Positions 1 through 64,000 of a stretch of 64,000 bases of DNA are shown here, piece after piece; position 1 is the stretch's first letter, and every line of letters starts with the position of its first letter. The DNA is from an uncultured Dehalococcoidia bacterium. GTDB taxonomy: Bacteria; Chloroflexota; Dehalococcoidia; Lucifugimonadales; UBA1123. The stretch covers positions 62,001-126,000 of the forward strand of contig OY282441.1 in assembly GCA_958296105.1 (NCBI GenBank), written 5' to 3'. Under the pieces are notes generated by a model that ran no database searches, was not told the origin of the DNA, and worked only from the letters and a program-made list of their open reading frames with translations. The position numbers and the translations under genes were made by a program.

Positions 1-375
1 GAAGCAGCCTCCCATGGCCATCCGCTGCTGGTGCATCGGCTCATAACTGAAGCCGGCGCCAACGTTGACGTTTTGGACGAAGATGGCGAAACACCCCTGC
101 ACAGAGCGGCTCGACATTATCCTAACGCATTGCAGGCGCTCATCCTCGCCGGTGCCAACGTCGACATCGCAGACAAACGAGGCAGGACTCCCATGCACGT
201 GGCTGCCGATGAGAGATACAGCAGAAACGCAACCAAAGCAGTGTCGCTGCTCATAGACGCCAACGCGAACGTCAACGCAAGGAATGACCTTGGCCACACC
301 CCTTTGACAGTAGCGACTAACGAGGGCGCTGCCGAAACAGTGACGATACTCTTGAATGCAGGCGCCGAGTTTTAG
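1..375 (+). CDS. Ankyrin-repeat protein, 3' end only (5' end lies outside the window)
   Basis: The reading frame is already open at base 1, so the window holds only the C-terminal part of a longer protein; the GTG at 31 is internal. About three ankyrin repeats are visible, each with the signature G-x-T-P-L/M-H/T-x-A-A followed by a helix pair and a loop ending in AGANVD or ANANVN (for example GETPLHRAA, GRTPMHVAA, GHTPLTVAT). Ankyrin repeats are protein-protein interaction scaffolds. They show no catalytic residues and no partner can be read from this fragment. The final AGAEF ends the last repeat cleanly, so the C-terminus looks natural. Family assignment is firm, function unknown. Confidence 0.85.
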   Translation, partial: EAASHGHPLLVHRLITEAGANVDVLDEDGETPLHRAARHYPNALQALILAGANVDIADKRGRTPMHVAADERYSRNATKAVSLLIDANANVNARNDLGHTPLTVATNEGAAETVTILLNAGAEF

Positions 376-422
376 GCGACGCTGACATTTACGACCACTG
401 CAAATCGGTGATGGAGTAGTAG

Positions 423-1604
423 CTACACCCCAATCCGAACCACCTCCCGCTGCGGCGGCGTGGTCACCTGCGGGCCGTTCTCAGAGATGTACACGTCTAT
501 CTCCGATCTCACCCCGAACTCCGGCAGGTAGATGCCCGGCTCTATCGTCACCGCCACCCCCGCTATCAGCTCTCGCGTGTCGAACGTCTCCCACGAGTCC
601 AGATTGACCGCGTTCGAGTGTACCTCGCGCCCCAGACTGTGACCCAGACGGTGATTGAAGTACTCGCCGTACCCCGCCGCCTCGATGTACTCCCGCGCCA
701 CCCTGTCCACCTCCCACCCTCGCAGCGTCCGACCTTCGGCGAACGCCTTTTCGATCTCCCCCAGCGCGGCGTCGCGCGAGCCGATCACCGTATCGAACAC
801 CTCTTGGTGCTTGCGCGGAACGTCCTCGCCCACGTATGCCGTCCATGTGATGTCCCCGAACATAGCCTTGTCGTGCGGCTGCCGCGTCCACAGGTCTATC
901 AGTACCCAGTCGCCGCGCCCGATCCGCGCGGAGGCTTCCGGAGTCGGGTCGAAGTGCGGGTCCGATGCGTGCGCGTTGACCGCCACCGCCGGCCCGTCCG
1001 TAACGATCATCCCCTCCTCTAGGAACCTGTCGCGGATGAACTCCGCCACCTCGAACTCCGTCACCCCCTCGCCCAGCCTATCCCCTATGTGGTCGAACGC
1101 CTCCCCGACTATCTGCGTGAGCTTCTCCGCCGCGAACAGGTGAGACGCCAGATTCTCCCCGTCCCATCTCTGCGTGGCGTACTGAAGCAGATCCGCAGAC
1201 GACACCACCTCCACCCCCAGCCCGGCGACCATCTCCAGCGTTCCCCCGTCCACCTTCGAGACGCGCGGCAGCGCCCCTTCCGGAGTGTACTCCATGGCGA
1301 TGCGCGAGACGCCCCCGAGCATCGCGCGCAGCTTGGCGATCATGTCCGCGCGGTTGACGAACAGCGCCGTCTCGATTCCCAGATGAGTGAAGCGGCTCTG
1401 ATCCACGAAGCTGACCAGCATACGCGCCGGCCCCGCCGTCGGCATCCACAGCCACACCGGCCTGGTGACGTGGCTCAGACTGGAAGCGCCCACCGTGTCC
1501 GCGAATATCGGGTTCAGCCCCCGATAGTCGTACACCAGCCAGCCCCCGACTCCACTGGCTCGCATGTACTCCTGCGCCTGCTCTACCACCGACCGCATGG
1601 ACAT
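423..1604 (-). CDS. M24 family metallopeptidase (Xaa-Pro aminopeptidase-like)
   Basis: This 393-residue protein has the two-domain layout of prolidase and aminopeptidase P: an N-terminal creatinase-like domain (about residues 1-140) and a C-terminal pita-bread domain. All five metal ligands expected in M24 enzymes are recognisable: Asp in IDLWTR, Asp in FGDITW, His in RLGHSLG, Glu in IEPGIY and Glu in VRSEIDVYI. It probably cleaves Xaa-Pro bonds in the cytoplasm, but creatinase-like or other C-N hydrolases share this fold. I start at the ATG at 1604 rather than further upstream because AGGGGAG lies just before it and MSMRSVVEQAQ is a typical N-terminus. It is monocistronic and divergent from the GNAT gene. 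Confidence 0.88.
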   Translation of the reverse strand: MSMRSVVEQAQEYMRASGVGGWLVYDYRGLNPIFADTVGASSLSHVTRPVWLWMPTAGPARMLVSFVDQSRFTHLGIETALFVNRADMIAKLRAMLGGVSRIAMEYTPEGALPRVSKVDGGTLEMVAGLGVEVVSSADLLQYATQRWDGENLASHLFAAEKLTQIVGEAFDHIGDRLGEGVTEFEVAEFIRDRFLEEGMIVTDGPAVAVNAHASDPHFDPTPEASARIGRGDWVLIDLWTRQPHDKAMFGDITWTAYVGEDVPRKHQEVFDTVIGSRDAALGEIEKAFAEGRTLRGWEVDRVAREYIEAAGYGEYFNHRLGHSLGREVHSNAVNLDSWETFDTRELIAGVAVTIEPGIYLPEFGVRSEIDVYISENGPQVTTPPQREVVRIGV

Positions 1605-1779
1605 ATGCCCTTCTCCCCTTTGCCGCTCGTTTGCGCCAATGTACCAGCGTACCGCCCAGCGCGGCAAGCGCGCCGCCCCCAAGTGGATAATTCACGCCGA
1701 ATCTGCTATTACTAATTCAGCATAAACAAGCTCTCCTCGGGCGTGCCAATCTCTCCACCCCAACGTCAGGAGGACTCCC

Positions 1780-2337
1780 ATGTCCAGCCAGCAAACCGTA
1801 TCCCTTAGAAGCGTCACCCGCGAGGACGTGTCGCGCGTCAGGCAGTGGCTCCGAGACGAAGACCTAGCCGCCAGCTGGTTCGGACGCTACTCATACGGCG
1901 AGGCGGCCCATCTCGGCTATCGTCCCGACGCGATGGAAACCGCCACTGACGAAGAGTTCGCCAGGGCTGTCGAAGACCCGTCCCACGTAACCCTCTCCAT
2001 CTATACCGGCCAGAACGAGCATATAGGCGAAGTCCACCTCGGACTCGAAGAGTCCTTGGGAGACGGCCAGCTGTCCATCCTGTTCGAGCGCAGAGAGCGC
2101 TGGAACCAAGCCGTCGGATACGCCGGCGTCCGCGCCGCCTTGGACCTCGCCTTCAGCGACTACGGCCTGTATCGCGTCTGGGTGGACATTCCGGAGTTCG
2201 ACTTCGCCGCGCGCTCCGTATTCGAGCGGATCGGATTCGTTCACGAGGGCACCCTTCGCAAGAGCCGCCCCCACGGGGGCTCTCGATCCGACTCCGTCGT
2301 ACTCGGAATCCTCGCCGCCGAGTACTCGCCAGAATAG
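1780..2337 (+). CDS. GNAT family N-acetyltransferase (RimJ/RimL-like)
   Basis: This 185-residue protein fits the RimJ/RimL-type GNAT family. It opens with a beta strand (VSLRSVTREDVSRVRQWLRD), has HIGEVHLGLEE as the central strand region and ends with the usual VFERIGFVHEGTLRK motif near residues 150-165. Such enzymes transfer acetyl from acetyl-CoA to an amine, often a protein N-terminus, an antibiotic or a polyamine; the substrate cannot be read from sequence. A strong AGGAGG precedes the ATG at 1780. The CapA-like gene begins ten bases after its stop, so the two are probably co-transcribed. Confidence 0.85.
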   Translation: MSSQQTVSLRSVTREDVSRVRQWLRDEDLAASWFGRYSYGEAAHLGYRPDAMETATDEEFARAVEDPSHVTLSIYTGQNEHIGEVHLGLEESLGDGQLSILFERRERWNQAVGYAGVRAALDLAFSDYGLYRVWVDIPEFDFAARSVFERIGFVHEGTLRKSRPHGGSRSDSVVLGILAAEYSPE

Positions 2338-2347
2338 GCGGCGCAAG

Positions 2348-3673
2348 ATGCTGTACGAAGCCGAAGAGGGCAGCCTGACCCTCGTCGCCAGCGGCGATAC
2401 CATGATAACCCGCCGCCTCTCGGTCTTCCGCGAGCCGCGCTTCCTGTCCCTCGTCGAGCTGTTCAGACAGGCACACGTCGGCTACACCAACCTGGAAATG
2501 CTCATGCACGAATTCGAGCATTCCCCCGGAATGGCGGGCGGAACCTTCACCGCCTCCGACCCCGCCAACCTGCAAGACCTCGACTGGGCGGGAATCAACC
2601 TCGTCTCCACCGCCAACAACCACAGCTACGACTACTCCGAAGGCGGCGTCCTAACCAACATCCGACATCTCAAGGCATCCGCGCTGACTTTCGCCGGCAC
2701 CGGCGCCAACCTCAGCGAGGCGCGCGCCCCCGGATACCTAGACACCCCCGCGGGCCGCGTCGCCCTCGTATCCGCCTCCTCCACCTTCCACGAAGCGGGC
2801 AGGGCGATGGACCAGCGCCCCGACATCGGCGGCAGACCGGGACTCAACGCGCTCAGGCACTCTGTCACCTACACTGTGGACAGGCCCGCCTTCGACGCCA
2901 TGCGCCGCGTCAGCCGCGCTCTCGGATTCGAGGCGCACAACGCCGCCCAGCGCCGCTTTCGCCCAAGCGGAACCGTAATGAAAGACGACGACTCACAGCT
3001 CGCATTCCTCGGACGCAGGTTCACACTCGGCGAGGACTTCGGCGTATCCACCGCCCCCAACCGCCGCGATATGGATGACAACCTCAAGTGGATTCGAGAC
3101 GCCCGCCGAATGGCGGATTGGGTTCTAGTCTCGTTCCACTGCCACGAGAGCGGGCGCACGCGAGACGACCCGCCGCAGTTCCTGGAGACGTTCGCCCGCG
3201 CCTGCATAGACGCCGGCGCAGACGCCTTCTTAGGACACGGCCCACACCTGACGCGCGGCGTGGAGATATACAAAGGCCGCCCCATCTTCTACAGCCTCGG
3301 CAACTTCGTATTTCAGAACGACACCGTGCGCTGGCAGCCCGCCTTCAACTACGAGTCCGTCCGGCTCGGCGCGGACGCCACCCCCGCCGACTTCTACGAC
3401 CGCCGCAGCGAAGACGACACACGCGGATTTCCCGCAGACCCCATCTACTGGCAGAGCGTGGTCGCCCGCTGCTCGTTCGAGTCGCGCCGGCTGTCCCGAA
3501 TCACCCTCCATCCCATCGACATGGGATACGGCAAGCCCCGCTCCCAGCGCGGACGCCCGCTCCTCGCCGACGGCCCCACCCAGCGCCAGGCCATCGACAG
3601 AATCGCGCGCCTCTCCCGACGCTTCCGCGTAGACGTCAAGATCAGAGACGGCATTGGAATCATCACCCCATAG
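2348..3673 (+). CDS. CapA/PgsA family (poly-gamma-glutamate capsule-type) metallophosphatase-like protein
   Basis: The 441-residue product matches the PGA_cap (CapA) family. It has SGDTMITRRL near the N-terminus, N-L-E-M-L at the second conserved strand, STANNHSYDYSEGG for the NNH motif around residue 90, and FLGHGPH followed by IFYSLGNFVF near residues 295-320. The fold is related to calcineurin-like phosphoesterases. Members act in poly-gamma-glutamate or capsule export or, more often, have unknown substrates. No signal peptide is seen, unlike membrane-bound CapA, so the protein may be cytosolic. The ATG at 2348 follows the GNAT stop closely. Confidence 0.82.
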   Translation: MLYEAEEGSLTLVASGDTMITRRLSVFREPRFLSLVELFRQAHVGYTNLEMLMHEFEHSPGMAGGTFTASDPANLQDLDWAGINLVSTANNHSYDYSEGGVLTNIRHLKASALTFAGTGANLSEARAPGYLDTPAGRVALVSASSTFHEAGRAMDQRPDIGGRPGLNALRHSVTYTVDRPAFDAMRRVSRALGFEAHNAAQRRFRPSGTVMKDDDSQLAFLGRRFTLGEDFGVSTAPNRRDMDDNLKWIRDARRMADWVLVSFHCHESGRTRDDPPQFLETFARACIDAGADAFLGHGPHLTRGVEIYKGRPIFYSLGNFVFQNDTVRWQPAFNYESVRLGADATPADFYDRRSEDDTRGFPADPIYWQSVVARCSFESRRLSRITLHPIDMGYGKPRSQRGRPLLADGPTQRQAIDRIARLSRRFRVDVKIRDGIGIITP

Positions 3674-3738
3674 CGCCCACTCCGGCCCCCTCTCCCCCTG
3701 CGGGCATACAGCGCCAGCGCCCCAAGCGCCCCGAAGCG

Positions 3739-5175
3739 ATGGAACATGAATCGAGCATGAACCCCCCATCTCCCTCCATTGAAGAGGGCAGGGGAGAGGA
3801 AGAGACCGCCCCCAGCCCAGCCCCTCCCCCGCAGGCGAACAGCGATCTATCCACTTGCGCCGCCCTGATATTCGACGCGCGCGCCGCCAGCGTACTCGTC
3901 CGACGCGCCCCCGCGCCCCAGCTGCCCAGCGTCCAGATCGCCCCCGCCTTCTACCCCGAAGTCTCCGAGCTTCTCGACAAGCTGAGACAGCTTGCCGATC
4001 TCGACTGCGCCGTCCTGCGCTGCCTCGACAGCGGAGATTTGGACACAGGCGAACCCCGCATCTACTCTGCCGTCGCGCGCGCCGCGGCCGAGCCGAGCGC
4101 CGCCTTCCGATGGCTGCCCATCGCCGACATCCGCCGCCTAGACTGTCCGACCGACCGCTTCAGGCGCGCCGTCGAGCGCGAATGCGACAGGATGAGCCGC
4201 CGCGCATCCTCCACTTGGACATCGGCATGGCAGTGGGACCCGAGCTGGCGCGAGAACGTCAGGAGCTGGATCGCCGACAATCTGCCCCCTCGCTTCGATG
4301 GCGCGGCTTGGGACCTCGTTCAGATAAGATCGTGGGCAATATCCGCCGTCTTCCGAATCCAGTTCGCCCGCGAGCGCCTCTACTTCAAGGCAGCCCCGTC
4401 ATACTTCCCCTCTGAGGTGGCAGTCACGCGCCACGTCGCCAGCCGCTTCCCAGACGTCAGCCCCCGCGTCACGTCCGCCGACCCCGAGCGCGGCTGGATG
4501 CTCATGGAGGACATGGGCGATCTCACCCTCGCCGCCTCCCCGGACGCTCGGCTGTGGCGCGAGTCCATGAGCGCGCTGGCGGACGTAGGCTTGTACTACG
4601 CCGACAGGTCAGACGATCTCCGCAGCTTGGGCTTGGACACGCGCTCCACCTCTCGAACCCTCCAGACCCTCGAAAGCTGGATCTCCGCCCCAGACGAGAT
4701 CGGACTCCACTTTTGGAGCGACCGCGCCGCCGCCGCGCTCCGCAGGCTGGAGCCGAGCATGGGCAGACTGTCGCGCATGTCTCGGACTCTGGACGATCTG
4801 GCGCTGCCCCCAACGCTCGACCACGGCGACTTGGACGGCGGCAACATCTTCGTCCGCAGCGGGAAGCCCGTCCTCATGGACTGGTCAGACGCCTCCATAT
4901 CCAGCCCGCTGTTCACCCCCGCCATGATCCCGCAGGTCGCCCGATCCCCCGACCTCGCAGACGCCTTCCTAGCACGCTGGACGAGCTTCGCCACACTCCA
5001 GGACCTGCGCGAAGGCTTCTCCATCGCCAGAACCTTCGCCGCATTGGAACGCGCCGCACACTACCGCGCCAACATCGTCCGCTGGCTCTACCCCCCATCC
5101 GTCGAGCGGCGCGGTCTGGAGCGCTACGTTCCAGAGCTGCTCGAACTCGTATCCAGAGAGATGGACCGCGCCTGA
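3739..5175 (+). CDS. Aminoglycoside phosphotransferase (APH/choline kinase-fold) family protein with extra N-terminal domain
   Basis: This is a 478-residue protein. The C-terminal 300 residues have the APH kinase layout: FKAAP for the ATP-binding lysine region, HGDLDGGN as the catalytic Brenner motif (HxDxxxxN type) and VLMDWSDA as the metal-binding DxD-like segment. Residues about 30-150 form a separate domain with a NUDIX-like secondary structure pattern but no clear NUDIX box. Such proteins phosphorylate small hydroxylated molecules; the substrate here is unknown. The first 30 residues are encoded by a copy of the dispersed CCCTCTCCC-type palindrome, so the start (ATG 3739 or 3757) is uncertain and the true start may lie downstream. 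Confidence 0.78.
   Translation: MEHESSMNPPSPSIEEGRGEEETAPSPAPPPQANSDLSTCAALIFDARAASVLVRRAPAPQLPSVQIAPAFYPEVSELLDKLRQLADLDCAVLRCLDSGDLDTGEPRIYSAVARAAAEPSAAFRWLPIADIRRLDCPTDRFRRAVERECDRMSRRASSTWTSAWQWDPSWRENVRSWIADNLPPRFDGAAWDLVQIRSWAISAVFRIQFARERLYFKAAPSYFPSEVAVTRHVASRFPDVSPRVTSADPERGWMLMEDMGDLTLAASPDARLWRESMSALADVGLYYADRSDDLRSLGLDTRSTSRTLQTLESWISAPDEIGLHFWSDRAAAALRRLEPSMGRLSRMSRTLDDLALPPTLDHGDLDGGNIFVRSGKPVLMDWSDASISSPLFTPAMIPQVARSPDLADAFLARWTSFATLQDLREGFSIARTFAALERAAHYRANIVRWLYPPSVERRGLERYVPELLELVSREMDRA
3766..3807. repeat. Copy of the dispersed palindromic repeat inside the start of the APH-like gene
   Basis: The stretch contains CCATCTCCCTCC and, after a short loop, AGGGCAGGGGAGAGG, a diverged version of the intergenic palindrome found many times elsewhere in the window (for example 12332-12376). 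If the assigned start is right, it encodes a low-complexity peptide rich in Pro, Ser and Glu that is foreign to the kinase fold. Confidence 0.6.
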
Positions 5176-5257
5176 CCCAGTGCCAAAACTGGCATCCGTC
5201 CCAATAGTGCGCTACAGTAATTATGCCCCCCATCTCGCTGACACCGGAGCAGCCTGA

Positions 5258-6658
5258 ATGACCGAAACCCTGCCCCCCATCACGTTCGAGCAGGCCGTCG
5301 AACTTTCGATGAGCCTCGTCGACTTCGAGCGCTCCACCCACTTCCCGGGCCACTCCGCGCTCCACATCGAGCGGGTGATGATGCTTGCCGAGCGGCTCGG
5401 CAGCGTTCAGAGCGCCGTGCCAGCCATCCACGTAGCCGGCACTAAGGGAAAGGGCAGCACGTCCGCCCTCGTAACCTCCATCCTGACACAGGCCGGATAC
5501 CGCGTGGGCATGTTCTCGTCCCCCCATCTCCACAGCGTCTGCGAGCGCATAACCGTCGGCCTCGAACCGATCTCCAAGAGCGAATACGCCTCCCTCGTCC
5601 GCCGCGTCTGGCGCGCCGTAGAGGAAGTCGGACGCGAAGGCAAATATGGCGGAGTCAGCTTCTTCGAGATGCTCACCGCCATGGCCCTCGTACACTTCCG
5701 AGACATACGCGCCCACTTCCAGACCATCGAAGTAGGGCTTGGAGGAAGACTCGACTCCACCAACATAATCACCCCCGAAGTCTCCGTCATCACCTCCATC
5801 AGCCTGGACCACGTGGCAACACTCGGAGACACCATCGAGAAGATAGCCACCGAGAAGGCGGGCATAATAAAGCCCGGCGTTCCCTGCGTCGTAGCCCCCC
5901 AGGCCGAGCCGGACGCAGACGCCGTCTTCGAGCGCGTCGCCGCCCAGCGCGGCTCCGAGATCATCCCCGTCTCCCGCCGATTCTCTTGGAAGGAGCGAGC
6001 GCGAGATCTGACGTGCCAGACGTTCACCCTGTCGAGCGCGCGCTCCGAATACGCGCTCCGAACGCCGCTCTTGGGCAGCTACCAGCTCGAAAACGTCGCC
6101 ACCGCCGTGACCGTCGCCGAGCTTCTGGCGGAGCGAGGGTACGACGTGCCGCGCGAGGCGATAGTAGACGGCGTCCGCGAAGTGCGCTGGCCCGGCCGCT
6201 TTCAGGTATTCGAGCGAGACCGAAAGACCATCATCCTAGACGGCGCGCACAACCCCTACTCCGTCGGCAGGATGATCGAAAGCCTGCGCCACTACGTCAA
6301 CCCCGAAAGGGTCGTGCTGCTGTTCGGATCGCTCGGAGGCCACAGCGCCAGCGGTATGTTGGACGAGCTGGCAGCCCTCGCCCCCACCGTCATCGCCGTT
6401 CAGTCCAGGCACCCGCGCTCCGCCCGCGTTCAGGTGACAGCCCGCGCCATACGAGAGCATGGCTTGAACCTCGCCGCCGAGTTCGACACCGTAGCCGCCG
6501 GCCTCCGCCACGCCATCGAGATAGCCCGCCCCGAAGACCTCGTGCTTTGCACAGGCTCCCTCGCCCTCGTCGGAGAGGCAATAGAAGAGCTGGAAGGCAT
6601 AGAACCCGAAATATACGAAAACCTGACAGGCCCCGTGAACCGGCCCTTGCCCGCTTGA
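5258..6658 (+). CDS. folC: Bifunctional folylpolyglutamate synthase/dihydrofolate synthase
   Basis: The 466-residue protein adds glutamate to dihydropteroate and to reduced folates in the cytoplasm. The Mur-ligase-like P-loop is plain (AGTKGKGSTSALV, about residues 59-71), followed by the FolC-typical FSSPHLHSVCERI, the omega-loop region, TEKAGIIKPG and the C-terminal ILDGAHNPYS motif. Length matches the family. The ATG at 5258 has GGAG about nine bases upstream. Its place shortly downstream of the APH-like gene is probably not functional, but folate supply fits the C1-transfer genes elsewhere in the window. Confidence 0.95.
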   Translation: MTETLPPITFEQAVELSMSLVDFERSTHFPGHSALHIERVMMLAERLGSVQSAVPAIHVAGTKGKGSTSALVTSILTQAGYRVGMFSSPHLHSVCERITVGLEPISKSEYASLVRRVWRAVEEVGREGKYGGVSFFEMLTAMALVHFRDIRAHFQTIEVGLGGRLDSTNIITPEVSVITSISLDHVATLGDTIEKIATEKAGIIKPGVPCVVAPQAEPDADAVFERVAAQRGSEIIPVSRRFSWKERARDLTCQTFTLSSARSEYALRTPLLGSYQLENVATAVTVAELLAERGYDVPREAIVDGVREVRWPGRFQVFERDRKTIILDGAHNPYSVGRMIESLRHYVNPERVVLLFGSLGGHSASGMLDELAALAPTVIAVQSRHPRSARVQVTARAIREHGLNLAAEFDTVAAGLRHAIEIARPEDLVLCTGSLALVGEAIEELEGIEPEIYENLTGPVNRPLPA

Positions 6659-6827
6659 AAGCGCCCCGCGCCTGTGCAGACATCATCCATCCTCTGGATT
6701 CCAGCCCGCTCCGGAATGGCGGAGCGCGTATCCCCTAAGCGCCTAGCCTTCACTTCATGCCCTCACTTATAGGATAAGGTCATAGGAGAAGGCGCAGCCA
6801 ACCGCAAACCGCAAGGAGAATTCCAAC

Positions 6828-8078
6828 ATGAAAAACGGCGCCGCCAGAGCCGTAATAACCGGCATGGGCGCGATGACCCCGCTCGGAGAGTCCATCGAAG
6901 AGTACTGGGACAATCTGATAAGCGGACGCTCAGGCATTGGCCCAATGACCCTGTGCGACCCTTCACAGTTCCCATCTCGGATTTCCGGCGAAGTCAGCGG
7001 CTTCGACCCCGGCGACTACATAGACCGCCGCGAGCATCGCCGCATGGCGCGCTTCTCCCAGATGGCAGTCGCCGCCGCCGCCGTCGCAATAGAAGACGCC
7101 GCCCTCGACCTGTCCAAGCAGGACACCGACCGCATCGGCGTAGTCATGGGCAACGGCAACGGAGGCTTCCCCACCACCGAGGACAACGCCCGAATCCTCG
7201 TCAGAAGGGGAGGGATGAGAATGTCCCCCTTCTTCATCCCCATGATCCTCCCCAACATGGCAGCCGCCAACGTGAGCCGAATATACGGACTCAGAGGCTA
7301 CACCTCCACCGTCATAACCGCCTGCGCCGCCGGAACTCAGGGCATAGGCGAAGCCGCCGTCGCCATTCAGAGAGGCGTCGCCGATGTCATCCTCGCCGGC
7401 GGCTGCGAGGCAGGAATCAGCCAGCTCGGACTGGGCGGCTTCAACGTAATCAAAGCCCTCAGCCGCCAGAACCAAGACCCGCAGAAGGCAAGCCGACCGT
7501 TCGACGCCAACCGAGACGGATTCGTCCCAGCCGAGGGCGCCGCCGTCCTTGTCATGGAGAGCTTGGAAAACGCCATCGACAGGGGCGCGAACATTCTGGC
7601 GGAAGTGATCGGATACGGCGTCTCATCGGACGCCTTCCACTCCGTTCAGCCAGACGAGGACGGCTCCGGAGCCGCAAGAGCCATGCGCTGGGCGATCCAA
7701 GACGCCGGTCTGACCCCCGCCGACATCAGCTATATCAACGCGCATGGCACGTCCACCCCCAAGAACGACCACGTCGAAACCCTAGCCATCAAGAAAGTCT
7801 TTGGCGAGCGCGCCTACCGCGTCCCCATAAGCTCCACCAAATCCATGATCGGCCACGCGCTCGGAGGAGCCGGCGGACTGGAAGCCGTCGCCTGCGTCAA
7901 GACCATCCAGAGCGGCGTCATACACCCCACCACCAACTACGAACACCCAGACCCCGAATGCGACCTCGACTACGTCCCCAACGAGGCGAGACGGGCAGAC
8001 GTCCCCACCGTCCTGACCAACAGCTTCGGCTTCGGAGGCCAGAACGCCTGCGTAGTCTTCAGCCGCTTCGAAGAGTGA
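6828..8078 (+). CDS. fabF: Beta-ketoacyl-ACP synthase II
   Basis: This 416-residue enzyme condenses malonyl-ACP with acyl-ACP in type II fatty-acid synthesis. The thiolase-fold triad is complete: nucleophilic Cys in ITACAAGTQ near residue 165, His in NAHGTSTPKND near residue 305, and His in MIGHALGGAGG near residue 342. The N-terminal VITGMGAMTPLG and the C-terminal NSFGFGGQNA are typical. AAGGAG precedes the ATG. Genes for other fatty-acid enzymes or acpP are not adjacent, so it could also serve a specialised ketosynthase role, though the sequence looks housekeeping. A strong stem-loop follows the stop. Confidence 0.93.
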   Translation: MKNGAARAVITGMGAMTPLGESIEEYWDNLISGRSGIGPMTLCDPSQFPSRISGEVSGFDPGDYIDRREHRRMARFSQMAVAAAAVAIEDAALDLSKQDTDRIGVVMGNGNGGFPTTEDNARILVRRGGMRMSPFFIPMILPNMAAANVSRIYGLRGYTSTVITACAAGTQGIGEAAVAIQRGVADVILAGGCEAGISQLGLGGFNVIKALSRQNQDPQKASRPFDANRDGFVPAEGAAVLVMESLENAIDRGANILAEVIGYGVSSDAFHSVQPDEDGSGAARAMRWAIQDAGLTPADISYINAHGTSTPKNDHVETLAIKKVFGERAYRVPISSTKSMIGHALGGAGGLEAVACVKTIQSGVIHPTTNYEHPDPECDLDYVPNEARRADVPTVLTNSFGFGGQNACVVFSRFEE

Positions 8079-8170
8079 TTCACTCCCTCACCCCCGCCCG
8101 CCGCCCATCCTTCCCCCCATTCGTACAGCCTAGCCAGCCCAGACAGCCCAGACAGCCACCCCAGACAGAA

Positions 8171-8199
8171 AGAGACCGCCGATCCAGTCGGCGGTCTCT
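8171..8199. terminator. Hairpin between convergent fabF and SWIM-protein genes
   Basis: A perfect 12-bp inverted repeat (8171-8182 with 8188-8199) with a five-base loop sits between two convergent genes. There is no T-tract of note on either side, so it may work as a bidirectional terminator or an mRNA 3'-end stabiliser. Confidence 0.7.
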
Positions 8200-8221
8200 A
8201 TTGGATTCCCACGCCCCTTCT

Positions 8222-8467
8222 TCAGGCAGTCGCCTGCGCCTCCGGCACCATCCCTTGGAACATCATCTGAAGCGCCATGATGTGCGCGCAAGTATCGCGC
8301 CCGATGCGATAGTCGCAGTCACAGTCCCAGCCGCCCGCCTCGTAGCTGACCGTGTGGTCGCCATTGTCGCCGCTGAAGCGAATCTTGCAGCTGGCGAAGC
8401 TCACCCTCTCCTTCTGAAGCGCATAGTCCTTGGCCTTCTCCACCTTCCTTACGAAGCTAACGTTCAT
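8222..8467 (-). CDS. Small SWIM-type zinc-finger protein
   Basis: This 81-residue protein ends with the SWIM signature CxCx(n)CxH (GGWDCDCDYRIGRDTCAHIMA), a zinc-binding fold found in DNA-binding and protein-interaction modules of SWI2/SNF2 helicases, transposases and small stand-alone proteins. The N-terminal half, FVRKVEKAKDYALQKERV, is the usual lead-in seen in stand-alone SWIM proteins. The ATG at 8467 is chosen because the upstream extension has no good start codon, but the nearest G-rich stretch (AGGGGGGA) lies too far upstream to be a convincing ribosome-binding site. No partner gene is adjacent. Confidence 0.7.
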   Translation of the reverse strand: MNVSFVRKVEKAKDYALQKERVSFASCKIRFSGDNGDHTVSYEAGGWDCDCDYRIGRDTCAHIMALQMMFQGMVPEAQATA

Positions 8468-8712
8468 GTTTTCATATGACAGAGTCCCCCCTTTGCGTGT
8501 CGAATTTGGGACATGACAGCCCCTGACAGCCTGATTGTAATGATGTCCGAGAGCGACGGTCAATCACCCTGCCGCACTGACGTGACCAAGCCGAAATCGC
8601 CGACGCCCGGCAGACGCCCCTAGAGTGTCAGTCGATCGCCCTCCCATATTGCCGTAGCTCTCGAAATGATGTAAATTCTTGCCATGAAGAGTGTAGAAGG
8701 GGATTGCCAGAC

Positions 8713-9645
8713 ATGTCGGACGATATGAGAATAGCGGTAATTGGCCAAGCAGCCTTCGGCAAAGACGTACTCGCCGCCCTTGCGGACGGCGGCGAATCCA
8801 TAGTCGGCGTCTTCTGCCCGCCCGACCGCGAGGGACGCCCCCACGACCCCATCAAGCAGGAAGCCCAAGAGCGCGCCATCCCCGTGTTCCAGTTCCGCCG
8901 CATGAGGAGAAAATCCGCCATAGCCGCCTTTCGCGCGCTACACGCCGATCTGTGCGTCATGGCATTCGTCACCGACATAGTGCCGGACGCCATACTCGAA
9001 GCCCCCACGCATGGCACGATCCAGTATCACCCGTCACTCCTCCCCAAGCACCGCGGCCCCAGCTCCATGAACTGGCCCATCATATCGGGCGAAGCCACCA
9101 CCGGCCTCACCATCTTCTGGCCCGACAAGGGCTTGGACACCGGCCCCATCCTCTTGCAGAAAGAGACCGAGATCACCCCTGATGACACACTCGGCTCACT
9201 CTACTTCGGCAAGCTCTACCAGATGGGAGTCGACGCCATGGTAGAGGCTGTCCAGATGGTCAGGAACGGCTCCGCCCCCAGAATAGATCAGGACGACTCC
9301 CAAGCCACCTATGAAGGGTGGTGCAGAGCCGAAGACGTGGCGATCGACTGGTCTGCCCCCGTGGACCAGATATACGACATGGTGCGCGGCAGCGACCCCA
9401 GCCCCGGCGCAAACACCACCTTGGACGGCGCGCCCGTGTCGTTCTTCCGCGCCAGAAAGATAGAGGGCGAAACCGGCAGCCCCCCCGGCCAGGTCGTCGA
9501 GGTCAGCGCGGAGGGGTTCACCGTCGCCGCCAGCGGCGGAGCCATCTTCGTAGGCCGCGTTCAGCCCCAGGGCGGCAGAAAAGTCATGGCTCCAGAGTGG
9601 GTTCAGCAGGTGAGACTCGATCCGGGAGCGAAGTTCGGAGCGTAA
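8713..9645 (+). CDS. Formyltransferase-fold protein (10-formyl-THF hydrolase / methionyl-tRNA formyltransferase-like)
   Basis: The 310-residue product has the N-terminal formyltransferase Rossmann domain (about residues 1-190) and a C-terminal OB-like domain (205-305). The active-site region reads IQYHPSLLPKHRGPSSMNW with LDTGPILLQ after it. The tyrosine before His (YHP) is what I recall from the hydrolase domain of 10-formyltetrahydrofolate dehydrogenase, whereas methionyl-tRNA formyltransferase usually has N-x-H. So it may hydrolyse or transfer the formyl of 10-formyl-THF rather than formylate Met-tRNA. AAGGGGA precedes the ATG at 8713; a TTG nine bases upstream is less likely. Confidence 0.8.
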   Translation: MSDDMRIAVIGQAAFGKDVLAALADGGESIVGVFCPPDREGRPHDPIKQEAQERAIPVFQFRRMRRKSAIAAFRALHADLCVMAFVTDIVPDAILEAPTHGTIQYHPSLLPKHRGPSSMNWPIISGEATTGLTIFWPDKGLDTGPILLQKETEITPDDTLGSLYFGKLYQMGVDAMVEAVQMVRNGSAPRIDQDDSQATYEGWCRAEDVAIDWSAPVDQIYDMVRGSDPSPGANTTLDGAPVSFFRARKIEGETGSPPGQVVEVSAEGFTVAASGGAIFVGRVQPQGGRKVMAPEWVQQVRLDPGAKFGA

Positions 9646-9693
9646 CCCTCTACTAAGAGCGCCATACTCCAATCACGAATCCAAGGAGACGGA

Positions 9694-11334
9694 ATGCAGA
9701 GCCGAGAGAACCATCTCGCCGGTATAGTCCGACGACTGGCAGGCGCCGGACGCCCGTCCGACCAGCAGCTGAAGGAAGACGCGGAGCGACTCGCAAGCCG
9801 CCTCGCCTCGTTCCCCGAGTACAACCCCAACCCCGTCGTCGAGACCGATCTGGATGGAAACGTCACCTACATGAACCCCGCCGCCAGAGAGCTGGCGGGC
9901 GACGCCCCCTCTCGACCGTCCACACACCCATTGGCAAGAGACCTCGGCCCACTGCTCGGACGCCTGATTAGGCAGGGAAGCGGCGTTCAGTCGCGCGAAA
10001 TCTTCGTACAGGGCGCGATCTTCGATCAGAAGCTGCTCTACATCCCCGAAGCCCTGACAGTTCGCATCTACTCCAGCGACGTAACCAGACTGAAGGCGGC
10101 GCAAGAAGCCATGCGCGCCGCCAGCGAGGAGGCAAACAAACTCGCGCGCGAGAACCAGATACTCGGCGAGATAGGCCGCATCGTAAGCTCCAGCTTGAAC
10201 ATAGACGACGTCTACGCCGGATTCGGCGAGCAGCTCCGCCGACTCATCACCTTCGACAGGCTGGCAATCAGCCTAGTGAACCTCGAAGAAAACACCTTCA
10301 CCAACGCCTACATACTGGGCGACGAGGTCCCAGGCCGTCAGCAGGGCGAAGTAACCTCGCTCGAAGGCACAGTCACCAACGAAGCGATCCTCTCACGCCG
10401 CGCCATAGTGATTCAGGGCAGCACCCAAGAGCTGAAGCGCCGCTACCCCAACATACTCAAGTACCCCTCCGTGGTGCTTGCCCCGCTCATCTATCGCGGC
10501 GAGCTGTTCGGCGTCCTCAACGCCAGATCGTCCGAGCATAACACATACAGAGACGAAGACGCCGAGATGCTCTCGCGCGTCGCCTCCCAGATCACCCCCG
10601 CAATCGCCAACTCGCTGCTGTACTCGGACATCGTCCGCACCCAGCAGGATCTCGCCAGATCCAACTCCGACCTCGAACAGTTCGCCTACGCCGCCTCGCA
10701 CGACCTCCAGGAACCCCTCCGCACCATAGGCGCGTACATAGGACTCGTCCGCGACAGATACGCCCACGCCCTCGACGACACCGCCATGGAGTTCATCGCC
10801 TACGCCGCCGACGGCGCCGAGCGGATGCAGGCGCTCATCACAGACCTTCTCGAATACTCCAGAGTGGACACTCAGGGCAGCCCCTTGGAGCCCATCAACT
10901 GCACTACAGTGGTCAAGAACGCGCTCGAAAACCTAGACCAGTCCATCCGACAGTCCAACGCCAGGGTCGAGCTGTCCCCGCTGCCTGTGATCAACGGAGA
11001 CCGCTCCCAACTTTCCAGACTGTTCCAGAACCTAGTCGGCAACGCCCTGAAGTTCTGCCGAGACGATAAGCCCCACGTCCGAATCTGGGCGGAGCTGCAC
11101 GATCAGGAGTGGATATTCGCCATCAAAGACAACGGCATTGGCATAGCCCCCGAGCATCAGGCGCGCGTGTTCGAGATGTTCTCGCGCCTTCACTCCAGAG
11201 CGCAGTACTCCGGCACTGGCATAGGACTCGCCTTGTGTAGTAAGATTGCCCAGCGTCACGGAGGCAGAATCTGGGTGGAGTCAGAAGTAGGAAAAGGTTC
11301 GACGTTCCGATTCAACATCCCGGTGGTTGCCTGA
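9694..11334 (+). CDS. PAS-GAF sensor histidine kinase
   Basis: This 546-residue protein has no membrane segment, so it is a cytosolic sensor. Domains in order are: a short N-terminal helix, PAS (about 40-130, YNPNPVVETDLDGNVTYMN), GAF (about 160-310), HisKA with phospho-acceptor His in YAASHDLQEPLRTIG (about 340), and HATPase_c with the N box FQNLVGNALKF, G1 box DNGIGI and G2 box GTGIGLAL. The HDLQEPLR motif is typical of kinases paired with small Rcp1/CheY-like regulators. That fits the receiver-only gene 27 bases downstream. AAGGAG lies before the ATG. The signal sensed by PAS/GAF cannot be inferred. Confidence 0.93.
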   Translation: MQSRENHLAGIVRRLAGAGRPSDQQLKEDAERLASRLASFPEYNPNPVVETDLDGNVTYMNPAARELAGDAPSRPSTHPLARDLGPLLGRLIRQGSGVQSREIFVQGAIFDQKLLYIPEALTVRIYSSDVTRLKAAQEAMRAASEEANKLARENQILGEIGRIVSSSLNIDDVYAGFGEQLRRLITFDRLAISLVNLEENTFTNAYILGDEVPGRQQGEVTSLEGTVTNEAILSRRAIVIQGSTQELKRRYPNILKYPSVVLAPLIYRGELFGVLNARSSEHNTYRDEDAEMLSRVASQITPAIANSLLYSDIVRTQQDLARSNSDLEQFAYAASHDLQEPLRTIGAYIGLVRDRYAHALDDTAMEFIAYAADGAERMQALITDLLEYSRVDTQGSPLEPINCTTVVKNALENLDQSIRQSNARVELSPLPVINGDRSQLSRLFQNLVGNALKFCRDDKPHVRIWAELHDQEWIFAIKDNGIGIAPEHQARVFEMFSRLHSRAQYSGTGIGLALCSKIAQRHGGRIWVESEVGKGSTFRFNIPVVA

Positions 11335-11361
11335 AGGCATCCCGCGCAGGAGGTTACACAG

Positions 11362-11871
11362 ATGGTTTCCGATATTGGCGACAGACCCATTGAAGTTCTG
11401 CTTGTCGAAGACAACCCCGCAGACTTCAGACTAGCTCAGGACACTCTGGAGCAGTCACACCAGCGAGTGAACATCACGCACGCCGAAGATGGCGAGGTCG
11501 CAATGGCGATCCTGAAGAGGGAGGGCGAGTACGCCAACGCCCCCAGGCCCGACCTCATGCTGCTCGACCTGCGTATGCCCAAGAAAGACGGAACCGAAGT
11601 ACTCGCCGAGATGAACCAAGACGAAGACTTGGTCTCGATACCGGTCATGCTGCTGACCGGCACCGAAGCCGAGTCCAGCCTCTTGGAGTCGTACTCCATC
11701 CCGCCGAGCCGCTACGCCCGAAAGCCCCTTCAGCTGGAGCAGTTCCACCGCGCGCTCGGACAGATGGGCTTGTTCAGCCGCCAGCCCATACAGGTACCCA
11801 CACAGCAGCAGACACAGGCAGCCTCTGAATCGTCCGGCAGCGGTCGCCGCTGGTGGTGGCCCTTCGGGTAG
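11362..11871 (+). CDS. Single-domain response regulator (Rcp1/CheY-like)
   Basis: This 169-residue protein has one receiver domain (about residues 8-140): acidic pair in LLVEDNPAD, phospho-acceptor Asp in LMLLDLRMPKKDG, Thr in MLLTGTEAE and the final Lys in YARKPLQ. There is no output domain; a short Gln/Ser-rich tail ends in RRWWWPFG. It starts 27 bases after the sensor kinase with AGGAGG before the ATG, so both are co-transcribed and form a phosphorelay. Regulators of this type usually pass the phosphate on or act by protein contact. The aromatic tail is unusual and could be an interaction tag. Confidence 0.92.
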   Translation: MVSDIGDRPIEVLLVEDNPADFRLAQDTLEQSHQRVNITHAEDGEVAMAILKREGEYANAPRPDLMLLDLRMPKKDGTEVLAEMNQDEDLVSIPVMLLTGTEAESSLLESYSIPPSRYARKPLQLEQFHRALGQMGLFSRQPIQVPTQQQTQAASESSGSGRRWWWPFG

Positions 11872-11932
11872 GGGACAGCTTCCCGTCATTCCCGCCGCCG
11901 AAAGGGGCCAAAGGGGAATGGCGCCTGAGATT

Positions 11933-12310
11933 CTACGAAGTCCCTGTTGACGTCTGTTCCAGACCGTCCAGCAGGGACTTCACTTCCCCTATGCCGTCTT
12001 GAACTGCATCCGCCGGCATCCAGTCTTCGTAGAAGTTCACGTGCAGCGCGCTCGCAGAGCGAATCAGCGCATTGAACTCAGGCCGCTGAGTCTCCTTGCT
12101 CAGGCGGTTGGCGACCGTAAACAGGTCGCTGTGGCTTTTGTGTCTCCACGCGCGCCGTTCCGCAACGGACTCGAAGAAATGCGCCGTCGCGCCCCACGCC
12201 TTTTCCGACGCCTGAAGAGTGTCCCCACTGTCCAACTCGACAACAGCCTGCTGAATGAGTCGCTGACTTGTGGCCATATGTTTCGCTGAAACAGTCATCT
12301 TCCGAGACAT
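11933..12310 (-). CDS. PaREP1-like small helical protein
   Basis: This 125-residue, mostly alpha-helical protein has the motif SGDTLQASEKAWGATAHFFESVAE near residues 30-55, then a middle segment with Asp-Leu-Phe and a C-terminal helix. It resembles PaREP1/HEPN-like proteins, a family without established function. Two paralogs sharing the core LQASEKAWGA/AVAH occur at 49186-49503 and 49541-49954. The longer frame upstream runs into the palindromic repeat, so the true start is probably ATG 12310 (AGGGGG immediately before it) or ATG 12277. It converges on the response regulator gene with an imperfect CATTCCC/GGGAATG inverted repeat between them. Confidence 0.6.
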   Translation of the reverse strand: MSRKMTVSAKHMATSQRLIQQAVVELDSGDTLQASEKAWGATAHFFESVAERRAWRHKSHSDLFTVANRLSKETQRPEFNALIRSASALHVNFYEDWMPADAVQDGIGEVKSLLDGLEQTSTGTS

Positions 12311-12313
12311 CCC

Positions 12314-12615
12314 CCTATCTGGTATCCGAATCATCCCCTCTCCCTCGACGGGAGAGGGTTAGGGTGAGGGTGATCCCTTGGAATATGACGGCTCGACAGG
12401 TTCTCCGAGACATCCCCTCTCCCTTAGCGAGAGAGGTTGATTTGTCGCAGGCTTGTCATTGAGGCTAGCCATCTATCTGGTATCCGAATCATCCCCTCTC
12501 CTTTGACGGGAGAGGGTTAGGGTAAGGGTGATCCCTTGGAATATGACGGCTCGACAGCTTCTCCGAATCATCCCCTCTCCCTTGACGGGAGAGGGTGAGG
12601 GTGAGGGTGATCCCC
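12314..12615. repeat. Cluster of four dispersed CCCTCTCCC/GGGAGAGGG palindromes, part duplicated in tandem
   Basis: Four copies of the element lie at about 12332-12376, 12411-12440, 12489-12535 and 12568-12613. The core is CCCCTCTCC, a 7-9 base spacer and GGGAGAGGG followed by a TTAGGGTGAGGG-like tail. The first and third copies are embedded in a longer direct repeat of about 157 bases, which includes the flanks GGTATCCGAATCAT and CCTTGGAATATGACGGCTCG. The elements sit between two minus-strand genes, where they could form a transcript hairpin. I see no coding frame in the cluster. Confidence 0.85.
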
Positions 12616-12624
12616 AGCCCCAAC

Positions 12625-14646
12625 TCACCCAATCCGCTTCTTGCGCGAGCGCAGGTAGTCCACCATCACGTACTCCCCAAGCTGGTTCGCGCTGCTGTAG
12701 AACGCCCTCCCCTTGTTGACGCGCGTCAGCTGGTCGATGAAGTCCATCAGGTAGTAGTTCGCCTCCAGCATGAACGTGTTGATGGTGATGCCCTCTTGAG
12801 TGCAGCGCTTCACCTCCTTCAGCGTCTCCTCCATCGTCCGGTAGCTGGGAGGATAGCTGAAGTAGGCGCGTCCATCTTCCAGGTGAGTCGTTGGCTCCCC
12901 GTCCGTCACCATTATCACGTTCTTGTTCGCCACCTTCTGCCGCGACAGCAGCTTGCGAGCCACCATCAGCCCGTGCTGCATATTCGTGCCGGAGTTCCAG
13001 TAGTTCCACGTTATCTCTGGAAGCTCCTCCTCCTTGAACTCCATCGCGTAGTCAGAGAAGCCCACGAGGTAGAAGTAGTCCCTCGGAAACTGAGAGTGAA
13101 TCAGCCAGTAGAGCGCCATCGCCACCTTCTTGGCGGCTCCCCAGTAGCCGAACATGCCCATAGACTTACTCTGATCCAGCAGCAGCACCGTAGCCGTCTG
13201 CGTGAGATGCTCCGTGTGGTGGACTTCCAGATCATCGGGAGACAGCCTGATCGGCACACTTGGCCCGTTTCGCAGCACGGAGTTGAACAGCGTGCGGTGC
13301 AGATCCACGTCGAACGGATCGCCGAACTGGTACTGCCGCGTCTCGCCCGTATACTCCCCCCCGTCCCCTCGGGTGAACACCTCGTGCCTGCCTAGGCGCT
13401 CCTTGTTCATCTCCGAAAACACCTCGCGCAGCGCGTTCTGAGCCAGCTTCCGCATACCTCTGGCGGTCATTTCCAGACGGTCGCCCTTGCGACGAAGATA
13501 GCCCGCCTCCTCCAGCTGCTGGATGAGCCGTTGAAGCTGCTCCATCTCCCTGCGCGCCTCGTCCCCAAGATGCTCCTCCACCTTGTCCATGTCCACGTCG
13601 TCTATATTGCCTCGGCGCATCACAGATTCGATCTGCTCGTCCAGACGCTCCATGTCTTGAAGCTGCTCCATCAGCTGCATCGCCTGATCCAGCGTCACCG
13701 ACTCCTCGCCCATGAACGGGTACTCGTTCGCCATGTCGTCGAACGGGAACATGTCGTACATGATCGACGCCAGCTCGGAGATATCCTCTATCATAGACGG
13801 ATTCATAGACGACTGGAGCATATCCTCCAGCTCCCGCCGCATCTGCGGAGACATCGAATCCATCATCGACTGCATGGATGCCATCTGTTGCTGAAGCTGC
13901 TCGATCAGCTCGTCGAGGCTTGCCGGCCTGTCCGGATCGAAGAAGTGGCCATACTGCTCCATGAAGCCCTCGAAGTCCGGATCTTCCCCGATTGCGCGAT
14001 CGTGCAGCATCTGGTTGAGCGCCTGAATCATCTCCTGAAGACGCTGCATGTCCTCTGCCGACATCTGTTGAATCGCGTCCTTCATACCTTGGAAGAAGTT
14101 CTGCATCATCTGTTGGCGGAGCATGTCCATCAGCTCCTCGAACTTCTCCCTCGCCCCTTGATCCATGAAGTCGTACTCCGACAGCTCCTTCATCCGGCCT
14201 GCCGCGCCTTCCGGCAGCAGATCCAGCTTCTCTAGGCTGTCCTGCGCGCGCTTTTCCAGCACGTCCATAGCGCCCCGGAGCATGTCGGCGGCGTCCCCTG
14301 CGCCTTCGAGCTCCTCCCGCGCCTCCGACGTCCGCCGTTCGATGCCAGCGCGTTCCGTGTCTATCACGTCTTGCAGACGTTCCCGTACATCGTCCATCGC
14401 CGATTCCAGATTGTAGCGTTGCAGCTGCTGATCCCGAAGCCGTTCGAGCCGCTCGCGCAGATCTCGAAGCCCCGTGATACGTTGGCCCTCGTCCCCAGAC
14501 ATCCCCCGCCGCATCAGGCTGCGCATTGCGCGGTTGACGTCGCCATGGTTCATAATGTCTTCCGACAGCGCCTCCATGATGTCATCCTCGTCCAGGTCGA
14601 ACGGATGCTGAGTGCCATCCCATTGAGAGTACCGATAGCCGATCAT
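12625..14646 (-). CDS. Large VWA-domain protein (Mg-chelatase D/CoxE-like) with long helical N-terminal region
   Basis: This 673-residue protein has a C-terminal von Willebrand A domain (about 440-650) with an intact MIDAS: LLDQSKSM for DxSxS and MVTDGEP for the distal Asp. The first 430 residues are strongly helical and rich in Glu, Met and Gln, with many heptad-like stretches (for example LRERLERLRDQQLQ), suggesting a coiled-coil interaction region. VWA proteins of this kind usually work with a MoxR-type AAA+ ATPase, but none lies beside it here. The ATG at 14646 is preceded by GTGAGAGG; longer frames upstream run into palindromic repeats and are rejected. The actual process served is unknown. 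Confidence 0.82.
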   Translation of the reverse strand: MIGYRYSQWDGTQHPFDLDEDDIMEALSEDIMNHGDVNRAMRSLMRRGMSGDEGQRITGLRDLRERLERLRDQQLQRYNLESAMDDVRERLQDVIDTERAGIERRTSEAREELEGAGDAADMLRGAMDVLEKRAQDSLEKLDLLPEGAAGRMKELSEYDFMDQGAREKFEELMDMLRQQMMQNFFQGMKDAIQQMSAEDMQRLQEMIQALNQMLHDRAIGEDPDFEGFMEQYGHFFDPDRPASLDELIEQLQQQMASMQSMMDSMSPQMRRELEDMLQSSMNPSMIEDISELASIMYDMFPFDDMANEYPFMGEESVTLDQAMQLMEQLQDMERLDEQIESVMRRGNIDDVDMDKVEEHLGDEARREMEQLQRLIQQLEEAGYLRRKGDRLEMTARGMRKLAQNALREVFSEMNKERLGRHEVFTRGDGGEYTGETRQYQFGDPFDVDLHRTLFNSVLRNGPSVPIRLSPDDLEVHHTEHLTQTATVLLLDQSKSMGMFGYWGAAKKVAMALYWLIHSQFPRDYFYLVGFSDYAMEFKEEELPEITWNYWNSGTNMQHGLMVARKLLSRQKVANKNVIMVTDGEPTTHLEDGRAYFSYPPSYRTMEETLKEVKRCTQEGITINTFMLEANYYLMDFIDQLTRVNKGRAFYSSANQLGEYVMVDYLRSRKKRIG

Positions 14647-14749
14647 AAAACGCCTCTCACTGGGGCCGACCAGCGGCCCGTAGGTTGACCCAATCATATG
14701 TACGCCGAAGACAAGTGTCAACGCCGTATGCCGCCGCGCCGCCCCATCA

Positions 14750-14975
14750 GTATGGTTTGCGATACAAAAGCCCCCTCTCCCTCTACGGGAGAGGGCTAGG
14801 GAGAGGGTGAAACCACTGCCCGCTGCCACAGCTTGGTCTGCGATACGAAGTCCCCTCTCCCTTGACGGGAGAGTGTTAGGGAGAGAGTGATACCATTGCC
14901 TGCTAATGTGGAATCATTTTGTTCGGCGATACGAAAGTCCCCTCCCCCTCAATGGAAAAGGGCTGGGCGAACGCG
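14750..14975. repeat. Three tandem copies of the dispersed palindrome
   Basis: Copies lie at about 14769-14814, 14849-14893 and 14934-14970. Each is preceded by a GCGATACRAAAG-like lead-in and carries CCCTCTCCC (or CCCTCCCC), a spacer and GGGAGAGGG or a decayed form. The third is the most diverged and abuts the left end of the IS5-like element. The same lead-in plus palindrome recurs near 59530, so the lead-in belongs to the repeat family. Confidence 0.8.
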
Positions 14976-14985
14976 CGCTGAATTA

Positions 14986-15812
14986 GGGCGTGTTAACACT
15001 AACTCGTCTGGAAGTGATACTGTTCCTGTAAAGTCTATCGAAGCTCATGGGGTTGGAAATGGAACTCACACAAGCTCAGTTTGAGCGAATACAATACTGC
15101 CCGCCTGTACAACGTGGAAATGTCAGTATCCCGAACACTCAAGTCCTCAACGCTTTCATCCACATCCTTGAAAACGGATGCAAGTGGAGGGCGCTGCCTT
15201 CCGAATTCGGCAGCTGGCACACCATCTACACCCGAATGAACCGATGAACAGTGGCGCGCTCGACAGAATATTCAACGCCCTGTGCGATGAGGGCATCATC
15301 GACGTCAATCTCGAAGTCCTCTCCATCGACAGCACTTCCATCAGGGTTCATCCCGCCGCCGGCGCATTGAAAAAAATGGGCCACAGTCGGATAGGTCGTT
15401 CCCGAGGCGGTCTGACCATCAGGCTTCATGCAATCGCAGCCGATGATCGAACCCCTGTGATATTCGATCTATCCCCCTGTCAGCTCCATGATGGACTTCA
15501 GGTCAGGAAACTGCTTGAGAAGCTGGAGCCTGTCGAGGTAAAAGCCTACTTGGTGATGGACAAGGCATATGAAAGCAGCCAGACCCGGAGATTGACTGTC
15601 GAGATGGGATTCATTCCTGTGGTTGCGCCAGAGCGCAGCAGGAAAGCCCCTTGAGAATACGACAAAGAGATATACAAGAGACGAAACGCTTTTGGCGCAT
15701 CAAGAGGTTCCGCAGGATATTCACACGGTGCGACAAGCTCGATGTGATGTATCCGGGGTTCGTCATCTTTGGGTTTATCGTTGATGCGATACGCAATAGC
15801 GTTAGCACGTCC
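14986..15812 (+). mobile_element. IS5-family (IS427/IS1031-like) insertion sequence, degenerate
   Basis: The element is bounded by 16-bp imperfect terminal inverted repeats (14986-15001 and 15797-15812; 13 of 16 positions match, outer bases GGGCGTG and its complement form). It is flanked by a TA dinucleotide on both sides (14984-14985 and 15813-15814), consistent with the short target duplication of this group. Its 827-bp length and two overlapping transposase frames fit IS427-type elements. The transposase is broken, so the copy should be immobile unless helped in trans. Confidence 0.8.
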
Positions 15813-15818
15813 TACTAA
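15047..15818 (+). pseudogene. IS5-type transposase, decayed (orfA plus broken orfB)
   Basis: orfA (15047-15247) encodes the N-terminal DUF4096-like part with NGCKWRALPSEFGSWHTIY. Its stop overlaps the orfB ATG at 15244 as ATGA, the arrangement in which IS427 elements normally use a frameshift. orfB carries the first two catalytic Asp (LSIDSTSIRVHP and LVMDKAYESS) but ends at a TGA (15652-15654) where relatives have Trp before E-Y-D-K-E. After the stop the frame continues EYDKEIYKRRN, then about eight bases are missing and the C-terminal RFWRIKRFRRIFTRCDKLDV appears in another frame up to 15818. The segment bearing the catalytic Glu is lost, so no active enzyme can be made. Confidence 0.85.
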
Positions 15819-15877
15819 TAGTGGGAGCGAGAATAGGTCAGCTTGGCATAAGCGCTGCTGCGCAGACGGCAGGCTGC

Positions 15878-16177
15878 TCAGGAGATAAAGGTTCTCACCC
15901 CTATGAGCGCGATTCCAACGATAATCGAGACACCGAAGCCTATTATCCAGTAGTACAGCTTGTCGATTCGCGCGTTGAGCTGCCTGAAGCCCTCGTCCAT
16001 CTTGGCATCTTGTCGGTCGAACTTATCATCCACGCGGTCGAATCTGTCGTCCACGCGATCAAACCTGTCGTCCTGTCGGTCGAGCCTGGACTTCACCTCG
16101 TCGATGTCTTGGACAGTGGCGTATCTGAGGAACACGCCTGCCGGTTCTGATTCGCGTTCTGACGTTTGGGTTGCCAT
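15878..16177 (-). CDS. Small coiled-coil protein with C-terminal membrane anchor (copy A)
   Basis: This 99-residue protein has three parts: a short polar N-terminus, a coiled coil made of near-perfect heptads (DRVDDRF, DRVDDKF, DRQDAKM) between about residues 28 and 65, and a C-terminal transmembrane helix, YYWIIGFGVSIIVGIALIGV. It is tail-anchored with the coil probably in the cytoplasm. Similar bacterial proteins are common but have no defined function. The neighbouring copy B (16315-16635) is nearly identical but has one more heptad pair. The ATG has GGAGAACGG upstream. Confidence 0.8.
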   Translation of the reverse strand: MATQTSERESEPAGVFLRYATVQDIDEVKSRLDRQDDRFDRVDDRFDRVDDKFDRQDAKMDEGFRQLNARIDKLYYWIIGFGVSIIVGIALIGVRTFIS

Positions 16178-16314
16178 AACCGTTCTCCTGCCGCTCGCGT
16201 ATGATGGATGAGTATATCATGGACGTAAGCAGCGAACAGTGCCGTTCACGCTTATCTTCACTTAGGGCGAGCGAGAATAGATCAGCTTGGCATACGCGCC
16301 GCTGCGCAGACGGC

Positions 16315-16635
16315 TCAGGAGATAAAGGTTCTTATCCCTATGAGCGCGATTCCAACGACAATCGAGACACCGAAGCCTATTATCCAGTAGTACAGCTTGT
16401 CGATTCGCGCGTTGAGCTGCCTGAAGCCCTCGTCCATCTTGGCATCTTGTCGATCGAACCTCTCGTCTTGTCGGTCGAACTTATCATCCACGCGGTCGAA
16501 TCTGTCGTCCACGCGGTCAAACCTGTTGTCCTGTCGGTCGAGCCTGGACTTCACCTCGTCGATGTCTTGGACCGTGGCGTATCTGAGGAACACGCCTGCC
16601 GGTTCTGATTCGCGTTCTGACGTTTGGGTTGCCAT
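16315..16635 (-). CDS. Small coiled-coil protein with C-terminal membrane anchor (copy B)
   Basis: This 106-residue paralog of copy A shares the N-terminus (MATQTSERESEPAGVF), the heptads and the tail anchor, with an additional DERFDRQ heptad, so the predicted coil is seven residues longer. The two genes stand head to tail in the same orientation and each has its own GGAGAACGG ribosome-binding site. The heptad number difference together with almost no other change suggests a recent duplication followed by slippage in the repeats. Function unknown. Confidence 0.8.
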   Translation of the reverse strand: MATQTSERESEPAGVFLRYATVQDIDEVKSRLDRQDNRFDRVDDRFDRVDDKFDRQDERFDRQDAKMDEGFRQLNARIDKLYYWIIGFGVSIVVGIALIGIRTFIS

Positions 16636-16727
16636 AACCGTTCTCCTGCGGCTCGCACTTTGGGGCAGTATAGCACAGCCCTCGCTAGACGCTGCGATAT
16701 TGTGTACACAAACGAAAAGCGCGCCGC

Positions 16728-17639
16728 TCAACCCATGCCCTTGTCGCCGCCCGACACGCGCTCCAGCCCCGGCCTGATCAGCAGCTCGTGGATCGCCGCC
16801 CCAATCGGCCCCCCCGCCATCGGGCCGACTACGTACACCCAGAAGCCGCCCGAAGGCCCCGGTATGGCGATGCTTCCCCAGCCCGCGAAGTACGCCACCA
16901 ACCTCGGCCCCAAGTCCCGCGCCGGGTTCAATCCCGCCTGCGTCAGCGGAGCGAACAGGATGATCAACGCCGCCACCGTGAACCCGATCAGCAGCGGCGT
17001 CAGCCGTTCGGACGTCACTCCGGCGTTGCGTCTGTCCGTCAGCGAGAATATCACCAGCGCGAGAATCGCCGTCCCGAACCCCTCCACCAGCGCCGCCCCA
17101 GCCGGCGAGATCAGGCTGGCCGCCGCCGCGTCCGTGCCGTAGATTGCCGGATTCGGAAAATACTCCCCGAGCACCATCGCCGAGCGCTGGCTTCCCGCCT
17201 CGCCCCTCACAAGCCCGTTGACCTCCTCGAACCGCAATACGAACGGACCGAAGATCGCCAGCACGGACACGCCCGCCAGAACCGCGCCGACCAGTTGCGC
17301 CGACCAGTACAGCGGCAGCGACCTGAAGCCGAACTCCGCCCTCCTGAAGATGGCGAACGCCAGACTGACCGCCGGGTTCAGATGCCCGCCCGACAGGTTC
17401 ACGCTCACGTAGATGGCGAGCGCGACCCCGAACCCCACTTGCCACAGCCCCACCTGCGCCCCGCTCAGAACCGCCGCCGCCGACCCGCTGCTGAACAGAA
17501 CGAGCAGGTAGGTACCCACCACCTCGCCCACGAACGCCCTTCGCGTTCCGAACGGCGCTCGTCGTCCCGCCCCCATTCCTCTCGGCATCAGCCTCCGAAA
17601 CATCGCATTCCGCCTGTGTTCTTCACCGTTTCCCGCCAT
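16728..17639 (-). CDS. MIP family channel (aquaporin/glycerol facilitator)
   Basis: This 303-residue inner-membrane channel has six membrane spans and both NPA boxes: SGGHLNPAVS near residue 88 and AGLNPARDLGPR near residue 232. The Asp right after the second NPAR is the hallmark of GlpF-like glycerol facilitators as opposed to strict water channels, so small polyols may pass. The N-terminal 30 residues are polar and Arg-rich, longer than usual, and there are several alternative Met starts; GAGGGCG supports the first one. No glycerol kinase gene lies nearby. Confidence 0.9.
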   Translation of the reverse strand: MAGNGEEHRRNAMFRRLMPRGMGAGRRAPFGTRRAFVGEVVGTYLLVLFSSGSAAAVLSGAQVGLWQVGFGVALAIYVSVNLSGGHLNPAVSLAFAIFRRAEFGFRSLPLYWSAQLVGAVLAGVSVLAIFGPFVLRFEEVNGLVRGEAGSQRSAMVLGEYFPNPAIYGTDAAAASLISPAGAALVEGFGTAILALVIFSLTDRRNAGVTSERLTPLLIGFTVAALIILFAPLTQAGLNPARDLGPRLVAYFAGWGSIAIPGPSGGFWVYVVGPMAGGPIGAAIHELLIRPGLERVSGGDKGMG

Positions 17640-18112
17640 CTGCGCCCTCGCCCGAACGAGCTTTCGAGACGCGGTGTCTGCTCAGCCCTCATCGGAAATT
17701 GCAGCCTTCCACAGTCAGGACGGAGAGAGGAGGGCGAAACGATCTTCAGAATGCGCCGCGCGCGCCTGCTGATAGTATGCTGCCAGTCGCCGCATCCAGC
17801 TGGGCCGTATCGAACTTGGGAATCATGGCATCTATTCCGCCCCACGATACCAGCCCGATGTTAAGACCCCGTGAACAGCAGATTAGAGACAGGTAAAGAC
17901 TGTCTCCCTACGAGCGGATACTCGGCATAATCAAGACCTGCGAAACTGTCAGCCGACAGGCAGCCTTGCTCTTTGCCCACCTCGCAAGCAGACATTCGAG
18001 ACAGAAACGATATCCGCGAGCTGTCGGAGTACGGACAAGATCGCGGGGGCCGCTCCGCCGCCCGACACTAGCCCTGTGCGTCCGGGACAGCAGGGGAGGG
18101 GATGCCTAGACT
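17640..18112. other. 473 bases without a convincing gene; one small hairpin
   Basis: No frame here looks coding on either strand. The only structure noticed is a 7-bp inverted repeat GAGACAG/CTGTCTC at 17886-17892 and 17900-17906 with a seven-base loop. It could end transcription from the corrinoid operon or be incidental. The segment contains no tRNA-like cloverleaf. Confidence 0.5.
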
Positions 18113-18370
18113 CTATCCCTCGAACTTCTCCCAGGCCGACCTGTAATCCAGCCTGTCGTCGCCCTTGCAGACGAACGCCTCGCCCTCCGCCACGGCGCGA
18201 TCCTGATTGCGACAGCCGAACTTCGCGGTGCATCTGTCCTGAGCGTTCTTGTACGGACAGCGGTAAGTGGACACGCGGTTGGCGGTATCGTTGATGTCGC
18301 GGAAGATGGCGTCCAGCCGCGCCATGCTGCGGCGGTAGCGCTCGCGCTCCACGCGCATGTTCGCAGACAT
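18113..18370 (-). CDS. Small four-cysteine protein coupled to the corrinoid protein
   Basis: The start codon overlaps the stop of the corrinoid protein gene as TGATG, so translation is coupled and the two proteins probably act together. The 85-residue product has a basic helical N-terminus and then four Cys spaced C-x7-C-x5-C-x15-C (YRCPYKNAQDRC, FGCRNQD, FVCKGDD), which could bind zinc or an iron-sulfur cluster. I do not recognise a named family. Position argues for a role in corrinoid methyl transfer, for example reactivation or docking; this is inference. Confidence 0.7.
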   Translation of the reverse strand: MSANMRVERERYRRSMARLDAIFRDINDTANRVSTYRCPYKNAQDRCTAKFGCRNQDRAVAEGEAFVCKGDDRLDYRSAWEKFEG

Positions 18371-19125
18371 CAGAGCGCCTCCGCGCCCACCGGCTCCTGA
18401 AGACCCATGAACCCTTTCGCCACGTCCACGCACTCGATCGCGTCCTTGCCGTAGCCGTCCGCGCCGAAGTCGTCCGCGAACTCCTGCGTCAGCGGCGCTC
18501 CGCCCACCATTATCTTCACCACGTCGCGCAGCCCGTTCTCCTCGAAGGCGTCTATCGTCCTGCCCATGTTCGGCATCGTAGTCGTAAGCAGCGCCGACAT
18601 GCCCAGCACCTCAGCCTCGTGTTCCATCACCGCGTCTATGAACTCGTCCGGAGACGTGTCCACCCCCAGGTCGTGAACCACGAAGCCCGCGCCCCGGAGC
18701 ATCATTATACAAAGGTTCTTGCCGATGTCGTGCAGGTCCCCCTTCACCGTCCCCATGATCACAGTGCCGACCGGCTCGATGCCGGACGCCGACAAGATCG
18801 GCTCCACGTGCGCCATTCCCGCCTTCATCGCCCGCGCCGCCACCAGCACCTCCGGAACGAATATGACGTTGTCCCTGAACTTGATCCCGACTATCGACAT
18901 GCCCGCGATCAGCCCGTCGTCCAGAATCGTATTCGCCGAGAACCCCTCGCCCAGCGCCTGCCGAGTCAGCCCGTCCACCGCGATGTGGTCGCCCACGATG
19001 AGCCGATAGCTGATGTCCTGCATCAGCGGATCGGCCTCGTCCCACTGCGCGCGTATATGCTTCTGCTCGAACTGCCTGGCCACGTAGCCAAGCTCCTGTT
19101 CCAGCCCCTCATGGACTACCGGCAT
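18370..19125 (-). CDS. Corrinoid protein (MtbC/MttC/MtaC type, cobalamin-binding)
   Basis: This 251-residue protein has the two domains of methyltransferase corrinoid subunits: a helical cap (about 30-125) and a B12-binding Rossmann domain (about 130-245). The cobalt ligand motif D-x-H-x-x-G is present as KGDLHDIGKN, followed by the SALLTTTMP segment and VGGAPLT near the end. It would shuttle a methyl group between a substrate-specific methyltransferase and an acceptor enzyme. No MttB/MtbB-type methyltransferase is in the window; the MtaA-like gene (21468-22502) is a possible acceptor. The ATG at 19125 has AGAGG upstream; longer frames lack support. Confidence 0.92.
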   Translation of the reverse strand: MPVVHEGLEQELGYVARQFEQKHIRAQWDEADPLMQDISYRLIVGDHIAVDGLTRQALGEGFSANTILDDGLIAGMSIVGIKFRDNVIFVPEVLVAARAMKAGMAHVEPILSASGIEPVGTVIMGTVKGDLHDIGKNLCIMMLRGAGFVVHDLGVDTSPDEFIDAVMEHEAEVLGMSALLTTTMPNMGRTIDAFEENGLRDVVKIMVGGAPLTQEFADDFGADGYGKDAIECVDVAKGFMGLQEPVGAEAL

Positions 19126-19289
19126 GTTTCCGACCTCTGAAGATATTGGATGACGATGGAATTCTAACAAGTGTCGGCGGCTGTTGTCAGCAGGATGTCG
19201 GCGTCCGTCCTTGTCCGACCAAGCCCGAATGTCTATATTTACGAGCGAAAGCGGTCCGCACAGACGGCGAGACGAGGGGGATACCAGAT

Positions 19290-19736
19290 ATGAGTGAGCG
19301 CGAAATAGACTTGCACGGCCTAACGTGGACGGAGGCGAGGGCCGAGTTCGTCGCCTTCTACAACCGCTCTGTCGGGACGCCGTTCACCGTGATTCACGGC
19401 TACGGCTCCAGCGGAGAGGGCGGCGTACTGCGAAGACGCCTGCGAGGATTTCTGCAAAGACATGAGGCGTACTTGGAGTTCACGCCGGGCGAGGAGTTGG
19501 ACGACAATCCGGGATGCACCATCATCAGCCCGCAGCTGCGGCTTCCCGCGCTCGACGAACGGCTTGTCGAGTCCATGTGGGAATACTGCAAGCGCCCCAA
19601 AACGCGCGGCAAGATAAGCGGCAAATTCCGACGATATGGAAACAAGGCCGTCGATCAGACGATTGAGCTGCTGGAACGGCAGGGACGGCTGAAGAAGACG
19701 GGCGGCGGCAGGATGGCGAAGTATGAGGCGCGGTGA
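19290..19736 (+). CDS. Smr-domain protein
   Basis: This 148-residue protein starts with the Smr domain signature D-L-H-G-L-T (residues 6-11) and carries the second motif [18 protein letters not shown]. Smr domains are nicking endonucleases or RNA cleavage modules, found in MutS2 and small stand-alone proteins such as those involved in ribosome rescue. The C-terminal half ([13 protein letters not shown] onward) looks like a winged-helix segment. GAGGGGG lies before ATG 19290. It overlaps the next gene (NYN-LOTUS) by 14 bases if that start is right; both are nucleic-acid enzymes, which suggests a shared RNA- or DNA-processing role. Confidence 0.8.
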
Positions 19737-20685
19737 GGGCGGGTTCGCCTGCGTAGAACATTCGGGACGGCAGTTTACGGTCTCGCCCACTTCGTCTATT
19801 CTCGTTCCTGTGGAGATTGGCTTTCGCGCTCCCGAAACACGAATTTCGGAGTGGGCCGAACCGAAATCCACGCTGTCCAGAACTCCGGAGACGCGGCGCA
19901 TAGCCATGCTGATAGATGGCGACAACGCTCAGCCGTCGCTGATCGAGCATGTTCTGGACGCTGTGAAGGAGCATGGCGCTGTAACTACGATCCGCATATA
20001 TGGCAACTGGACATCGGGAAACATGTCTGGCTGGAACGACTCTATCCGGTCTTTGGCAATGCGTCCCGTTCACCAGATATCCAATGCCGTCGGAAAGAAC
20101 GCCGCCGACATAGCGCTGGTAATAGACGCGATGGATCTGATGCACGGCGGAACGGTAAACGGATTTTGTATAGTGTCCAGCGACAGCGATTATACTGGAC
20201 TGGCGATCAGAATACGCGAACAAGGCTTGTTCGTAATGGGCGCTGGGGGAGAGCATACGCCCAAATCCTTCGTGAGCTCATGCGAAATTTTCGTGAACAC
20301 GGACGAATTTTCCAAGAGACCCGCAACCGCGCCCGCGCCCAAGCCGAAGCCTGCGCCCAAGCCGAAGCCTGCGCCCAAGCCGAAGCCCGCGCCCAAGCCG
20401 AAGCCCGCGCCCAAGCCGAAGCCCGCGCCCAAGCCGAAGCCCGCGCCCAAGCCGAAGCCGCAACAGGCTCGCCCACAATGGGCGCGAACCATAGCCGCGG
20501 CGATTGACAAGTCGAAACAAGGCGATGGATGGGCGCACCTAAGCGCAGTTGGAAATCACCTAAAGAAATTGACCCCGCCCTTTGAGGCTAAAAAGCACGG
20601 TCACAGTAAACTGTCCAAGCTCATTCAATCTCGGTCTGACTTGTTTGGAATTAAAAAGCCCAACAAAGTGAGAAACAAGCCGTAG
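19723..20685 (+). CDS. NYN-domain nuclease with proline-rich linker and OST-HTH/LOTUS domain
   Basis: This protein of up to 320 residues contains a NYN/PIN-like RNase domain ([12 protein letters not shown], later [14 protein letters not shown] and [11 protein letters not shown], providing the conserved acidic residues). Then comes an AP-K-P-K-P linker of seven perfect six-residue repeats, and finally a C-terminal OST-HTH/LOTUS-type winged helix ([11 protein letters not shown] to FGIKKP). NYN-LOTUS proteins bind and cleave RNA. The first 60 residues are not conserved-looking, and the start could instead be the ATG at 19906. Overlap with the Smr gene implies an operon. Confidence 0.82.
20335..20460 (+). 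repeat. 18-bp tandem repeat (seven units) encoding an AP-KP linker
   Basis: Seven head-to-tail units of GCGCCCAAGCCGAAGCCY encode the six-residue repeat A-P-K-P-K-P inside the NYN-LOTUS protein. The last base varies (T in the first two units, C in the next four, G in the last), which shows homogenisation by slippage. Repeat number is likely to vary between strains. Confidence 0.95.
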
Positions 20686-20836
20686 TCAGGACGTTCGCCC
20701 GACATACTGACCGTCGAGATAGCTCGGCGGATCGACTCTCCACCCTATGCGGACGAAGTGTGGGAACAAGAACTCTAAGGCGTCTCGTCAGCCATCGCGC
20801 CGTTCTCTCTCGGCATTCCCAATTGCAAACACTCGA

Positions 20837-21385
20837 TCACCCCGTCCCCCGCCGCTCCATCCGCGCCAGAATATCGCGTATCTCGGTCAGCACTTTCAGG
20901 GCGTCGCCGCCCGCCCCCGTCTGGGAATCTTCCGAAACCTCCGCGCCAAGCTCTTTCTGGCGCTGGGTCAGAACCGCGTCTCGGAACGCCGCCGCGTCCG
21001 AGACTCCCATCAGGTCGCCCTCGCTGCCCGCGCTGCCGGACTGTCCCGCCGTCTCCACCTTCACGCCGCGCACCTTGCAGAAGCGCATGATGGGGCCGTC
21101 GTGCAGGCGCGCGTCCGTTATCCTGTTGAGCGGTATCGTAGCCTCGCTGCGGAAGAACACCCCTTTGCGGATCTCCAAAGCCCGCGTCGTCAGCCGCGCG
21201 GACATGCGCCGGTAAGACTCCGGCCCGTACCACAGGCTGAACAGCAGCCAGAACGGGATGAACGGGATGCCCGCCACCGATACGACCATCCACCACGCCA
21301 CCATCCAGCGGATGTAGCCGATGACTTTCGGATCGAACCGCGCTTCGAGGATGGTTTCGCCCGTTACGCCGCCATGTTCGTTCAT
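20837..21385 (-). CDS. Bacterial PH-domain membrane protein (YdbS/bPH2-like)
   Basis: This 182-residue protein has two transmembrane helices near the N-terminus (about 25-50, IRWMVAWWMVVSVAGIPFIPFWLLFSLW split by a turn) and then a bacterial PH domain whose core reads ARLTTRALEIRKGVFFR and IPLNRITDARLHDG. This is the bPH2 (DUF304) pattern. The C-terminus has a helix (VLTEIRDILARMERR) seen in related short-PH proteins. Function of such proteins is not established; some act in envelope stress. It converges with the NYN gene. Confidence 0.8.
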   Translation of the reverse strand: MNEHGGVTGETILEARFDPKVIGYIRWMVAWWMVVSVAGIPFIPFWLLFSLWYGPESYRRMSARLTTRALEIRKGVFFRSEATIPLNRITDARLHDGPIMRFCKVRGVKVETAGQSGSAGSEGDLMGVSDAAAFRDAVLTQRQKELGAEVSEDSQTGAGGDALKVLTEIRDILARMERRGTG

Positions 21386-21467
21386 TCGTCTTTTGTGCCT
21401 TGCCCCCGCCCCCTCCCATCGCGGGAGAGCGGATTTCTCGGTTTCGGTTCGCGGACGCGGCGTTGCC

Positions 21468-22502
21468 TTACGTGTTGATCTCGCCCCACTCGCGCACCGC
21501 CTCCGGTATCGCCATCAGGTTTTCCAGCTTCGTCGCCAGCGGCACCGCGCACTCCGGCGCGATCATCTGAACGCCCGCGTCCAGACAGGCGAACACCTCT
21601 TCGCGCACTTCGGCCGGGCCGCGCGCGTACAGCGTCGTCGGGTTGTTGATGTTGCCCACGAGCCCGATTTTGCCGTCCACCCTGTCCATCGCCGCCTTCG
21701 GATCGTTCTTCGAGTCGAAGTGGAAGTACGCCATCCCCGTGTCCGCTATGTACGGCATCCTGTCCAGCGTATTGCCGCAGATGTGCAGTATCAGCGGAAC
21801 GTCCAGACGCTCCGCCATCTCCACGTGGATATCCTGAAGGAAGCGCCGATAGTACTCGCCGCTCACCAGATCACCGGTGGCGTGGTCTGGGAAGGTCAGC
21901 GCGTCCGCTCCAGCCGCTATCTGCGCCTCCCCGAACAGAACCGAAAGCTCCTTCAGCTTGTGCAGACAGCGCATCGTCTCGTCCGGGTCGTCTATCGTCA
22001 TCAGCAGGAAGTTCTCCACCCCGAAGACGTGATACGCCAGCGTCCACGGCCCCATCGTCTTGCCGATTATCGCCACCTCGTCGCCTATCTCGCGCTTGAG
22101 TATCTCGACTGACTTGGTGATGGCGATGTTGTCCGGATGCTCCAGGAAGCCGGACGGGATGCGCACGTCGCGCGAGTCCTTCCAGATCGGGCGGTACATT
22201 CGCACCGTCGGCCAGTTGTCCTTCTCCTCCCACTGCATCTCGCAGCCGAGCGCGGACGACTCCTGAATGATCGTGAAGTACGGCGCCACCGCGTCGAACC
22301 CAAGCTCCGTGTACCCCGTCGCCGCCAGCCGCGCCGCCAGCTCCGGGTCTCGGCAGGCGTCCGGAAACGGCGCGTCCACCAGATCCATCAGATCGACCGT
22401 GGCCACGTTCGTGGGGTTCGCCACCGGCGGCCTGTCCACCGGCTGCCTATTCAGCGCCGCCATAGTGCGCTCCCGTGCTGTCATGGTTTCGGTGAATGGC
22501 AT
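21468..22502 (-). CDS. Uroporphyrinogen decarboxylase-family methyltransferase (MtaA/CmuA-like)
   Basis: This 344-residue TIM barrel belongs to the UroD superfamily. The zinc ligands of the methyltransferase branch are visible, H-x-C in LILHICGNT and a late Cys in IAPECAVP, which argues for a corrinoid:thiol or corrinoid:THF methyltransferase instead of heme synthesis. Conserved GPWTLAYHVFG and LVGNINNPTTLY also fit this branch. Together with the corrinoid protein 2.3 kb away and the BHMT-like gene it suggests B12-dependent demethylation. The toxin-like gene upstream is 19 bases away, but co-transcription is only possible, not shown. Confidence 0.88.
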   Translation of the reverse strand: MPFTETMTARERTMAALNRQPVDRPPVANPTNVATVDLMDLVDAPFPDACRDPELAARLAATGYTELGFDAVAPYFTIIQESSALGCEMQWEEKDNWPTVRMYRPIWKDSRDVRIPSGFLEHPDNIAITKSVEILKREIGDEVAIIGKTMGPWTLAYHVFGVENFLLMTIDDPDETMRCLHKLKELSVLFGEAQIAAGADALTFPDHATGDLVSGEYYRRFLQDIHVEMAERLDVPLILHICGNTLDRMPYIADTGMAYFHFDSKNDPKAAMDRVDGKIGLVGNINNPTTLYARGPAEVREEVFACLDAGVQMIAPECAVPLATKLENLMAIPEAVREWGEINT

Positions 22503-22521
22503 GGCGGTTCTCCTAGCTGCT

Positions 22522-22842
22522 TCACGGCTCGATCTCGATTACATCCCCGCGTTTGACAGTGTACAAGTGATTGGTCAGCCGAGGAACCAGCGGCATGAGA
22601 TCGTCGATGCTATTTGATTTCGCCTTCAGAACAATGACCGCGACGTCCTCGTCAGTTATGTTCTGCTGGTTCTCGATGCCTTGGTCGACTGTGATTAGAA
22701 CGTCGAACTCGTCTCTTGCCAGCATTAGAAGATCGCCGTTCACCTTCCCGTCCCAACCCATGTATCTGGCTGTGTACACATCATGTTCGGGAAGATAGCG
22801 CCTGAGCTCCCAAGTCACGCACTCATCGAGTAGCACTCTCAT
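22522..22842 (-). CDS. DUF5615 (Mut7-C/PIN-like) toxin
   Basis: This 106-residue protein begins MRVLLDECVTWELRRYLPEH and continues with the conserved ARYMGWDG, DVLITVDQGIENQQN and VAVIVL motifs of the DUF5615 family. This PIN-like fold holds a cluster of acidic residues (D6, D57-like) expected to bind metal for RNA cleavage. Its ATG lies 20 bases inside the DUF433 gene, the standard antitoxin-toxin overlap. It probably forms a type II toxin-antitoxin pair with the upstream double-DUF433 protein. Confidence 0.85.
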   Translation of the reverse strand: MRVLLDECVTWELRRYLPEHDVYTARYMGWDGKVNGDLLMLARDEFDVLITVDQGIENQQNITDEDVAVIVLKAKSNSIDDLMPLVPRLTNHLYTVKRGDVIEIEP

Positions 22843-23245
22843 ACGCTTGGCTCTCCAGCGCTCTTCTTGCGGCGTCCAGCGCCATTATTGCCTGCTCTTT
22901 GTTCGCGGACGGGAAGTGGCCCAGAAAGACATCCAGACTGTATCCGCCTGCCAGATAATCGAAGAGGTTCTTGACGGGCAAGCGAGTTCCCTTGAACACC
23001 GGCCATCCGCTCACGCGGTTCTCATCGCTGTGGACTACGCTGTCGATATCTGCCCGCACCCTCTTTCCAAATTCCTCGATCGCCTGCTCACGGCTGACCG
23101 TAGGAAACTCGTGTAGAAACACTTCGAGGTTGTGAGCGTACTCCAAGCATCTGAACATTTCAGACACCGGAACATTGGTGCCGCTGAAAACAGCGCATTC
23201 TTCCACAACCTTGTCACTTTCGTGGATAAGAGTTGGAGTTGTCAT
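22823..23245 (-). CDS. Double DUF433 antitoxin-like protein
   Basis: This 140-residue protein contains two DUF433 units, each an HTH-like module with the motif G-T-x-(L/V)-P-V-x-x-(L/M)-F followed by Y-x-L-x-x-F-L-x-x-(F)-P-(S/T)-x-x-x-E-Q-A (residues about 20-55 and 85-120). Most family members have one unit. DUF433 proteins are antitoxins of DUF5615 toxins. The gene overlaps the toxin start by 20 bases. Upstream, its ATG overlaps the stop of a residual frame (ATGA), a sign that another gene once preceded it closely. Confidence 0.85.
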   Translation of the reverse strand: MTTPTLIHESDKVVEECAVFSGTNVPVSEMFRCLEYAHNLEVFLHEFPTVSREQAIEEFGKRVRADIDSVVHSDENRVSGWPVFKGTRLPVKNLFDYLAGGYSLDVFLGHFPSANKEQAIMALDAARRALESQAYESATR

Positions 23246-23470
23246 GTCTCGATGTACCTCACAGTTGCTTGAACGAGCTTCGCTGGATACAAGTTATTCA
23301 CACGATTCCAGTACTGGATTTGCTCATTGCCCTGCCGCGTATGTCAAGAGTTTTCCAAGGTGATTATGTCGGTGCGTTCGATCTGATTCTCGATAGTGAC
23401 TACTGCGTTGCTGTTGGCGTCTCTAGCGAGCGCTCTGAACCGGTACCGACTCGTCAAGCAAAATCCTCAT
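23246..23470 (-). pseudogene. Gene remnants: truncated DUF5615 toxin start and frameshifted DUF4268 fragment
   Basis: Three remnants can be read on the minus strand. First, from ATG 23470, MRILLDESVPVQ, the exact N-terminus of a DUF5615 toxin, overlapping the end of the next DUF433 gene just as in the intact module, but stopped at 23423. Second, 23433-23330 encodes ALARDANSNAVVTIENQIER, then T-D, and after a one-base deletion HNHLGKLLTYAAG. The intact DUF4268 gene at 24018-24995 has DRTVIIENQLESTDHDHLGK then LLTYAAG at the same place. Third, 23328-23242 keeps an open frame ending VQATVRYIET that overlaps the following DUF433 ATG. Together they show deletions that fused pieces of a toxin and a nuclease-like gene. 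Confidence 0.8.
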
Positions 23471-23906
23471 AAGCCAGCCACTCGATCATCTCACGGGCGA
23501 GCGCAAGCGTCTCATTCGCCTGATCACGACTGATTCCCGGAAAGTCCTCGAATAGCTCATCGGGAAGGTTATGACGATCGAGATGATCGAACAGCGTTTT
23601 CGCGGGAATGCGTGTTCCCACAAAACACGGAGTCCCGCTCACGTATCCAGCCCTGCTGCGGACTATCTTTTTCAGTCGCTGCTGCAAATCATGCTTGATC
23701 GCCTCTCTAGTCTGTTCCAAACTCACATCTGGGAAGCGCAGCAAAAATGTTGGGAGATTGTAACCCTCGTCCAAGTATCTGAAGAGATTGGCAACACAGA
23801 CATCCGTCCCCTCGAACTTGGGACCGTCTTCGATTACGGGGATGCCGTATCTGCCGACTTTGGCGGGCGCAGCCGAGACGCTGCCTTTGGCTTCCGTGAA
23901 TGGCAT
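23454..23906 (-). CDS. Double DUF433 antitoxin-like protein, orphan
   Basis: This 150-residue protein has the same two-unit DUF433 layout as the gene at 22823-23245 (GTDVCVANLFRYLDEGYNLPTF and GTRIPAKTLFDHLDRHNLPD regions) with a longer N-terminus. The toxin that should follow survives only as its first dozen codons (ATG 23470), so the antitoxin is now an orphan. Orphan antitoxins can protect against related toxins. The initial MPFTEAKG is close to the N-terminus of the MtaA-like protein (MPFTETM), perhaps by chance. Confidence 0.8.
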   Translation of the reverse strand: MPFTEAKGSVSAAPAKVGRYGIPVIEDGPKFEGTDVCVANLFRYLDEGYNLPTFLLRFPDVSLEQTREAIKHDLQQRLKKIVRSRAGYVSGTPCFVGTRIPAKTLFDHLDRHNLPDELFEDFPGISRDQANETLALAREMIEWLAYEDFA

Positions 23907-24017
23907 GTTCTTTCCTTCGCTGCTGGCTCAGGCTTCGATCCGCCTGACTTCGCCACGTTTCGACTCATTCCTCGATATGAGCTTGTCACTGCCGTCGCCG
24001 CCGTGCGCGTCTACGGG

Positions 24018-24995
24018 TCATGTCTGCATTTCACTCAGCACCCATTCCAGATGAGGGCGGAATACATCCGGAAATTCCGTGACGCGATCTATCATCCATG
24101 CCCTGATATCTTCGAGTTCTTCATCGGAGTCGTCTATCGCCCCACTTCGGGATACGCTGACCCTGCACGTTCTGACTTTGTCCAGTCGTTCCCAAATCAG
24201 CTTGGCGCCAATATCCGATTCGATTTCGATCTGTTCTCGACGCTCCACCAACATGTCGAAAGCGTCTTTGTTCCACTCTTTGGTCGGGCCCCAAAACTCG
24301 AGCTCGACTCGAGCTTCCCCGTTCCTCGTAAGTTTCGTGATACGCTTAAACTGGGCGAATCCGAAGTCCAGTACGCAATACGGTCTTTTGTTCTCTGTCG
24401 GGAGTCTCCGTCCATGCGTGTCGCTCAGTTCCTCCAGCAACGGCTTCCAAAACCGGACGTACTGCTTCTGCCTCTCCGTCAACTCGGCTGTGGGAGTGGG
24501 AGAATATCTTGTCTGTTTCGACCAGTTGTTAGGGGCTGCCTCCAGCTTGAAGTGCGGGGCTGGCTTGGAGTCGTCTATCTTCCAAAGCTCCACGACTACG
24601 CCGAAGAACAGAGTATCTTCCCCTGTGCGCTGGTTGAGCCAGTCGAGCGCCTGCCTATGCTCATCTCGGAACTCCCTTGTCAGCCACACTACTACCTGCG
24701 CGTCGAATCCGGCCGCGTAGGTCAGGAGTTTGCCCAGATGGTCGTGGTCGGTGGATTCGAGCTGGTTCTCGATGATGACGGTACGATCTCGATCTCCATT
24801 GAGGTCAGTTGCGGTTGCCAGAATGTCCAGATAGTAGCCGCCAACTGGGGCCTCGATCTTCTGAAGCTCCAGCTCCAGTCCCAAGGCTTCACCCAAGTCG
24901 GCAATGTTGTCGCCCAGCCACGGAGTGAAGTCCGTCGCCTCGTTGAGCCAAACCCCTCTCAGATCTACCCTTTCGATTTTGGCTAGGTCGATCAT
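24018..24995 (-). CDS. DUF4268 protein (PD-(D/E)XK-like nuclease fold)
   Basis: This 325-residue protein has an N-terminal domain with YYLDILATA, then IIENQLESTDHDHLGKLLTY, the D-(x)n-E-x-Q/K pattern of a PD-(D/E)XK nuclease, and VVVWLTREFRDEHRQALDWLN after it. A C-terminal domain (about 180-325) follows with RQKQYVRFWKPLLEEL, typical of DUF4268. Such proteins are widespread in accessory regions and their activity has not been shown to my knowledge. A decayed relative lies at 23330-23433. It is probably a solitary gene linked to the DUF433 cluster by position only. Confidence 0.8.
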   Translation of the reverse strand: MIDLAKIERVDLRGVWLNEATDFTPWLGDNIADLGEALGLELELQKIEAPVGGYYLDILATATDLNGDRDRTVIIENQLESTDHDHLGKLLTYAAGFDAQVVVWLTREFRDEHRQALDWLNQRTGEDTLFFGVVVELWKIDDSKPAPHFKLEAAPNNWSKQTRYSPTPTAELTERQKQYVRFWKPLLEELSDTHGRRLPTENKRPYCVLDFGFAQFKRITKLTRNGEARVELEFWGPTKEWNKDAFDMLVERREQIEIESDIGAKLIWERLDKVRTCRVSVSRSGAIDDSDEELEDIRAWMIDRVTEFPDVFRPHLEWVLSEMQT

Positions 24996-25179
24996 GCCTG
25001 TCCCCTCTCATCGTCGTCAGCCAGCTGCAAAGCCGCTATCCAATGGGCACCAGTATACAACTATCCTTGTGTCCGCTCATCGTCGTCTGCCATCTCCGCT
25101 GCCCATCTTCCCCAATGCTCGATCCGTTCCGCAGCTGTAAGCAGAGATTCCGAACCCTGTGAACATGGTTCTGGCATTC

Positions 25180-25857
25180 TTACAGCGGCGTGAACCCCAG
25201 AGTGCTGGTCGTCATCTGGCCGCGCGCTGCCTCCGCCTCCAGCATCGACTCCACCGCGCTGATGTTTCTCGAATATGGCATCAGCAGCCGCACCAGCTCG
25301 TCATGCCGCCAGCCGCACGAGAACGCCACCTCCACATCGCCCACCTTCTCCATCTCTCCGTAGCGCATGAACCCCGCCACCACCATCCGCAGGCGCAGCG
25401 CCGGGTTGCGCGCGTCCCCCTCGCCGATCACCTCGTAGGCGTATCCGCCATCCCGCTCCACGCCCTCGGCGCTCAGCATGAGAGCGGACTTGGAGTCCTT
25501 GATCGTCATGCGGCCGGGCGGATACGAGAAGTCCTTCGCCTTCGTCACCGCCTGCGTCAGCAGGAACTTCACTGGCCGCATATGCACCACGCCGCACGGA
25601 AAGACGAACTGGTTGTCCGACCCCTCCACAGGCAGAACGCCGCCCAGACGGGTCATCTGATCCCTGATCTCGCGCAGACGCCCTTCGATGCCCTCGGCGC
25701 GGCTGAAGCTCCACACCGTGCATCGCCCATCCTTATAGTACAGCCCCACAGATACGTTCTCGAAATGCGGATCCATCGGAACAAGCTCCAGGCAGCTTCC
25801 GATTTCCGCCAGCGTCTCACGCGCCGCCCCCCGTTTGATTATCGTCGTTCGAGTCAT
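25180..25857 (-). CDS. Conserved-looking protein of unknown function
   Basis: This 225-residue protein starts MTRTTIIKRGAARETL; no domain is recognised. It is an even mix of strand and helix with LYYKDGRCTVWSFSRA near residue 50 and GRMTIKDSKSALMLS near residue 115, and it lacks Cys clusters, signal peptide or membrane spans. GGTGAAG precedes ATG 25857, which I prefer over the extension into a palindromic repeat. It lies 105 bases downstream of the BHMT-like gene with a palindromic repeat between, so co-transcription is uncertain. Its codon pattern matches the neighbours, so it looks like a real gene. Confidence 0.65.
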   Translation of the reverse strand: MTRTTIIKRGAARETLAEIGSCLELVPMDPHFENVSVGLYYKDGRCTVWSFSRAEGIEGRLREIRDQMTRLGGVLPVEGSDNQFVFPCGVVHMRPVKFLLTQAVTKAKDFSYPPGRMTIKDSKSALMLSAEGVERDGGYAYEVIGEGDARNPALRLRMVVAGFMRYGEMEKVGDVEVAFSCGWRHDELVRLLMPYSRNISAVESMLEAEAARGQMTTSTLGFTPL

Positions 25858-25865
25858 CTTCACCC

Positions 25866-25908
25866 TCGCCCAACCCTCTCCCATCGAGGGGAGAGGGGGT
25901 TCGTCGCT
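25866..25908. repeat. Copy of the dispersed palindrome
   Basis: The core is CCCTCTCCC, spacer ATCGA and GGGGAGAGGG, between the unknown gene and the BHMT-like gene, both on the minus strand. The resulting hairpin could separate their transcripts. Confidence 0.75.
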
Positions 25909-25962
25909 CGTGATTCGCGCCTAGCTTCTGGCATCGTGGTCCTCCCATTCGAGGGTCGAGGC

Positions 25963-26862
25963 TCAGCCTTGCAGCCTCGCGCGCAGCGCCCTTATATGCT
26001 CCGGCCCCGTTCCGCAGCAGCCGCCCAGAATGTTTATTCCCATATCCGCAAGCCGCTCGAACCGCTCCGCCATGTACTCCGGCCCCTCGTTGTAGATGAT
26101 CCGACCGTTCTTCATGTCCGGTATGCCCGCGTTGGAGTGAATCAGCATCGGCCCCTCGTCCACAGCGCGCATCTGCGCCGCCAGATCGACCATCCTGTCG
26201 ATCCCGTTTCCGCAGTTCGCCCCAACCACGTCCGCCCCCGCCTCGCGCAGATCGTTCACCGCCTTCTCCGGCGTCACTCCCATCATCGTGAAGAAGCCGC
26301 GCGGCCCGAGGTCGAACACCATCGTGGCGAACACCGGAAGATCGGTGTTCTCCCGCGCCGCCCTGATTCCGGTGACGGCTTCTTCCAGCGCCATCTGCGT
26401 CTCGACAAGAATCGCGTCCGCGCCGCCCTCGGCGAGCGCCCTCATCTGCTCGGCGAGCGCCTCGTACATCTCCGACTCGCTCACGCCGTCAGGCAGCGGC
26501 TCCATCATCTCCCCCGTCGGCCCCACCGAGCCGAGTACGTAGTGACGCTCGTCCGGCTTCTGGCTCGACGCGTGCTGAGCCGCCAGACGGTTGAACTCGA
26601 TAACGCGCCCCCCGTAGCCGTACTTCTTCTGCATGAAGCGCGATCCGCCGAACGAGTTGGTCAGCACCATGTCCGAACCCGCCTCGAAGTAGTCACTCGC
26701 CATCCCGCGCACCACGTCCGCGCGGCTGGCGTTGAACTCCTCGGGACAGCCGCCCGCCTCCAGTCCGCGCTGCTGAAGGTAAGTCCCCGTGGCGCCGTCG
26801 GATATCAGCAGCTCGCCCGCATGAAGACGGTCGAGCAGTGCAGGGGGTTGTGATGAAGGCAT
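25963..26862 (-). CDS. Homocysteine S-methyltransferase family protein (betaine-homocysteine methyltransferase-like)
   Basis: This 299-residue TIM barrel has the three zinc cysteines of the Pfam S-methyl_trans family: Cys in VGANCGNG (about 218) and the Cys pair in GGCCGTGPEHI (about 284). The N-terminal LISDGATGTYLQQRG is also typical. It would transfer a methyl from betaine, methyl-corrinoid or a methylthio compound to homocysteine or another thiol. The stop of a small membrane-protein gene lies three bases upstream of its ATG, with GGGAG inside that stop region acting as ribosome-binding site, so translation is probably coupled. Its first 14 codons are duplicated twice upstream. Confidence 0.9.
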   Translation of the reverse strand: MPSSQPPALLDRLHAGELLISDGATGTYLQQRGLEAGGCPEEFNASRADVVRGMASDYFEAGSDMVLTNSFGGSRFMQKKYGYGGRVIEFNRLAAQHASSQKPDERHYVLGSVGPTGEMMEPLPDGVSESEMYEALAEQMRALAEGGADAILVETQMALEEAVTGIRAARENTDLPVFATMVFDLGPRGFFTMMGVTPEKAVNDLREAGADVVGANCGNGIDRMVDLAAQMRAVDEGPMLIHSNAGIPDMKNGRIIYNEGPEYMAERFERLADMGINILGGCCGTGPEHIRALRARLQG

Positions 26863-26865
26863 ATG

Positions 26866-27234
26866 CTAACTCCCTATGGGCTTGTTTCGTTTCCGATCCG
26901 TCGCCGCTTCCACGTGAACACGACGCGGCTCGATATAGCTTGTCCGTCCATGCGGCGGCGGCTCGTCGAACGGCGCGCCAGCCGCTTCCGCTTCGATGCG
27001 GCGGCTGTTCCACTCGATCCAGAGACCCCGCTCCTCGGCTCTCCCCTTAGCCTCTCCTCTAGCCTCTCCCCTAGCCTCCCCTCTGGCTTCGTGCTTCTCT
27101 ATCAGGGGTCTGACAAACTTGTTCCCCAAGAAACGCGCTGTAACCATTGCCAATCCTCCCACTATGTCCATGACGGTCACGGTTATTATGGCATAAACGA
27201 CGATGAACGGCTCCGCAGGCGCGGCTTTATCCAC
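26866..27234 (-). CDS. Small membrane protein, copy 1 (N-terminally truncated)
   Basis: This 122-residue frame starts at a GTG. It has one membrane helix (PFIVVYAIITVTVMDIVGGL, about residues 9-30), a basic-acidic E-A-R-G repeat linker and a polar C-terminal tail (PPPHGRTSYIEPRRVHVEA). Compared with copy 3 the first membrane helix is missing and the original ATG-ATG start is out of frame because one base is lost just after it. It immediately precedes the BHMT-like gene. Function unknown; the duplicated arrangement suggests this copy now serves as the leader gene of that methyltransferase. Confidence 0.6.
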   Translation of the reverse strand: MDKAAPAEPFIVVYAIITVTVMDIVGGLAMVTARFLGNKFVRPLIEKHEARGEARGEARGEAKGRAEERGLWIEWNSRRIEAEAAGAPFDEPPPHGRTSYIEPRRVHVEAATDRKRNKPIGS

Positions 27235-27282
27235 TACGGTAATCAGGCCTTCATCATACCCGTTTAATTGCCGTGATGGATA

Positions 27283-27348
27283 TCAGCAACTCGCCCGCTC
27301 ACCCGAATGGAGACGGTCGAGCAGTGCAGGGGGCTGTGATGAAGGCAT
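27283..27348 (-). pseudogene. Duplicated 5' fragment of the BHMT-like gene (fragment 1)
   Basis: The frame reads MPSSQPPALLDRLH, identical to the first 14 residues of the intact methyltransferase, and then diverges (SGERASC) to a stop. It marks the boundary of a tandem duplication unit. Confidence 0.85.
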
Positions 27349-27351
27349 ATG

Positions 27352-27696
27352 CTAACTCCCCGTGGGCTTGTTTCGTTTCCGATCCGTCGCCGCTTCCACG
27401 TGAACACGGCGCGGCTCGATATAGCTTGTCTGTCCATGCGGCGGCGGCTCGTCAAACGGCGTGCCAGCCGCTTCCGCTTCGATGCGGCGGCTGTTCCACT
27501 CGATCCAGAGACCTCGCTCCTCGGCTCTCCCATCGGCTCTGCCCTTGGCCTCGTGCCTCTCTATCAGGGGTCTGACAAACTTGTTCCCCAAGAATCGCGC
27601 TGTAACCATTGCCAATCCTCCCACTATATCCATGACGGTCACGGTTATTATGGCATAAACGACGATGAACGGCTCCGCAGGCGCGGCTTTATCCAC
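27352..27696 (-). CDS. Small membrane protein, copy 2 (N-terminally truncated)
   Basis: This 114-residue frame from a GTG is almost identical to copy 1 but has a shorter linker (HEAKGRADGRAEERG). It has the same junction and the same one-base loss after the ancestral ATG pair. It is followed by a truncated BHMT start (27283-27348), so it cannot serve the methyltransferase directly. It may be a relic, although the frame is intact. Confidence 0.5.
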   Translation of the reverse strand: MDKAAPAEPFIVVYAIITVTVMDIVGGLAMVTARFLGNKFVRPLIERHEAKGRADGRAEERGLWIEWNSRRIEAEAAGTPFDEPPPHGQTSYIEPRRVHVEAATDRKRNKPTGS

Positions 27697-27744
27697 TACG
27701 GCAATCAGGCCTTCATCATACCCGTTTAATTGCCGTGATGGATA

Positions 27745-27810
27745 TCAGCAGCTCGCCCGCTCACCCGAATGGAGACGGTCGAGCAGTGTAGGGGGCTGTG
27801 ATGAAGACAT
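27745..27810 (-). pseudogene. Duplicated 5' fragment of the BHMT-like gene (fragment 2)
   Basis: The frame reads MSSSQPPTLLDRLHSGERASC and stops. It has two substitutions relative to the intact gene's first 14 codons and the same 3' junction as fragment 1, so both fragments come from one duplication event that was then repeated. Confidence 0.85.
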
Positions 27811-27813
27811 ATA

Positions 27814-28287
27814 CTAACTCCCCGTGGGCTTGTTTCGTTCCCGATCCGTCTCCGCTTCCACATGAACACGTCGCGGCTCGGTATAGCTTGTCCGTCCATG
27901 CGGCGGCGGCTCGTCGAACTGTACGCCAGCCGCTTCCGCTTCGATGCGGCGGCTGTTCCACTCGCTCCAGAGACCCCGCTCCTCGGCTCTCCCCTCGGCT
28001 CTGCCCTTGGCCTCTCCTCTAGCCTCACCCCTAGCCTCACCTCTGGCCTCGTGCCTCTCTATCAGGGGTCTGACAAACTTGTTCCCCAAGAATCGCGCTG
28101 TAACCATTGCCAATCCTCCCACTATATCCATGACGGTCACGGTTATTATGGCATAGACGACGATGAACGGCTCCGCAGGCGCGGCTTTGCTCACCACGGC
28201 AATCACGGTCTTCATCATGCCCGCGTGATTGCCGCTCGATACCTCGTCTATGGCAACGAGAGCAGTCCATCCCACCGTGTATATCAA
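27814..28287 (-). CDS. Small membrane protein, copy 3 (full-length ancestor)
   Basis: This 157-residue frame, with a TTG start assumed, includes a segment missing from copies 1 and 2: a first membrane helix (upstream frame also reads KWLPWCAGLILIYTVGW), then GMMKTVIAVVSKAAPAEPF, the second membrane helix and the longest E-A-R-G/A-E-G-R repeat linker. The frame stays open upstream to the stop of the PF13769 gene, so the start may be further upstream than 28287. Two membrane helices with a charged cytosolic tail are all that can be seen; no named family is recognised. Confidence 0.6.
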   Translation of the reverse strand: MIYTVGWTALVAIDEVSSGNHAGMMKTVIAVVSKAAPAEPFIVVYAIITVTVMDIVGGLAMVTARFLGNKFVRPLIERHEARGEARGEARGEAKGRAEGRAEERGLWSEWNSRRIEAEAAGVQFDEPPPHGRTSYTEPRRVHVEAETDRERNKPTGS

Positions 28288-28422
28288 GATTAGACCAGCG
28301 CACCAGGGCAGCCACTTTCGCGCTACGGTAAGCGGAGAGTCCCGACCATCTCCCGCCGCTCTCTCGGTATTGGGTCTTTGGGTACGTTTCCCGATGATCT
28401 TGCCGCGTGAAACCAGGTCTCT

Positions 28423-28767
28423 CTATGACGTTTCGGCCCAGTGGTCGATGGCTCCGGGCGTGGGATCGCGCGTTCCGTCTCGGCTCATGTCGCGTATTCT
28501 CGCCGCGAAGTCGCGTGGGAAGCCCTCGTCGAACCGCCTAGCCGCCGCGTCCGCCGCCTCTTGCGCCGAACCCTCCACCTCCGCGAGCTCCCCCCATTCC
28601 CACGCCATTAGGTAGTCGTCAGTCCCAGCCGATCCATCGAACATGGCGATGGCGTCCACGCCCTGCTGGAACCTCGAATCGAGCTGGCGCGAGACCGCGC
28701 CCGATTCGTCCTGCCCCTGCACCTGAACCGGTATCTCCTTCCAGTACATTACGCGAACTTTCGCCAT
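28423..28767 (-). CDS. PF13769 ('virulence factor') family protein
   Basis: This 114-residue protein begins MAKVRVMYWKEIPVQVQ and contains LDSRFQQGVDAIAM and DDYLMAWEWGE, the pattern I recall for the PF13769 'Virulence_fact' family. Despite its name it has no defined function and is common in non-pathogens including Chloroflexota and alphaproteobacteria, often near C1-metabolism genes. Here it is the first gene of a minus-strand run leading through the membrane-protein array to the BHMT-like gene. The name should not be read as evidence of pathogenicity. Confidence 0.65.
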   Translation of the reverse strand: MAKVRVMYWKEIPVQVQGQDESGAVSRQLDSRFQQGVDAIAMFDGSAGTDDYLMAWEWGELAEVEGSAQEAADAAARRFDEGFPRDFAARIRDMSRDGTRDPTPGAIDHWAETS

Positions 28768-28841
28768 TCCAAGCCCCCGAGTCTGCGCTGCTTACTGTAT
28801 ATTATAGCGTAGCGAGCAGAGCCGCGCGCCCAGCGAGTGAT

Positions 28842-29168
28842 ATGATGGAGGAACGTTTGGAACAGCGCAGCAGCCTAGATAGCGAATTTCATCAGGCGAT
28901 GCTGAACACCTACCGAGTAGCCGACAATCATGGCTATCGTCCCACGTACTTCTTGCGGATGGTCCATGAACATGGCGGAGTGGATGCAGCCAAGCGACTG
29001 CTTCAAGCGCCTGGCCCGCAAACTGGATTGACACGGCTTTGGGAGCTCGAACTGCTCTGCATCTCTATGGAAGCGCACGTTGTTCGGGAGAGATGGGCGT
29101 CTCTCTTCACCGATGCCGAGAGGTCGGAGGCTCGGAGACGGTTGAACGAGTACGGTTACGCGCCATAG
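28842..29168 (+). CDS. Conserved small protein of unknown function
   Basis: This 108-residue protein has an N-terminal EFHQAMLNTYRVADNHGYRPTYFLRMV, a central GGVDAAKRLLQ, then LTRLWELELLCISMEAHV and a C-terminal FTDAERSEARRRLNEYGY. I recall this architecture as a frequent short unknown protein beside restriction or other accessory genes, but I cannot name the family. It is all-helical, without Cys or membrane segments. It is transcribed divergently from the PF13769 gene; TATATTATAG upstream could be the -10 region. Confidence 0.65.
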   Translation: MMEERLEQRSSLDSEFHQAMLNTYRVADNHGYRPTYFLRMVHEHGGVDAAKRLLQAPGPQTGLTRLWELELLCISMEAHVVRERWASLFTDAERSEARRRLNEYGYAP

Positions 29169-29226
29169 ATCAATGCTCGCATATGATACCCTGCCGCCTC
29201 ACATGTAACTCTTGGGAGTCCCTTTG

Positions 29227-30087
29227 ATGCCCCTCGCGCCAGTCAACGGCATAAACCTGTACTACGAAGAACACGGCGAAGGCTTCCCGCTGATCTGGAG
29301 CCACGAATTCGCCGGTGACTATCGCTCGTGGAAGCCGCAGGTGAACTTCTTCAGCCGCCGGTACAGGGTCATCGCCTACAACGCGCGCGGCTACCCGCCC
29401 TCGGACGTCCCCGAGTGCATCGACGACTACACACAGCAGCAGTCCGTAGATGACCTCAAGGGCTTGCTCGACCATCTCGGGATCGACTGCGCCCACGTAG
29501 GCGGCCTGTCCATGGGCGGCAACGTGGCCATCAACTTCGGCCTGACGTACCCTCGAACCGCTCGTTCGCTCATCGTGGCGGGAACAGGCGCAGGCTCCAC
29601 CGACACGGAGGCGTTCCGAAAGAACGTCAGCCAGCGCGCCGGCGATATGCGCGCCCGCGGCATGGAGGCTATGGACGACTACTCCAGCAGCCAGACCCGC
29701 GTCCAGCTGCGGCGCAAAGACCCGCTCGGATACGAGGAGTTCAGACGCGGGCTGATGGAACACTCGCCACTAGGCTCCGCCCTGACCTTCTCCGGCGTTC
29801 AGGGACGCCGACCGACCATCTTCGCCCTCGAAGATCGCATGAAGGCGCTCGACGTACCCACCCTCATAATGACAGGCGACGAGGACGAACCCTGTATCGA
29901 AACCAGCATCTTTATGAAGCGCTGCATCCCCAAATCGGGGCTGGCGATGATCCCGCAGTCCGGACACGCCATCAACCTCGAGGAGCCGGACCTGTTCAAC
30001 CGCATCGTCTTGGACTTTCTAACCGCCGTCGAACAGGGCGCTTGGGCCACTCAGGGCGACGGCGACGAATCCGGAAACTTGGTCTAG
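29227..30087 (+). CDS. Alpha/beta-hydrolase
   Basis: This 286-residue protein has the canonical hydrolase core: oxyanion region LIWSHEFAGDYRSW, nucleophile elbow VGGLSMGGNVA (Ser near residue 100), acid in MTGDEDEP (about 220) and His in PQSGHAINLE (about 252). Related proteins include non-heme haloperoxidase-like esterases and 3-oxoadipate enol-lactonases; the substrate is not predictable. GGGAG eight bases before the ATG at 29227 supports this start over the TTG at 29212. It stands alone. Confidence 0.88.
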   Translation: MPLAPVNGINLYYEEHGEGFPLIWSHEFAGDYRSWKPQVNFFSRRYRVIAYNARGYPPSDVPECIDDYTQQQSVDDLKGLLDHLGIDCAHVGGLSMGGNVAINFGLTYPRTARSLIVAGTGAGSTDTEAFRKNVSQRAGDMRARGMEAMDDYSSSQTRVQLRRKDPLGYEEFRRGLMEHSPLGSALTFSGVQGRRPTIFALEDRMKALDVPTLIMTGDEDEPCIETSIFMKRCIPKSGLAMIPQSGHAINLEEPDLFNRIVLDFLTAVEQGAWATQGDGDESGNLV

Positions 30088-30278
30088 CGTGGGAGATCGA
30101 CCGCTGACGGTATGCTATCCTGATAGGCCTGATAGATTGATAGAATAGAGGTCGCCAGTCACTGCTCCGGTAAGACGCCGCGAAGCGACATCCAGCTTCA
30201 TTGATCTGTCATCTTCCACACCGCCACCCTTGCTTCGAGACCTATATAGCCGAAAATCGCTAACTTCGGTCTTGTTCC
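30088..30278. other. Intergenic stretch, nothing recognised
   Basis: 191 bases between the hydrolase and the CoxE-like gene hold no open frame of interest. Short direct repeats of TGATAG (30120-30145) are the only pattern seen. Confidence 0.4.
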
Positions 30279-31421
30279 GTGCTTGACTCGCCCTCCTCAT
30301 ACGACTTCACTTCGCACATGACGCGCTTCTGCCGCGTTCTGAGGGGACACGGCTTGCTCGTGGGCCCACAGGAGACGGCGGACGCCATACGCGCCGTCTC
30401 CCACATCGACCTCATGACCGAAGGCCGCGTGTACTGGTCTCTCCGCGCCCTGCTCGTCTCCCGTCAGGAGCATCTCGCCGCCTTCGACCGCCTTTTCGCC
30501 CAGTTCTGGAACTTTCTCCCCCTAGACGCGCCGCCGCACAGGGAAGTCGACCCGACTGCCGACTTCGGCCAGACGCGCACGGTTGGACGCCTGCCTCGCG
30601 GAATCGGAGTCCCCGAAGACGACCCAGAATCCAAAGACACCGTCATACAGCTGCTGCGCAGCGGCGCAAGCGCGCGGCGCGTCACATCGGCGCGCGACCT
30701 GTCCACCCTCCGCGGCGACGATCTGCCCGAGCTGTCGCGGATCGCCGCGCGCATGGTCCGCGCGCTCGCCTCGCGCCCCGGACGTCGCCGCAAGCGCGAC
30801 CGTCGCAAGGGCGTACCCGACCTGCGCGGCGCGATGAGGCTCAGCCTCTCCACCGGCGGCGACCCGATCAGACTTCCGCGCCTGCGCCGAGCGCCCAGAG
30901 TCCCGCGCCTCATGCTGCTGCTCGACGTCAGCGGATCCATGGACAGATACGCGCTTCTTCTGCTCCAGCTCGCCTTCGCCGTTGGCCAGCGCACCAAGCG
31001 AGTCGAGACGTTCGTCTTCAGCACGGAGGCGACGCGCGTCACCCGCGAGATGTCCGTTCCCAGCTTCGGAGAGGCGCTGCGCAGGATCTCCGCCGCCGTC
31101 AGCCACTGGTCAGGCGGAACGCGAATAGGGGAGAGCGTCGCCTCCATCAACGCCAGCTGCGAGCATGTGCAAGACAGATTCACAACCGTGTTCCTCCTCA
31201 GCGACGGCTGGGAGACCGGCGATCCCGCCACACTCGCGCGCGAGCTTGCGCGGATGCGCCTGCGCGTCCGAAAGCTGATCTGGCTGAACCCCATGGCAGG
31301 CACCAAGGACTTCCAGCCCCTCGCCAGAGGACTGCGCGCCGCCATGCCGCACGTGGACCACTTCATCCCCGCCAGCAGCGTCGAACACCTCAAGCGCCTC
31401 CCCGCGCTTCTGCGCTCGTGA
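30279..31421 (+). CDS. CoxE-like VWA-domain protein
   Basis: This 380-residue protein has an N-terminal helical domain with VLRGHGLLVGPQETADAIRAV, an Arg-rich middle (PGRRRKRDRRKG) and a C-terminal VWA domain with MIDAS LLDVSGSMD, Thr region SGGTRIGES and FLLSDGWETGD. This is the CoxE/YehP-type VWA family that works with MoxR AAA+ ATPases to mature molybdenum CO dehydrogenase-like enzymes, but no MoxR or cox genes are present here. The start is GTG 30279 or ATG 30318; neither has a clear ribosome-binding site. Confidence 0.85.
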   Translation: MLDSPSSYDFTSHMTRFCRVLRGHGLLVGPQETADAIRAVSHIDLMTEGRVYWSLRALLVSRQEHLAAFDRLFAQFWNFLPLDAPPHREVDPTADFGQTRTVGRLPRGIGVPEDDPESKDTVIQLLRSGASARRVTSARDLSTLRGDDLPELSRIAARMVRALASRPGRRRKRDRRKGVPDLRGAMRLSLSTGGDPIRLPRLRRAPRVPRLMLLLDVSGSMDRYALLLLQLAFAVGQRTKRVETFVFSTEATRVTREMSVPSFGEALRRISAAVSHWSGGTRIGESVASINASCEHVQDRFTTVFLLSDGWETGDPATLARELARMRLRVRKLIWLNPMAGTKDFQPLARGLRAAMPHVDHFIPASSVEHLKRLPALLRS

Positions 31422-31563
31422 GACCAAGTTACGCCGGTGACCTGCTGAACCTAGCTGTTCTCCCTGCCGCCCTCTCGAATGGAGCGGCGATACTTGCCCT
31501 TCCAGCTCAGGCGGATTTGGCGCCCGCAGACTGCGAGCAGGCTGGGCGCCACGCCGGTTCGCC

Positions 31564-31695
31564 CTACTTGTCCTTCCCCGATAGCTCGGAGTCGGTCCCC
31601 TTGCCTTCTTGAGAGACTCGCTCCTCCCAGTCGTCTGGTCGCTCGTCCCAGCCCCGTGACTCCCAGTAGGCGTCATTGTTTGGGTTGATTGGCAT
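31564..31695 (-). CDS. Small acidic Trp-rich protein in frame with the viperin gene
   Basis: The 43-residue frame MPINPNNDAYWESRGWDERP to SGKDK starts 18 bases after the viperin stop and in the same reading frame, with no other stop between. Reading through the viperin TAG would fuse the two. The peptide is polar and acidic, has three Trp, and the NPNNDAYW-x-S-R-G-W-D-E-R-P pattern looks conserved to me from other bacterial proteins, but I cannot name its family. No ribosome-binding site of its own is evident, so it is either a viperin tail cut off by a nonsense change or a coupled small gene. Confidence 0.5.
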   Translation of the reverse strand: MPINPNNDAYWESRGWDERPDDWEERVSQEGKGTDSELSGKDK

Positions 31696-31713
31696 TTCGT
31701 CAGCCCAATTCTG

Positions 31714-32580
31714 CTACTCGTAATTTCCTCCGCGCTCCTCGAACCGATCAGGAGAGACTGATACGTTGCTCAGCGCATCCTCGACCCCAACTTGGAGGAT
31801 CGGATGGCTGTACGTGTGCCTGCCATTCACGTTGTCGTAGAATCGTCCGAGAGGATCGACCATTATGTAGCTGCCTGTCATCAGGTCGTTGCTTTCAGGC
31901 ACTACTTTCACGCCGATTTCCCGAACAGAGGAGTTGCGTTGGACGTAACGCTCGAAGTCGTCCACTGTAATGGTGAACTCATCTATCCGGGCGTCGTTCT
32001 GATACTGTACGGGTAGAGCTTGGAAGATCTTCCATCGCTCCGGACCGGCGGAGATGATGAACGGGCGAAAGTCCTCGTCCTTGTTGAAGCGGCTGACGAC
32101 CGTATTGACCTTTAGCCTAATCCCGCGTTTCCGCACTTCTGAGCAGACGGAAAGGTAGTCGTCCGCGCTCATCGGGTCGTCGGCGACGACTCGCCCGATA
32201 CTCCTCTGAGTGGCGCTGTCCACGCTGTCGACGCTCAGCGCGAGAATGTCCAGGCATCCATCCAGATCGTCGAGCCACTTCGCCGTAACTCGGGAGCCGT
32301 TCGTAACGATGGAAGTCGTCAGCCTGTGCGACTTGGCCATTCGTATGCTGTCCGAAATCCACGGGCAGAGCGTAGGTTCGCCGCCGGCGAAATTGATCTT
32401 GAGGAAGCCTGCGCCGCACAGCAAACGGGTCAGCTCGATGGAGTCGTCCCGATACAGGCTGCGTGCCCTCAGAGGGGTGGGAGTCTCCTCGAAAGTGGCA
32501 AAGCAGTACCCGCAGCCCATGTTGCAGGGCTTCCAAAGGTGGTAGTTGACCGTCGTTACGCCATCGCGCACGGGAAGCAT
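31714..32580 (-). CDS. Prokaryotic viperin (antiviral radical SAM enzyme making ddhNTPs)
   Basis: This 288-residue radical SAM protein carries the viperin-type cluster motif C-N-M-G-C-G-Y-C (Cys 19, 23 and 26) in NYHLWKPCNMGCGYCFA, the FAGGEP SAM-binding motif near residue 66, and a viperin-specific C-terminus: ESNDLMTGSYIMVDPLGRFY followed by ILQVGVEDAL and DRFEERGGNYE. The last part parallels the end of human viperin (LDVGVEEA and RGGKY). Viperins convert CTP, UTP or GTP to 3'-deoxy-3',4'-didehydro nucleotides that end viral RNA synthesis. I start at ATG 32580 (AGGTGA six bases upstream), not GTG 32589. The protein ends at an amber codon soon after RGG-N-Y-E. No nucleotide kinase is adjacent. 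Confidence 0.9.
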   Translation of the reverse strand: MLPVRDGVTTVNYHLWKPCNMGCGYCFATFEETPTPLRARSLYRDDSIELTRLLCGAGFLKINFAGGEPTLCPWISDSIRMAKSHRLTTSIVTNGSRVTAKWLDDLDGCLDILALSVDSVDSATQRSIGRVVADDPMSADDYLSVCSEVRKRGIRLKVNTVVSRFNKDEDFRPFIISAGPERWKIFQALPVQYQNDARIDEFTITVDDFERYVQRNSSVREIGVKVVPESNDLMTGSYIMVDPLGRFYDNVNGRHTYSHPILQVGVEDALSNVSVSPDRFEERGGNYE

Positions 32581-32667
32581 GATATTCACCTCATGTGACT
32601 TTTAGTAAACGGCGCGCCGCCAGTCTTGGTGAGAAGACCTTGCAGTTTCGCAACGGCGCAAGTCACG

Positions 32668-32740
32668 TGTGAGCGCGAAACCAAACTCGATTTTCGCTCA
32701 CAACACAAGCAATATTATCAGGCTGGATTGGAAATCGCAA
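32668..32740 (-). promoter_or_regulatory. Viperin promoter with operator-like palindrome
   Basis: On the minus strand TTGCGA (32740-32735) and TAATAT (32717-32712) are separated by 17 bases, a plausible -35/-10 pair about 130 bases before the viperin ATG. Right after the expected start site lies an inverted repeat TGTGAGCG/CGCTCACA (32668-32675 and 32695-32702) with a 19-base centre that also contains GAAA/TTTT. This position suits a repressor site or a 5'-UTR hairpin. The binding factor is unknown. Confidence 0.5.
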
Positions 32741-32944
32741 CCCCCTGTATGATGCGGCGAGAGAATCGCATAAGTCCCTGTGCCGTTCCCTGAAACTGCT
32801 CCACTTGGCAGTCCCGCGCGAGTTTTTGACTTCTCATTGCGACTGCGAATCCGACCAAACGCCTCTAGCGTCTAACCCCGCCGGCCTCTCCCATCCCCTA
32901 TACTGGAGTGACAGTCAGCGCTCTAAGAGAGGTCATATCGCCAC

Positions 32945-33496
32945 ATGGAAATACTCGGAATCTGCGGAAGCCTCAGAAGAGAGTCTTGGAACCTCAAGCT
33001 GCTCCACAGGGAGATGGAAGCCTTCGCCAGCTTGGGCCATGACACACGGATATTCGATCTTGCCCCCGTCCCCATGTATCATCCTGACGATGAAGCCGCG
33101 CGCGGAATACCGCCCGCCGCCGAGAGCCTGCGCCGCGCCATCCGCGAGGCGGACGCCATCGTAGTCGCCTGCCCGGAGTACAACTCGTCCATGACCAGCG
33201 CCCTTAAGAACGCCCTCGAATGGGCATCTAGGCGCGGCAACGTTCTCCAGAACAGAGTCTTCTTCGTCATCGGCACTGGCCCCGGACGCTCCGCCTGCGC
33301 CAGAATGCACATGCACGCCACCTACAGCCTCGAATCCGAGGGAGCCATAGTCGTACACCAGCCCCGCGTGCTGCTCCCCACCGTGACCAACTTCATGGCC
33401 CAAGACGGATCCATCACCGACCAGTCCGTAACCGACCTGCTCGCCCAAGCCGCCGAGTCCGTAATCTGGACCGCGGAGCGGTTGTCGAGGAAGTAA
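32945..33496 (+). CDS. NADPH-dependent FMN reductase
   Basis: This 183-residue flavodoxin-fold protein has the FMN phosphate loop GSLRRESWNLKLL (residues 7-19) and the second FMN motif CPEYNSSMTSALKNALEWAS (about 77-96), both typical of NAD(P)H:FMN/quinone reductases such as azoreductase-type enzymes. It reduces free flavins or quinones in the cytoplasm. GAGAGGT lies upstream of the ATG. Its position beside the viperin gene (divergent, 364 bases apart) raises the possibility that it supplies electrons to the radical SAM enzyme, but flavin reductases are common and this is speculative. Confidence 0.9.
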   Translation: MEILGICGSLRRESWNLKLLHREMEAFASLGHDTRIFDLAPVPMYHPDDEAARGIPPAAESLRRAIREADAIVVACPEYNSSMTSALKNALEWASRRGNVLQNRVFFVIGTGPGRSACARMHMHATYSLESEGAIVVHQPRVLLPTVTNFMAQDGSITDQSVTDLLAQAAESVIWTAERLSRK

Positions 33497-33534
33497 CGCC
33501 GTGTCGGATTGTGTATTATAATGAACGTAGTGTG

Positions 33535-34056
33535 ATGAGCTTCTTACAAAATCACTGGGGCGACCTGTTCAGCCTACTCGGTGTTGTGGTTTCGGGCTTC
33601 GGGCTGTTCTGGGCTATCCGCGTAGCCCAAGCCGCGAGATCGGCAGCCCAAGCCGCCGAAGAGGGCGCAATCGAGGCTAGGGACAGGATAGGGCGTCATT
33701 TACTGGCAGTAGACTTGGAGCGCGCTGTCGCTCTCATCCAACGACTCAAGCTGCTGCACAGAGAGGGACTCTGGGAGGCTGCGCTGGAGCAGTACCAAGC
33801 ACTTCGGGCAATGCTGTCATCCATAGTATCTCATCACACGGAGTTGGATACCGATAGGCGTAGACGGCTTATCGAGTTTAGAGGAATGATAACGCTGCTG
33901 GAGCAGAGTGTTGAAAAACTGTCGGCGCGAGGTCAGCCTTCTGTTGAAGACTTTGCGGAGATGAACAGTAATCTGAACCGGATTCAAGTTGATCTGGAAG
34001 ACATGGCTAGCGCATCCGGACTTGATGCAAAGCGAGGTGGTACCCAACATGGATAG
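33535..34056 (+). CDS. Membrane-anchored coiled-coil protein, unknown (cassette gene 1)
   Basis: This 173-residue protein has one N-terminal membrane helix (LFSLLGVVVSGFGLFWAI, about 9-26) and then a long helical cytosolic part starting with an Ala-rich coiled coil (QAARSAAQAAEEGAIEARD). No enzyme motif is seen. Its stop overlaps the start of the next gene by eight bases, so the two form a coupled pair. The base composition is lower in GC than the surrounding housekeeping genes, a hint of transfer. A GTG at 33511 is an alternative start. Confidence 0.65.
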   Translation: MSFLQNHWGDLFSLLGVVVSGFGLFWAIRVAQAARSAAQAAEEGAIEARDRIGRHLLAVDLERAVALIQRLKLLHREGLWEAALEQYQALRAMLSSIVSHHTELDTDRRRRLIEFRGMITLLEQSVEKLSARGQPSVEDFAEMNSNLNRIQVDLEDMASASGLDAKRGGTQHG

Positions 34057-34429
34057 GATGACTCAGATACTGACAGGACTCGTCGAGCGCAGTGAAGAGG
34101 GCAAGCTGAACTGGCACACTACCACGACAGAACCCCAAACAATGCTTGCGGTCTTGGGCGAAGTGACGGTAGTGATCAGCGCTTCCGGACGTATACTTAG
34201 TGGCGGCAAGCCAACCTACCAGCTTCACATACTGGATCAGGAAGGACGAACTGTCGAAGTCCTCAAGTCGAGCGATGACCTGGAATCTCTAATGGGTTCT
34301 CGCCCCGGACTAGCCACGCTCGAACAGTCCAAGGCGTTGGAGCGTCTGTTCGAGATGGCCAGGCGATCGGCATACGACATAGACGCGACTTTGGATGAGC
34401 TGTCCAAGCAGCTCGAGGCGATTCGATAG
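34049..34429 (+). CDS. Small soluble protein, unknown (cassette gene 2)
   Basis: This 126-residue protein starts at ATG 34049, eight bases inside the upstream gene, with AGGTGG as ribosome-binding site. The N-terminal half is predicted beta-rich (GKLNWHTTTTEPQTMLAVLG, VTVVISASGRIL, TYQLHILDQEG) and the C-terminal half forms a helix that ends in DATLDELSKQLEAI. I recognise no named family. The pair with the membrane-anchored coiled-coil protein suggests a two-component membrane complex; its place next to the viperin and FMN reductase genes makes a defence role possible but unproven. Confidence 0.65.
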   Translation: MDRMTQILTGLVERSEEGKLNWHTTTTEPQTMLAVLGEVTVVISASGRILSGGKPTYQLHILDQEGRTVEVLKSSDDLESLMGSRPGLATLEQSKALERLFEMARRSAYDIDATLDELSKQLEAIR

Positions 34430-34443
34430 GCGCTCCCATCTGA

Positions 34444-35550
34444 TCACACCCCATACCTCGCCACCGACTCGGGATTCAGCTCCAGCCCCAGACCCGGCTT
34501 GTCCGGATACGGAGACCACATCCCGCCCTCGTGTTGCGGAAACTCCGTATACCATACCTTGTCCGCCTCGTGCGCCACCTTCAGATACTCCACCACCTTC
34601 AGGTTGGGCGTGGCGCAGCACAGGTGCAGATGCACCAGCTGAACCCCGTGCGGCGCAACCGGCAGATCGAACCCGTGCGCCATGTGCGCAACCTTCATCC
34701 ACTCTGTCACACCGCCCACGCGCCCCACGTCCGGCTGAACGATGTCCGCCCCGCCCCTCGCTATCAGCTCCTTGAACCCGTACTTCGTATACTCGTGTTC
34801 GCCAGTCGCAACCGGAATCGTGGTCGCCTCCGCCACCCTTGCCAGACCCTCGATGTCGTCCGCCAGCAGCGGCTCTTCGAGCCACCCCACCTGATACCGC
34901 TCGAACTCCCTCGCCATGTAGATCGCCTGCTTGGGATAGTATCCGTTGTTCGCGTCTATGTAGATCGCCACGTCCTCCCCCAGCGCGCGCCGCACCGCCT
35001 CCACCCGCTCGATGTCCTCCCGCTCCGACTGCCCGAAGTCCTTGCCCACCTTTATCTTGACGCGCATGACCCCCTGATCCACCCACTCCTCCGCCTCCGC
35101 TATCAGCTCCTCCACCGTGAAATTCGTCCAGCCCCCAGACCCGTAGATCGGCACCCTGTCCGTGTACGGACCGAGCAGCTTGTACAGCGGCAGACCGAGC
35201 GCCTTCGCCTTCAGGTCCCACAGCCCGATGTCCACCGCCGACAGCGCGCAGAACGCAACCCCCTTGCGCCCGTACCCGCGCACCCGCCAGAACATATCGT
35301 TCCACAGCTTCTCGATGTCGAACGGATCCTGGCCCAGCAGCAGACCCTTCAGCCCCTGCTCGATCACCTCCCGCGTTCCCGGATTGGACTGTCCCAGCCC
35401 CAGACCTTCCACCCCCTCGTCCGTGTGGATATGCACGAACAGCTGCCCCCGCCCTCCCGAACCCGCGCGCGGCGGCGGAATAGTGGCATCCTGAATAGGC
35501 GGCGCGTCCGGATCGAACAGCATCGTGGTCGTAACGTCAGTAATCTTCAT
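34444..35550 (-). CDS. Mandelate racemase/muconate lactonizing enzyme family protein (enolase superfamily)
   Basis: This 368-residue enzyme has the capping domain (1-125) and TIM barrel of the enolase superfamily. Catalytic features are visible: K-x-K in MRVKIKVGKD (about 165), metal ligands in IYIDANN (about 200), WLEEP (about 226) and GEHEYTKYG (about 250), and His in VAPHGVQLVHLH (about 300). These fit the mandelate-racemase or galactonate/glucarate-type dehydratase subgroups acting on sugar acids. The ATG begins MKITDVTT. It converges on the unknown cassette with only 14 bases between stops. Confidence 0.92.
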   Translation of the reverse strand: MKITDVTTTMLFDPDAPPIQDATIPPPRAGSGGRGQLFVHIHTDEGVEGLGLGQSNPGTREVIEQGLKGLLLGQDPFDIEKLWNDMFWRVRGYGRKGVAFCALSAVDIGLWDLKAKALGLPLYKLLGPYTDRVPIYGSGGWTNFTVEELIAEAEEWVDQGVMRVKIKVGKDFGQSEREDIERVEAVRRALGEDVAIYIDANNGYYPKQAIYMAREFERYQVGWLEEPLLADDIEGLARVAEATTIPVATGEHEYTKYGFKELIARGGADIVQPDVGRVGGVTEWMKVAHMAHGFDLPVAPHGVQLVHLHLCCATPNLKVVEYLKVAHEADKVWYTEFPQHEGGMWSPYPDKPGLGLELNPESVARYGV

Positions 35551-35685
35551 GGCGCTCCCTCTCGTATGCCGGCACTGCCACCCATGATACTACAACCCGA
35601 ACGGCGGCAGCCGTCCCCACTAGCCACCACCCGCCCCCATGAGATAATATCTGGCAGTCAACCCCAGTCTTCGCAGGAGCGCGCC

Positions 35686-36294
35686 ATGTTCACCGGAATA
35701 GTCGAAGAAGTGGGCCTAGTCGTCGAGGCGTCCGACACCGGCCTGACCGTCAGCGCCTCGCTCGTCATGGACGACCTCAGCGTCTCCGACAGCATCTCCA
35801 TAAACGGCGCTTGCCTCACCGTCACCGGCATCCGAGGATCCGCCTTCACAGTCGATACCGTCCCCGAAACCCTGCGCCGAACCAACCTCGGCGACCTCTC
35901 CGCAGGAGACCCAGTCAACCTAGAACGCCCCATGAGAGCCGACGGACGCTTCGGCGGCCACGTCGTGCAGGGACACGTGGACGCCACAGGCAGCGTCCTG
36001 TCCATCGAGCCAGACGGCGAGGCGCGAATGTTCAAGTTCGAAGCCCCCTCCTCCGTCATGCGCTACGTCGTGGAGAAGGGTTTCGTAGCTGTGGACGGAG
36101 CCAGCCTGACGGTTGTAAACTGTGACCATCGCACCTTCACCGTGACGATCATACCCTACACGTGGGAGAACACCGTTTTCGCAAGCCGAAACCCCGGGGA
36201 TGCCGTCAACTTGGAAGCAGACATCATGGCAAAGTACGTCGAGCGTCTGGCGTCGAGTCCACGCCTGCCTGTGGACACCGCCGACGAGTTGTGA
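35686..36294 (+). CDS. ribE: Riboflavin synthase, alpha chain
   Basis: This 202-residue protein starts with [10 protein letters not shown], the diagnostic N-terminus, and shows the internal duplication of the family: [12 protein letters not shown] in the first half and [11 protein letters not shown] in the second, with [12 protein letters not shown] between. It dismutates two 6,7-dimethyl-8-ribityllumazine molecules into riboflavin. It starts the ribE-ribBA-ribH cluster. The 135-base leader has no FMN riboswitch consensus that I can find; GATAATAT at about 35643-35650 could be the -10 region. Confidence 0.95.
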
Positions 36295-36315
36295 TCCGTT
36301 TCGGAAGGGAAGCAA

Positions 36316-37545
36316 ATGCCCATAGCAACCGTAGAGGAAGCGATAGCCGACATCAGGGCGGGCAAAATGGTCATCATCTGCGACGATGAAGACCGCGAAA
36401 ACGAGGGCGACCTCGCCATGGCCGCCGAGCGCGTCACGCCCGAAGCCATCAACTTCATGGCTACCTACGGGCGCGGCCTCATCTGCGTACCCATGCTCCG
36501 CCAGCGGCTGGAGCGGCTCAACCTCCCGCCCATGACCTACCAGAACACCGCCAGACTCGGCACCGCATTCACCATATCCGTAGACGTTCTCAAGGGCGCC
36601 ACCACAGGCATATCCGCCCATGACCGCGCCGCCACCATCGAGGCGCTCATAGACGAAGACACGCGCCCCAGCGACCTCGGCAGGCCCGGCCACATCTTCC
36701 CCCTCATATACATGGAAGGCGGAGTCCTCAAACGCGCCGGCCAGACCGAAGCGTCCGTAGACCTCGCCCGCCTTGCAGGCCTCTACCCCGCCGCCGTCAT
36801 CTGCGAGGTCATGCGCGATGACGGCCTCATGGCGCGTATGCCAGACCTCGAAGAGTTCGCGCGCAGGCACCACGTCAAGATCGTCACCGTCGCCGACATC
36901 ATCACCTACCGCCGCGAACATGAAAAACTCATCGAGCGCGTGGCAGAAGCCAGACTGCCCACAGAACACGGCAGCTTCATGGCTATCTCTTACAGAAGCA
37001 TCGTGGATCCCAAAGACCACATCGCCCTGGTCAAGGGAGACATCGGCGGAAACGATCCGGTGACCGTGAGAGTCCACTCCGAATGCCTGACCGGAGACGT
37101 CTTCCAGAGCGTCCGCTGCGACTGCGGAGACCAGATGGCGCTCGCCCTCCAGACCATCGAGCGCTCCGGCTCCGGCGTATTCCTGTACATGCGCCAAGAG
37201 GGGAGAGGCATAGGCATACACAACAAACTCAAGGCATACGCACTACAGGACGGCGGCATGGACACTGTGGAAGCCAACATCGCGCTCGGATTCGCCCCAG
37301 ACCCGCGCGAATACGGAGTCGGAGCGCAGATACTCATAGACCTCGGCGTCAGAAAGATGCGCCTGCTCACCAACAACCCCCAAAAGAGAGTGGGCTTGGA
37401 GGGCTTCGGACTGGAGATAGTCGAGCAGATGCCCATAATCGGAGAGGTCACAGACGAGAACAGACGCTACCTAGAAACCAAGCGCAGCCGAATGGGACAC
37501 CTCCTCGATTCGATGGGCGAGAGCATTGGGGAGGCAGCGGAATGA
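36316..37545 (+). CDS. ribBA: Bifunctional 3,4-dihydroxy-2-butanone-4-phosphate synthase/GTP cyclohydrolase II
   Basis: This 409-residue fusion has RibB at the N-terminus (about 1-205) with the acidic [11 protein letters not shown] loop and TGISAHDRA, and RibA at the C-terminus (about 206-400) with the zinc cysteines in [15 protein letters not shown] and the GTP site [13 protein letters not shown]. It supplies both precursors of lumazine. It lies 21 bases after ribE, and its stop overlaps the ribH start as ATGA, so the cluster is one operon. Length is standard for RibBA. Confidence 0.96.
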
Positions 37546-38015
37546 GCCGCGAGATTCCCTCCTCGCTTGACGGCGCCAGTCTCAGAGTCGCCATCGTCGC
37601 CGCCGAGTTCAACGACTTCATCACCTCGCGCCTGCTCGATGGAGCGCTCGCCGGCCTTGCCGCGCACGGCGTCCCGGATGACAGCGTCACCGTCGCCCGC
37701 GTACCCGGCTCGTTCGAAATCCCCCTAGTCGCCAAGAAGATGGCAGAGTCCGGCCAGCATGACGCCGTCATCTGTCTGGGCGCAGTCATACGCGGCGAGA
37801 CAGACCACTACCACCACGTCGCATCAGAGGCAGCCAAGGGAATCGCAGCCGCATCACTCTCGACCGGCGTCCCCGTCATATTCGGCGTCCTGACCACAGA
37901 CACCGTGGAGCAGGCAATAAACCGAGCAGGCGGCAAACAGGGCAACAGCGGATACCACGCCGCCATAGCCGCCGTTAGAATGTCCAACCTCGTTCGCGCC
38001 CTCGACACCGCCTAG
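37542..38015 (+). CDS. ribH: 6,7-dimethyl-8-ribityllumazine synthase
   Basis: This 157-residue protein shows the lumazine synthase motifs AAEFNDFIT (residues about 20-28), [24 protein letters not shown] with the catalytic His, and [11 protein letters not shown]. It condenses the RibA/D and RibB products in the cytoplasm, usually as a 60-mer or pentamer. Its ATG overlaps the ribBA stop. The missing RibD activity is encoded separately at 40826-41899, so the pathway is complete within the window. Confidence 0.96.
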
Positions 38016-38083
38016 CCGCCCCCGTTGACCCTGCCCATCGCGCCCGTCCGCGTCCCGCCCGCCCCTCGTTCCGAGCCTGTGGA

Positions 38084-38282
38084 AAGGACGCCGCGCTGCC
38101 CCATCCCTCTATATAATAAGATGTCTTGGGCGAGAATTCGGTAGCTGCGAAGGACGCCGCGCTGCCCCATCCCTCTATATAATAAGATGTCTTGGGCGAG
38201 AGTTCGGTAGCTGCGAAGGACGACCGCGCTGCCTCATCCCTCTATATAATAAGACGTCTTGGGCGAGAGTTCGGTAGCTGCC
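38084..38282 (+). repeat. 66-bp tandem repeat x3, each with a promoter-like -10 and palindrome, directly before meaB
   Basis: Units are 38084-38149, 38150-38215 and 38216-38282 (one base longer). Each holds CTATATAATAAG, a near-consensus -10 element, followed at once by AAGATGTCTT (units 1-2) or the perfect palindrome AAGACGTCTT (unit 3), and ends ATTCGGTAGCTGC or GTTCGGTAGCTGC. No good -35 hexamer lies at the expected distance. The last unit ends one base before the meaB ATG, so a transcript from it would have a short leader. The array looks like a triplicated promoter/operator. Confidence 0.85.
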
Positions 38283-38283
38283 A

Positions 38284-39291
38284 ATGAAATCGAGCGCCAT
38301 GCCACACCTCTTCCAGCGAGCCGCCAGCGGCGACCGCCGCGCCCTCGCCCGTCTGCTCACTCGCGCCGAGCGCGACGAAGCAGACCTCCGCCAGCTGATG
38401 AGCCTCGCCCAGCCTATGGCTGGAAGCGCATTGGTCATCGGCGTCACCGGGCCGCCCGGCGCCGGCAAGAGTACCATCGTGGACGCGCTCACACGCCGCG
38501 CCCGCGCCCGCCATAAGAGCGTGGGCATCCTCGCCGTCGACCCCACCAGCCCCTTCACCGGCGGCGCAGTGCTGGGCGACCGCATCCGTATGCAGGACCA
38601 CCACCTAGACCGCGGAGTATTCATCCGCAGCCTCGCCACCCGCGGCGTCCACGGCGGACTCGCCCGCGTCTCCCAAGCCGCCGTCAAGCTGCTGGACGCC
38701 ATCGGCAAAGACATCGTTCTGGTAGAGACCGTCGGCGTGGGACAGACCGAGCTGGACATCCTGGACGTAGCCGACCTCGTGACAGTCGTCCTTGTCCCAG
38801 AGGCAGGCGACACCATTCAGGCGATGAAGGCAGGCTTGCTCGAAATCGCCGACCTGTTCGTCGTCAACAAGGCGGATCGGGACGGCGCCGGACAGCTCGC
38901 CTCCGCGCTCATGGCTATGCTCTCACTCGACCCGAGACCCAAGACCGACCTCCCCCCCGTGCTGCTGACTCAGGCGCACACAGGCGAGGGCATCGACGAG
39001 CTTTACCGCGAGACGCTGAGCCGCATGGACGCCATGAAGACGTCCGGCCAGCTCGAAGAGCGCAGGCGCAGGCACGCGCGCCGCGAAGTCATCCGCTTGG
39101 TCACCGCCGCCCTCGCCGGCGCAGTCCAGCGCGCCGCTCAGGACGGCGGCCCCATCTCCCACACCATCCAAGCCGTAGAATCGGGAGAGCTGGACCCCCA
39201 CGCCGCCGCCCGGCGCATCCTCGCCAGCGACGCCATAGCCAGCATCCTTCTCACGCGCGCAGACCCCAGCGAGCAGAGGCGCAGCCCATGA
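38284..39291 (+). CDS. meaB: Methylmalonyl-CoA mutase-associated GTPase (MeaB/ArgK type)
   Basis: This 335-residue G3E P-loop GTPase has Walker A GPPGAGKST (about 57-65), the MeaB-specific AVDPTSPFTGGAVLGDRIRM, switch ETVGVGQTE and the base-specific NKAD. MeaB chaperones B12 loading and reactivation of acyl-CoA mutases. No mutase gene is present here, but the CaiB/BaiF CoA-transferase that follows overlaps by four bases (ATGA), so the two are coupled and probably feed a mutase-dependent acyl-CoA route. A second in-frame ATG lies at 38299. Confidence 0.92.
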   Translation: MKSSAMPHLFQRAASGDRRALARLLTRAERDEADLRQLMSLAQPMAGSALVIGVTGPPGAGKSTIVDALTRRARARHKSVGILAVDPTSPFTGGAVLGDRIRMQDHHLDRGVFIRSLATRGVHGGLARVSQAAVKLLDAIGKDIVLVETVGVGQTELDILDVADLVTVVLVPEAGDTIQAMKAGLLEIADLFVVNKADRDGAGQLASALMAMLSLDPRPKTDLPPVLLTQAHTGEGIDELYRETLSRMDAMKTSGQLEERRRRHARREVIRLVTAALAGAVQRAAQDGGPISHTIQAVESGELDPHAAARRILASDAIASILLTRADPSEQRRSP

Positions 39292-40532
39292 ACACCACAC
39301 CATCGACCCTGCACGGCATCAGAGTCATCGACTGGACGATCTGGCAGTTCGGCCCCGTCGCCGCGACCATGCTGGGCGACCTCGGCGCGGACGTCATCAA
39401 GATCGAATCGCTCGATGGAGACCCCGGCAGAGCCGTATTCTCCGCCTCCGGCATAGACCGCAGCCTGCCCGCGGGCCGCAACGCCTACTTCGAGGCGAAC
39501 CAGCGCAGCAAGCGCGCCATCGCCCTGGACCTCAAGCAGCCCGAAGGCGTGAAGATCGTCCACCAGCTGGCAGCCGATTCGGACGTATTCATCCAGAACT
39601 TTCGCAAGGGAGTCGCCGAACGGCTCGGACTCGGATACGAGCGCCTCGCCCAGATCAACCCCCTCCTTGTATACGCATCCGGCTCTGGCTACGGCCCCCT
39701 CGGCCCTGACGCCGAAAGCCCCGCCTTGGACGCCGCGGCGCAGGCGCGCAGCGGCCTCATGTTCGCCACCGGGCCGGACGGCGCAGACCCTTACCCCGTT
39801 CAGGGAGTCGTCGGAGACCAGATAGGCGGAATCACCCTCGCCTGCGGCATACTCGCCGCACTGGTCGCCAGATCCATACACCACATCGGCCAGCGCGTTG
39901 ACGTATCCCACCTCTCCAGCTCCATCTGGCTTCAGGGACTCGCCGTAAGCATGGGACTTCTCACCCGCCACAAGCCCGACTCCGAGATCAATCTGTCCTA
40001 CAACCCCCCTCGGACGGACGCATACAACCCGCTCGCCAACTACTACAGGTGTGCCGATGGACGCTGGATCATGCTCGCCAACTTCCAGGCAGACCGCTAC
40101 TGGCGCTCGTTCGCCTCGGCGCTCGGCATCGCCCATCTGCTGGACGACCCCAGATTCAGCGACACCACCTCACGCGGCGAAAACCGCCACCAGCTCATCC
40201 ACATCCTGGACCAGACCTTCGCGCGCAGGACCTATGACGAATGGGCGCGGATTCTCGACGAATCCGGAGACTTCATCTTCGCGCCCGTCCAGAGCCTGCC
40301 CGAGCTGGCGGACGACCCGCAGGTCGTAGCCAACGACTACCTCACCCAGATAGACCACCCCGACCTCGGCCCCGTCAAACTCGCCGACCACCCCATACGA
40401 TACAGCGCCACCCCCCACACCATCAGCTCCGTCGCCCCCGAGCTCGGACAGCACACCGAAGAAGTCCTGCTGGAGCTGGGCTACGACTGGCAGGACATAA
40501 CCCGCCTTCAGGATAGGGGAGTGATACTCTGA
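39288..40532 (+). CDS. CaiB/BaiF family CoA-transferase
   Basis: This 414-residue class III CoA-transferase has the N-terminal GIRVIDWTIWQFGPVAATMLGD with DVIKIE, the family-typical RSKRAIALDLK, the catalytic-Asp region GLMFATG / DPYPVQGVVGDQIGG (Asp near residue 184), and the C-terminal EVLLELGYDWQDI. It moves CoA between carboxylic acids without a free acyl phosphate. Coupled to meaB. The acid handled is unknown; a methyl-branched dicarboxylic or propionate-type route is a reasonable guess from the neighbour. Confidence 0.92.
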   Translation: MNTTPSTLHGIRVIDWTIWQFGPVAATMLGDLGADVIKIESLDGDPGRAVFSASGIDRSLPAGRNAYFEANQRSKRAIALDLKQPEGVKIVHQLAADSDVFIQNFRKGVAERLGLGYERLAQINPLLVYASGSGYGPLGPDAESPALDAAAQARSGLMFATGPDGADPYPVQGVVGDQIGGITLACGILAALVARSIHHIGQRVDVSHLSSSIWLQGLAVSMGLLTRHKPDSEINLSYNPPRTDAYNPLANYYRCADGRWIMLANFQADRYWRSFASALGIAHLLDDPRFSDTTSRGENRHQLIHILDQTFARRTYDEWARILDESGDFIFAPVQSLPELADDPQVVANDYLTQIDHPDLGPVKLADHPIRYSATPHTISSVAPELGQHTEEVLLELGYDWQDITRLQDRGVIL

Positions 40533-40825
40533 CTCTGACTTTGACTTCACCTTCGCCCATCCGCCAGACTTCAGCCGACTCTGCCCCCTGCGCTTCGATA
40601 CCCCCGCCGAATCAGTTATCCACTGCCTCCCTGCCTCCGTAGTGGTCGTTCGAGAACAACCCCTTGCACGGACGGACGATACCCCACGCTGAATCCGGTA
40701 GTCCATGCCCCCGCCCCCCGTAGGTGTGTTGTTCGAGAACGACACCCTGCGCGTCGACATCCCTCGCCGATGGCGCTTCGGACACCGCTTCTTCGTCCCT
40801 GCGACTTGGGCAAGTCTTCCCCCCG
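40533..40825. repeat. Convergent intergenic region with a degenerate about 80-bp direct repeat (40598-40770)
   Basis: Two diverged copies begin at ATACCCC (40598 and 40679) and share a TGAATC/CGAATC segment, a GTAGTCCATGCC/TTATCCACTGCC segment and GTTCGAGAAC. The latter contains GTTC/GAAC arms and occurs at 40649-40658 and 40731-40740. No coding frame is convincing. The element lies between the convergent CoA-transferase and ribD genes. Confidence 0.5.
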
Positions 40826-41899
40826 TCACTTGCGGCGAACAGCCCCCGTCACCGCCACGTCGTCCCCGAACCGCCGGACGCTCACGTTCTTCAGCCTGAG
40901 CGCGTCCCACATCGACCCTACGCCCACGCCCCCCACCGCCGACGGCGCCGATTCGCCCCCTATCACCACAGGCGCAACGAACCCGACCACGCGATCCACC
41001 AGCCCTTCGTCGAACAGCGATCCGAGCAGCCTGCCCCCGCCCTCGACCAGTACACACGTGATCTCCCGCCTGCCCAGCTCCGCCATGACCGCCTTCAGCC
41101 CGACCCGTCCGCCCGACCCTTCGGCTGCCACCACCTCCGCCCCCAGCGAATCGAGCTTGGCGCGCGCCCCTTCGCTCGCCACCGCGACCAGCGTCTGGCC
41201 CGGCTGCCTCACCAGAGCCGCCCCTTGCGGAATGCGTCCCGCGCTGTCGACTATCACACGCAGCGGCTGGCGGGGCAGGGGAGCGCCGCCGCCGTCCCGA
41301 GCCGTCAGCTGCGGATCGTCCGCCAAGACCGTGCCTATTCCCGCCATCACCGCGTCCGACCGCGAGCGCAGCTCGTGAGCGTATCGGCGCGACTCCTCCG
41401 ACGTGATCCATTTGGAATCACCCGCGCGAGTGGCGATCTTGCCGTCCAGACTCACCGCGAACTTCGCAGTCACCAGCGGCAGCCCCGTAGTCACCAGCTT
41501 GGCGTGCGGCGCGATCAGCTCCTCCGCCTCCGCCGCCCCCTCTCCGACCTCGACCCTGATTCCCGCTTGCCTCAGCATCTCCAGCCCGCGCCCTTCCACC
41601 AGCGGATTCGGGTCCACCACAGCCGCCCGCACTTCGGCGACTCCCGCTTCGATGATCGCGCGCGCGCAAGGCGGCGTCCGCCCGTAGTGCGCGCAGGGCT
41701 CCAGCGTGACGTACAGCGTCGCCCCCCGCGCCAGCTCGCCCGCCTGCCGAAGCGCCCCCACCTCCGCGTGCGCCTCGCCCGCAGGCTGAGTCGCCCCCTC
41801 CCCAACGATGCGCCCGTCCAGAACCACCACCGCGCCAACAGGCGGATTCGGACTCGTCCGCCCCACCGCCGAGCGCGCAAGCGCAAGCGCCCGATTCAT
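40826..41899 (-). CDS. ribD: Bifunctional riboflavin deaminase/reductase
   Basis: This 357-residue protein has the N-terminal cytidine-deaminase-like domain with zinc motif HAEV (about 44) and PCAHYGRTPPC, and a C-terminal reductase domain (from about 145) with TAKFAVSLDGKIA and VEGGGRLLGSLFDEGLVD. It carries out the second and third steps after GTP cyclohydrolase II. It is separated from ribE-ribBA-ribH and lies downstream of dcd, whose stop overlaps its ATG by four bases; this pairing is unusual and links pyrimidine and flavin metabolism genes. Confidence 0.94.
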   Translation of the reverse strand: MNRALALARSAVGRTSPNPPVGAVVVLDGRIVGEGATQPAGEAHAEVGALRQAGELARGATLYVTLEPCAHYGRTPPCARAIIEAGVAEVRAAVVDPNPLVEGRGLEMLRQAGIRVEVGEGAAEAEELIAPHAKLVTTGLPLVTAKFAVSLDGKIATRAGDSKWITSEESRRYAHELRSRSDAVMAGIGTVLADDPQLTARDGGGAPLPRQPLRVIVDSAGRIPQGAALVRQPGQTLVAVASEGARAKLDSLGAEVVAAEGSGGRVGLKAVMAELGRREITCVLVEGGGRLLGSLFDEGLVDRVVGFVAPVVIGGESAPSAVGGVGVGSMWDALRLKNVSVRRFGDDVAVTGAVRRK

Positions 41900-42501
41900 G
41901 CGCCAGCTCGTCGCCGCTGCGCGTCCCCATCCATAGGCAGCTGGTAGTCCATGTAGTATCTGGACGCCACCGGCCCCCCCTGTCCCTGATACTTGCTCCG
42001 CAGCTCCCTGGAACCGTATGGGTTGTCCGCAGGCGTGCTGAGCTGCGTGAAAGATATGTGACCTATCTTCATCCCCGCGTGCAGCGTGATTCCCAAGATG
42101 CCCACGTTGGAAAACTCCAGCGTCAGCTTTCCAGTCCAGCCCGGATCCACGAACCCCGCCGTCGAGTGGATCAGCAGCCCGTACCTCGCCAGCGAGCTTT
42201 TACCCTCGATCCGCGCGACCACGTCGTCAGGAATCGTCACAGTCTCCAGCGTGCTGCCCAGCGCGAACTGCCCCGGGTGAAGCAGGAACGGCCGCCCCTC
42301 CTCGATGATCACCCGCTCCACCACGTCATCCGCCGGCTTCATTACGTCTATGTGCGTCCGCCAGCTGTTCCTGAACACCAGCACCTCGCTGTCGAGGCGA
42401 ATATCCACGCTCGCAGGCTGAACGGCGTTCGGCCCCAGAGGATCGACCACGATCTCCCCATCCGCCATCCGCTCCCTGATGGACCTGTCACTCAAAATCA
42501 T
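41896..42501 (-). CDS. dcd: dCTP deaminase
   Basis: This 201-residue protein has the dUTPase-fold deaminase motifs: ILSDRSIRERM at the N-terminus, HPGQFALGSTLETV, the catalytic segment GKSSLARYGLLIHSTAGFVD and GKLTLEFSNVG with the catalytic Glu. It converts dCTP to dUTP (or dUMP in the bifunctional form; ending in KYQGQGGPVASRYY). ATG 42501 is chosen because GGGGGA lies before it. Translationally coupled to ribD. Confidence 0.94.
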   Translation of the reverse strand: MILSDRSIRERMADGEIVVDPLGPNAVQPASVDIRLDSEVLVFRNSWRTHIDVMKPADDVVERVIIEEGRPFLLHPGQFALGSTLETVTIPDDVVARIEGKSSLARYGLLIHSTAGFVDPGWTGKLTLEFSNVGILGITLHAGMKIGHISFTQLSTPADNPYGSRELRSKYQGQGGPVASRYYMDYQLPMDGDAQRRRAGA

Positions 42502-42557
42502 GCAAAATTCCCCCAGCCGCTGCCGTCCGACACCCTCCCTCCGACCATCCATACACT

Positions 42558-43412
42558 CTAGTATTCGATCGCGAACGCCACGTACACGCTCATGGATACC
42601 TCGATCTCCCCCCCGCTCACCGGCGGAGCCGCCAACGCCGCCGCCGCATAGAGACGAGCTTCGCCAAACGACTCCGACCCAGACTCCGGAGACTGGCCAT
42701 CCGTGATATAGACCAGCTTGCCCAGCTCCACGTCCGCCAGCTTCGCCATGTGCTGCGCCTTCGCCAGCGCGTCCGCCACCGCCGCCTCTCTCAGCTCCGA
42801 AGTCAGCGCCTCCGTGTCCTCGACCGTGAACCGAAGCCCGTTGAACCTTATGGCGTCTCCCCCCGCGCCGATTGCCCCGTTCATCACTTCGCCAACACTG
42901 TCCATATCCCTCACCTTCACCGTCAGGTCATTGGAAACGCGGTAGCCCGCCAAGACCTGCCTGTTTCTGCTTCCGCCCCCGGGGGTCACGTCCGTAACGT
43001 AATCGTAATCAGGCTGGATGTAGAAGCGGCGCGTCTGGATATCCCGTTCCTCAACGCCGGTCGCTTCGAGAGCCACCATCACCGCATCCATGGCCTCGGT
43101 CGCCATCGCGCTGGCTTCCGCCACCGTCTCGCTGCGCGTCTCCACGCCGAGCGACAGGATAGCCAGATCCGGCTCCACCGTGATCCTGCCCTCTCCGGAG
43201 ACCCATATCCCCGCCTGTCCCAGCGCCGCGTTCAGCCTCTGCGCGCCTGACAAGGACGATTGCAGCCCTGCCGCCAGCCCAACCCCCGTCGATAGCGTCT
43301 GCGCCTGCGCCTGCTCCGCCCCCGTCGGCGTCATCTCCCCATCCAGCGCGCACCCAGCGCCCAGCGCCAGCAGCGCCAGAACCGCCCACACGCTCATCAT
43401 TGCCTTCTTCAT
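42558..43412 (-). CDS. SIMPL-domain (DUF541) lipoprotein
   Basis: This 284-residue exported protein starts with a lipoprotein signal (MKKAMMSVWAVLALLALGAG then Cys 21). The SIMPL domain runs from GQAGIWVSGEGRITVEPDLA (about 85) to the end: VEPDLAILSLGVE, ATGVEERDIQTRRFYI, LAGYRVSNDLTVKV and AAVADALAKAQHMAKLADV. SIMPL proteins are periplasmic or surface proteins, some called oxidative-stress defence proteins, with unclear role. The ATG at 43412 has GGGAGACGAGAAG upstream. Divergent from lepB with mirrored promoters. Confidence 0.9.
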   Translation of the reverse strand: MKKAMMSVWAVLALLALGAGCALDGEMTPTGAEQAQAQTLSTGVGLAAGLQSSLSGAQRLNAALGQAGIWVSGEGRITVEPDLAILSLGVETRSETVAEASAMATEAMDAVMVALEATGVEERDIQTRRFYIQPDYDYVTDVTPGGGSRNRQVLAGYRVSNDLTVKVRDMDSVGEVMNGAIGAGGDAIRFNGLRFTVEDTEALTSELREAAVADALAKAQHMAKLADVELGKLVYITDGQSPESGSESFGEARLYAAAALAAPPVSGGEIEVSMSVYVAFAIEY

Positions 43413-43469
43413 CTTCTCGTCTCCCGATTCCCGCGCCCCTCTCCGGATGCGCCCGTGTTGTCCCATGTC

Positions 43470-43570
43470 GCGCCTATATTATAGTCCCATCTCTGCGCGC
43501 TTGCATGAAAAACGAAAACCGCAAACCGCCGCGCCCTTTGCGCCCCCATTGCCTATAATATAGACGCGCG
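43470..43570. promoter_or_regulatory. Divergent promoters of the SIMPL gene and lepB with matching -10 motif
   Basis: On the plus strand CCTATAATATAGACGCGCG (43552-43570) lies about 45 bases before the lepB GTG. On the minus strand GACTATAATATAGGCGCG (reading down from 43486) lies about 65 bases before the SIMPL-gene ATG. Both share CTATAATATAGRCGCG. No convincing -35 hexamer is found at the expected distance. The shared downstream RCGCG suggests a common regulator or sigma preference. Confidence 0.55.
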
Positions 43571-43607
43571 CCCCCAATTATACTGTGAGCATATACGAAA
43601 GGCAGCC

Positions 43608-44189
43608 GTGCGCCGACTTGTCCGAGAGCTGATCGAAACTGTACTGCTGTCCATCGTGATACTGCTCGCGCTGGAGTTCAGCCTTCAGAACTACCGCGTC
43701 GAGGGATCCAGCATGTTCCCGACCCTTGTCGAGGGCGAACACCTCATCGTCAACAAGCTCGTCTACGCCCGCGTGGACAGAGACTCCCTCGCGTCCACAC
43801 TCACCTTCCCGCGCGCCGCCGCCCCCGCCTCGTCCAGCCTGTTCGTGTTCCGCCCGCCGCAGCATGGAGAGGTCATAATCTTCCGCTATCCCAACAACCG
43901 AGATAGAGAGTTCGTCAAGCGCGTCATCGGAGTTCCCGGAGACCACATAGAGATCCAGCGCGGCGAGGTGATCAGAAATGGCGAGCCGGTCGATGAGCCA
44001 TACGTCATCAGACCAAGCACCCGCAGCTACTCCTCCATATATATACCGCCCGGATCCTACTACGTCCTCGGAGACAACCGCATAGCCTCCAACGACTCAC
44101 GCTCCTGGGGACTCGTTCCCGAGTCGGACATCGTCGGCAGAGCTTGGTTCAGCTACTGGCCCTACGACACCCTCGGCTCCATAGACTGA
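43608..44189 (+). CDS. lepB: Signal peptidase I
   Basis: This 193-residue membrane protease has one N-terminal membrane helix (VLLSIVILLALEF, 12-24) and the S26 signature boxes: EGSSMFPTL with catalytic Ser 35, box C YPNNRDREFVKRVIGVPGD with catalytic Lys, and box E GDNRIASNDSRSWG. It removes signal peptides on the outer face of the cytoplasmic membrane. The start is GTG with AAAGG before it. Length is typical of the short bacterial enzyme; lspA, the lipoprotein enzyme, is also present at 56661-57194. Confidence 0.95.
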   Translation: MRRLVRELIETVLLSIVILLALEFSLQNYRVEGSSMFPTLVEGEHLIVNKLVYARVDRDSLASTLTFPRAAAPASSSLFVFRPPQHGEVIIFRYPNNRDREFVKRVIGVPGDHIEIQRGEVIRNGEPVDEPYVIRPSTRSYSSIYIPPGSYYVLGDNRIASNDSRSWGLVPESDIVGRAWFSYWPYDTLGSID

Positions 44190-44263
44190 CCGCCTCGCCT
44201 TGCGCCTGCCGCTGTCTCCGCGAGACACACTCGATCATCCGGCGTCATGCCCGCCGCACCCTC

Positions 44264-44350
44264 TTGACACTGTGTCCACTGTGGTTTATCGTACTTCGTG
44301 ACGGCGGTTTTTAGAATCGTTCTAATTTGTTAGACTTTTCACGAAGTACG
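44264..44350 (+). promoter_or_regulatory. Fur/PerR gene promoter with nested palindromes
   Basis: TTGACA (44264-44269), 17 bases, TATCGT (44287-44292) form a good promoter. Two palindromes follow: a 12-bp inverted repeat CGTACTTCGTGA/TCACGAAGTACG (44290-44301 and 44339-44350) and, in its centre, TTAGAATCGTTCTAA (44311-44325), which matches the Per/Fur-box symmetry. The inner box overlaps the expected early transcribed region, so autoregulation is likely. The outer repeat can also fold as a hairpin in the leader. Confidence 0.75.
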
Positions 44351-44379
44351 CCCCGAACCCATACGGTCAGGAGACGTCC

Positions 44380-44907
44380 TTGGACCATCGGACCCAGCAG
44401 CGCGTGGAGGAGATGCGCTCCTCGCTCTCCAGCTTGGGCGTCGCCATCACGCGGCGGCGCGCCAAGATGCTCGAAATCCTCGCGTCCACCGACCGCCACC
44501 CCAGCGCCAACGAGCTTCACGCTGAGGTCAGGCGCTGGTACCCCTCCACCAGCCTGGCCACCGTATACAACACCATAGACCTGCTGAAAGAAGCCGGACA
44601 GATACTCGAACTCGAATTCAGCGCCTCCGCCAACCGCTACGACGGACGGCGGCCAGCATCCCACCCGCATCTGGTCTGCATCAGCTGCCAGTCCATCGAA
44701 GACATGGACGACCCCCATGACCCTGGCGCCCGCGCCCTCGACCGCCTCTCCCACGCCACCGGATACAGACTCGTTCGGCAGCGCACCGACTACTACGGCA
44801 TCTGCCCCGCCTGTCAGCTACAGGAATACGACACTACCACCCCGCCCGCGCCCGACGCGAGCCTAACACCCCAGCCCGCCAGCAGCGGCAAAGCATCCTT
44901 TCCATAA
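44380..44907 (+). CDS. Fur-family transcriptional regulator (PerR-like)
   Basis: This 175-residue protein has the winged helix of the Fur family (ITRRRAKMLEILASTDRHPSANEL, about 24-47) with SLATVYNTIDLLKEAGQI as recognition helix region. The C-terminal dimer domain carries the structural zinc pairs CISC (about 104-107) and CPAC (about 145-148). The metal-sensing HPHLVC segment and DDP also fit. It could sense iron, peroxide (PerR) or zinc. The start is TTG 44380 with CAGGAG before it. A Per-box-like palindrome lies upstream. The tail after residue 150 is Pro/Ser/Thr-rich and not conserved. Confidence 0.9.
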   Translation: MDHRTQQRVEEMRSSLSSLGVAITRRRAKMLEILASTDRHPSANELHAEVRRWYPSTSLATVYNTIDLLKEAGQILELEFSASANRYDGRRPASHPHLVCISCQSIEDMDDPHDPGARALDRLSHATGYRLVRQRTDYYGICPACQLQEYDTTTPPAPDASLTPQPASSGKASFP

Positions 44908-44928
44908 GAAGGGCGAAGGAGGAAACAG

Positions 44929-46326
44929 ATGGCAAGTAGACAAGAAATCGCGCTCATGTCTCACCTGATGCGTCGCGCCGGATTCGGCGCCGCCAGAGAC
45001 GAGATCGAGCGCTACTGCGAGATCGGGTACGAAGAGACCGTGGAGATGCTCCTCGACCCACAGAGCCAGCCCCCCGTAGATGATTACACCCTCTACAGAT
45101 ACCACCCCATCGTGGAGGTTCCCGGAGGAGCGTCCGCGCCCGGACAGGCAAACTGGCTCTACTGGATGGTCACCACCCAGAGGCCCCTCGAAGAGAAGAT
45201 GGCGCTGTTCTGGCACCACGTGTTCGCAACCGGCAACTCCAAAGTGGACAACTGCAACCACCTGCTCGAACAGATCCAGATGTTCCGCGACTGCGGCATG
45301 GGCAACTACCGAGACCTGCTGATCCGGCTTGCCAAGAACCCCGCCATGATCTACTGGCTGGACAACAACGAGAACCACAAGCACGCGCCCAACGAGAACT
45401 GGGGACGCGAGCTGCTAGAGCTGTTCAGCCTCGGCGTCGGCCACTACACCGAGACCGACGTATTCGAATGCTCGCGCGCGTTCACCGGCTGGACCATAGA
45501 CGCCAAGATGCCCCGCTACCCATACGGACGCCACCCCTGGAAGTTCAGCTACCGCCCCGAAGACCACGACCACACCGAAAAGACATTCCTCGGCCACACC
45601 GGCAACTTCGACGGCGAGGATATCATAGACATCGTCCTGCAGCAGCCCGCCTGCCCCAGGTTCATCACACGCCACATGTACAACTTCTTCGTAGCGGATG
45701 AGCCGCAGGTGCCCGCTTGGAGCATAGAGGAGCCGCGCAACCCCGAAGCCATCGAGTCCCTGTCCCAGACCCTTGTGGACAACGGCTACGACATCGAGCC
45801 CGTGCTGCGCCAGCTCTTCAACTCCGACTTCTTCAAGGAGGCGCAGTACCAGAAGGTCAAGAGTCCCGCCGAAGTCGTCGTCGCCACCCTGCGCCTCACC
45901 AAAGACATGACTGGCCCAGACCCGCGCCTAGAAGCGCTCGGCAAGGAGCCCGGCTACATGGGACAGGACATCCTCGACCCGCCCAGCGTCGAAGGCTGGC
46001 ACACAGGCCGCGAGTGGATCAACAGCGGCTCACTCGTCAAGCGCGTCAACTTCGTCTCCGACAGAGTCAGCGACGCCGAGCTTCCCGGAGTCCGCTCAAT
46101 GCTCGATTACGTCGCCTCCAACGGCTCCGCCATGTCCCCCGAAGAGCTCGTCGACCGCTGCCTCGACATCATGGGCCCCATGGAAGTGGACGAGCGCACA
46201 CATGGCGAGCTGGTATCCCACGTATCCAGCGGCGGAGATATCCACGTCGCCTCCGACGACTTCGAGGAGAGAGCGACCCAGACCTTCGCCCTGATCGCAT
46301 CCACCCGCGAGTACCAGTTCGGCTAG
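44929..46326 (+). CDS. DUF1800 family protein
   Basis: This 465-residue protein has the DUF1800 landmarks: HLMRRAGFGA near the N-terminus, WLYWMVTTQRPLEEKMALFW HHVFATG, NENWGRELLELFSLGVGHYTE, CSRAFTGW, and DILDPPSVEGWHTGREWI towards the C-terminus. The family is almost always paired with a DUF1501 protein, as here. Its activity is unknown; roles in exopolymer or cell-surface processes have been proposed. There is no signal peptide. GGAGG precedes the ATG, 21 bases after the fur-type gene. Confidence 0.92.
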   Translation: MASRQEIALMSHLMRRAGFGAARDEIERYCEIGYEETVEMLLDPQSQPPVDDYTLYRYHPIVEVPGGASAPGQANWLYWMVTTQRPLEEKMALFWHHVFATGNSKVDNCNHLLEQIQMFRDCGMGNYRDLLIRLAKNPAMIYWLDNNENHKHAPNENWGRELLELFSLGVGHYTETDVFECSRAFTGWTIDAKMPRYPYGRHPWKFSYRPEDHDHTEKTFLGHTGNFDGEDIIDIVLQQPACPRFITRHMYNFFVADEPQVPAWSIEEPRNPEAIESLSQTLVDNGYDIEPVLRQLFNSDFFKEAQYQKVKSPAEVVVATLRLTKDMTGPDPRLEALGKEPGYMGQDILDPPSVEGWHTGREWINSGSLVKRVNFVSDRVSDAELPGVRSMLDYVASNGSAMSPEELVDRCLDIMGPMEVDERTHGELVSHVSSGGDIHVASDDFEERATQTFALIASTREYQFG

Positions 46327-46349
46327 ACCCCGCCCACGAACACTGACGA

Positions 46350-46385
46350 ACCCCCTCTCCCACTCGGTGGGGGAGGGGAGATCCC
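46350..46385. repeat. Copy of the dispersed palindrome between DUF1800 and DUF1501 genes
   Basis: CCCCCTCTCCCAC, a short loop and GTGGGGGAGGGG form a stem of about 12 pairs. It lies between two genes of the same operon and could dampen read-through. Confidence 0.75.
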
Positions 46386-46459
46386 AAACCCTGCACAGCC
46401 TATAGCCCCCCACACACTGGAGACACAGGACAGAAGGCAGGATAGAAGGAGAGAAAAAA

Positions 46460-47611
46460 ATGGCTGTTGGCAACGGAAATGGAAAGCCCCCGGTCCTGGT
46501 TATCCTCCAGCTAACCGGCGGAAACGACTACTTCAACACCGTCATACCCTACAACGACGAACACTACTTCGACAGCAGACCCTCGCTGCAGATCCCCCAG
46601 GATCGCGTCCTAAAGCTCGACGACGATCTCGGATTCCACCCCGCCATGGGGCCGATGAAGGACATCTACGCCAGCGGCGACATGGCAGTCATCCACGGCA
46701 TCGGATACGCCAACTCCCCGAGGTCGCACTTCCGATCCATGGACATCTGGCACACCTGCGAGCCGGACAAGGTCGGCACGGAAGGCTGGCTTGGCCGCGC
46801 CCTGCGCGAGCTCGACCCCAACGGCGCGAACCCCGTAACCGGCGTCAACATCGGACAGGCGCTCCCGCGCGCGCTCGTCGCCCCAGGCGTATCCGTCGCG
46901 TCCGTGGCCGACCTCTCCACCTACGGCCTGCTCACCAGCATAGAGCAGCAGCAGCAGCGAGATCAGATGCTCACCCGCTTCGCCAACATGTACGGCCCCG
47001 CAGTCGGCACCGGCCAAGTCATGGAGTACCTCGGACAGACCGGACTCGACGCCCTCAAGGGCGCTGACATCCTCAAAGTGGCCCCGGACAAGTACGAATC
47101 CAGCGTCGAGTACGGCGCAACCCCGATCGCCAAGAAGCTGCGCGACATCGCCCAGATCCACACCGCGGACGTCGGAACCCGCGTCTTCTACTCCGACCAC
47201 GGCTCGTTCGACACCCACGCCGCGCAGGCAACCACCCACGCCAAGCTGTGGCAGGACGTATCCGAAGCCGTGCAGGACTTCTGGGACGACCTCCGAGAGC
47301 ATGACGCCCACGAGAACGTCGTCATGTTCATGTTCAGCGAGTTCGGACGCCGCGTCCGCGACAACGGCTCCGGCACCGACCACGGCGCGGCCGGCGTCGG
47401 TTTCGCCATCGGCCCGCGCGTCAGGGGCGGCATGTACTCCGAGTACCCGGAGACCAGACCCGAAGCCCTCGAACAGGGCGACCTCGTGCCGAACCAGGAC
47501 TACCGAGGCGTCTACACGACCATCCTCGAAGACCACCTCCAGCTGGAGGCGGCCCCGATAGTCAACGGCAGCTTCGAGGCCCCGAAGTACCTGCGGACGA
47601 ACGGCCACTAG
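46460..47611 (+). CDS. DUF1501 family protein
   Basis: This 383-residue protein belongs to the alkaline-phosphatase-superfamily-like DUF1501 group: VLVILQLTGGNDYFNTVIPY at the N-terminus, HGIGYANSPRSHFRSMDIWH with the conserved SHF, EGWLGRALREL, GTRVFYSDHGSFDTHAAQ and FSEFGRRVRDNGSGTDHGAA with metal-ligand-type His/Asp. Unlike many homologs it has no Tat signal peptide. It pairs with the upstream DUF1800 protein. AAGGAGAGAAAAAA precedes the ATG. The substrate is unknown. Confidence 0.92.
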   Translation: MAVGNGNGKPPVLVILQLTGGNDYFNTVIPYNDEHYFDSRPSLQIPQDRVLKLDDDLGFHPAMGPMKDIYASGDMAVIHGIGYANSPRSHFRSMDIWHTCEPDKVGTEGWLGRALRELDPNGANPVTGVNIGQALPRALVAPGVSVASVADLSTYGLLTSIEQQQQRDQMLTRFANMYGPAVGTGQVMEYLGQTGLDALKGADILKVAPDKYESSVEYGATPIAKKLRDIAQIHTADVGTRVFYSDHGSFDTHAAQATTHAKLWQDVSEAVQDFWDDLREHDAHENVVMFMFSEFGRRVRDNGSGTDHGAAGVGFAIGPRVRGGMYSEYPETRPEALEQGDLVPNQDYRGVYTTILEDHLQLEAAPIVNGSFEAPKYLRTNGH

Positions 47612-48030
47612 ACCGCGCCCGCGCCTGCTGACATTCGGACGAACACAGCCAGCATCGCGCGGCCCCGAGAGAGCGGGGCCGCGCGAGTTGGACATATACG
47701 CCGCAGCCGGTATGGAGTCCGCGCGCTTATGTATCCGCCCCAGACCGCACCGAGGACCGCTTGGCGTCTCATCCGCAGGGCGAGGAAGAGTTTTTGCGCG
47801 AGCAGACCCGCTTCGAGCATCCGAAAAGACTGGAACGCGGCGGCTCGCCCATGCGCCCATGCGATGAAATCCATCGCCCAGTCCCGAGGCTTGGAAATGC
47901 CCTGCGGCATTCCGACAGCTTGACCTAGACCATAGACAAGACATCCCCTCTTCCTTTGCTTAGTTCGCAGATTCGCCATTGCGGGAGAGGGTCACTGAAT
48001 ACACCACTCAGCCAATAGGGGGCAGCAGCC
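47612..48030. other. 419-bp gap: hairpin and a decayed palindrome, no gene
   Basis: No frame looks coding. It contains a strong hairpin (47656-47685) after the DUF1501 gene and, near 47943-47995, a decayed copy of the dispersed palindrome whose two halves (CCCCTCTTCC and GCGGGAGAGGG) are pushed apart by about 30 bases. Confidence 0.5.
47656..47685 (+). terminator. Hairpin downstream of the DUF1501 gene
   Basis: A perfect 12-bp G+C stem (47656-47667 with 47674-47685) with loop AGAGAG lies 45 bases after the stop. There is no U-tract, so it may rely on another factor or protect the mRNA end. Confidence 0.7.
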
Positions 48031-49023
48031 ATGCTAACTACGACCGTAGCCGGACGCACTTGGAACTTCAGCCACGCCATAGGAAGAAACGCCGCAGCTG
48101 GAAACGGATTCACCCAGCCCGTCGACGTGGCAGCCGGACCTGACGGCGTCCTGTACGTCCTCAGTCGAGGCAACGACGGCGTCGGCGGAGTAGTCGCAGA
48201 GAACAAGCGCATCGGCAAGCTCACCATAGACCAGGAGTTCATCGGCGACTTTGCGCGCGGACAGATGCGCTGGCCCGCAGGCATCGCGCTAGACGCCGAG
48301 GGCAACCTCTACTGCTCGGAGGAGTACAACAACCGCATCCACATCTACAACGAAGACGGCGAGCCTATCGGACAGTGGGGAGAGAGCGGCTCCGACGACG
48401 GCCAGTTGAGCGGACCGTCCGGCCTCGCCTTCGACAGCCGCGACAACATCCTCATCTCAGACGCCAAGAACAACCGCGTCCAGAAATTCACCAAAGACGG
48501 CCAGTTCATCGCCTCCATCGGAGCAGGCCAGATGAACAGCCCTTGGGGCATCGCCCTAGATGGCGAGGACAACGTCTACGTCGCCGACTGGGGCAGCGAC
48601 CGCGCGCTGAAGTTCTCCCCCGAAGGCGAGCTTCTGCTAATCTTCGGCGGCGCGGACGCTCCGACCGGCGGCGAGCTGGACCACCCCGCGGACGTCGCCG
48701 TCGACAGCGAGGGCGACGTCTACATATCCGACTGGGGCAACAAGCGCATCCAGATCTACGACGCCGAAGGATCCATCATAACCGCACTCTACGGCGACGC
48801 CGTGGAGTTCAGCAAGTGGGCAGCCGAGGTCATCAACTCTAACCCAGACGCGCAGAAAGCCTATCGCCGCGTCAAAGACCGAACCCCGCTCGGCCTCTTC
48901 GAGCGTCCCGTCGGCCTCACCGTAGACTCCGAAGACCGCATCATCATCACCGACTCCACCCGGGGCCGCCTCCAGATCTACGCTAAGGAAAAGGACTACA
49001 TGGACCCGCAGTTCAACCTTTAG
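48031..49023 (+). CDS. NHL-repeat beta-propeller protein
   Basis: This 330-residue protein contains about six NHL repeats, each with a pattern such as L-x-x-P-(A/S)-G-(I/L)-A-x-D-x-x-(G/D)-(N/D)-x-(Y/L)-(C/V/I)-(S/A)-(E/D)-(Y/A/W). Examples are MRWPAGIALDAEGNLYCSEE, GPSGLAFDSRDNILISDA, SPWGIALDGEDNVYVADW and HPADVAVDSEGDVYISDW. It would form a single six-blade propeller for ligand or protein binding. There is no signal peptide. It often accompanies DUF1800/DUF1501 genes in related bacteria, but that is from memory; here it follows them after 419 bases. Confidence 0.9.
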   Translation: MLTTTVAGRTWNFSHAIGRNAAAGNGFTQPVDVAAGPDGVLYVLSRGNDGVGGVVAENKRIGKLTIDQEFIGDFARGQMRWPAGIALDAEGNLYCSEEYNNRIHIYNEDGEPIGQWGESGSDDGQLSGPSGLAFDSRDNILISDAKNNRVQKFTKDGQFIASIGAGQMNSPWGIALDGEDNVYVADWGSDRALKFSPEGELLLIFGGADAPTGGELDHPADVAVDSEGDVYISDWGNKRIQIYDAEGSIITALYGDAVEFSKWAAEVINSNPDAQKAYRRVKDRTPLGLFERPVGLTVDSEDRIIITDSTRGRLQIYAKEKDYMDPQFNL

Positions 49024-49047
49024 CCGCCCCGCGGCCGAGAGAGACAA

Positions 49048-49079
49048 GGGCGGCCGTCTTGGAACGGAGGCGGCCGCCC
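49048..49079 (+). terminator. Hairpin after the NHL gene
   Basis: GGGCGGCCG (49048-49056) and CGGCCGCCC (49071-49079) form a 9-bp stem with a 14-base loop, 24 bases after the stop. No U-tract follows. Confidence 0.6.
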
Positions 49080-49185
49080 CCGCCCCCGCCCCCGTTGGAT
49101 CCACGCCACGCCCCCATGACCACCCCCCGAACAGTCCCCCCCGAACAGTCCCATAGAGACCCACGACACCCACAGCCAGCGCCTC

Positions 49186-49503
49186 ATGTCCCACGCCGAG
49201 CGCGAGCTTGCCAACGGCGACCGCCTGCAAGCCTCCGAAAAAGCGTGGGGAGCCGTCGCCCATCGGCTAAAGTCCATAGCCGAGCGGCGCGGCTGGCAGT
49301 ACACCACCCACTCACAGGTGTACGGAATAGTGGATCGTCTCACCCGCGAAACAGGAGATCCGAACCTGCGACTGCTCTTCTCCGTTGCCAGCGGACTTCA
49401 TCGAAACTACTACATAGACGCCGTACCCCTGGATGCGCTCCGATACGAAATCGACAAGGTCGAAGAGCTGCTCGAAATGCTCGACCCCCTCGATCGACTT
49501 TAG
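49186..49503 (+). CDS. PaREP1-like small helical protein (tandem copy 1)
   Basis: This 105-residue protein is very similar to the next gene and related to 11933-12310: MSHAERELANGDRLQASEKA, WGAVAH, HSQVYGIVDRLTRETGD, and a C-terminal YEIDKVEELLEMLDPLDRL. In this copy the upstream region that codes for the longer N-terminus in copy 2 has a 25-base length difference, which puts it out of frame, so translation probably begins at ATG 49186. All-helical, no catalytic motif; function unknown. Confidence 0.65.
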   Translation: MSHAERELANGDRLQASEKAWGAVAHRLKSIAERRGWQYTTHSQVYGIVDRLTRETGDPNLRLLFSVASGLHRNYYIDAVPLDALRYEIDKVEELLEMLDPLDRL

Positions 49504-49540
49504 TCCTTCGACGCCGCCCCTGTTGGATCCATGCCCCCAT

Positions 49541-49954
49541 ATGACCACCCCCCGAACAGTCCCCATAGCCCACAGCCAGCGCCTCATGTCCCACGCCGAG
49601 CGCGAGCTTGCCAACGGCGACCGTCTGCAAGCCTCCGAAAAAGCGTGGGCAGCCGTCGCCCATCGGCTAAAGTCCATAGCCGAGCGGCGCGGCTGGCAGT
49701 ACACCACCCACTCACAGGTGTACGGAATAGTGGATCGTCTCACCCGCGAATTGGGTGACAGCAGGTTGAGAGACCTGTTCGCTTATGCCAGCAGCCTTCA
49801 TCGAAGCTACTACATAGACGCCGTACCCTTGGATGCGCTCGGATACGAAATCGACAAGGTCGAAGAGCTGCTCGAAATGCTCGACCCCCTCGATCGGCCC
49901 TTCACGTCAGCGCCACCGGATCCACGTCAGCCACCCACCCTTGGCGGAGCGTAA
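49541..49954 (+). CDS. PaREP1-like small helical protein (tandem copy 2, with readthrough tail)
   Basis: This 137-residue protein has the intact N-terminus MTTPRTVPIAHSQRLMSHAE in frame and the same helical core. At the end the copy-1 stop has been lost: copy 1 reads L-D-R-L-stop, copy 2 reads LDRPFTSAPPDPRQPPTLGG and runs 53 bases into the antisense 3' end of priA before its stop. The two copies thus share about 380 bases of homology and the second was inserted against priA. Confidence 0.65.
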   Translation: MTTPRTVPIAHSQRLMSHAERELANGDRLQASEKAWAAVAHRLKSIAERRGWQYTTHSQVYGIVDRLTRELGDSRLRDLFAYASSLHRSYYIDAVPLDALGYEIDKVEELLEMLDPLDRPFTSAPPDPRQPPTLGGA

Positions 49955-52343
49955 CCATATCCAGCAGCCTTCTCGGATCGCGTCCACGCAGGACGATGTG
50001 CCAGCGATACCGCCCCCGAAGCCTGGACGGGTAGGGCGGAGTCGGCCCCAGCACCTCGACCCCCGTCAGGTCCGCCTCCCGCTGCGCCATCCTCAGACTG
50101 CCCGCCATCTCCAGCGCCTGCGCCTCCGCCGTCGCGCCGCTCAGGTGACTGAACACTAGCCTTATCAGCCTCGAATACGGCGGGTTGCCATGCTCGCGCC
50201 TATGCCTCATCTCCGCCTCGTAGAAGCCCGCGTAGTCCTGCGCGCTTGCCGCCCTGATAGCGTAATTCTCCGGCTGGTACGTCTGGAACACCACCTCGCC
50301 CCCCTCTTCCCCGCGCCCGGCCCTCCCCGCCACTTGACACAGCAGCTGAAACGTCCTCTCGCCAGAGCGATAATCGGGTATCGAAAGCCCCACGTCCGCC
50401 AGCGCAGCGCCCACGAAAGTAACGCCCGGCAGGTGCAGCCCCTTCGATAGCATCTGCGTTCCGACCAGCACGTCCGCCTCCCGTCTGCGAAACCTCCCCA
50501 GCGTCTCCTCGTACTCTCTCGGATAGCGAGTCGCGTCCCGATCCCAGCGCAGCGTCCGCGCGCTCGGAAACTGCCGCCCCACCTCGTCCGCCACCGCCTG
50601 CGTGCCGATGCCGTACAGCCCCAGCCTGTAGCTCAGACACTCCGGGCAGTTGTTCGGCATACGCCGCTTCCGTCCGCAGTAGTGGCAGATCAGCCGCTGA
50701 ATGGGACGATGATAGGTCAGCGCCACGTCGCACCCGCCGCACTTGACGCTGTAACCGCAGTTGCGACAGTGCATGTTGGACGCCGTTCCACGCCTGTTCA
50801 GGAACAGGATCGCCTGCCCTCCCGCATCGAGACAGGACGCCAGCCCCGCCTTCAGCCGCCGCGAAAACATCTCCGCGTTGCCCTCGCGCAGCTCGCGGCG
50901 CATATCCACTATCTCCACCTGAGGCAGAGGCAGGACGCCAGTCGTCCCGTCCGACCCCCTCATCAGCCGCTCGGACAGCACGTTCAGCCCGTACTCTCCC
51001 CGAAGCCCCCTGTAGTACGAGCAGACATCCGGAGATGCGCTTCCGAGCAGCGCCGTCGCGCCCGTCAGCTCCCCCAGCCGCGCCGCCGCGTCCCTCGCGT
51101 GATATCTCGGCTGAGAATCGTGCTGCTTGTACGTCCACTCATGCTCCTCGTCCAGCACTATCAGCCCCAGATCGGAAACAGGCGCGAACACCGCGCTTCG
51201 AGACCCCACCACCACCTTGTACTTGCCATCCCTGATCGCCCACCACTGATCGTGACGCTGGCCTGTCGTAAGACCGCTGTGCAGCGCAGCCACCTCACCC
51301 GGAAACCGCCCTGCGAATCGCTCTATCGTCTGCGGAGTCAGCGCGATCTCCGGCACCATCACGATAGCCCGGCGTCCGAGCGCCAGGCACTCCTCCACTG
51401 CGGACAGGTAGACCTCCGTCTTGCCGCTTCCGGTAACTCCCTGAAGAAGAAAGACGCGCGGCTGAGCGCTCGTGTCCGCGAGCGCCGCCGACACCGCCTC
51501 TACCGCCTCCCGCTGCCCATCCGACAGCCTGACTGGGGGATCGGCAGCGAAGCTCCGATCAGCGAGCGCGTCCCGAAAGACCTGCTCCCTCTCGATCTCT
51601 ACGAAGCCCCGCTTCACCAGCCCCGACACCACCCCGGAGCCGAACTCCCGCCTCGCCTCGCTCGCCGCCATTGGCGCTTCCGACTCCAGCAGACGCGCCA
51701 TCAGCTCCGCCTGCCTTCGCGCCCGTCTTCCGCCACTGTCCAGCCAGCGCCTGATCTCGTCCCGCGCCCCGTCTCTGACATGTACGCGCTCCATGTAGCT
51801 CGGCCCAATCATGCGCCTTGCCGCGCGGTACTGCCTGTCCAGCGCGCCCCTGCTCACCAGAGGCGGAACCACGTTCCTCGCCCACTCGCCCAGACCTGAC
51901 GCCAGCCTGTCCACGTCCGCCGTCCCAAGCCGTTGGACTTCCCGCAGAACGCGAAGCTGCCGCTCGCTGTTCGCCGCCGCCTCCACGTCCGCGACACCCT
52001 CCGGGATGGACACCGCCACGCGGCTCTGCACGCGACTTCCCGGCGGCAGCATTGGCGCCGCAGCCTCGAACAGCGAGCAGATGTAGCGCTCGCTCATCCA
52101 GCGCGCCAGCGAAAGGCGCGCGCCATCGACCACCGGCTGTTGGAGCATGACCTCCGAAACAGGACGAGTCTCAGCCACCTGCGCCATAGCTGAAATCTCG
52201 AACACCACGCCCTGTATCGTGCGAGGCCCAAACGGAACGCGCGCCAGCTGCCCCGGCACCAGCTCCATCCCTTCGGGAATCGAGTAGCTGAAAGTACGTC
52301 CGGGCCCTGTCGGAGCGTCGACCGCGACTTCGGCAAATCTCAA
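49902..52343 (-). CDS. priA: Primosomal protein N' (replication restart helicase)
   Basis: This 813-residue helicase restarts stalled forks. It has the N-terminal 3'-DNA-binding domain (FSYSIPEGMELVPGQLARVPFG), Walker A GVTGSGKTEVYL (about 305), DEEH box LIVLDEEHEWTYKQ, the two zinc-binding Cys groups CRNCGYSVKCGGC and CHYCGRKRRMPNNCPEC (about 530-575), and helicase motif V/VI QMLSKGLHLPGV and QVAGRAGRG. Length is slightly above E. coli PriA. It lies in the order priA-rplS-surE on the minus strand with wide gaps, so these need not be one operon. Confidence 0.95.
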   Translation of the reverse strand: MRFAEVAVDAPTGPGRTFSYSIPEGMELVPGQLARVPFGPRTIQGVVFEISAMAQVAETRPVSEVMLQQPVVDGARLSLARWMSERYICSLFEAAAPMLPPGSRVQSRVAVSIPEGVADVEAAANSERQLRVLREVQRLGTADVDRLASGLGEWARNVVPPLVSRGALDRQYRAARRMIGPSYMERVHVRDGARDEIRRWLDSGGRRARRQAELMARLLESEAPMAASEARREFGSGVVSGLVKRGFVEIEREQVFRDALADRSFAADPPVRLSDGQREAVEAVSAALADTSAQPRVFLLQGVTGSGKTEVYLSAVEECLALGRRAIVMVPEIALTPQTIERFAGRFPGEVAALHSGLTTGQRHDQWWAIRDGKYKVVVGSRSAVFAPVSDLGLIVLDEEHEWTYKQHDSQPRYHARDAAARLGELTGATALLGSASPDVCSYYRGLRGEYGLNVLSERLMRGSDGTTGVLPLPQVEIVDMRRELREGNAEMFSRRLKAGLASCLDAGGQAILFLNRRGTASNMHCRNCGYSVKCGGCDVALTYHRPIQRLICHYCGRKRRMPNNCPECLSYRLGLYGIGTQAVADEVGRQFPSARTLRWDRDATRYPREYEETLGRFRRREADVLVGTQMLSKGLHLPGVTFVGAALADVGLSIPDYRSGERTFQLLCQVAGRAGRGEEGGEVVFQTYQPENYAIRAASAQDYAGFYEAEMRHRREHGNPPYSRLIRLVFSHLSGATAEAQALEMAGSLRMAQREADLTGVEVLGPTPPYPSRLRGRYRWHIVLRGRDPRRLLDMVTLRQGWVADVDPVALT

Positions 52344-52457
52344 GACGATCTCCCGTCCCTCTGCGCCGCAGCGCCCGCCCCAAGAGCGCGATGTGAGGGC
52401 GACGGGACGATCGGAGCGCAGCGCAGCCGACTCGCCGCGCTTCGCCCCCTCTCGATC

Positions 52458-52826
52458 CTACCTTCGCGCACCTCGCCTCGCCCGCTCCCGCCGGTCCTCC
52501 TTGATGCGCGCCGCGCGTCCAGACCTGCCGCGCAGATAGTACAGCCGCGCGCGGCGCACCCGTCCACGACGAACCAGCCTGACGTACTCCACGTTCGGCG
52601 AATGAAACATGAACGTGCGCTCCACGCCGATCTCGTAGCTCACGCGCCGCACCGTGAAAGACGCGCCCGGCCCGCTGCCGCGCGAGCGGATGACCACCCC
52701 CTCGAACACCTGCGTGCGAGTTCGATTCGCCTCCGTCACCCGAACGCCCACCTGCACCGTATCGCCCGGCGTAAAGGCGTCTATATTCTCGTTGGCTTCC
52801 AGCTTTACTAGCTCGTGAGCTTCCAT
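52458..52826 (-). CDS. rplS: 50S ribosomal protein L19
   Basis: The 122-residue protein shows the L19 hallmarks: [29 protein letters not shown] (about 16-45), [26 protein letters not shown] and the end [25 protein letters not shown]. It bridges the two ribosomal subunits. The chosen ATG 52826 gives [10 protein letters not shown], the normal L19 start. The usual neighbours rpsP, rimM and trmD are absent here, so rplS stands apart from the standard operon, a rearrangement worth noting for phylogeny. Confidence 0.95.
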
Positions 52827-52919
52827 TGTGGCGCATCCTGCATTGCACTTGATCACGGCGAATCTAACCGTACAACTGTAAAGCATCCAGCCGACCGCTT
52901 CAAGCTCATCCCCCCGGTG

Positions 52920-53705
52920 CTACACTCCCAGCCCCATTCCAGCCGCCACCTCATCCCGCAGCGTCGCAAAGTCCCCCAGCCCGTCGCCCGAAACGAATCC
53001 CGGGTCCATCGGCGTGATCGACACCCAGCCGTTCCTCGTCGCCCACACGTCGCAGCCATCGGGAACATCGCTTCCAGTCGGGTGATTGTGCCGTATCCAG
53101 TAGTGCGTGCGCCGGCCGTCGTATCCACGCTCCACGTTCTCCAGCCACGCCTTCGGTCCCAGAAAGGTCATCTTCACCCCCCTGAGCCTGTCGGAGGCTG
53201 CATTTGGCACGTTGACGTTGTAGATCAGCGGACGCCCCCCGTCTCGAGCCGTCACCACCCGCGCAAGGCTCAGCGCCGCCTGCGCCGCCGCTTCGTACCT
53301 GACCCCCGTCACCGCCGTAACAGAGACCGCAATGGACGGAATCTTTCGGAAGTACCCTCTGAACGCCGCGCCCACCGTGCCGGAGTCCAGAACGTCCAGC
53401 CCCAGGTTCGCCCCCTCGTTTATGCCGGACACCACCAGATCGAAGGGCTTGTCGAACAGGATGTCCGCGCCGAGTATCACACAGTCCGCCGGCGTGCCGC
53501 TGACCGAGTACGCCCGAACCCCCGCCACCTGCGCCTCCACCTCGTTCACCCGCAGCACGTTCAGCAGCGTCCGCGCCGTTCCCATGCCGCTCTGATCGCG
53601 GTCGGGCGCGACCACCGACACCTCCCCAATCTCCGAAAGCGCCTCGACCGACGCCCACAGCCCGCGCGCGTCTATTCCATCGTCGTTCGTTGCCAAGATT
53701 CTCAA
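52920..53705 (-). CDS. surE: 5'/3'-nucleotidase SurE
   Basis: This 261-residue enzyme has SurE motifs in order: LRILATNDDGIDARGL (metal-binding DD), VVAPDRDQSGMG, SVSGTPADCV, LVVSGINEGANLG, SGTVGAAF. It removes phosphate from nucleoside monophosphates and acts in stationary-phase survival. The start is a TTG at 53705, which lies within the last codons of the upstream DUF6504-like gene (stop TGA overlaps), with GGAAGAG before it; longer frames are not supported by conservation. Confidence 0.92.
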   Translation of the reverse strand: MRILATNDDGIDARGLWASVEALSEIGEVSVVAPDRDQSGMGTARTLLNVLRVNEVEAQVAGVRAYSVSGTPADCVILGADILFDKPFDLVVSGINEGANLGLDVLDSGTVGAAFRGYFRKIPSIAVSVTAVTGVRYEAAAQAALSLARVVTARDGGRPLIYNVNVPNAASDRLRGVKMTFLGPKAWLENVERGYDGRRTHYWIRHNHPTGSDVPDGCDVWATRNGWVSITPMDPGFVSGDGLGDFATLRDEVAAGMGLGV

Positions 53706-54001
53706 TGCTGCAACTCTTCCGTCACGTACCAGCGCATGTACTTCGGGCTGTCGAGCGAGACGCCCCTGTCGTAGTAGATCTCGAACCTTCGCCCCTCTGT
53801 CGTACATACTCGGTAGTAGTTCCTGTGGCGACGCTGCCGCCACGTGTGCCTGCGTCCGTCGTTTGGAAACCCGTAATCCTGCCACGAGGCCATTATCCGC
53901 TCCACCTCGTGCCTCTCGTCTCGAAAGGAAAACGCCAGCGGCTGCCGGGTCTCCTCGTCCCGCTCCACCGTTATCACCTGTCCAAAGAACCGCCTAGCCA
54001 T
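53702..54001 (-). CDS. DUF6504-like small protein
   Basis: This 99-residue protein starts MARRFFGQVITVERDEETRQ and contains RDERHEVERIMASWQDYGF, NYYRVCTTEGRRFEIYYDRG and a C-terminal Trp-rich end. This matches my recall of DUF6504, a short family adjacent to DNA polymerase or nucleotidase genes, with beta-barrel-like pattern. Function unknown. Its stop overlaps the surE TTG start, so the two are translationally coupled. Confidence 0.7.
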   Translation of the reverse strand: MARRFFGQVITVERDEETRQPLAFSFRDERHEVERIMASWQDYGFPNDGRRHTWRQRRHRNYYRVCTTEGRRFEIYYDRGVSLDSPKYMRWYVTEELQH

Positions 54002-54180
54002 GCCTAGCCCATTATAAGCCCATTATACCCCACATCGCCCTTCGGCTCCCCCTGATCGGCTGCGCGTAATGAGCGTATCCGCAGAGCGTCTCTCTTGTAC
54101 ACGCTCGCGGCGCTCTTCCTAGCTGGCTTGGCGTTTCCGCCCACGCGCCGCCTTCGGTCGTCACAGCCGCACACCGCCGC

Positions 54181-55194
54181 CTACCCCTCGCTCACCCTGA
54201 TCAGCAGCTTGCCGAAATTCTCCCCAGTCATCATCCCGATGAACGCCGTCGGCGCATTTTCGAGACCTTCCACCACGTCCTCCCTGTAGCGCAGGTCGCC
54301 GCTCCTGATCCACCCCGCCATCCGCTGGCGCGCCCACTCGTGCCGGGTGGCGAACTGGAACACCAGAAAGCCCTCCATCTTCGCCTGCTTCTGGATCAGC
54401 AGCCCCATACTGCGCGGCGCAAGCTCCGGCTGCGCCAGATTGTACTGAGATATCTGGCCGCACACCGAGATTCGCGCGTGAACGTTGATCTGCTGCATGA
54501 CCGCGTCCGTCACGAACCCGCCCACGTTGTCGAAGTAGACGTCGATACCATCCGGACAGGCAGCCGCCAGCGCAGCGTCCACGTCCTCCGACTTGTAATT
54601 TATGCCCGCGTCGAATCCAAGCTCGTTGACGATGAAATCGACCTTCGCGTCGCTGCCGGCTGTCCCGACCACGCGGCAGCCCATGATCTTGCCGATCTGC
54701 CCCACCACCTGACCGACCGCGCCTGACGCCGCCGAGACCACGACCGTATCGCCCACCTCTGGCTCGCCGACCTCCAAGAATCCGAAGTACGCCGTCATTC
54801 CCGGCATACCCAGCACGCCGATAGCCGTCGAAATCGGCGCGAGGTCCGGATCCACCTTCCGCAGCGCGCCCGGCCTCGATACCGCGTACCTCTGCCAGCC
54901 GAGCGAGCCTTCCACGATGTCGCCCACCGCAAGCTCCGGCGTCCGCGACTCGACCACGCGCCCCACTACTCCCCCCGTCATCACCCCGCCTATCTCCACC
55001 GGCGCGGCGTAGGACGGCCCCTCGCGCATCCGTCCGCGCATGTACGGGTCGAGCGACAGCCATATCACCCTGATCAGCGCCTCGCCCTCGCGCGGCTGCG
55101 GTATCCGCGCCTCTTCGATTCGGAAATGCTCCGCTTCCGGGTACCCGCTCGGCCTAGACGCCAGCACCACCCGCAGATTCGATTCGCTTGTCAT
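54181..55194 (-). CDS. NADPH-dependent medium-chain reductase (leukotriene B4 12-dehydrogenase/CurA-like)
   Basis: This 337-residue MDR enzyme lacks the zinc-binding Cys cluster of alcohol dehydrogenases. It shows WLSLDPYMRGRM, MTGGVVGRVVES, GMPGMTAYFGFLEVGEP, the NADP motif VSAASGAVGQVVGQIGK (about 148-164) and ARISVCGQISQYN. These match the prostaglandin reductase/CurA group that reduces alkenal or enone double bonds with NADPH. It would detoxify reactive aldehydes or reduce polyketide-like enones. It has no obvious operon partner. Confidence 0.92.
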   Translation of the reverse strand: MTSESNLRVVLASRPSGYPEAEHFRIEEARIPQPREGEALIRVIWLSLDPYMRGRMREGPSYAAPVEIGGVMTGGVVGRVVESRTPELAVGDIVEGSLGWQRYAVSRPGALRKVDPDLAPISTAIGVLGMPGMTAYFGFLEVGEPEVGDTVVVSAASGAVGQVVGQIGKIMGCRVVGTAGSDAKVDFIVNELGFDAGINYKSEDVDAALAAACPDGIDVYFDNVGGFVTDAVMQQINVHARISVCGQISQYNLAQPELAPRSMGLLIQKQAKMEGFLVFQFATRHEWARQRMAGWIRSGDLRYREDVVEGLENAPTAFIGMMTGENFGKLLIRVSEG

Positions 55195-55282
55195 ATGTCG
55201 ACTCTCCCGTTATTCTCAGTGGAAACACTGCGCCTGTGAGAGTGTAGCACAGCCCCGCGAGGAACGCCCTAGGAGGACCGAA

Positions 55283-55657
55283 ATGGGTACATTCAGTGTA
55301 CGGATGGAAGTTGGAGACTTCGACGGCGAGCGCTGGACATCGTTCGACGCTCTCGTGGACACCGGCGCCTCGATCGTGTCCCTCCCGGCGTCTGCGCTGC
55401 GAGACTTGGGCATCGTCCCGCTGATGCGACAGGAGTTCCAGTTCGCCCAGGGCGAGGTCAGGGAGATGGACATTGGGCGCGCGTGGGTTCGCTTCGAGGG
55501 TAGGGAAGTGCTGACGCTGATCCTCTTCAACGAGGAAGCCACCCCGCCGCTGCTCGGCGCGCTGGCTCTGGAGGAGGCGTTCTTGGGCGTGGATCCCGTT
55601 GGTCAGCGGCTCGTGCCGGTGCGCGGACTGCTGATAGCGTCAGCGGAAGTCGCTTAG
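55283..55657 (+). CDS. Retropepsin-like clan AA aspartic protease
   Basis: This 124-residue protein carries the single-lobe aspartic protease motif ALVDTGASIVSLP (Asp near residue 27) and a later hydrophobic-Gly flap-like strand, then LLGALALEEAFLGVDP, as seen in bacterial retropepsin-like families. Such proteins act as homodimers. The substrate is unknown. AGGAGG precedes the ATG. It converges with the rluD-type gene, with 18 bases of 3' overlap. Confidence 0.82.
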   Translation: MGTFSVRMEVGDFDGERWTSFDALVDTGASIVSLPASALRDLGIVPLMRQEFQFAQGEVREMDIGRAWVRFEGREVLTLILFNEEATPPLLGALALEEAFLGVDPVGQRLVPVRGLLIASAEVA

Positions 55658-56587
55658 CGCCGCCTTCAGATCCTCTGGCAGGGGAGCCTCGAAGCTCACC
55701 CGCTCGCGCGTGGCGGGGTGATCGAACGCCAGCCGCGCCGCGTGCAGGAAGTGCCGACCGACCCGAGGGTCTGCCGACCCGTAGATCGCGTCCCCCACCA
55801 CAGGGTGACCTATCGCCGCGAAATGCACCCTGATCTGATGCGTCCTGCCCGTCTTTGGGCGAACCTCTACATAGGTGCAGCCCCTGAGAGCGGCCTTCGC
55901 CCTGTACCGAGTCGAAGCCTCCCGCCCATCATCCACCACCGCCATCCTCTTGCGATCATGCGGGTCGCGTCCTATCGGCGCTTCGATAATCGCCTCCGCC
56001 GGATCCAGCCTGCCGACCACCAGAGACAGATACACCTTTTCCACCGTCCTGACCTTGAGCTGCTCGCTCAGCGAGACGTGCGCACTGTCCCTCTTTGCCA
56101 CCACCATGAGGCCCGAAGTGTCCTTGTCCAGCCTGTGAACCAAGCCGGGCCGCATCGCCCCGCCCACCGCCGCCACACTTGGATTCATCCCAAGAATGGC
56201 ATTAACCAGCGTGGAGTGCGGATGCCCCGCGCCGGGGTGCGATGGCATACCGGCGGGCTTGTCCACCACCAGCAGGTCATCGTCCTCGTACACCACGTCT
56301 ATGGGGATGTCCTGCGGGAGAGCGTGAGGCGGCAGCGGCTCGGGCGTCTCGATCGAGACAGACTGCCCTGAGCGCAGCCTGAAGCCCGCGTTGGATGCGC
56401 GCCCGTCCACCGTGACGCTTCCGGACGCGATCAGCCTCTTGATCCTGGTGCGCGACAGATCCCCGCAGCGCGCCGCCAGGAACCTGTCCAGCCGCTCCCC
56501 GTCCTGCTCACACCGAAAGAGCCGCGCGCCGCTCAAGATCCAGCTCCGCCGCCACAAGAACCCATACCGTTCGGATCCCCTCCCCAT
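55640..56587 (-). CDS. RluA/RluD family pseudouridine synthase
   Basis: This protein (315 residues from ATG 56587, perhaps shorter) has an N-terminal S4 RNA-binding domain (LDRFLAARCGDLSRTRIKRL, about 33-52), then the synthase domain with catalytic motif HRLDKDTSGLMVVAK (Asp near 155), and TGRTHQIRVHFAAIGHP. It converts uridines to pseudouridine in 23S rRNA (RluD-type) or tRNA. The first 20 residues are not conserved-looking; a TTG (giving L-S-G-A-R-L-F) inside them is an alternative start. It lies 73 bases downstream of lspA, as is usual for rluD-type genes in many bacteria. Confidence 0.92.
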   Translation of the reverse strand: MGRGSERYGFLWRRSWILSGARLFRCEQDGERLDRFLAARCGDLSRTRIKRLIASGSVTVDGRASNAGFRLRSGQSVSIETPEPLPPHALPQDIPIDVVYEDDDLLVVDKPAGMPSHPGAGHPHSTLVNAILGMNPSVAAVGGAMRPGLVHRLDKDTSGLMVVAKRDSAHVSLSEQLKVRTVEKVYLSLVVGRLDPAEAIIEAPIGRDPHDRKRMAVVDDGREASTRYRAKAALRGCTYVEVRPKTGRTHQIRVHFAAIGHPVVGDAIYGSADPRVGRHFLHAARLAFDHPATRERVSFEAPLPEDLKAALSDFR

Positions 56588-56660
56588 GACGCCCCATGAC
56601 GCCCCATGACGGGAGTTCGCCTTCGAGTGAGATCGTCCCCTTTCGAGTGAGATCGTCCCC

Positions 56661-57194
56661 TCAATCGCCGCGAGCTCTCGACTCCTCGCCTCCGTACCCC
56701 CACAGCAGACCGGCGATCAGCAGCGTAATTCCCACCACTATCGACGAGTCTGCGATATTGAAGATCGGCCACGGCCCCACGTCTATGAAGTCCGTCACCT
56801 CCCCCGCCGCCAGACGGTCGAACAGATTCCCGAACGCCCCGCCGAGCAGCAGGCCCACCGTCAGCCTCGACAGCCGCGTCTGCCCCCCATGAGCCTTGTA
56901 GAAGTATATTATGAAGCCGATCGCAACCACCGAAGCGATCGTCAGAATCACAGTCTGCTGAGGAAACAGCCCGAACGCCGTCCCCGAATTCGTGCCGTAC
57001 GTCAGACGGAAGAACCCCTCCGCCGGCCACGACTCGCCGAGACTCAGATTGGCGCGCACTAGGTACTTGGTGAGCTGATCCGCCCCGAACGCGGCGGAGG
57101 CTGTGGCGATCAGCAGCGCGGCCGGCATCTCCCTCAGCAGGCTGCGCAGACGCCCCGCCGATTCCATCCGCGCCCGCCCCGGTTCTGTCATCAT
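56661..57194 (-). CDS. lspA: Lipoprotein signal peptidase (signal peptidase II)
   Basis: This 177-residue membrane protease has four membrane spans and the conserved boxes ADQLTKYLV, TNSGTAFGLF, GNLFDRLAAGEVTDFID with catalytic Asp, and IFNIADSSIVVG with the second catalytic Asp. It cleaves prolipoproteins before the lipidated Cys, serving lipoproteins such as the SIMPL protein encoded at 42558-43412. Start at ATG 57194 (GGGAG upstream) or the next ATG at 57191. Longer upstream frames run into the MATE repeat array. Confidence 0.93.
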   Translation of the reverse strand: MMTEPGRARMESAGRLRSLLREMPAALLIATASAAFGADQLTKYLVRANLSLGESWPAEGFFRLTYGTNSGTAFGLFPQQTVILTIASVVAIGFIIYFYKAHGGQTRLSRLTVGLLLGGAFGNLFDRLAAGEVTDFIDVGPWPIFNIADSSIVVGITLLIAGLLWGYGGEESRARGD

Positions 57195-57271
57195 CTGTCT
57201 TGGACTCCCAGATGTTAAGATCGCGCTCAAGCATATCACATCGCGCCGCGCCAACGGAGCGTGTCCTCACA

Positions 57272-57924
57272 TCATCCCCTGCGCGCCAACGTGTCGCGGA
57301 CGTGTCGAACACCTGAACCCCGTTCATCGACAGATACCCCACCGCCAGCGCCTGAAGCCACCTGCCTCGAACGAAGTACACCCCGAACGCCAGCGCCCTG
57401 ACAGTCATGCCGATCACGATTGCCCACGGCACCCCGAACTCCGACAGAACCGTGTACTGCGACAGCGCGAACGCCAGCGGCAGCTCCACCAGCCACATGG
57501 TCGAGAGCATGATCACCATTGGCGCAAACGTATCGCCGGACGTGTCGAACGCCTGCGTGAACACCTGAACCGCGTTCATCCCGCGCCAACGGAGCGTGTC
57601 CTCACGTCATCCCCTGCGCGCAAACGTGTCGCCGGACGTGTCGAACACCTGAACCGCGTTCATCGACAGATACCCCGCCGCCAGCGCCTGAAGCCACCTG
57701 CCTCGAACGAAGTACACCCCGAACGCCAGCGCCCTGACAGTCATGCCGATCACGATTGCCCACGGCGCCCCGAACTCCGCCCGAACTCCGCCAGAGCCGT
57801 GTACTGCGACAGCGCGAACGCCAGTGGCAGCTCCACCAGCCACATGGTCGAGAGCATGATCACCATTGGCGCGAACGTATCGCCGGACGTGTCGAACACC
57901 CGAACCGCGTTCATCCCGCGCCAA
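57272..57924 (-). pseudogene. Two extra tandem copies of the MATE transporter 3' end
   Basis: Two units (57600-57924 and 57260-57589) repeat the last about 85-100 codons of the MATE gene: MNAVQVFTQAFDTSGDTFAP, then MLSTMWLVELPLAFALSQYT and GMTVRALAFGVYFVRGRW. Both are broken. The first copy has an 11-base local duplication that shifts the frame (GAGTTCGGGCGGAGTTCGGG), and both end in chimeric joins where the GRWLQALAVGYLSMN segment leads back into NAVQVFDTSGDTFA. They are too short to encode transporters and represent amplification debris. Confidence 0.88.
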
Positions 57925-57936
57925 CGGAGCGCGCCC

Positions 57937-59391
57937 TCACATCATCCCCGTTCTCAGCCACCTGCCTCGAACGAAGTACACCCCGAACGCCAGCGCCCTG
58001 ACAGTCATGCCGATCACGATTGCCCACGGCACCCCGAACTCCGCCAGAGCCGTGTACTGCGACAGCGCGAACGCCAGCGGCAGCTCCACCAGCCACATGG
58101 TCGAGAGCATGATCACCATTGGCGCGAACGTATCGCCGGACGTGTTGAACGCCTGCGTGAATACTTGAACCGCGTTCATCGACAGATACCCCACCGCCAG
58201 CACCTGAAGCCACAGAGAAGCCCGCGCCACGAACTCGGCGTCCGAGTTGAAGAACGCGGCCACAGGCGACGGAAACGCCAGGAACAGCGCAGACACCGCC
58301 ACACTCGCGCCCCCCGCGTAGATCAGCGCCCACAGCACCGACTGCCTCGCCCTGTCGGTGTATCCCGCCCCTAGGTTCTGCCCCGCGAGCGCGCCCGCCG
58401 CTCGTCCCATGCCTCGGCTCGCGTGGCTTACCGTGTTCTCCGCCCGCCGCGACAGCGCGAACGCCGCCAGCGCCCCGCCGCCAAACGGCGCCACTATGAA
58501 CACCACTATCAGCTGAGACACCGCGCGCTGAGCGCCCGTCACCGAAGCCGGAATCCCCACTTTCAGAATCCTCCAGATCATCGGATAGTCCACGTAGTAG
58601 CCCTTGAAGCTCAGCTTCAGGCGAGACGTCCCCCTGAGCAGCGCGCTCATGTTCATACTCAGCCCCAGCGTCTGCGCGATCAGGTTCGCCGCGCCCGCGC
58701 CCGCGAGGTCCAGAGACGGAAACAGCCACCATCCGAAGATCAGGAACGGACTGAGCAGAAGATGCGACACCCTCGACACACTCGCCGCCCTCAGCGGAGT
58801 CATCGCGTCTCCCGAAGCCTGAAGCGCCCCCGCGCTCAGACGCTGAAGCCCCATCATAGACATTGCGAACAGCTGGAAGCGCATGTACCCTGCCGCCTGC
58901 CTGACCACCTCGTCCCCGAGACCCATCACCCTCAGAAGCGGCTCGGTCAGAACCAGCCCCACAGCCACCAGAACCAGCGAGTACACCGTGCTGAGCGTGA
59001 GCGCTTGGAGCATAACGTGGTTCGCGTAGGCGATCTCCCTCGCCCCCACCGCCCGCGAGATCATAGACCTCATGCCCGCGTCCAGACCCATGCGCGCAGT
59101 CATCACCATCATCAGGTACGTCTGCGCGACGCCAAGCCCCGCTATCGCCTGGAACCCGATTCGCCCCGCCCAGATCAGGTCCGCAAGCTGATCGACCACA
59201 CTGAGAAAGCTCTCCGCGATCTGCGGCCAAGACAAGAACCACAGATTGCCCGGGATGCTCCCTTTGGTCAGATCTTTCGTGACGTACCGCGAGCGCCCCC
59301 GCGCCCCTCGACGCCGAGATCGGGCGGCACTCGCCCCACCCGCTGACGGTGAGGCAGGCCGCTCTGATGGATCTGTGGAAGATTCGGCCAT
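57937..59391 (-). CDS. MATE family efflux transporter with rearranged C-terminus
   Basis: This 484-residue inner-membrane protein has the 12-helix MATE pattern, with WPQIAESFLSVVDQLADLIWAG in helix 1, GLDAGMRSMISRAVGAR, and the second-half repeat AVSQLIVVFIVAPFGGGALAAFALSRR and GAGYTDRARQSVLWAL. It exports cationic compounds using Na+ or H+. The C-terminus after VYFVRGRW is only LRTGMM, and the DNA there is the junction with two further partial copies of the 3' end, so a few C-terminal residues have probably been replaced. The start is uncertain (ATG 59391 chosen; upstream frame passes through repeats); the conserved part begins near TKDLTKGSIPGNLWF. Confidence 0.85.
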   Translation of the reverse strand: MAESSTDPSERPASPSAGGASAARSRRRGARGRSRYVTKDLTKGSIPGNLWFLSWPQIAESFLSVVDQLADLIWAGRIGFQAIAGLGVAQTYLMMVMTARMGLDAGMRSMISRAVGAREIAYANHVMLQALTLSTVYSLVLVAVGLVLTEPLLRVMGLGDEVVRQAAGYMRFQLFAMSMMGLQRLSAGALQASGDAMTPLRAASVSRVSHLLLSPFLIFGWWLFPSLDLAGAGAANLIAQTLGLSMNMSALLRGTSRLKLSFKGYYVDYPMIWRILKVGIPASVTGAQRAVSQLIVVFIVAPFGGGALAAFALSRRAENTVSHASRGMGRAAGALAGQNLGAGYTDRARQSVLWALIYAGGASVAVSALFLAFPSPVAAFFNSDAEFVARASLWLQVLAVGYLSMNAVQVFTQAFNTSGDTFAPMVIMLSTMWLVELPLAFALSQYTALAEFGVPWAIVIGMTVRALAFGVYFVRGRWLRTGMM

Positions 59392-59504
59392 ACATTGCCA
59401 TGTCGGAAAGCCACAAGCCCGGGCCATCCGACACCGCCAAACCCTATCCCAGTTCACCCATCCAGTCAAACCACCCCGAACCTGCAATACTGCATTGGGC
59501 TTGG

Positions 59505-59625
59505 TCGGCGTTACAAAAGCCCCCACCCCCTCGGTCTGCGATACGAAAAGCCCCCTTCCTCGAATGAAGAGCGTTAGAGAGGAAATCCCCTCCCCCTTGA
59601 AGGGAGAGGGTTAGGGAGGAGGTGA
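59505..59625. repeat. Copies of the dispersed palindrome upstream of the MATE gene
   Basis: Two or three degenerate lead-in units (CTGCGATACGAAAAGCCCCC type) end in a good palindrome at about 59583-59620: CCCTCCCCCTTGAAGGGAGAGGG plus tail, written here in part. The segment lies between the MATE gene and the RHH-like gene, which are divergent. Confidence 0.75.
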
Positions 59626-59699
59626 CGACTTGAACCCGTAACGCCGATCCGATACAATATACTCACACGTAATTCCAGAAGAGTGAAAGAGGACTTGAA

Positions 59700-60134
59700 A
59701 TGACGCAGAACGACACCCAGAACAGCGAGGAAGCGCGCAGCGGCGATGAGACCAGCAGACAGAAGACGAAGATCATAGTATCCGTCGACAACCTCGAAGA
59801 CGTGGACAAAGCCGTTCGCGGCGCCTTCGGCAAGAGCAAGGACGCAGTCAGCGGCGTCGGCGAATCCATCCGCGAGACCATCAAGACCGTCCGCGCCACC
59901 CGCGACTCAGTGGTGATGGTGCGCGTCAGCACCGACAGCTTGAACAAGATAGATGAGCTAGTGGACTCCGGCCTGACCAACAGCCGCTCCGAAGCTGCCG
60001 CCTTCCTCATCGCCGAGGGCATCGAGGCAAGAGCCGACCTCTACGACAAGATCGCCGAGCAGACCGAAGTCATACGCAGCGCCCGCGAAAAACTCCACCG
60101 CCTTCTCAAAGACGAACCCGACACCCAGCCCTAA
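59700..60134 (+). CDS. RHH-like regulator-type protein
   Basis: This 144-residue protein has a charged N-terminus, a helical middle (DKAVRGAFGKSKDAVSGVGE) and a C-terminal ribbon-helix-helix-like segment: VVMVRVSTDSLNKIDELVDS then LTNSRSEAAAFLIAEGIEA. The sequence V-R-V-S-x-D-S-L-x-K-I-D-E-L-V-x-S-G followed by SRSEAAAFLI is the typical RHH DNA-binding strand-helix-turn-helix. So it may regulate transcription or act like an antitoxin, but no toxin lies beside it. GATACAATATACT upstream may be its -10 region. Confidence 0.7.
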   Translation: MTQNDTQNSEEARSGDETSRQKTKIIVSVDNLEDVDKAVRGAFGKSKDAVSGVGESIRETIKTVRATRDSVVMVRVSTDSLNKIDELVDSGLTNSRSEAAAFLIAEGIEARADLYDKIAEQTEVIRSAREKLHRLLKDEPDTQP

Positions 60135-60159
60135 CCCCCGAGACTTGCGTTCCAAGACC

Positions 60160-60332
60160 CCTTCCCCGTAGACCGAGTTCGAGCGCATCCCCACCCCCTC
60201 GGAGACTGCAATTCCAACGGATCCCCTCCCCCTCGAAGGAGACTAGGCTTACAAATCCCCTCCCCCTCGGAGACTAGGCTTACAAATCCCCTCCCCCTCG
60301 AAGGGGGAGGGCTAGGGTGGGGGTGACACACC
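60160..60332. repeat. Array of degenerate palindrome copies between RHH-like and Fe-ADH genes
   Basis: Repeated half-units CCCCTCCCCCTCGGAGACT / CAAATCCCCTCCCCCTCG follow one another, and only the last (about 60289-60325) has a complete palindrome CCCTCCCCCTCGAAGGGGGAGGG with a CTAGGGTGGGGGTGAC tail. This shows how the array grows by copying the left half plus the linker AGACTAGGCTTACAAAT. Confidence 0.75.
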
Positions 60333-60339
60333 AGCTCCC

Positions 60340-61482
60340 TCACAGCGCCCCCCTCAGCATCTCCTCCAGCTCCTCCGCGCTCATCGGACGCGGCAGCTGC
60401 TCCAGCCTCTCCCATCTCGTACCCTCCACGATGCGCCCGATGTCCCCATCCCGTATCCCCAGATCCGAGAGCCGCGTCTTCAGCCCGCAGCGCTCCATGA
60501 TCTGAGTTATCTTCGCGCACGCCGCCCCCACGTCCTCCACCTCCAGCGCAGACAGCAGCGCCCCCATCTTGTGCGAGATCGCCCCCGCGCACCAGCGCAG
60601 GAACGGCGCGAGCGTCACCCCCACCGACTGCCCATGCTCCACCTTCCAGTACAGCGTCAGCGCACTGCCCACCCCATGGCAGGCGTTCGGCGAGCTGTTG
60701 CTGTACCCGACCCCCGCCATCGTAGCCGCCAGCGCGCACGCCGCCCTCGACTCCATATCCCCCTGAATCGCAGAGCGAACCAGATTGCGCGAGTACATCC
60801 TGATAACCCCCAGCGCCAGCGCGTCCGACATCGGCTCCGCGTCAACGTTCCAGTAGCTCTCGAACGCGCTCGTGAATGCGTCCATCCCCGTGTTCGCCGC
60901 CAGACCCTGCGGCATCGTCATCGCCAGACGCGGATCCACTATCGCCACCGCAGGAAACATAGATGCCCCACTCAGCCCGAACTGCTTTGTGGAGTCCCAG
61001 TCCCACAGCGCAGAGCCTGACGTAACCTCACTGCTGCTTCCAGACGTCGTTGGCGCAGCGATGAAGGGCAGGCTCGGACGCTCGAACCGCGCCGCCCCCG
61101 TCGCGTACTCCCTCGCCCGCCCGTCGTGCCTCGCCAGAATCGCCGCCGCCTTTGCCAGATCGAGCGCGCTTCCGCCCCCGATTCCCACCACCACGTCCGC
61201 CCCGAACTCGCCGCACTCCTTCGCCGCCGCGTCCGCCTCCGCAGGAGATGGAAACGGACTTGCCCTGTCGTGCAGCCTCACCTCGAACGCCGACAGCCCA
61301 TCCAGAACCCCCTTCAGTATCCCACGCCTCCGCAGGAAGCCCCGCCCAGTCACCAGAAAGACCCTTGCCCCTCCGCCCGCCGTCTCCGCCACCTCATCCC
61401 CCAGACGCGACACGCTCCCCGCCCCGAACACGATCTTGGTTGGACTCCGCCACACGAAAGAAGGCGCCAGCTGCTCTGCCAT
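60340..61482 (-). CDS. Iron-containing alcohol dehydrogenase family protein with altered metal site
   Basis: This 380-residue protein has the Fe-ADH layout: NAD motif VVVGIGGGSALDLAKA (about 92-107), APTTSGSSSEVTSG, then the metal domain. The usual ligand set Asp-His-His-His appears as Asp in ANTGMDAFTSAF, but the His expected four residues later is Ser, whereas His in NACHGVGSAL and KVEHGQSVG are kept. So metal binding, and possibly activity, is altered; related maleylacetate reductase-like members also depart from the ligand set. The ATG 61482 is preceded by AGGAGTGG. It is divergent from the ThDP enzyme. Confidence 0.85.
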   Translation of the reverse strand: MAEQLAPSFVWRSPTKIVFGAGSVSRLGDEVAETAGGGARVFLVTGRGFLRRRGILKGVLDGLSAFEVRLHDRASPFPSPAEADAAAKECGEFGADVVVGIGGGSALDLAKAAAILARHDGRAREYATGAARFERPSLPFIAAPTTSGSSSEVTSGSALWDWDSTKQFGLSGASMFPAVAIVDPRLAMTMPQGLAANTGMDAFTSAFESYWNVDAEPMSDALALGVIRMYSRNLVRSAIQGDMESRAACALAATMAGVGYSNSSPNACHGVGSALTLYWKVEHGQSVGVTLAPFLRWCAGAISHKMGALLSALEVEDVGAACAKITQIMERCGLKTRLSDLGIRDGDIGRIVEGTRWERLEQLPRPMSAEELEEMLRGAL

Positions 61483-61563
61483 GATTCCACTCCTGAAGGC
61501 TGTTTCCGCTCTGCGCGCGCACTCCGAGCGCTCCGCCCACTCTACCACAGCGCGCCGTCCCGC

Positions 61564-61591
61564 TTGACACCGCCCGCAGCCGATATACAAT
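61564..61591 (+). promoter_or_regulatory. Promoter of the ThDP-enzyme gene
   Basis: TTGACA (61564-61569), a 16-base spacer and TACAAT (61586-61591) lie 37 bases before the ATG at 61629. The match to a sigma-70-type promoter is good. Confidence 0.7.
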
Positions 61592-61628
61592 TGCCCCAAC
61601 CACTCCAAAGCAGGGAAGGGGATTCAAG

Positions 61629-63297
61629 ATGGCACAGGTAACAGGCGCTCAGCTCGTGGTGGACTCGCTCGGCAGAGAGGGCATAGACACCATCTACACC
61701 CTCCCCGGAGACCCCATCGGCCCAATCGTCAACGGCTGCGCCGAGGCCGGGCTGAGGGTGATCTCCGTCCGCCACGAGCAGGCGGCCGCCATGGCCGCCC
61801 AGGCCCACTCCTACTTCACGCGCGGCGTCGGAGTCTGCGTAGCCGCATCCGGAGTTGGTCAGACGAACACCCTCACCGCCATAGCCAACGCGCAGGTCAA
61901 CTGCTGGCCCCTGCTCGTCATAGGCGGCTCCGCCGAGCTGCGCCGCCGCAACATGGGAGACTTCCAAGAGCTTGCACAGGTCGAATCCACAGAGCCGCTG
62001 TGCAAGTGGTCCTATGCCGCCGAGTCCATCCAGCGAATACCCACCCTCATAAACATCGCCCTCAGAAGAGCCCTCGCCGGACGCCCCGGCCCCGTCTATC
62101 TCGACCTGCCCGCCGAGATGATCTCCGGCTCCGTGGACGATGCCCACGTCCCCATACCCGTTCCCGCCCCCGAACCCGCCAGACCGCTCGCCGAGCCGGA
62201 CAAGATCACACAGGCGTTGAAGATACTCCAAGACGCCGAGCGCCCCCTTCTCATAGTCGGCAAGGGCGCGGCGTGGTCATGGGCGGAAGATGAGCTGCTC
62301 CAGTTCGTCGAAAGCGCGCAGATACCCTTCCTCACCTCCCCGATGGGCGCCGGAACGCTCCCTCCCGATCACCCCATGAACGTATCCGCCGCGCGCACGC
62401 AGGCGCTCCGGGGCGCCGATACCGTCCTGCTGGTCGGCGCCAGGCTCAACTGGATATTCCACTTCGGACAGCCGCCCAGATTCGCCGAAAGCTACAAGCT
62501 CATCCAAATCGACATCGAACCAGAGGAGATAGGCGTGAACCACGCCGCAGACGTCGGACTAGCCGGAGATGCCAAGATGGTAATGCGGCAGCTGCTGGAC
62601 GCCCTCGAAGATACGCCCGTCGAATTCGGCGAAACCCCTTGGCTGGCAGGACTCAGAGAGAAGGTAGCCCAGAACGCCGCGTCCATCGAGCCTATGCTCA
62701 ACGCCGATACCATGCCGCTCGGCTACTACCGCATCCTCAAGGAGATACGAGACTACCTGCCCAAAGACTCCATCCTAGTGGCGGACGGCGCATCCACCAT
62801 GGACATCTCGCGCCAGGTCCGTCCCCGTCTGGAACCCGCGCCAGCGCGTAGACGCCGGAGTCGCCGGCTGCGTGGGCGTGGGCGTCCCATTCTCCATCGC
62901 CGCCAAGGTCGTCCACCCGGACAAGCCCGTCATATGCCTGCAAGGAGACTGGGCATTCGGCTTCAACGGAATGGACATAGAGACCGCCGTTAGATTCGAT
63001 CTCCCCATCGTGTGGGTCGTCTTCCAGAACGCCAACATAGACAAGTGGGTGCGCCAGTACGTGGACGGAGAAGAAGACCCCAACGACTTCACCCCCTCGA
63101 TGCGCTTCGACAGGATGATGGAGGCATTCGGCGGACATGGCGAGTACGTGGAGCGCCCCGACGAGATCCGCCCCGCGCTGGAGCGCGCCTTCAACTCCGG
63201 CAAAGCCGCGCTCGTGAACGTCATAATGGATCCCGCCGCCAGCCGCCGCCCACAGCAGTTCGCATGGCTGGCGCGCGAAGGCCGCATGGGGTACTAG
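61629..63297 (+). pseudogene. ThDP-dependent enzyme (acetolactate synthase/oxalyl-CoA decarboxylase-like) with one-base frameshift
   Basis: Residues 1-395 are in frame from ATG 61629: catalytic Glu in VRHEQAAAMAAQ, middle domain LLIVGKGAAWSWAED. Around 62817-62820 one extra C in GGTCCGTCCCC moves the reading frame; the continuation VPVWNPRQRVDAGVAGCVGV is in frame +1 to 63297. It includes the ThDP motif GDWAFGFNGMD through FQNANID and ends REGRMGY. Without the extra base the protein would have about 556 residues, normal for the family. Either a real mutation or a sequencing error in a C run. The substrate is not clear. Confidence 0.85.
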
Positions 63298-63304
63298 AGG
63301 GATA

Positions 63305-63763
63305 CTAGGTGACGTCCCTGTACGCTTGCCCCCGCCTGACCACGTCTTCCAGCGAGCTGAAGTCTCCGATGGCGACCTCGTTGCCCCTCGGCTGCGGCGG
63401 TCTGGGGTCTAGGCCAAGCGTCTCCACCACCGCCGGATTCGAGTAGTAGCCGTTGTAGGTGAAGCCCAGCAGCGCCTCGAAGAACTCCTTGCTCTCCGAT
63501 TCGATCTTGCGCAGCACCTGATCTTGCAGCTCGCCCCGAATATCCACGAACCTCGCCCCCCCTGCGCGCGCAGCCTCCATATCCACCAGATGAAGCCCGC
63601 TGGAGAACAGACGCGGAAGCCGTTTCGAGCCTGCGATCGCGCCGTCTATGTAATCCACCGTCCCCGCCTCGGACGCGCTGGGATGATCACCCTCAGCCGG
63701 AATCAGACGATCCACTATAGCCGTCATCTGCGCCCTCTGATCCGCTCCGAAATATCTCGACAT
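63305..63763 (-). CDS. Gluconate 2-dehydrogenase subunit 3 family protein
   Basis: This 152-residue protein starts MSRYFGADQRAQMTAIVDRL, then IPAEGDHPSASEAGTVDYID, FVDIRGELQDQVLRKIE and GFTYNGYYSNPAVVETLG. These are the hallmarks of the small (gamma) subunit that pairs with a GMC-type flavin dehydrogenase. It aids export or folding of the large subunit in known systems, often with a Tat signal; here no signal peptide is seen in the chosen frame. It follows the GMC oxidoreductase gene 58 bases downstream. AGGATGGGG lies before the ATG. It converges on the ThDP-enzyme gene. Confidence 0.88.
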   Translation of the reverse strand: MSRYFGADQRAQMTAIVDRLIPAEGDHPSASEAGTVDYIDGAIAGSKRLPRLFSSGLHLVDMEAARAGGARFVDIRGELQDQVLRKIESESKEFFEALLGFTYNGYYSNPAVVETLGLDPRPPQPRGNEVAIGDFSSLEDVVRRGQAYRDVT

Positions 63764-63821
63764 CGCCCCATCCTGAATCCTGCTTGCCGTCGCATGTCCA
63801 TGCAGCCGCTGCACGCGCCCG

Positions 63822-64000
63822 CTACACGCGCATGAGCCTCGCGTCCCGCTTGAACTCCTCCGCCATGTGAAGCGCAACCGCCTGTATCGTAGACGTGGGG
63901 TTGACCGCCCCCGCCGTCACGAACACACTGCCGTCTATGATGTACAGATTATCCACGTCGTGCGTCTGCCCCGACCTCTTGACCACGCTCACGCGCGGAT
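63822..64000 (-). CDS. GMC oxidoreductase, C-terminal end (gene continues beyond the window)
   Basis: The 59 codons visible read P-R-V-S-V-V-K-R-S-G-Q-T-H then VDNLYIIDGSVFVTAGAVNP and TSTIQAVALHMAEEF, the GMC_oxred_C signature with the active-site Asn-Pro and FAD-contacting segment. GMC enzymes oxidise alcohols or sugars with FAD. With the gluconate-dehydrogenase subunit 3 gene just downstream it probably forms a membrane sugar or polyol dehydrogenase complex. The N-terminal FAD domain lies outside the window. Confidence 0.88.
   Translation of the reverse strand, partial: PRVSVVKRSGQTHDVDNLYIIDGSVFVTAGAVNPTSTIQAVALHMAEEFKRDARLMRV

Follow-up and report, generated by a model that had tools for sequence, protein, structure and literature searches.

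Since the products of bacterial viperins could be harmful to RNA synthesis in the cell that makes them, how these enzymes remain silent until infection is, to our knowledge, an open question. The viperin gene examined here lies in a 64,000-nt stretch of DNA (the window), which belongs to a 3.18 Mb single-contig genome and whose nearest viperin relatives are found in Dehalococcoidia. A preliminary description had read the locus as a prokaryotic viperin with its own promoter and a palindrome in an accessory stretch, without an adjacent nucleotide kinase and with neighbouring genes that could be new accessory parts. The viperin, the lack of a kinase and the insertion are retained here, the accessory parts are not, and a conserved structured leader in front of the gene had been missed (Table 1).

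Table 1. Positions of the features at the viperin locus, in window coordinates
Feature	Position	Strand	Basis or remark
Putative promoter: TTGCGA (32735-32740), 17 nt, TAATAT (32712-32717)	32712..32740	(-)	by eye
5' hairpin, palindrome GTGAGCG...CGCTCAC	32668..32702	(-)	sequence and fold
Structured leader	32593..32666	(-)	fold, covariation, blind model match
Leader P1	32660-32666 paired with 32595-32601	(-)	fold and covariation
Leader P2	32653-32659 paired with 32614-32620	(-)	fold and covariation
Leader P3 hairpin	32641-32652	(-)	fold
Leader P4 hairpin GUCUU-CUCACC-AAGAC	32623..32638	(-)	most conserved element; loop can pair with Shine-Dalgarno
Shine-Dalgarno GAGGTGA	32586..32592	(-)	complementary to P4 loop (GGUGA/UCACC)
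Viperin CDS	31714..32580	(-)	288 aa, ATG start; NCBIfam NF038283 296 bits, PADLOC pVip 286 bits
Small ORF, 43 aa	31564..31695	(-)	begins 18 nt past viperin stop codon
Insert relative to same-genus genome G001	31422..32944	.	contains leader, viperin and small ORF

The gene encodes a true bacterial viperin. Its open reading frame on the reverse strand, which extends over 31714-32589 if a GTG start is taken, contains every viperin motif named in the preliminary description, namely CxxxCxxC (CNMGCGYC), NFAGGEP, SYIMVDPLGRFY, VGVEDAL and RGGNYE. The alternative GTG at 32589 falls within the Shine-Dalgarno GAGGTGA, which precedes the ATG at 32580 by 5 nt, and therefore this ATG is the most likely start of the protein. 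The NCBIfam viperin equivalog NF038283 matches well above its cut-off (296 bits versus 180), the MoaA model reaches 60 bits and the best PADLOC model is pVip 'not associated with kinases'. An AlphaFold model generated from an alignment of 44 viperins has a mean pLDDT of 95.6, and its best PDB match is mouse viperin with CTP (TM 0.89); mouse viperin and the viperin-like enzymes of T. virens with CTP range from TM 0.86 to 0.89, MoaA lies at 0.65. In the phylogenetic tree, which had been proposed as a check, the protein is placed inside the viperins and outside MoaA. The root of the viperins is not resolved in this tree because the MoaA-type outgroups sit on very long branches. Family models, PADLOC, tree placement and fold match all agree on a viperin and not a MoaA-like enzyme.

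The residues that are invariant in the 44 viperins include C19, C23, C26, K61, K157, N159, K184, E229 and Y238 of the window protein. Additionally, the alignment retains equivalents of K120, R194, K220, N222, R245, K247 and Y302 of mouse viperin (5vsl), which are substrate contacts (triphosphate and catalytic positions). The conserved active-site positions and the viperin fold make an active nucleotide dehydratase likely. This radical SAM enzyme probably dehydrates a nucleoside triphosphate to its 3'-deoxy-3',4'-didehydro form, which would act as a chain terminator for phage RNA polymerases. Since the conserved positions contact the triphosphate, they give no information on the base that is used, and no usable discriminating residue for the nucleobase preference could be established from the sequence.

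The accessory nature of the stretch is confirmed by the same-genus genome G001, in which the flanking CoxE and FMN reductase genes are only 87 bp apart, versus 1523 bp in the window. No convincing terminal repeats or target-site duplications were found as mobile-element boundaries of the insert. Within this order, few genomes carry a viperin (11 of 250), and viral contigs contain a single distant relative with 29% identity. As had been described, no nucleotide kinase was found next to the gene. The FMN reductase is found throughout the genus (four genomes), also in the three genomes that have no viperin, and is thus a core neighbour. The proposed membrane/soluble gene pair (33511-34429) represents a second, separate insertion on the far side of the FMN reductase, and no relatives of it were found at any other viperin locus examined. 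Given this synteny and the absence from the other viperin loci examined, the FMN reductase and the gene pair are not supported as viperin accessories.

The 43-aa ORF that follows the viperin gene belongs to a family of small, acidic proteins with the sequence NPNNDAYWxSRGxDERPDDWE, which is represented in the window, at L011, L012, L069 and L218 and on five plasmids. Its relatives lie near viperins in L011, L012 and L069, beside an HTH/TPR gene in the viperin-less genome G002 (L218) and, on plasmids, adjoining a TIR-domain or ATPase gene. Elsewhere in the window, an ORF (VYAIITVTVMDIVGGLAMVTARFLGNKFVRPLIE...) with a variable charged repeat is present in three tandem near-copies (26866-28300). 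The same genome encodes a second viperin (L119, G000:C1:2077001-2097000, 9666-10586 on the minus strand) with 51% identity, which overlaps a 569-aa HTH_3/TPR gene. An 856-aa protein of unknown function and a 1155-aa helicase-like protein are encoded next to it, with a methylase-like gene and a divergent ResIII gene farther out, and these surroundings look like a defence island. The HTH/TPR gene is a conserved downstream neighbour in a second Chloroflexota viperin clade (L007, L008, L009, L010, L013). Several viperins appear split or frameshifted (L053, L071 and the G088 and G188 loci), which suggests that viperins are frequently lost.

The leader was first seen by comparing the upstream regions of the nearest relatives, as the window, L001, L002 and L006 share the element. 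The same fold is found in the window, L001, L002 and partly L006: an outer helix P1, a helix P2, a variable hairpin P3, which is absent in L001, and the conserved hairpin P4. For L006, P1 was taken from the comparison and not from the minimum-energy fold. The palindrome of the preliminary description is a real inverted repeat, but it is just the first hairpin of this longer leader; a hairpin of different sequence occupies the same place before P1 in L002, L006, L156 and L003. The assigned promoter is plausible by eye, with 8 of 12 consensus bases, yet it remains below the threshold of the promoter scan. Folded alone, the window leader is no better than its shuffles (z -1.1). A strong single-sequence folding signal is present only in L002 and L003; the folding of the window, L001 and L006 leaders is unremarkable. 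An architecture with loose similarity is detected in 96 of 655 upstream regions scanned, a few of which are the leaders themselves, so that a single sequence proves nothing; in combination with the unremarkable window fold, this means that the case for the leader rests on comparison.

Overall, leaders that fold as P1-P2-(P3)-P4 were identified in seven genomes from two orders. Pairing is kept in 97.4% of the 116 pair cells of these seven leaders, versus 25.9-44.0% in six slid versions, double-sided changes occur in seven pairs of the leader, and the covariation score was matched by none of 500 shuffles. This alignment comprises only seven sequences, as cut cores from which P3 and the junctions had been removed, and the register was set by hand before the application of MAFFT. 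RNAalifold did not recover the whole structure from the uncut leaders, and the covariation result therefore depends on the hand-set register. The sequences of the P1 and P2 helices change while pairing is kept, and those of P2 and P3 have largely changed. P4 does not count as independent evidence, because several leaders were found via the P4 pattern or the structure model. For the leader, the comparison shows conservation, covariation and an association with viperin.

The 250 genomes of the order contain ten matches to the P4 pattern, versus one to the reversed pattern. Half of the ten are part of a whole leader with Shine-Dalgarno and start codon; four of these five precede intact viperins and one (G046) precedes a decayed viperin, which still reads SCGFCFATY and has a stop after 52 codons. 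Model R1 recovered the five full leaders and added one in G189 (L156, E 4.8e-4), which is located before the gene for a 46-aa Gly/Lys-rich peptide and not before a viperin. In G200, a genome of the same genus, a viperin is found at the site of this peptide, after the same hydrolase gene. Small Gly/Pro/Lys-rich peptides (NAPSTTGKPSGGGRGNNPPKR) without a Pfam match form a family with members at L144, L156, L032, L178, L179 and L189, which are encoded after the leader, after a viperin-kinase fusion or beside an HsdM-like gene (L178, L189).

Model R2 was applied to search 373 genomes of the class for the RNA, using no protein information. One of its 27 matches (G705, a genome of another order; 24.3 bits, rank 5-6) is followed after 35 nt by an intact viperin. 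This viperin was not in the prior set, and among 393 genomes of the class searched at the protein level, G705 was the only viperin carrier not already included. By our own estimate, based on 27 matches and about 1.6 billion strand-positions, the chance of a match so placed is a few in a million; position, and not score, sets it apart from noise. Model R2 missed the window's own leader up to E 0.1, and its other matches up to this value presented no comparable arrangement of hairpin and Shine-Dalgarno where examined. Its poor specificity rules it out as a general finder. The leader nonetheless provides a search handle, which by itself led to the G705 viperin in a different order.

All seven P4 loops contain 5-6 contiguous Watson-Crick complements to their own Shine-Dalgarno region, and the two partners occur as UCACC/GGUGA, GCACC/GGUGC (L156) and CUCUC/GAGAG (L202). 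This pairing totals 38 bp versus a shuffled mean of 23.8, and none of 20000 loop shuffles reached it. If the Shine-Dalgarno regions are swapped among leaders, the own combination is mildly better, as a permuted set does as well in 194 of 5040 cases; this contrast is weak because five leaders share one loop/Shine-Dalgarno version. In the different but related-looking leader of L003, a hairpin loop reads CUCUUUC and can pair with GGAGGAG. Judged by this complementarity, the leader appears able to hide the ribosome-binding site of the viperin mRNA. In leaders of the second viperin clade (L007, L009, L010, L025, L029), the Shine-Dalgarno is inside a stem formed by CCUACGAU with AUCGUGAGG, with little covariation yet, which may be a different way of hiding it.

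These features make it probable that the viperin is leader-controlled, with a pseudoknot that would sequester the Shine-Dalgarno and repress translation until a trigger is received. The leader RNA would fold after transcription into P1-P2-(P3)-P4 and act in cis on viperin translation: its P4 loop would pair with the Shine-Dalgarno, and the resulting pseudoknot would keep ribosomes off. A trigger, which could be a metabolite, a protein or, during infection, altered RNA synthesis, would then open the pseudoknot and turn the viperin on, together with its presumed anti-phage role and benefit. Unlike in a typical ligand-binding aptamer, few unpaired positions of the leader are conserved, so that a small ligand is no more plausible as the trigger than a protein or altered RNA synthesis. 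Translational control by the P4 loop would be the most economical reading of the leader, and three other explanations have to be weighed against it. The leader-bearing viperins form one clade (96/79), within a wider clade, starred in the tree, that includes L003 (99/96), so that common descent is part of the story; in neighbouring clades, the viperin is followed by a kinase (L011, L012, L014) or by an HTH/TPR gene. An ordinary stand-alone viperin, whose leader resembles others through shared ancestry without a regulatory role, would also agree with the unremarkable single-sequence folding in the window, L001 and L006. However, the proteins share only 57-63% identity with the window protein, P2 and P3 have largely diverged in sequence under maintained pairing, and loop and Shine-Dalgarno change together, which renders this explanation unlikely.

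The joint change of loop and Shine-Dalgarno is equally left unexplained if P4 is a DNA operator bound by a repressor instead of an RNA element, as is the variation of P1 and P2 with retained pairing; even though the P4 inverted repeat is conserved in sequence and lies downstream of the promoter, an operator is very unlikely. That the leader is a cassette boundary or recombination site before exchangeable genes is suggested by G189 and G200, where peptide and viperin alternate after the same hydrolase gene. Here, the complementarity to the Shine-Dalgarno persists before the G189 peptide gene and the window insert has no conspicuous terminal repeats or target-site duplications, which leaves such a site without regulatory function most improbable. 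Returning to the leader-controlled viperin, a further-reaching and rather doubtful proposal is that the leader represents a novel class of RNA switch, dedicated to antiviral genes and sensing infection or a metabolite. The viperin would then be silent in healthy cells and released when a phage perturbs the nucleotide pool, SAM or RNA synthesis, and a defence gene would be governed by its own RNA sensor.

Prokaryotic viperins (pVips) are described as radical SAM nucleotide dehydratases (Bernheim et al. 2021 Nature, as cited in PMC12926258 and PMC10732462). The window protein shares the family model, Fe-S motif, active-site positions, predicted fold and tree placement with pVips, while its locus differs in the conserved structured leader, the loop complementary to the Shine-Dalgarno and the lack of an adjacent kinase. 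Viperin-kinase operons are found among its relatives (L011, L012, L014 and L016 with a downstream kinase ORF), as are fusions with a kinase-like C-terminal extension (L032, L035), whereas the window viperin lacks a kinase and its clade neighbours have none directly downstream. The enzyme adds a member to a known family, and the leader appears previously undescribed, since none of the papers searched reports a viperin leader. Translational riboswitches with a Shine-Dalgarno pseudoknot include the preQ1 and SAM-II classes. An Rfam search with five leader loci gave no relevant match, even at E 10, which speaks against a known riboswitch family as the identity of the leader; in addition, the leader differs from both classes in its few conserved unpaired positions, so that its signal may be a protein or folding kinetics. 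Like preQ1 and SAM-II riboswitches, this compact 5' leader could hide the Shine-Dalgarno via loop pairing; an antiviral enzyme would thereby be subject to control at the RNA level, and for one clade there would be a concrete, testable answer to how viperins are silenced.
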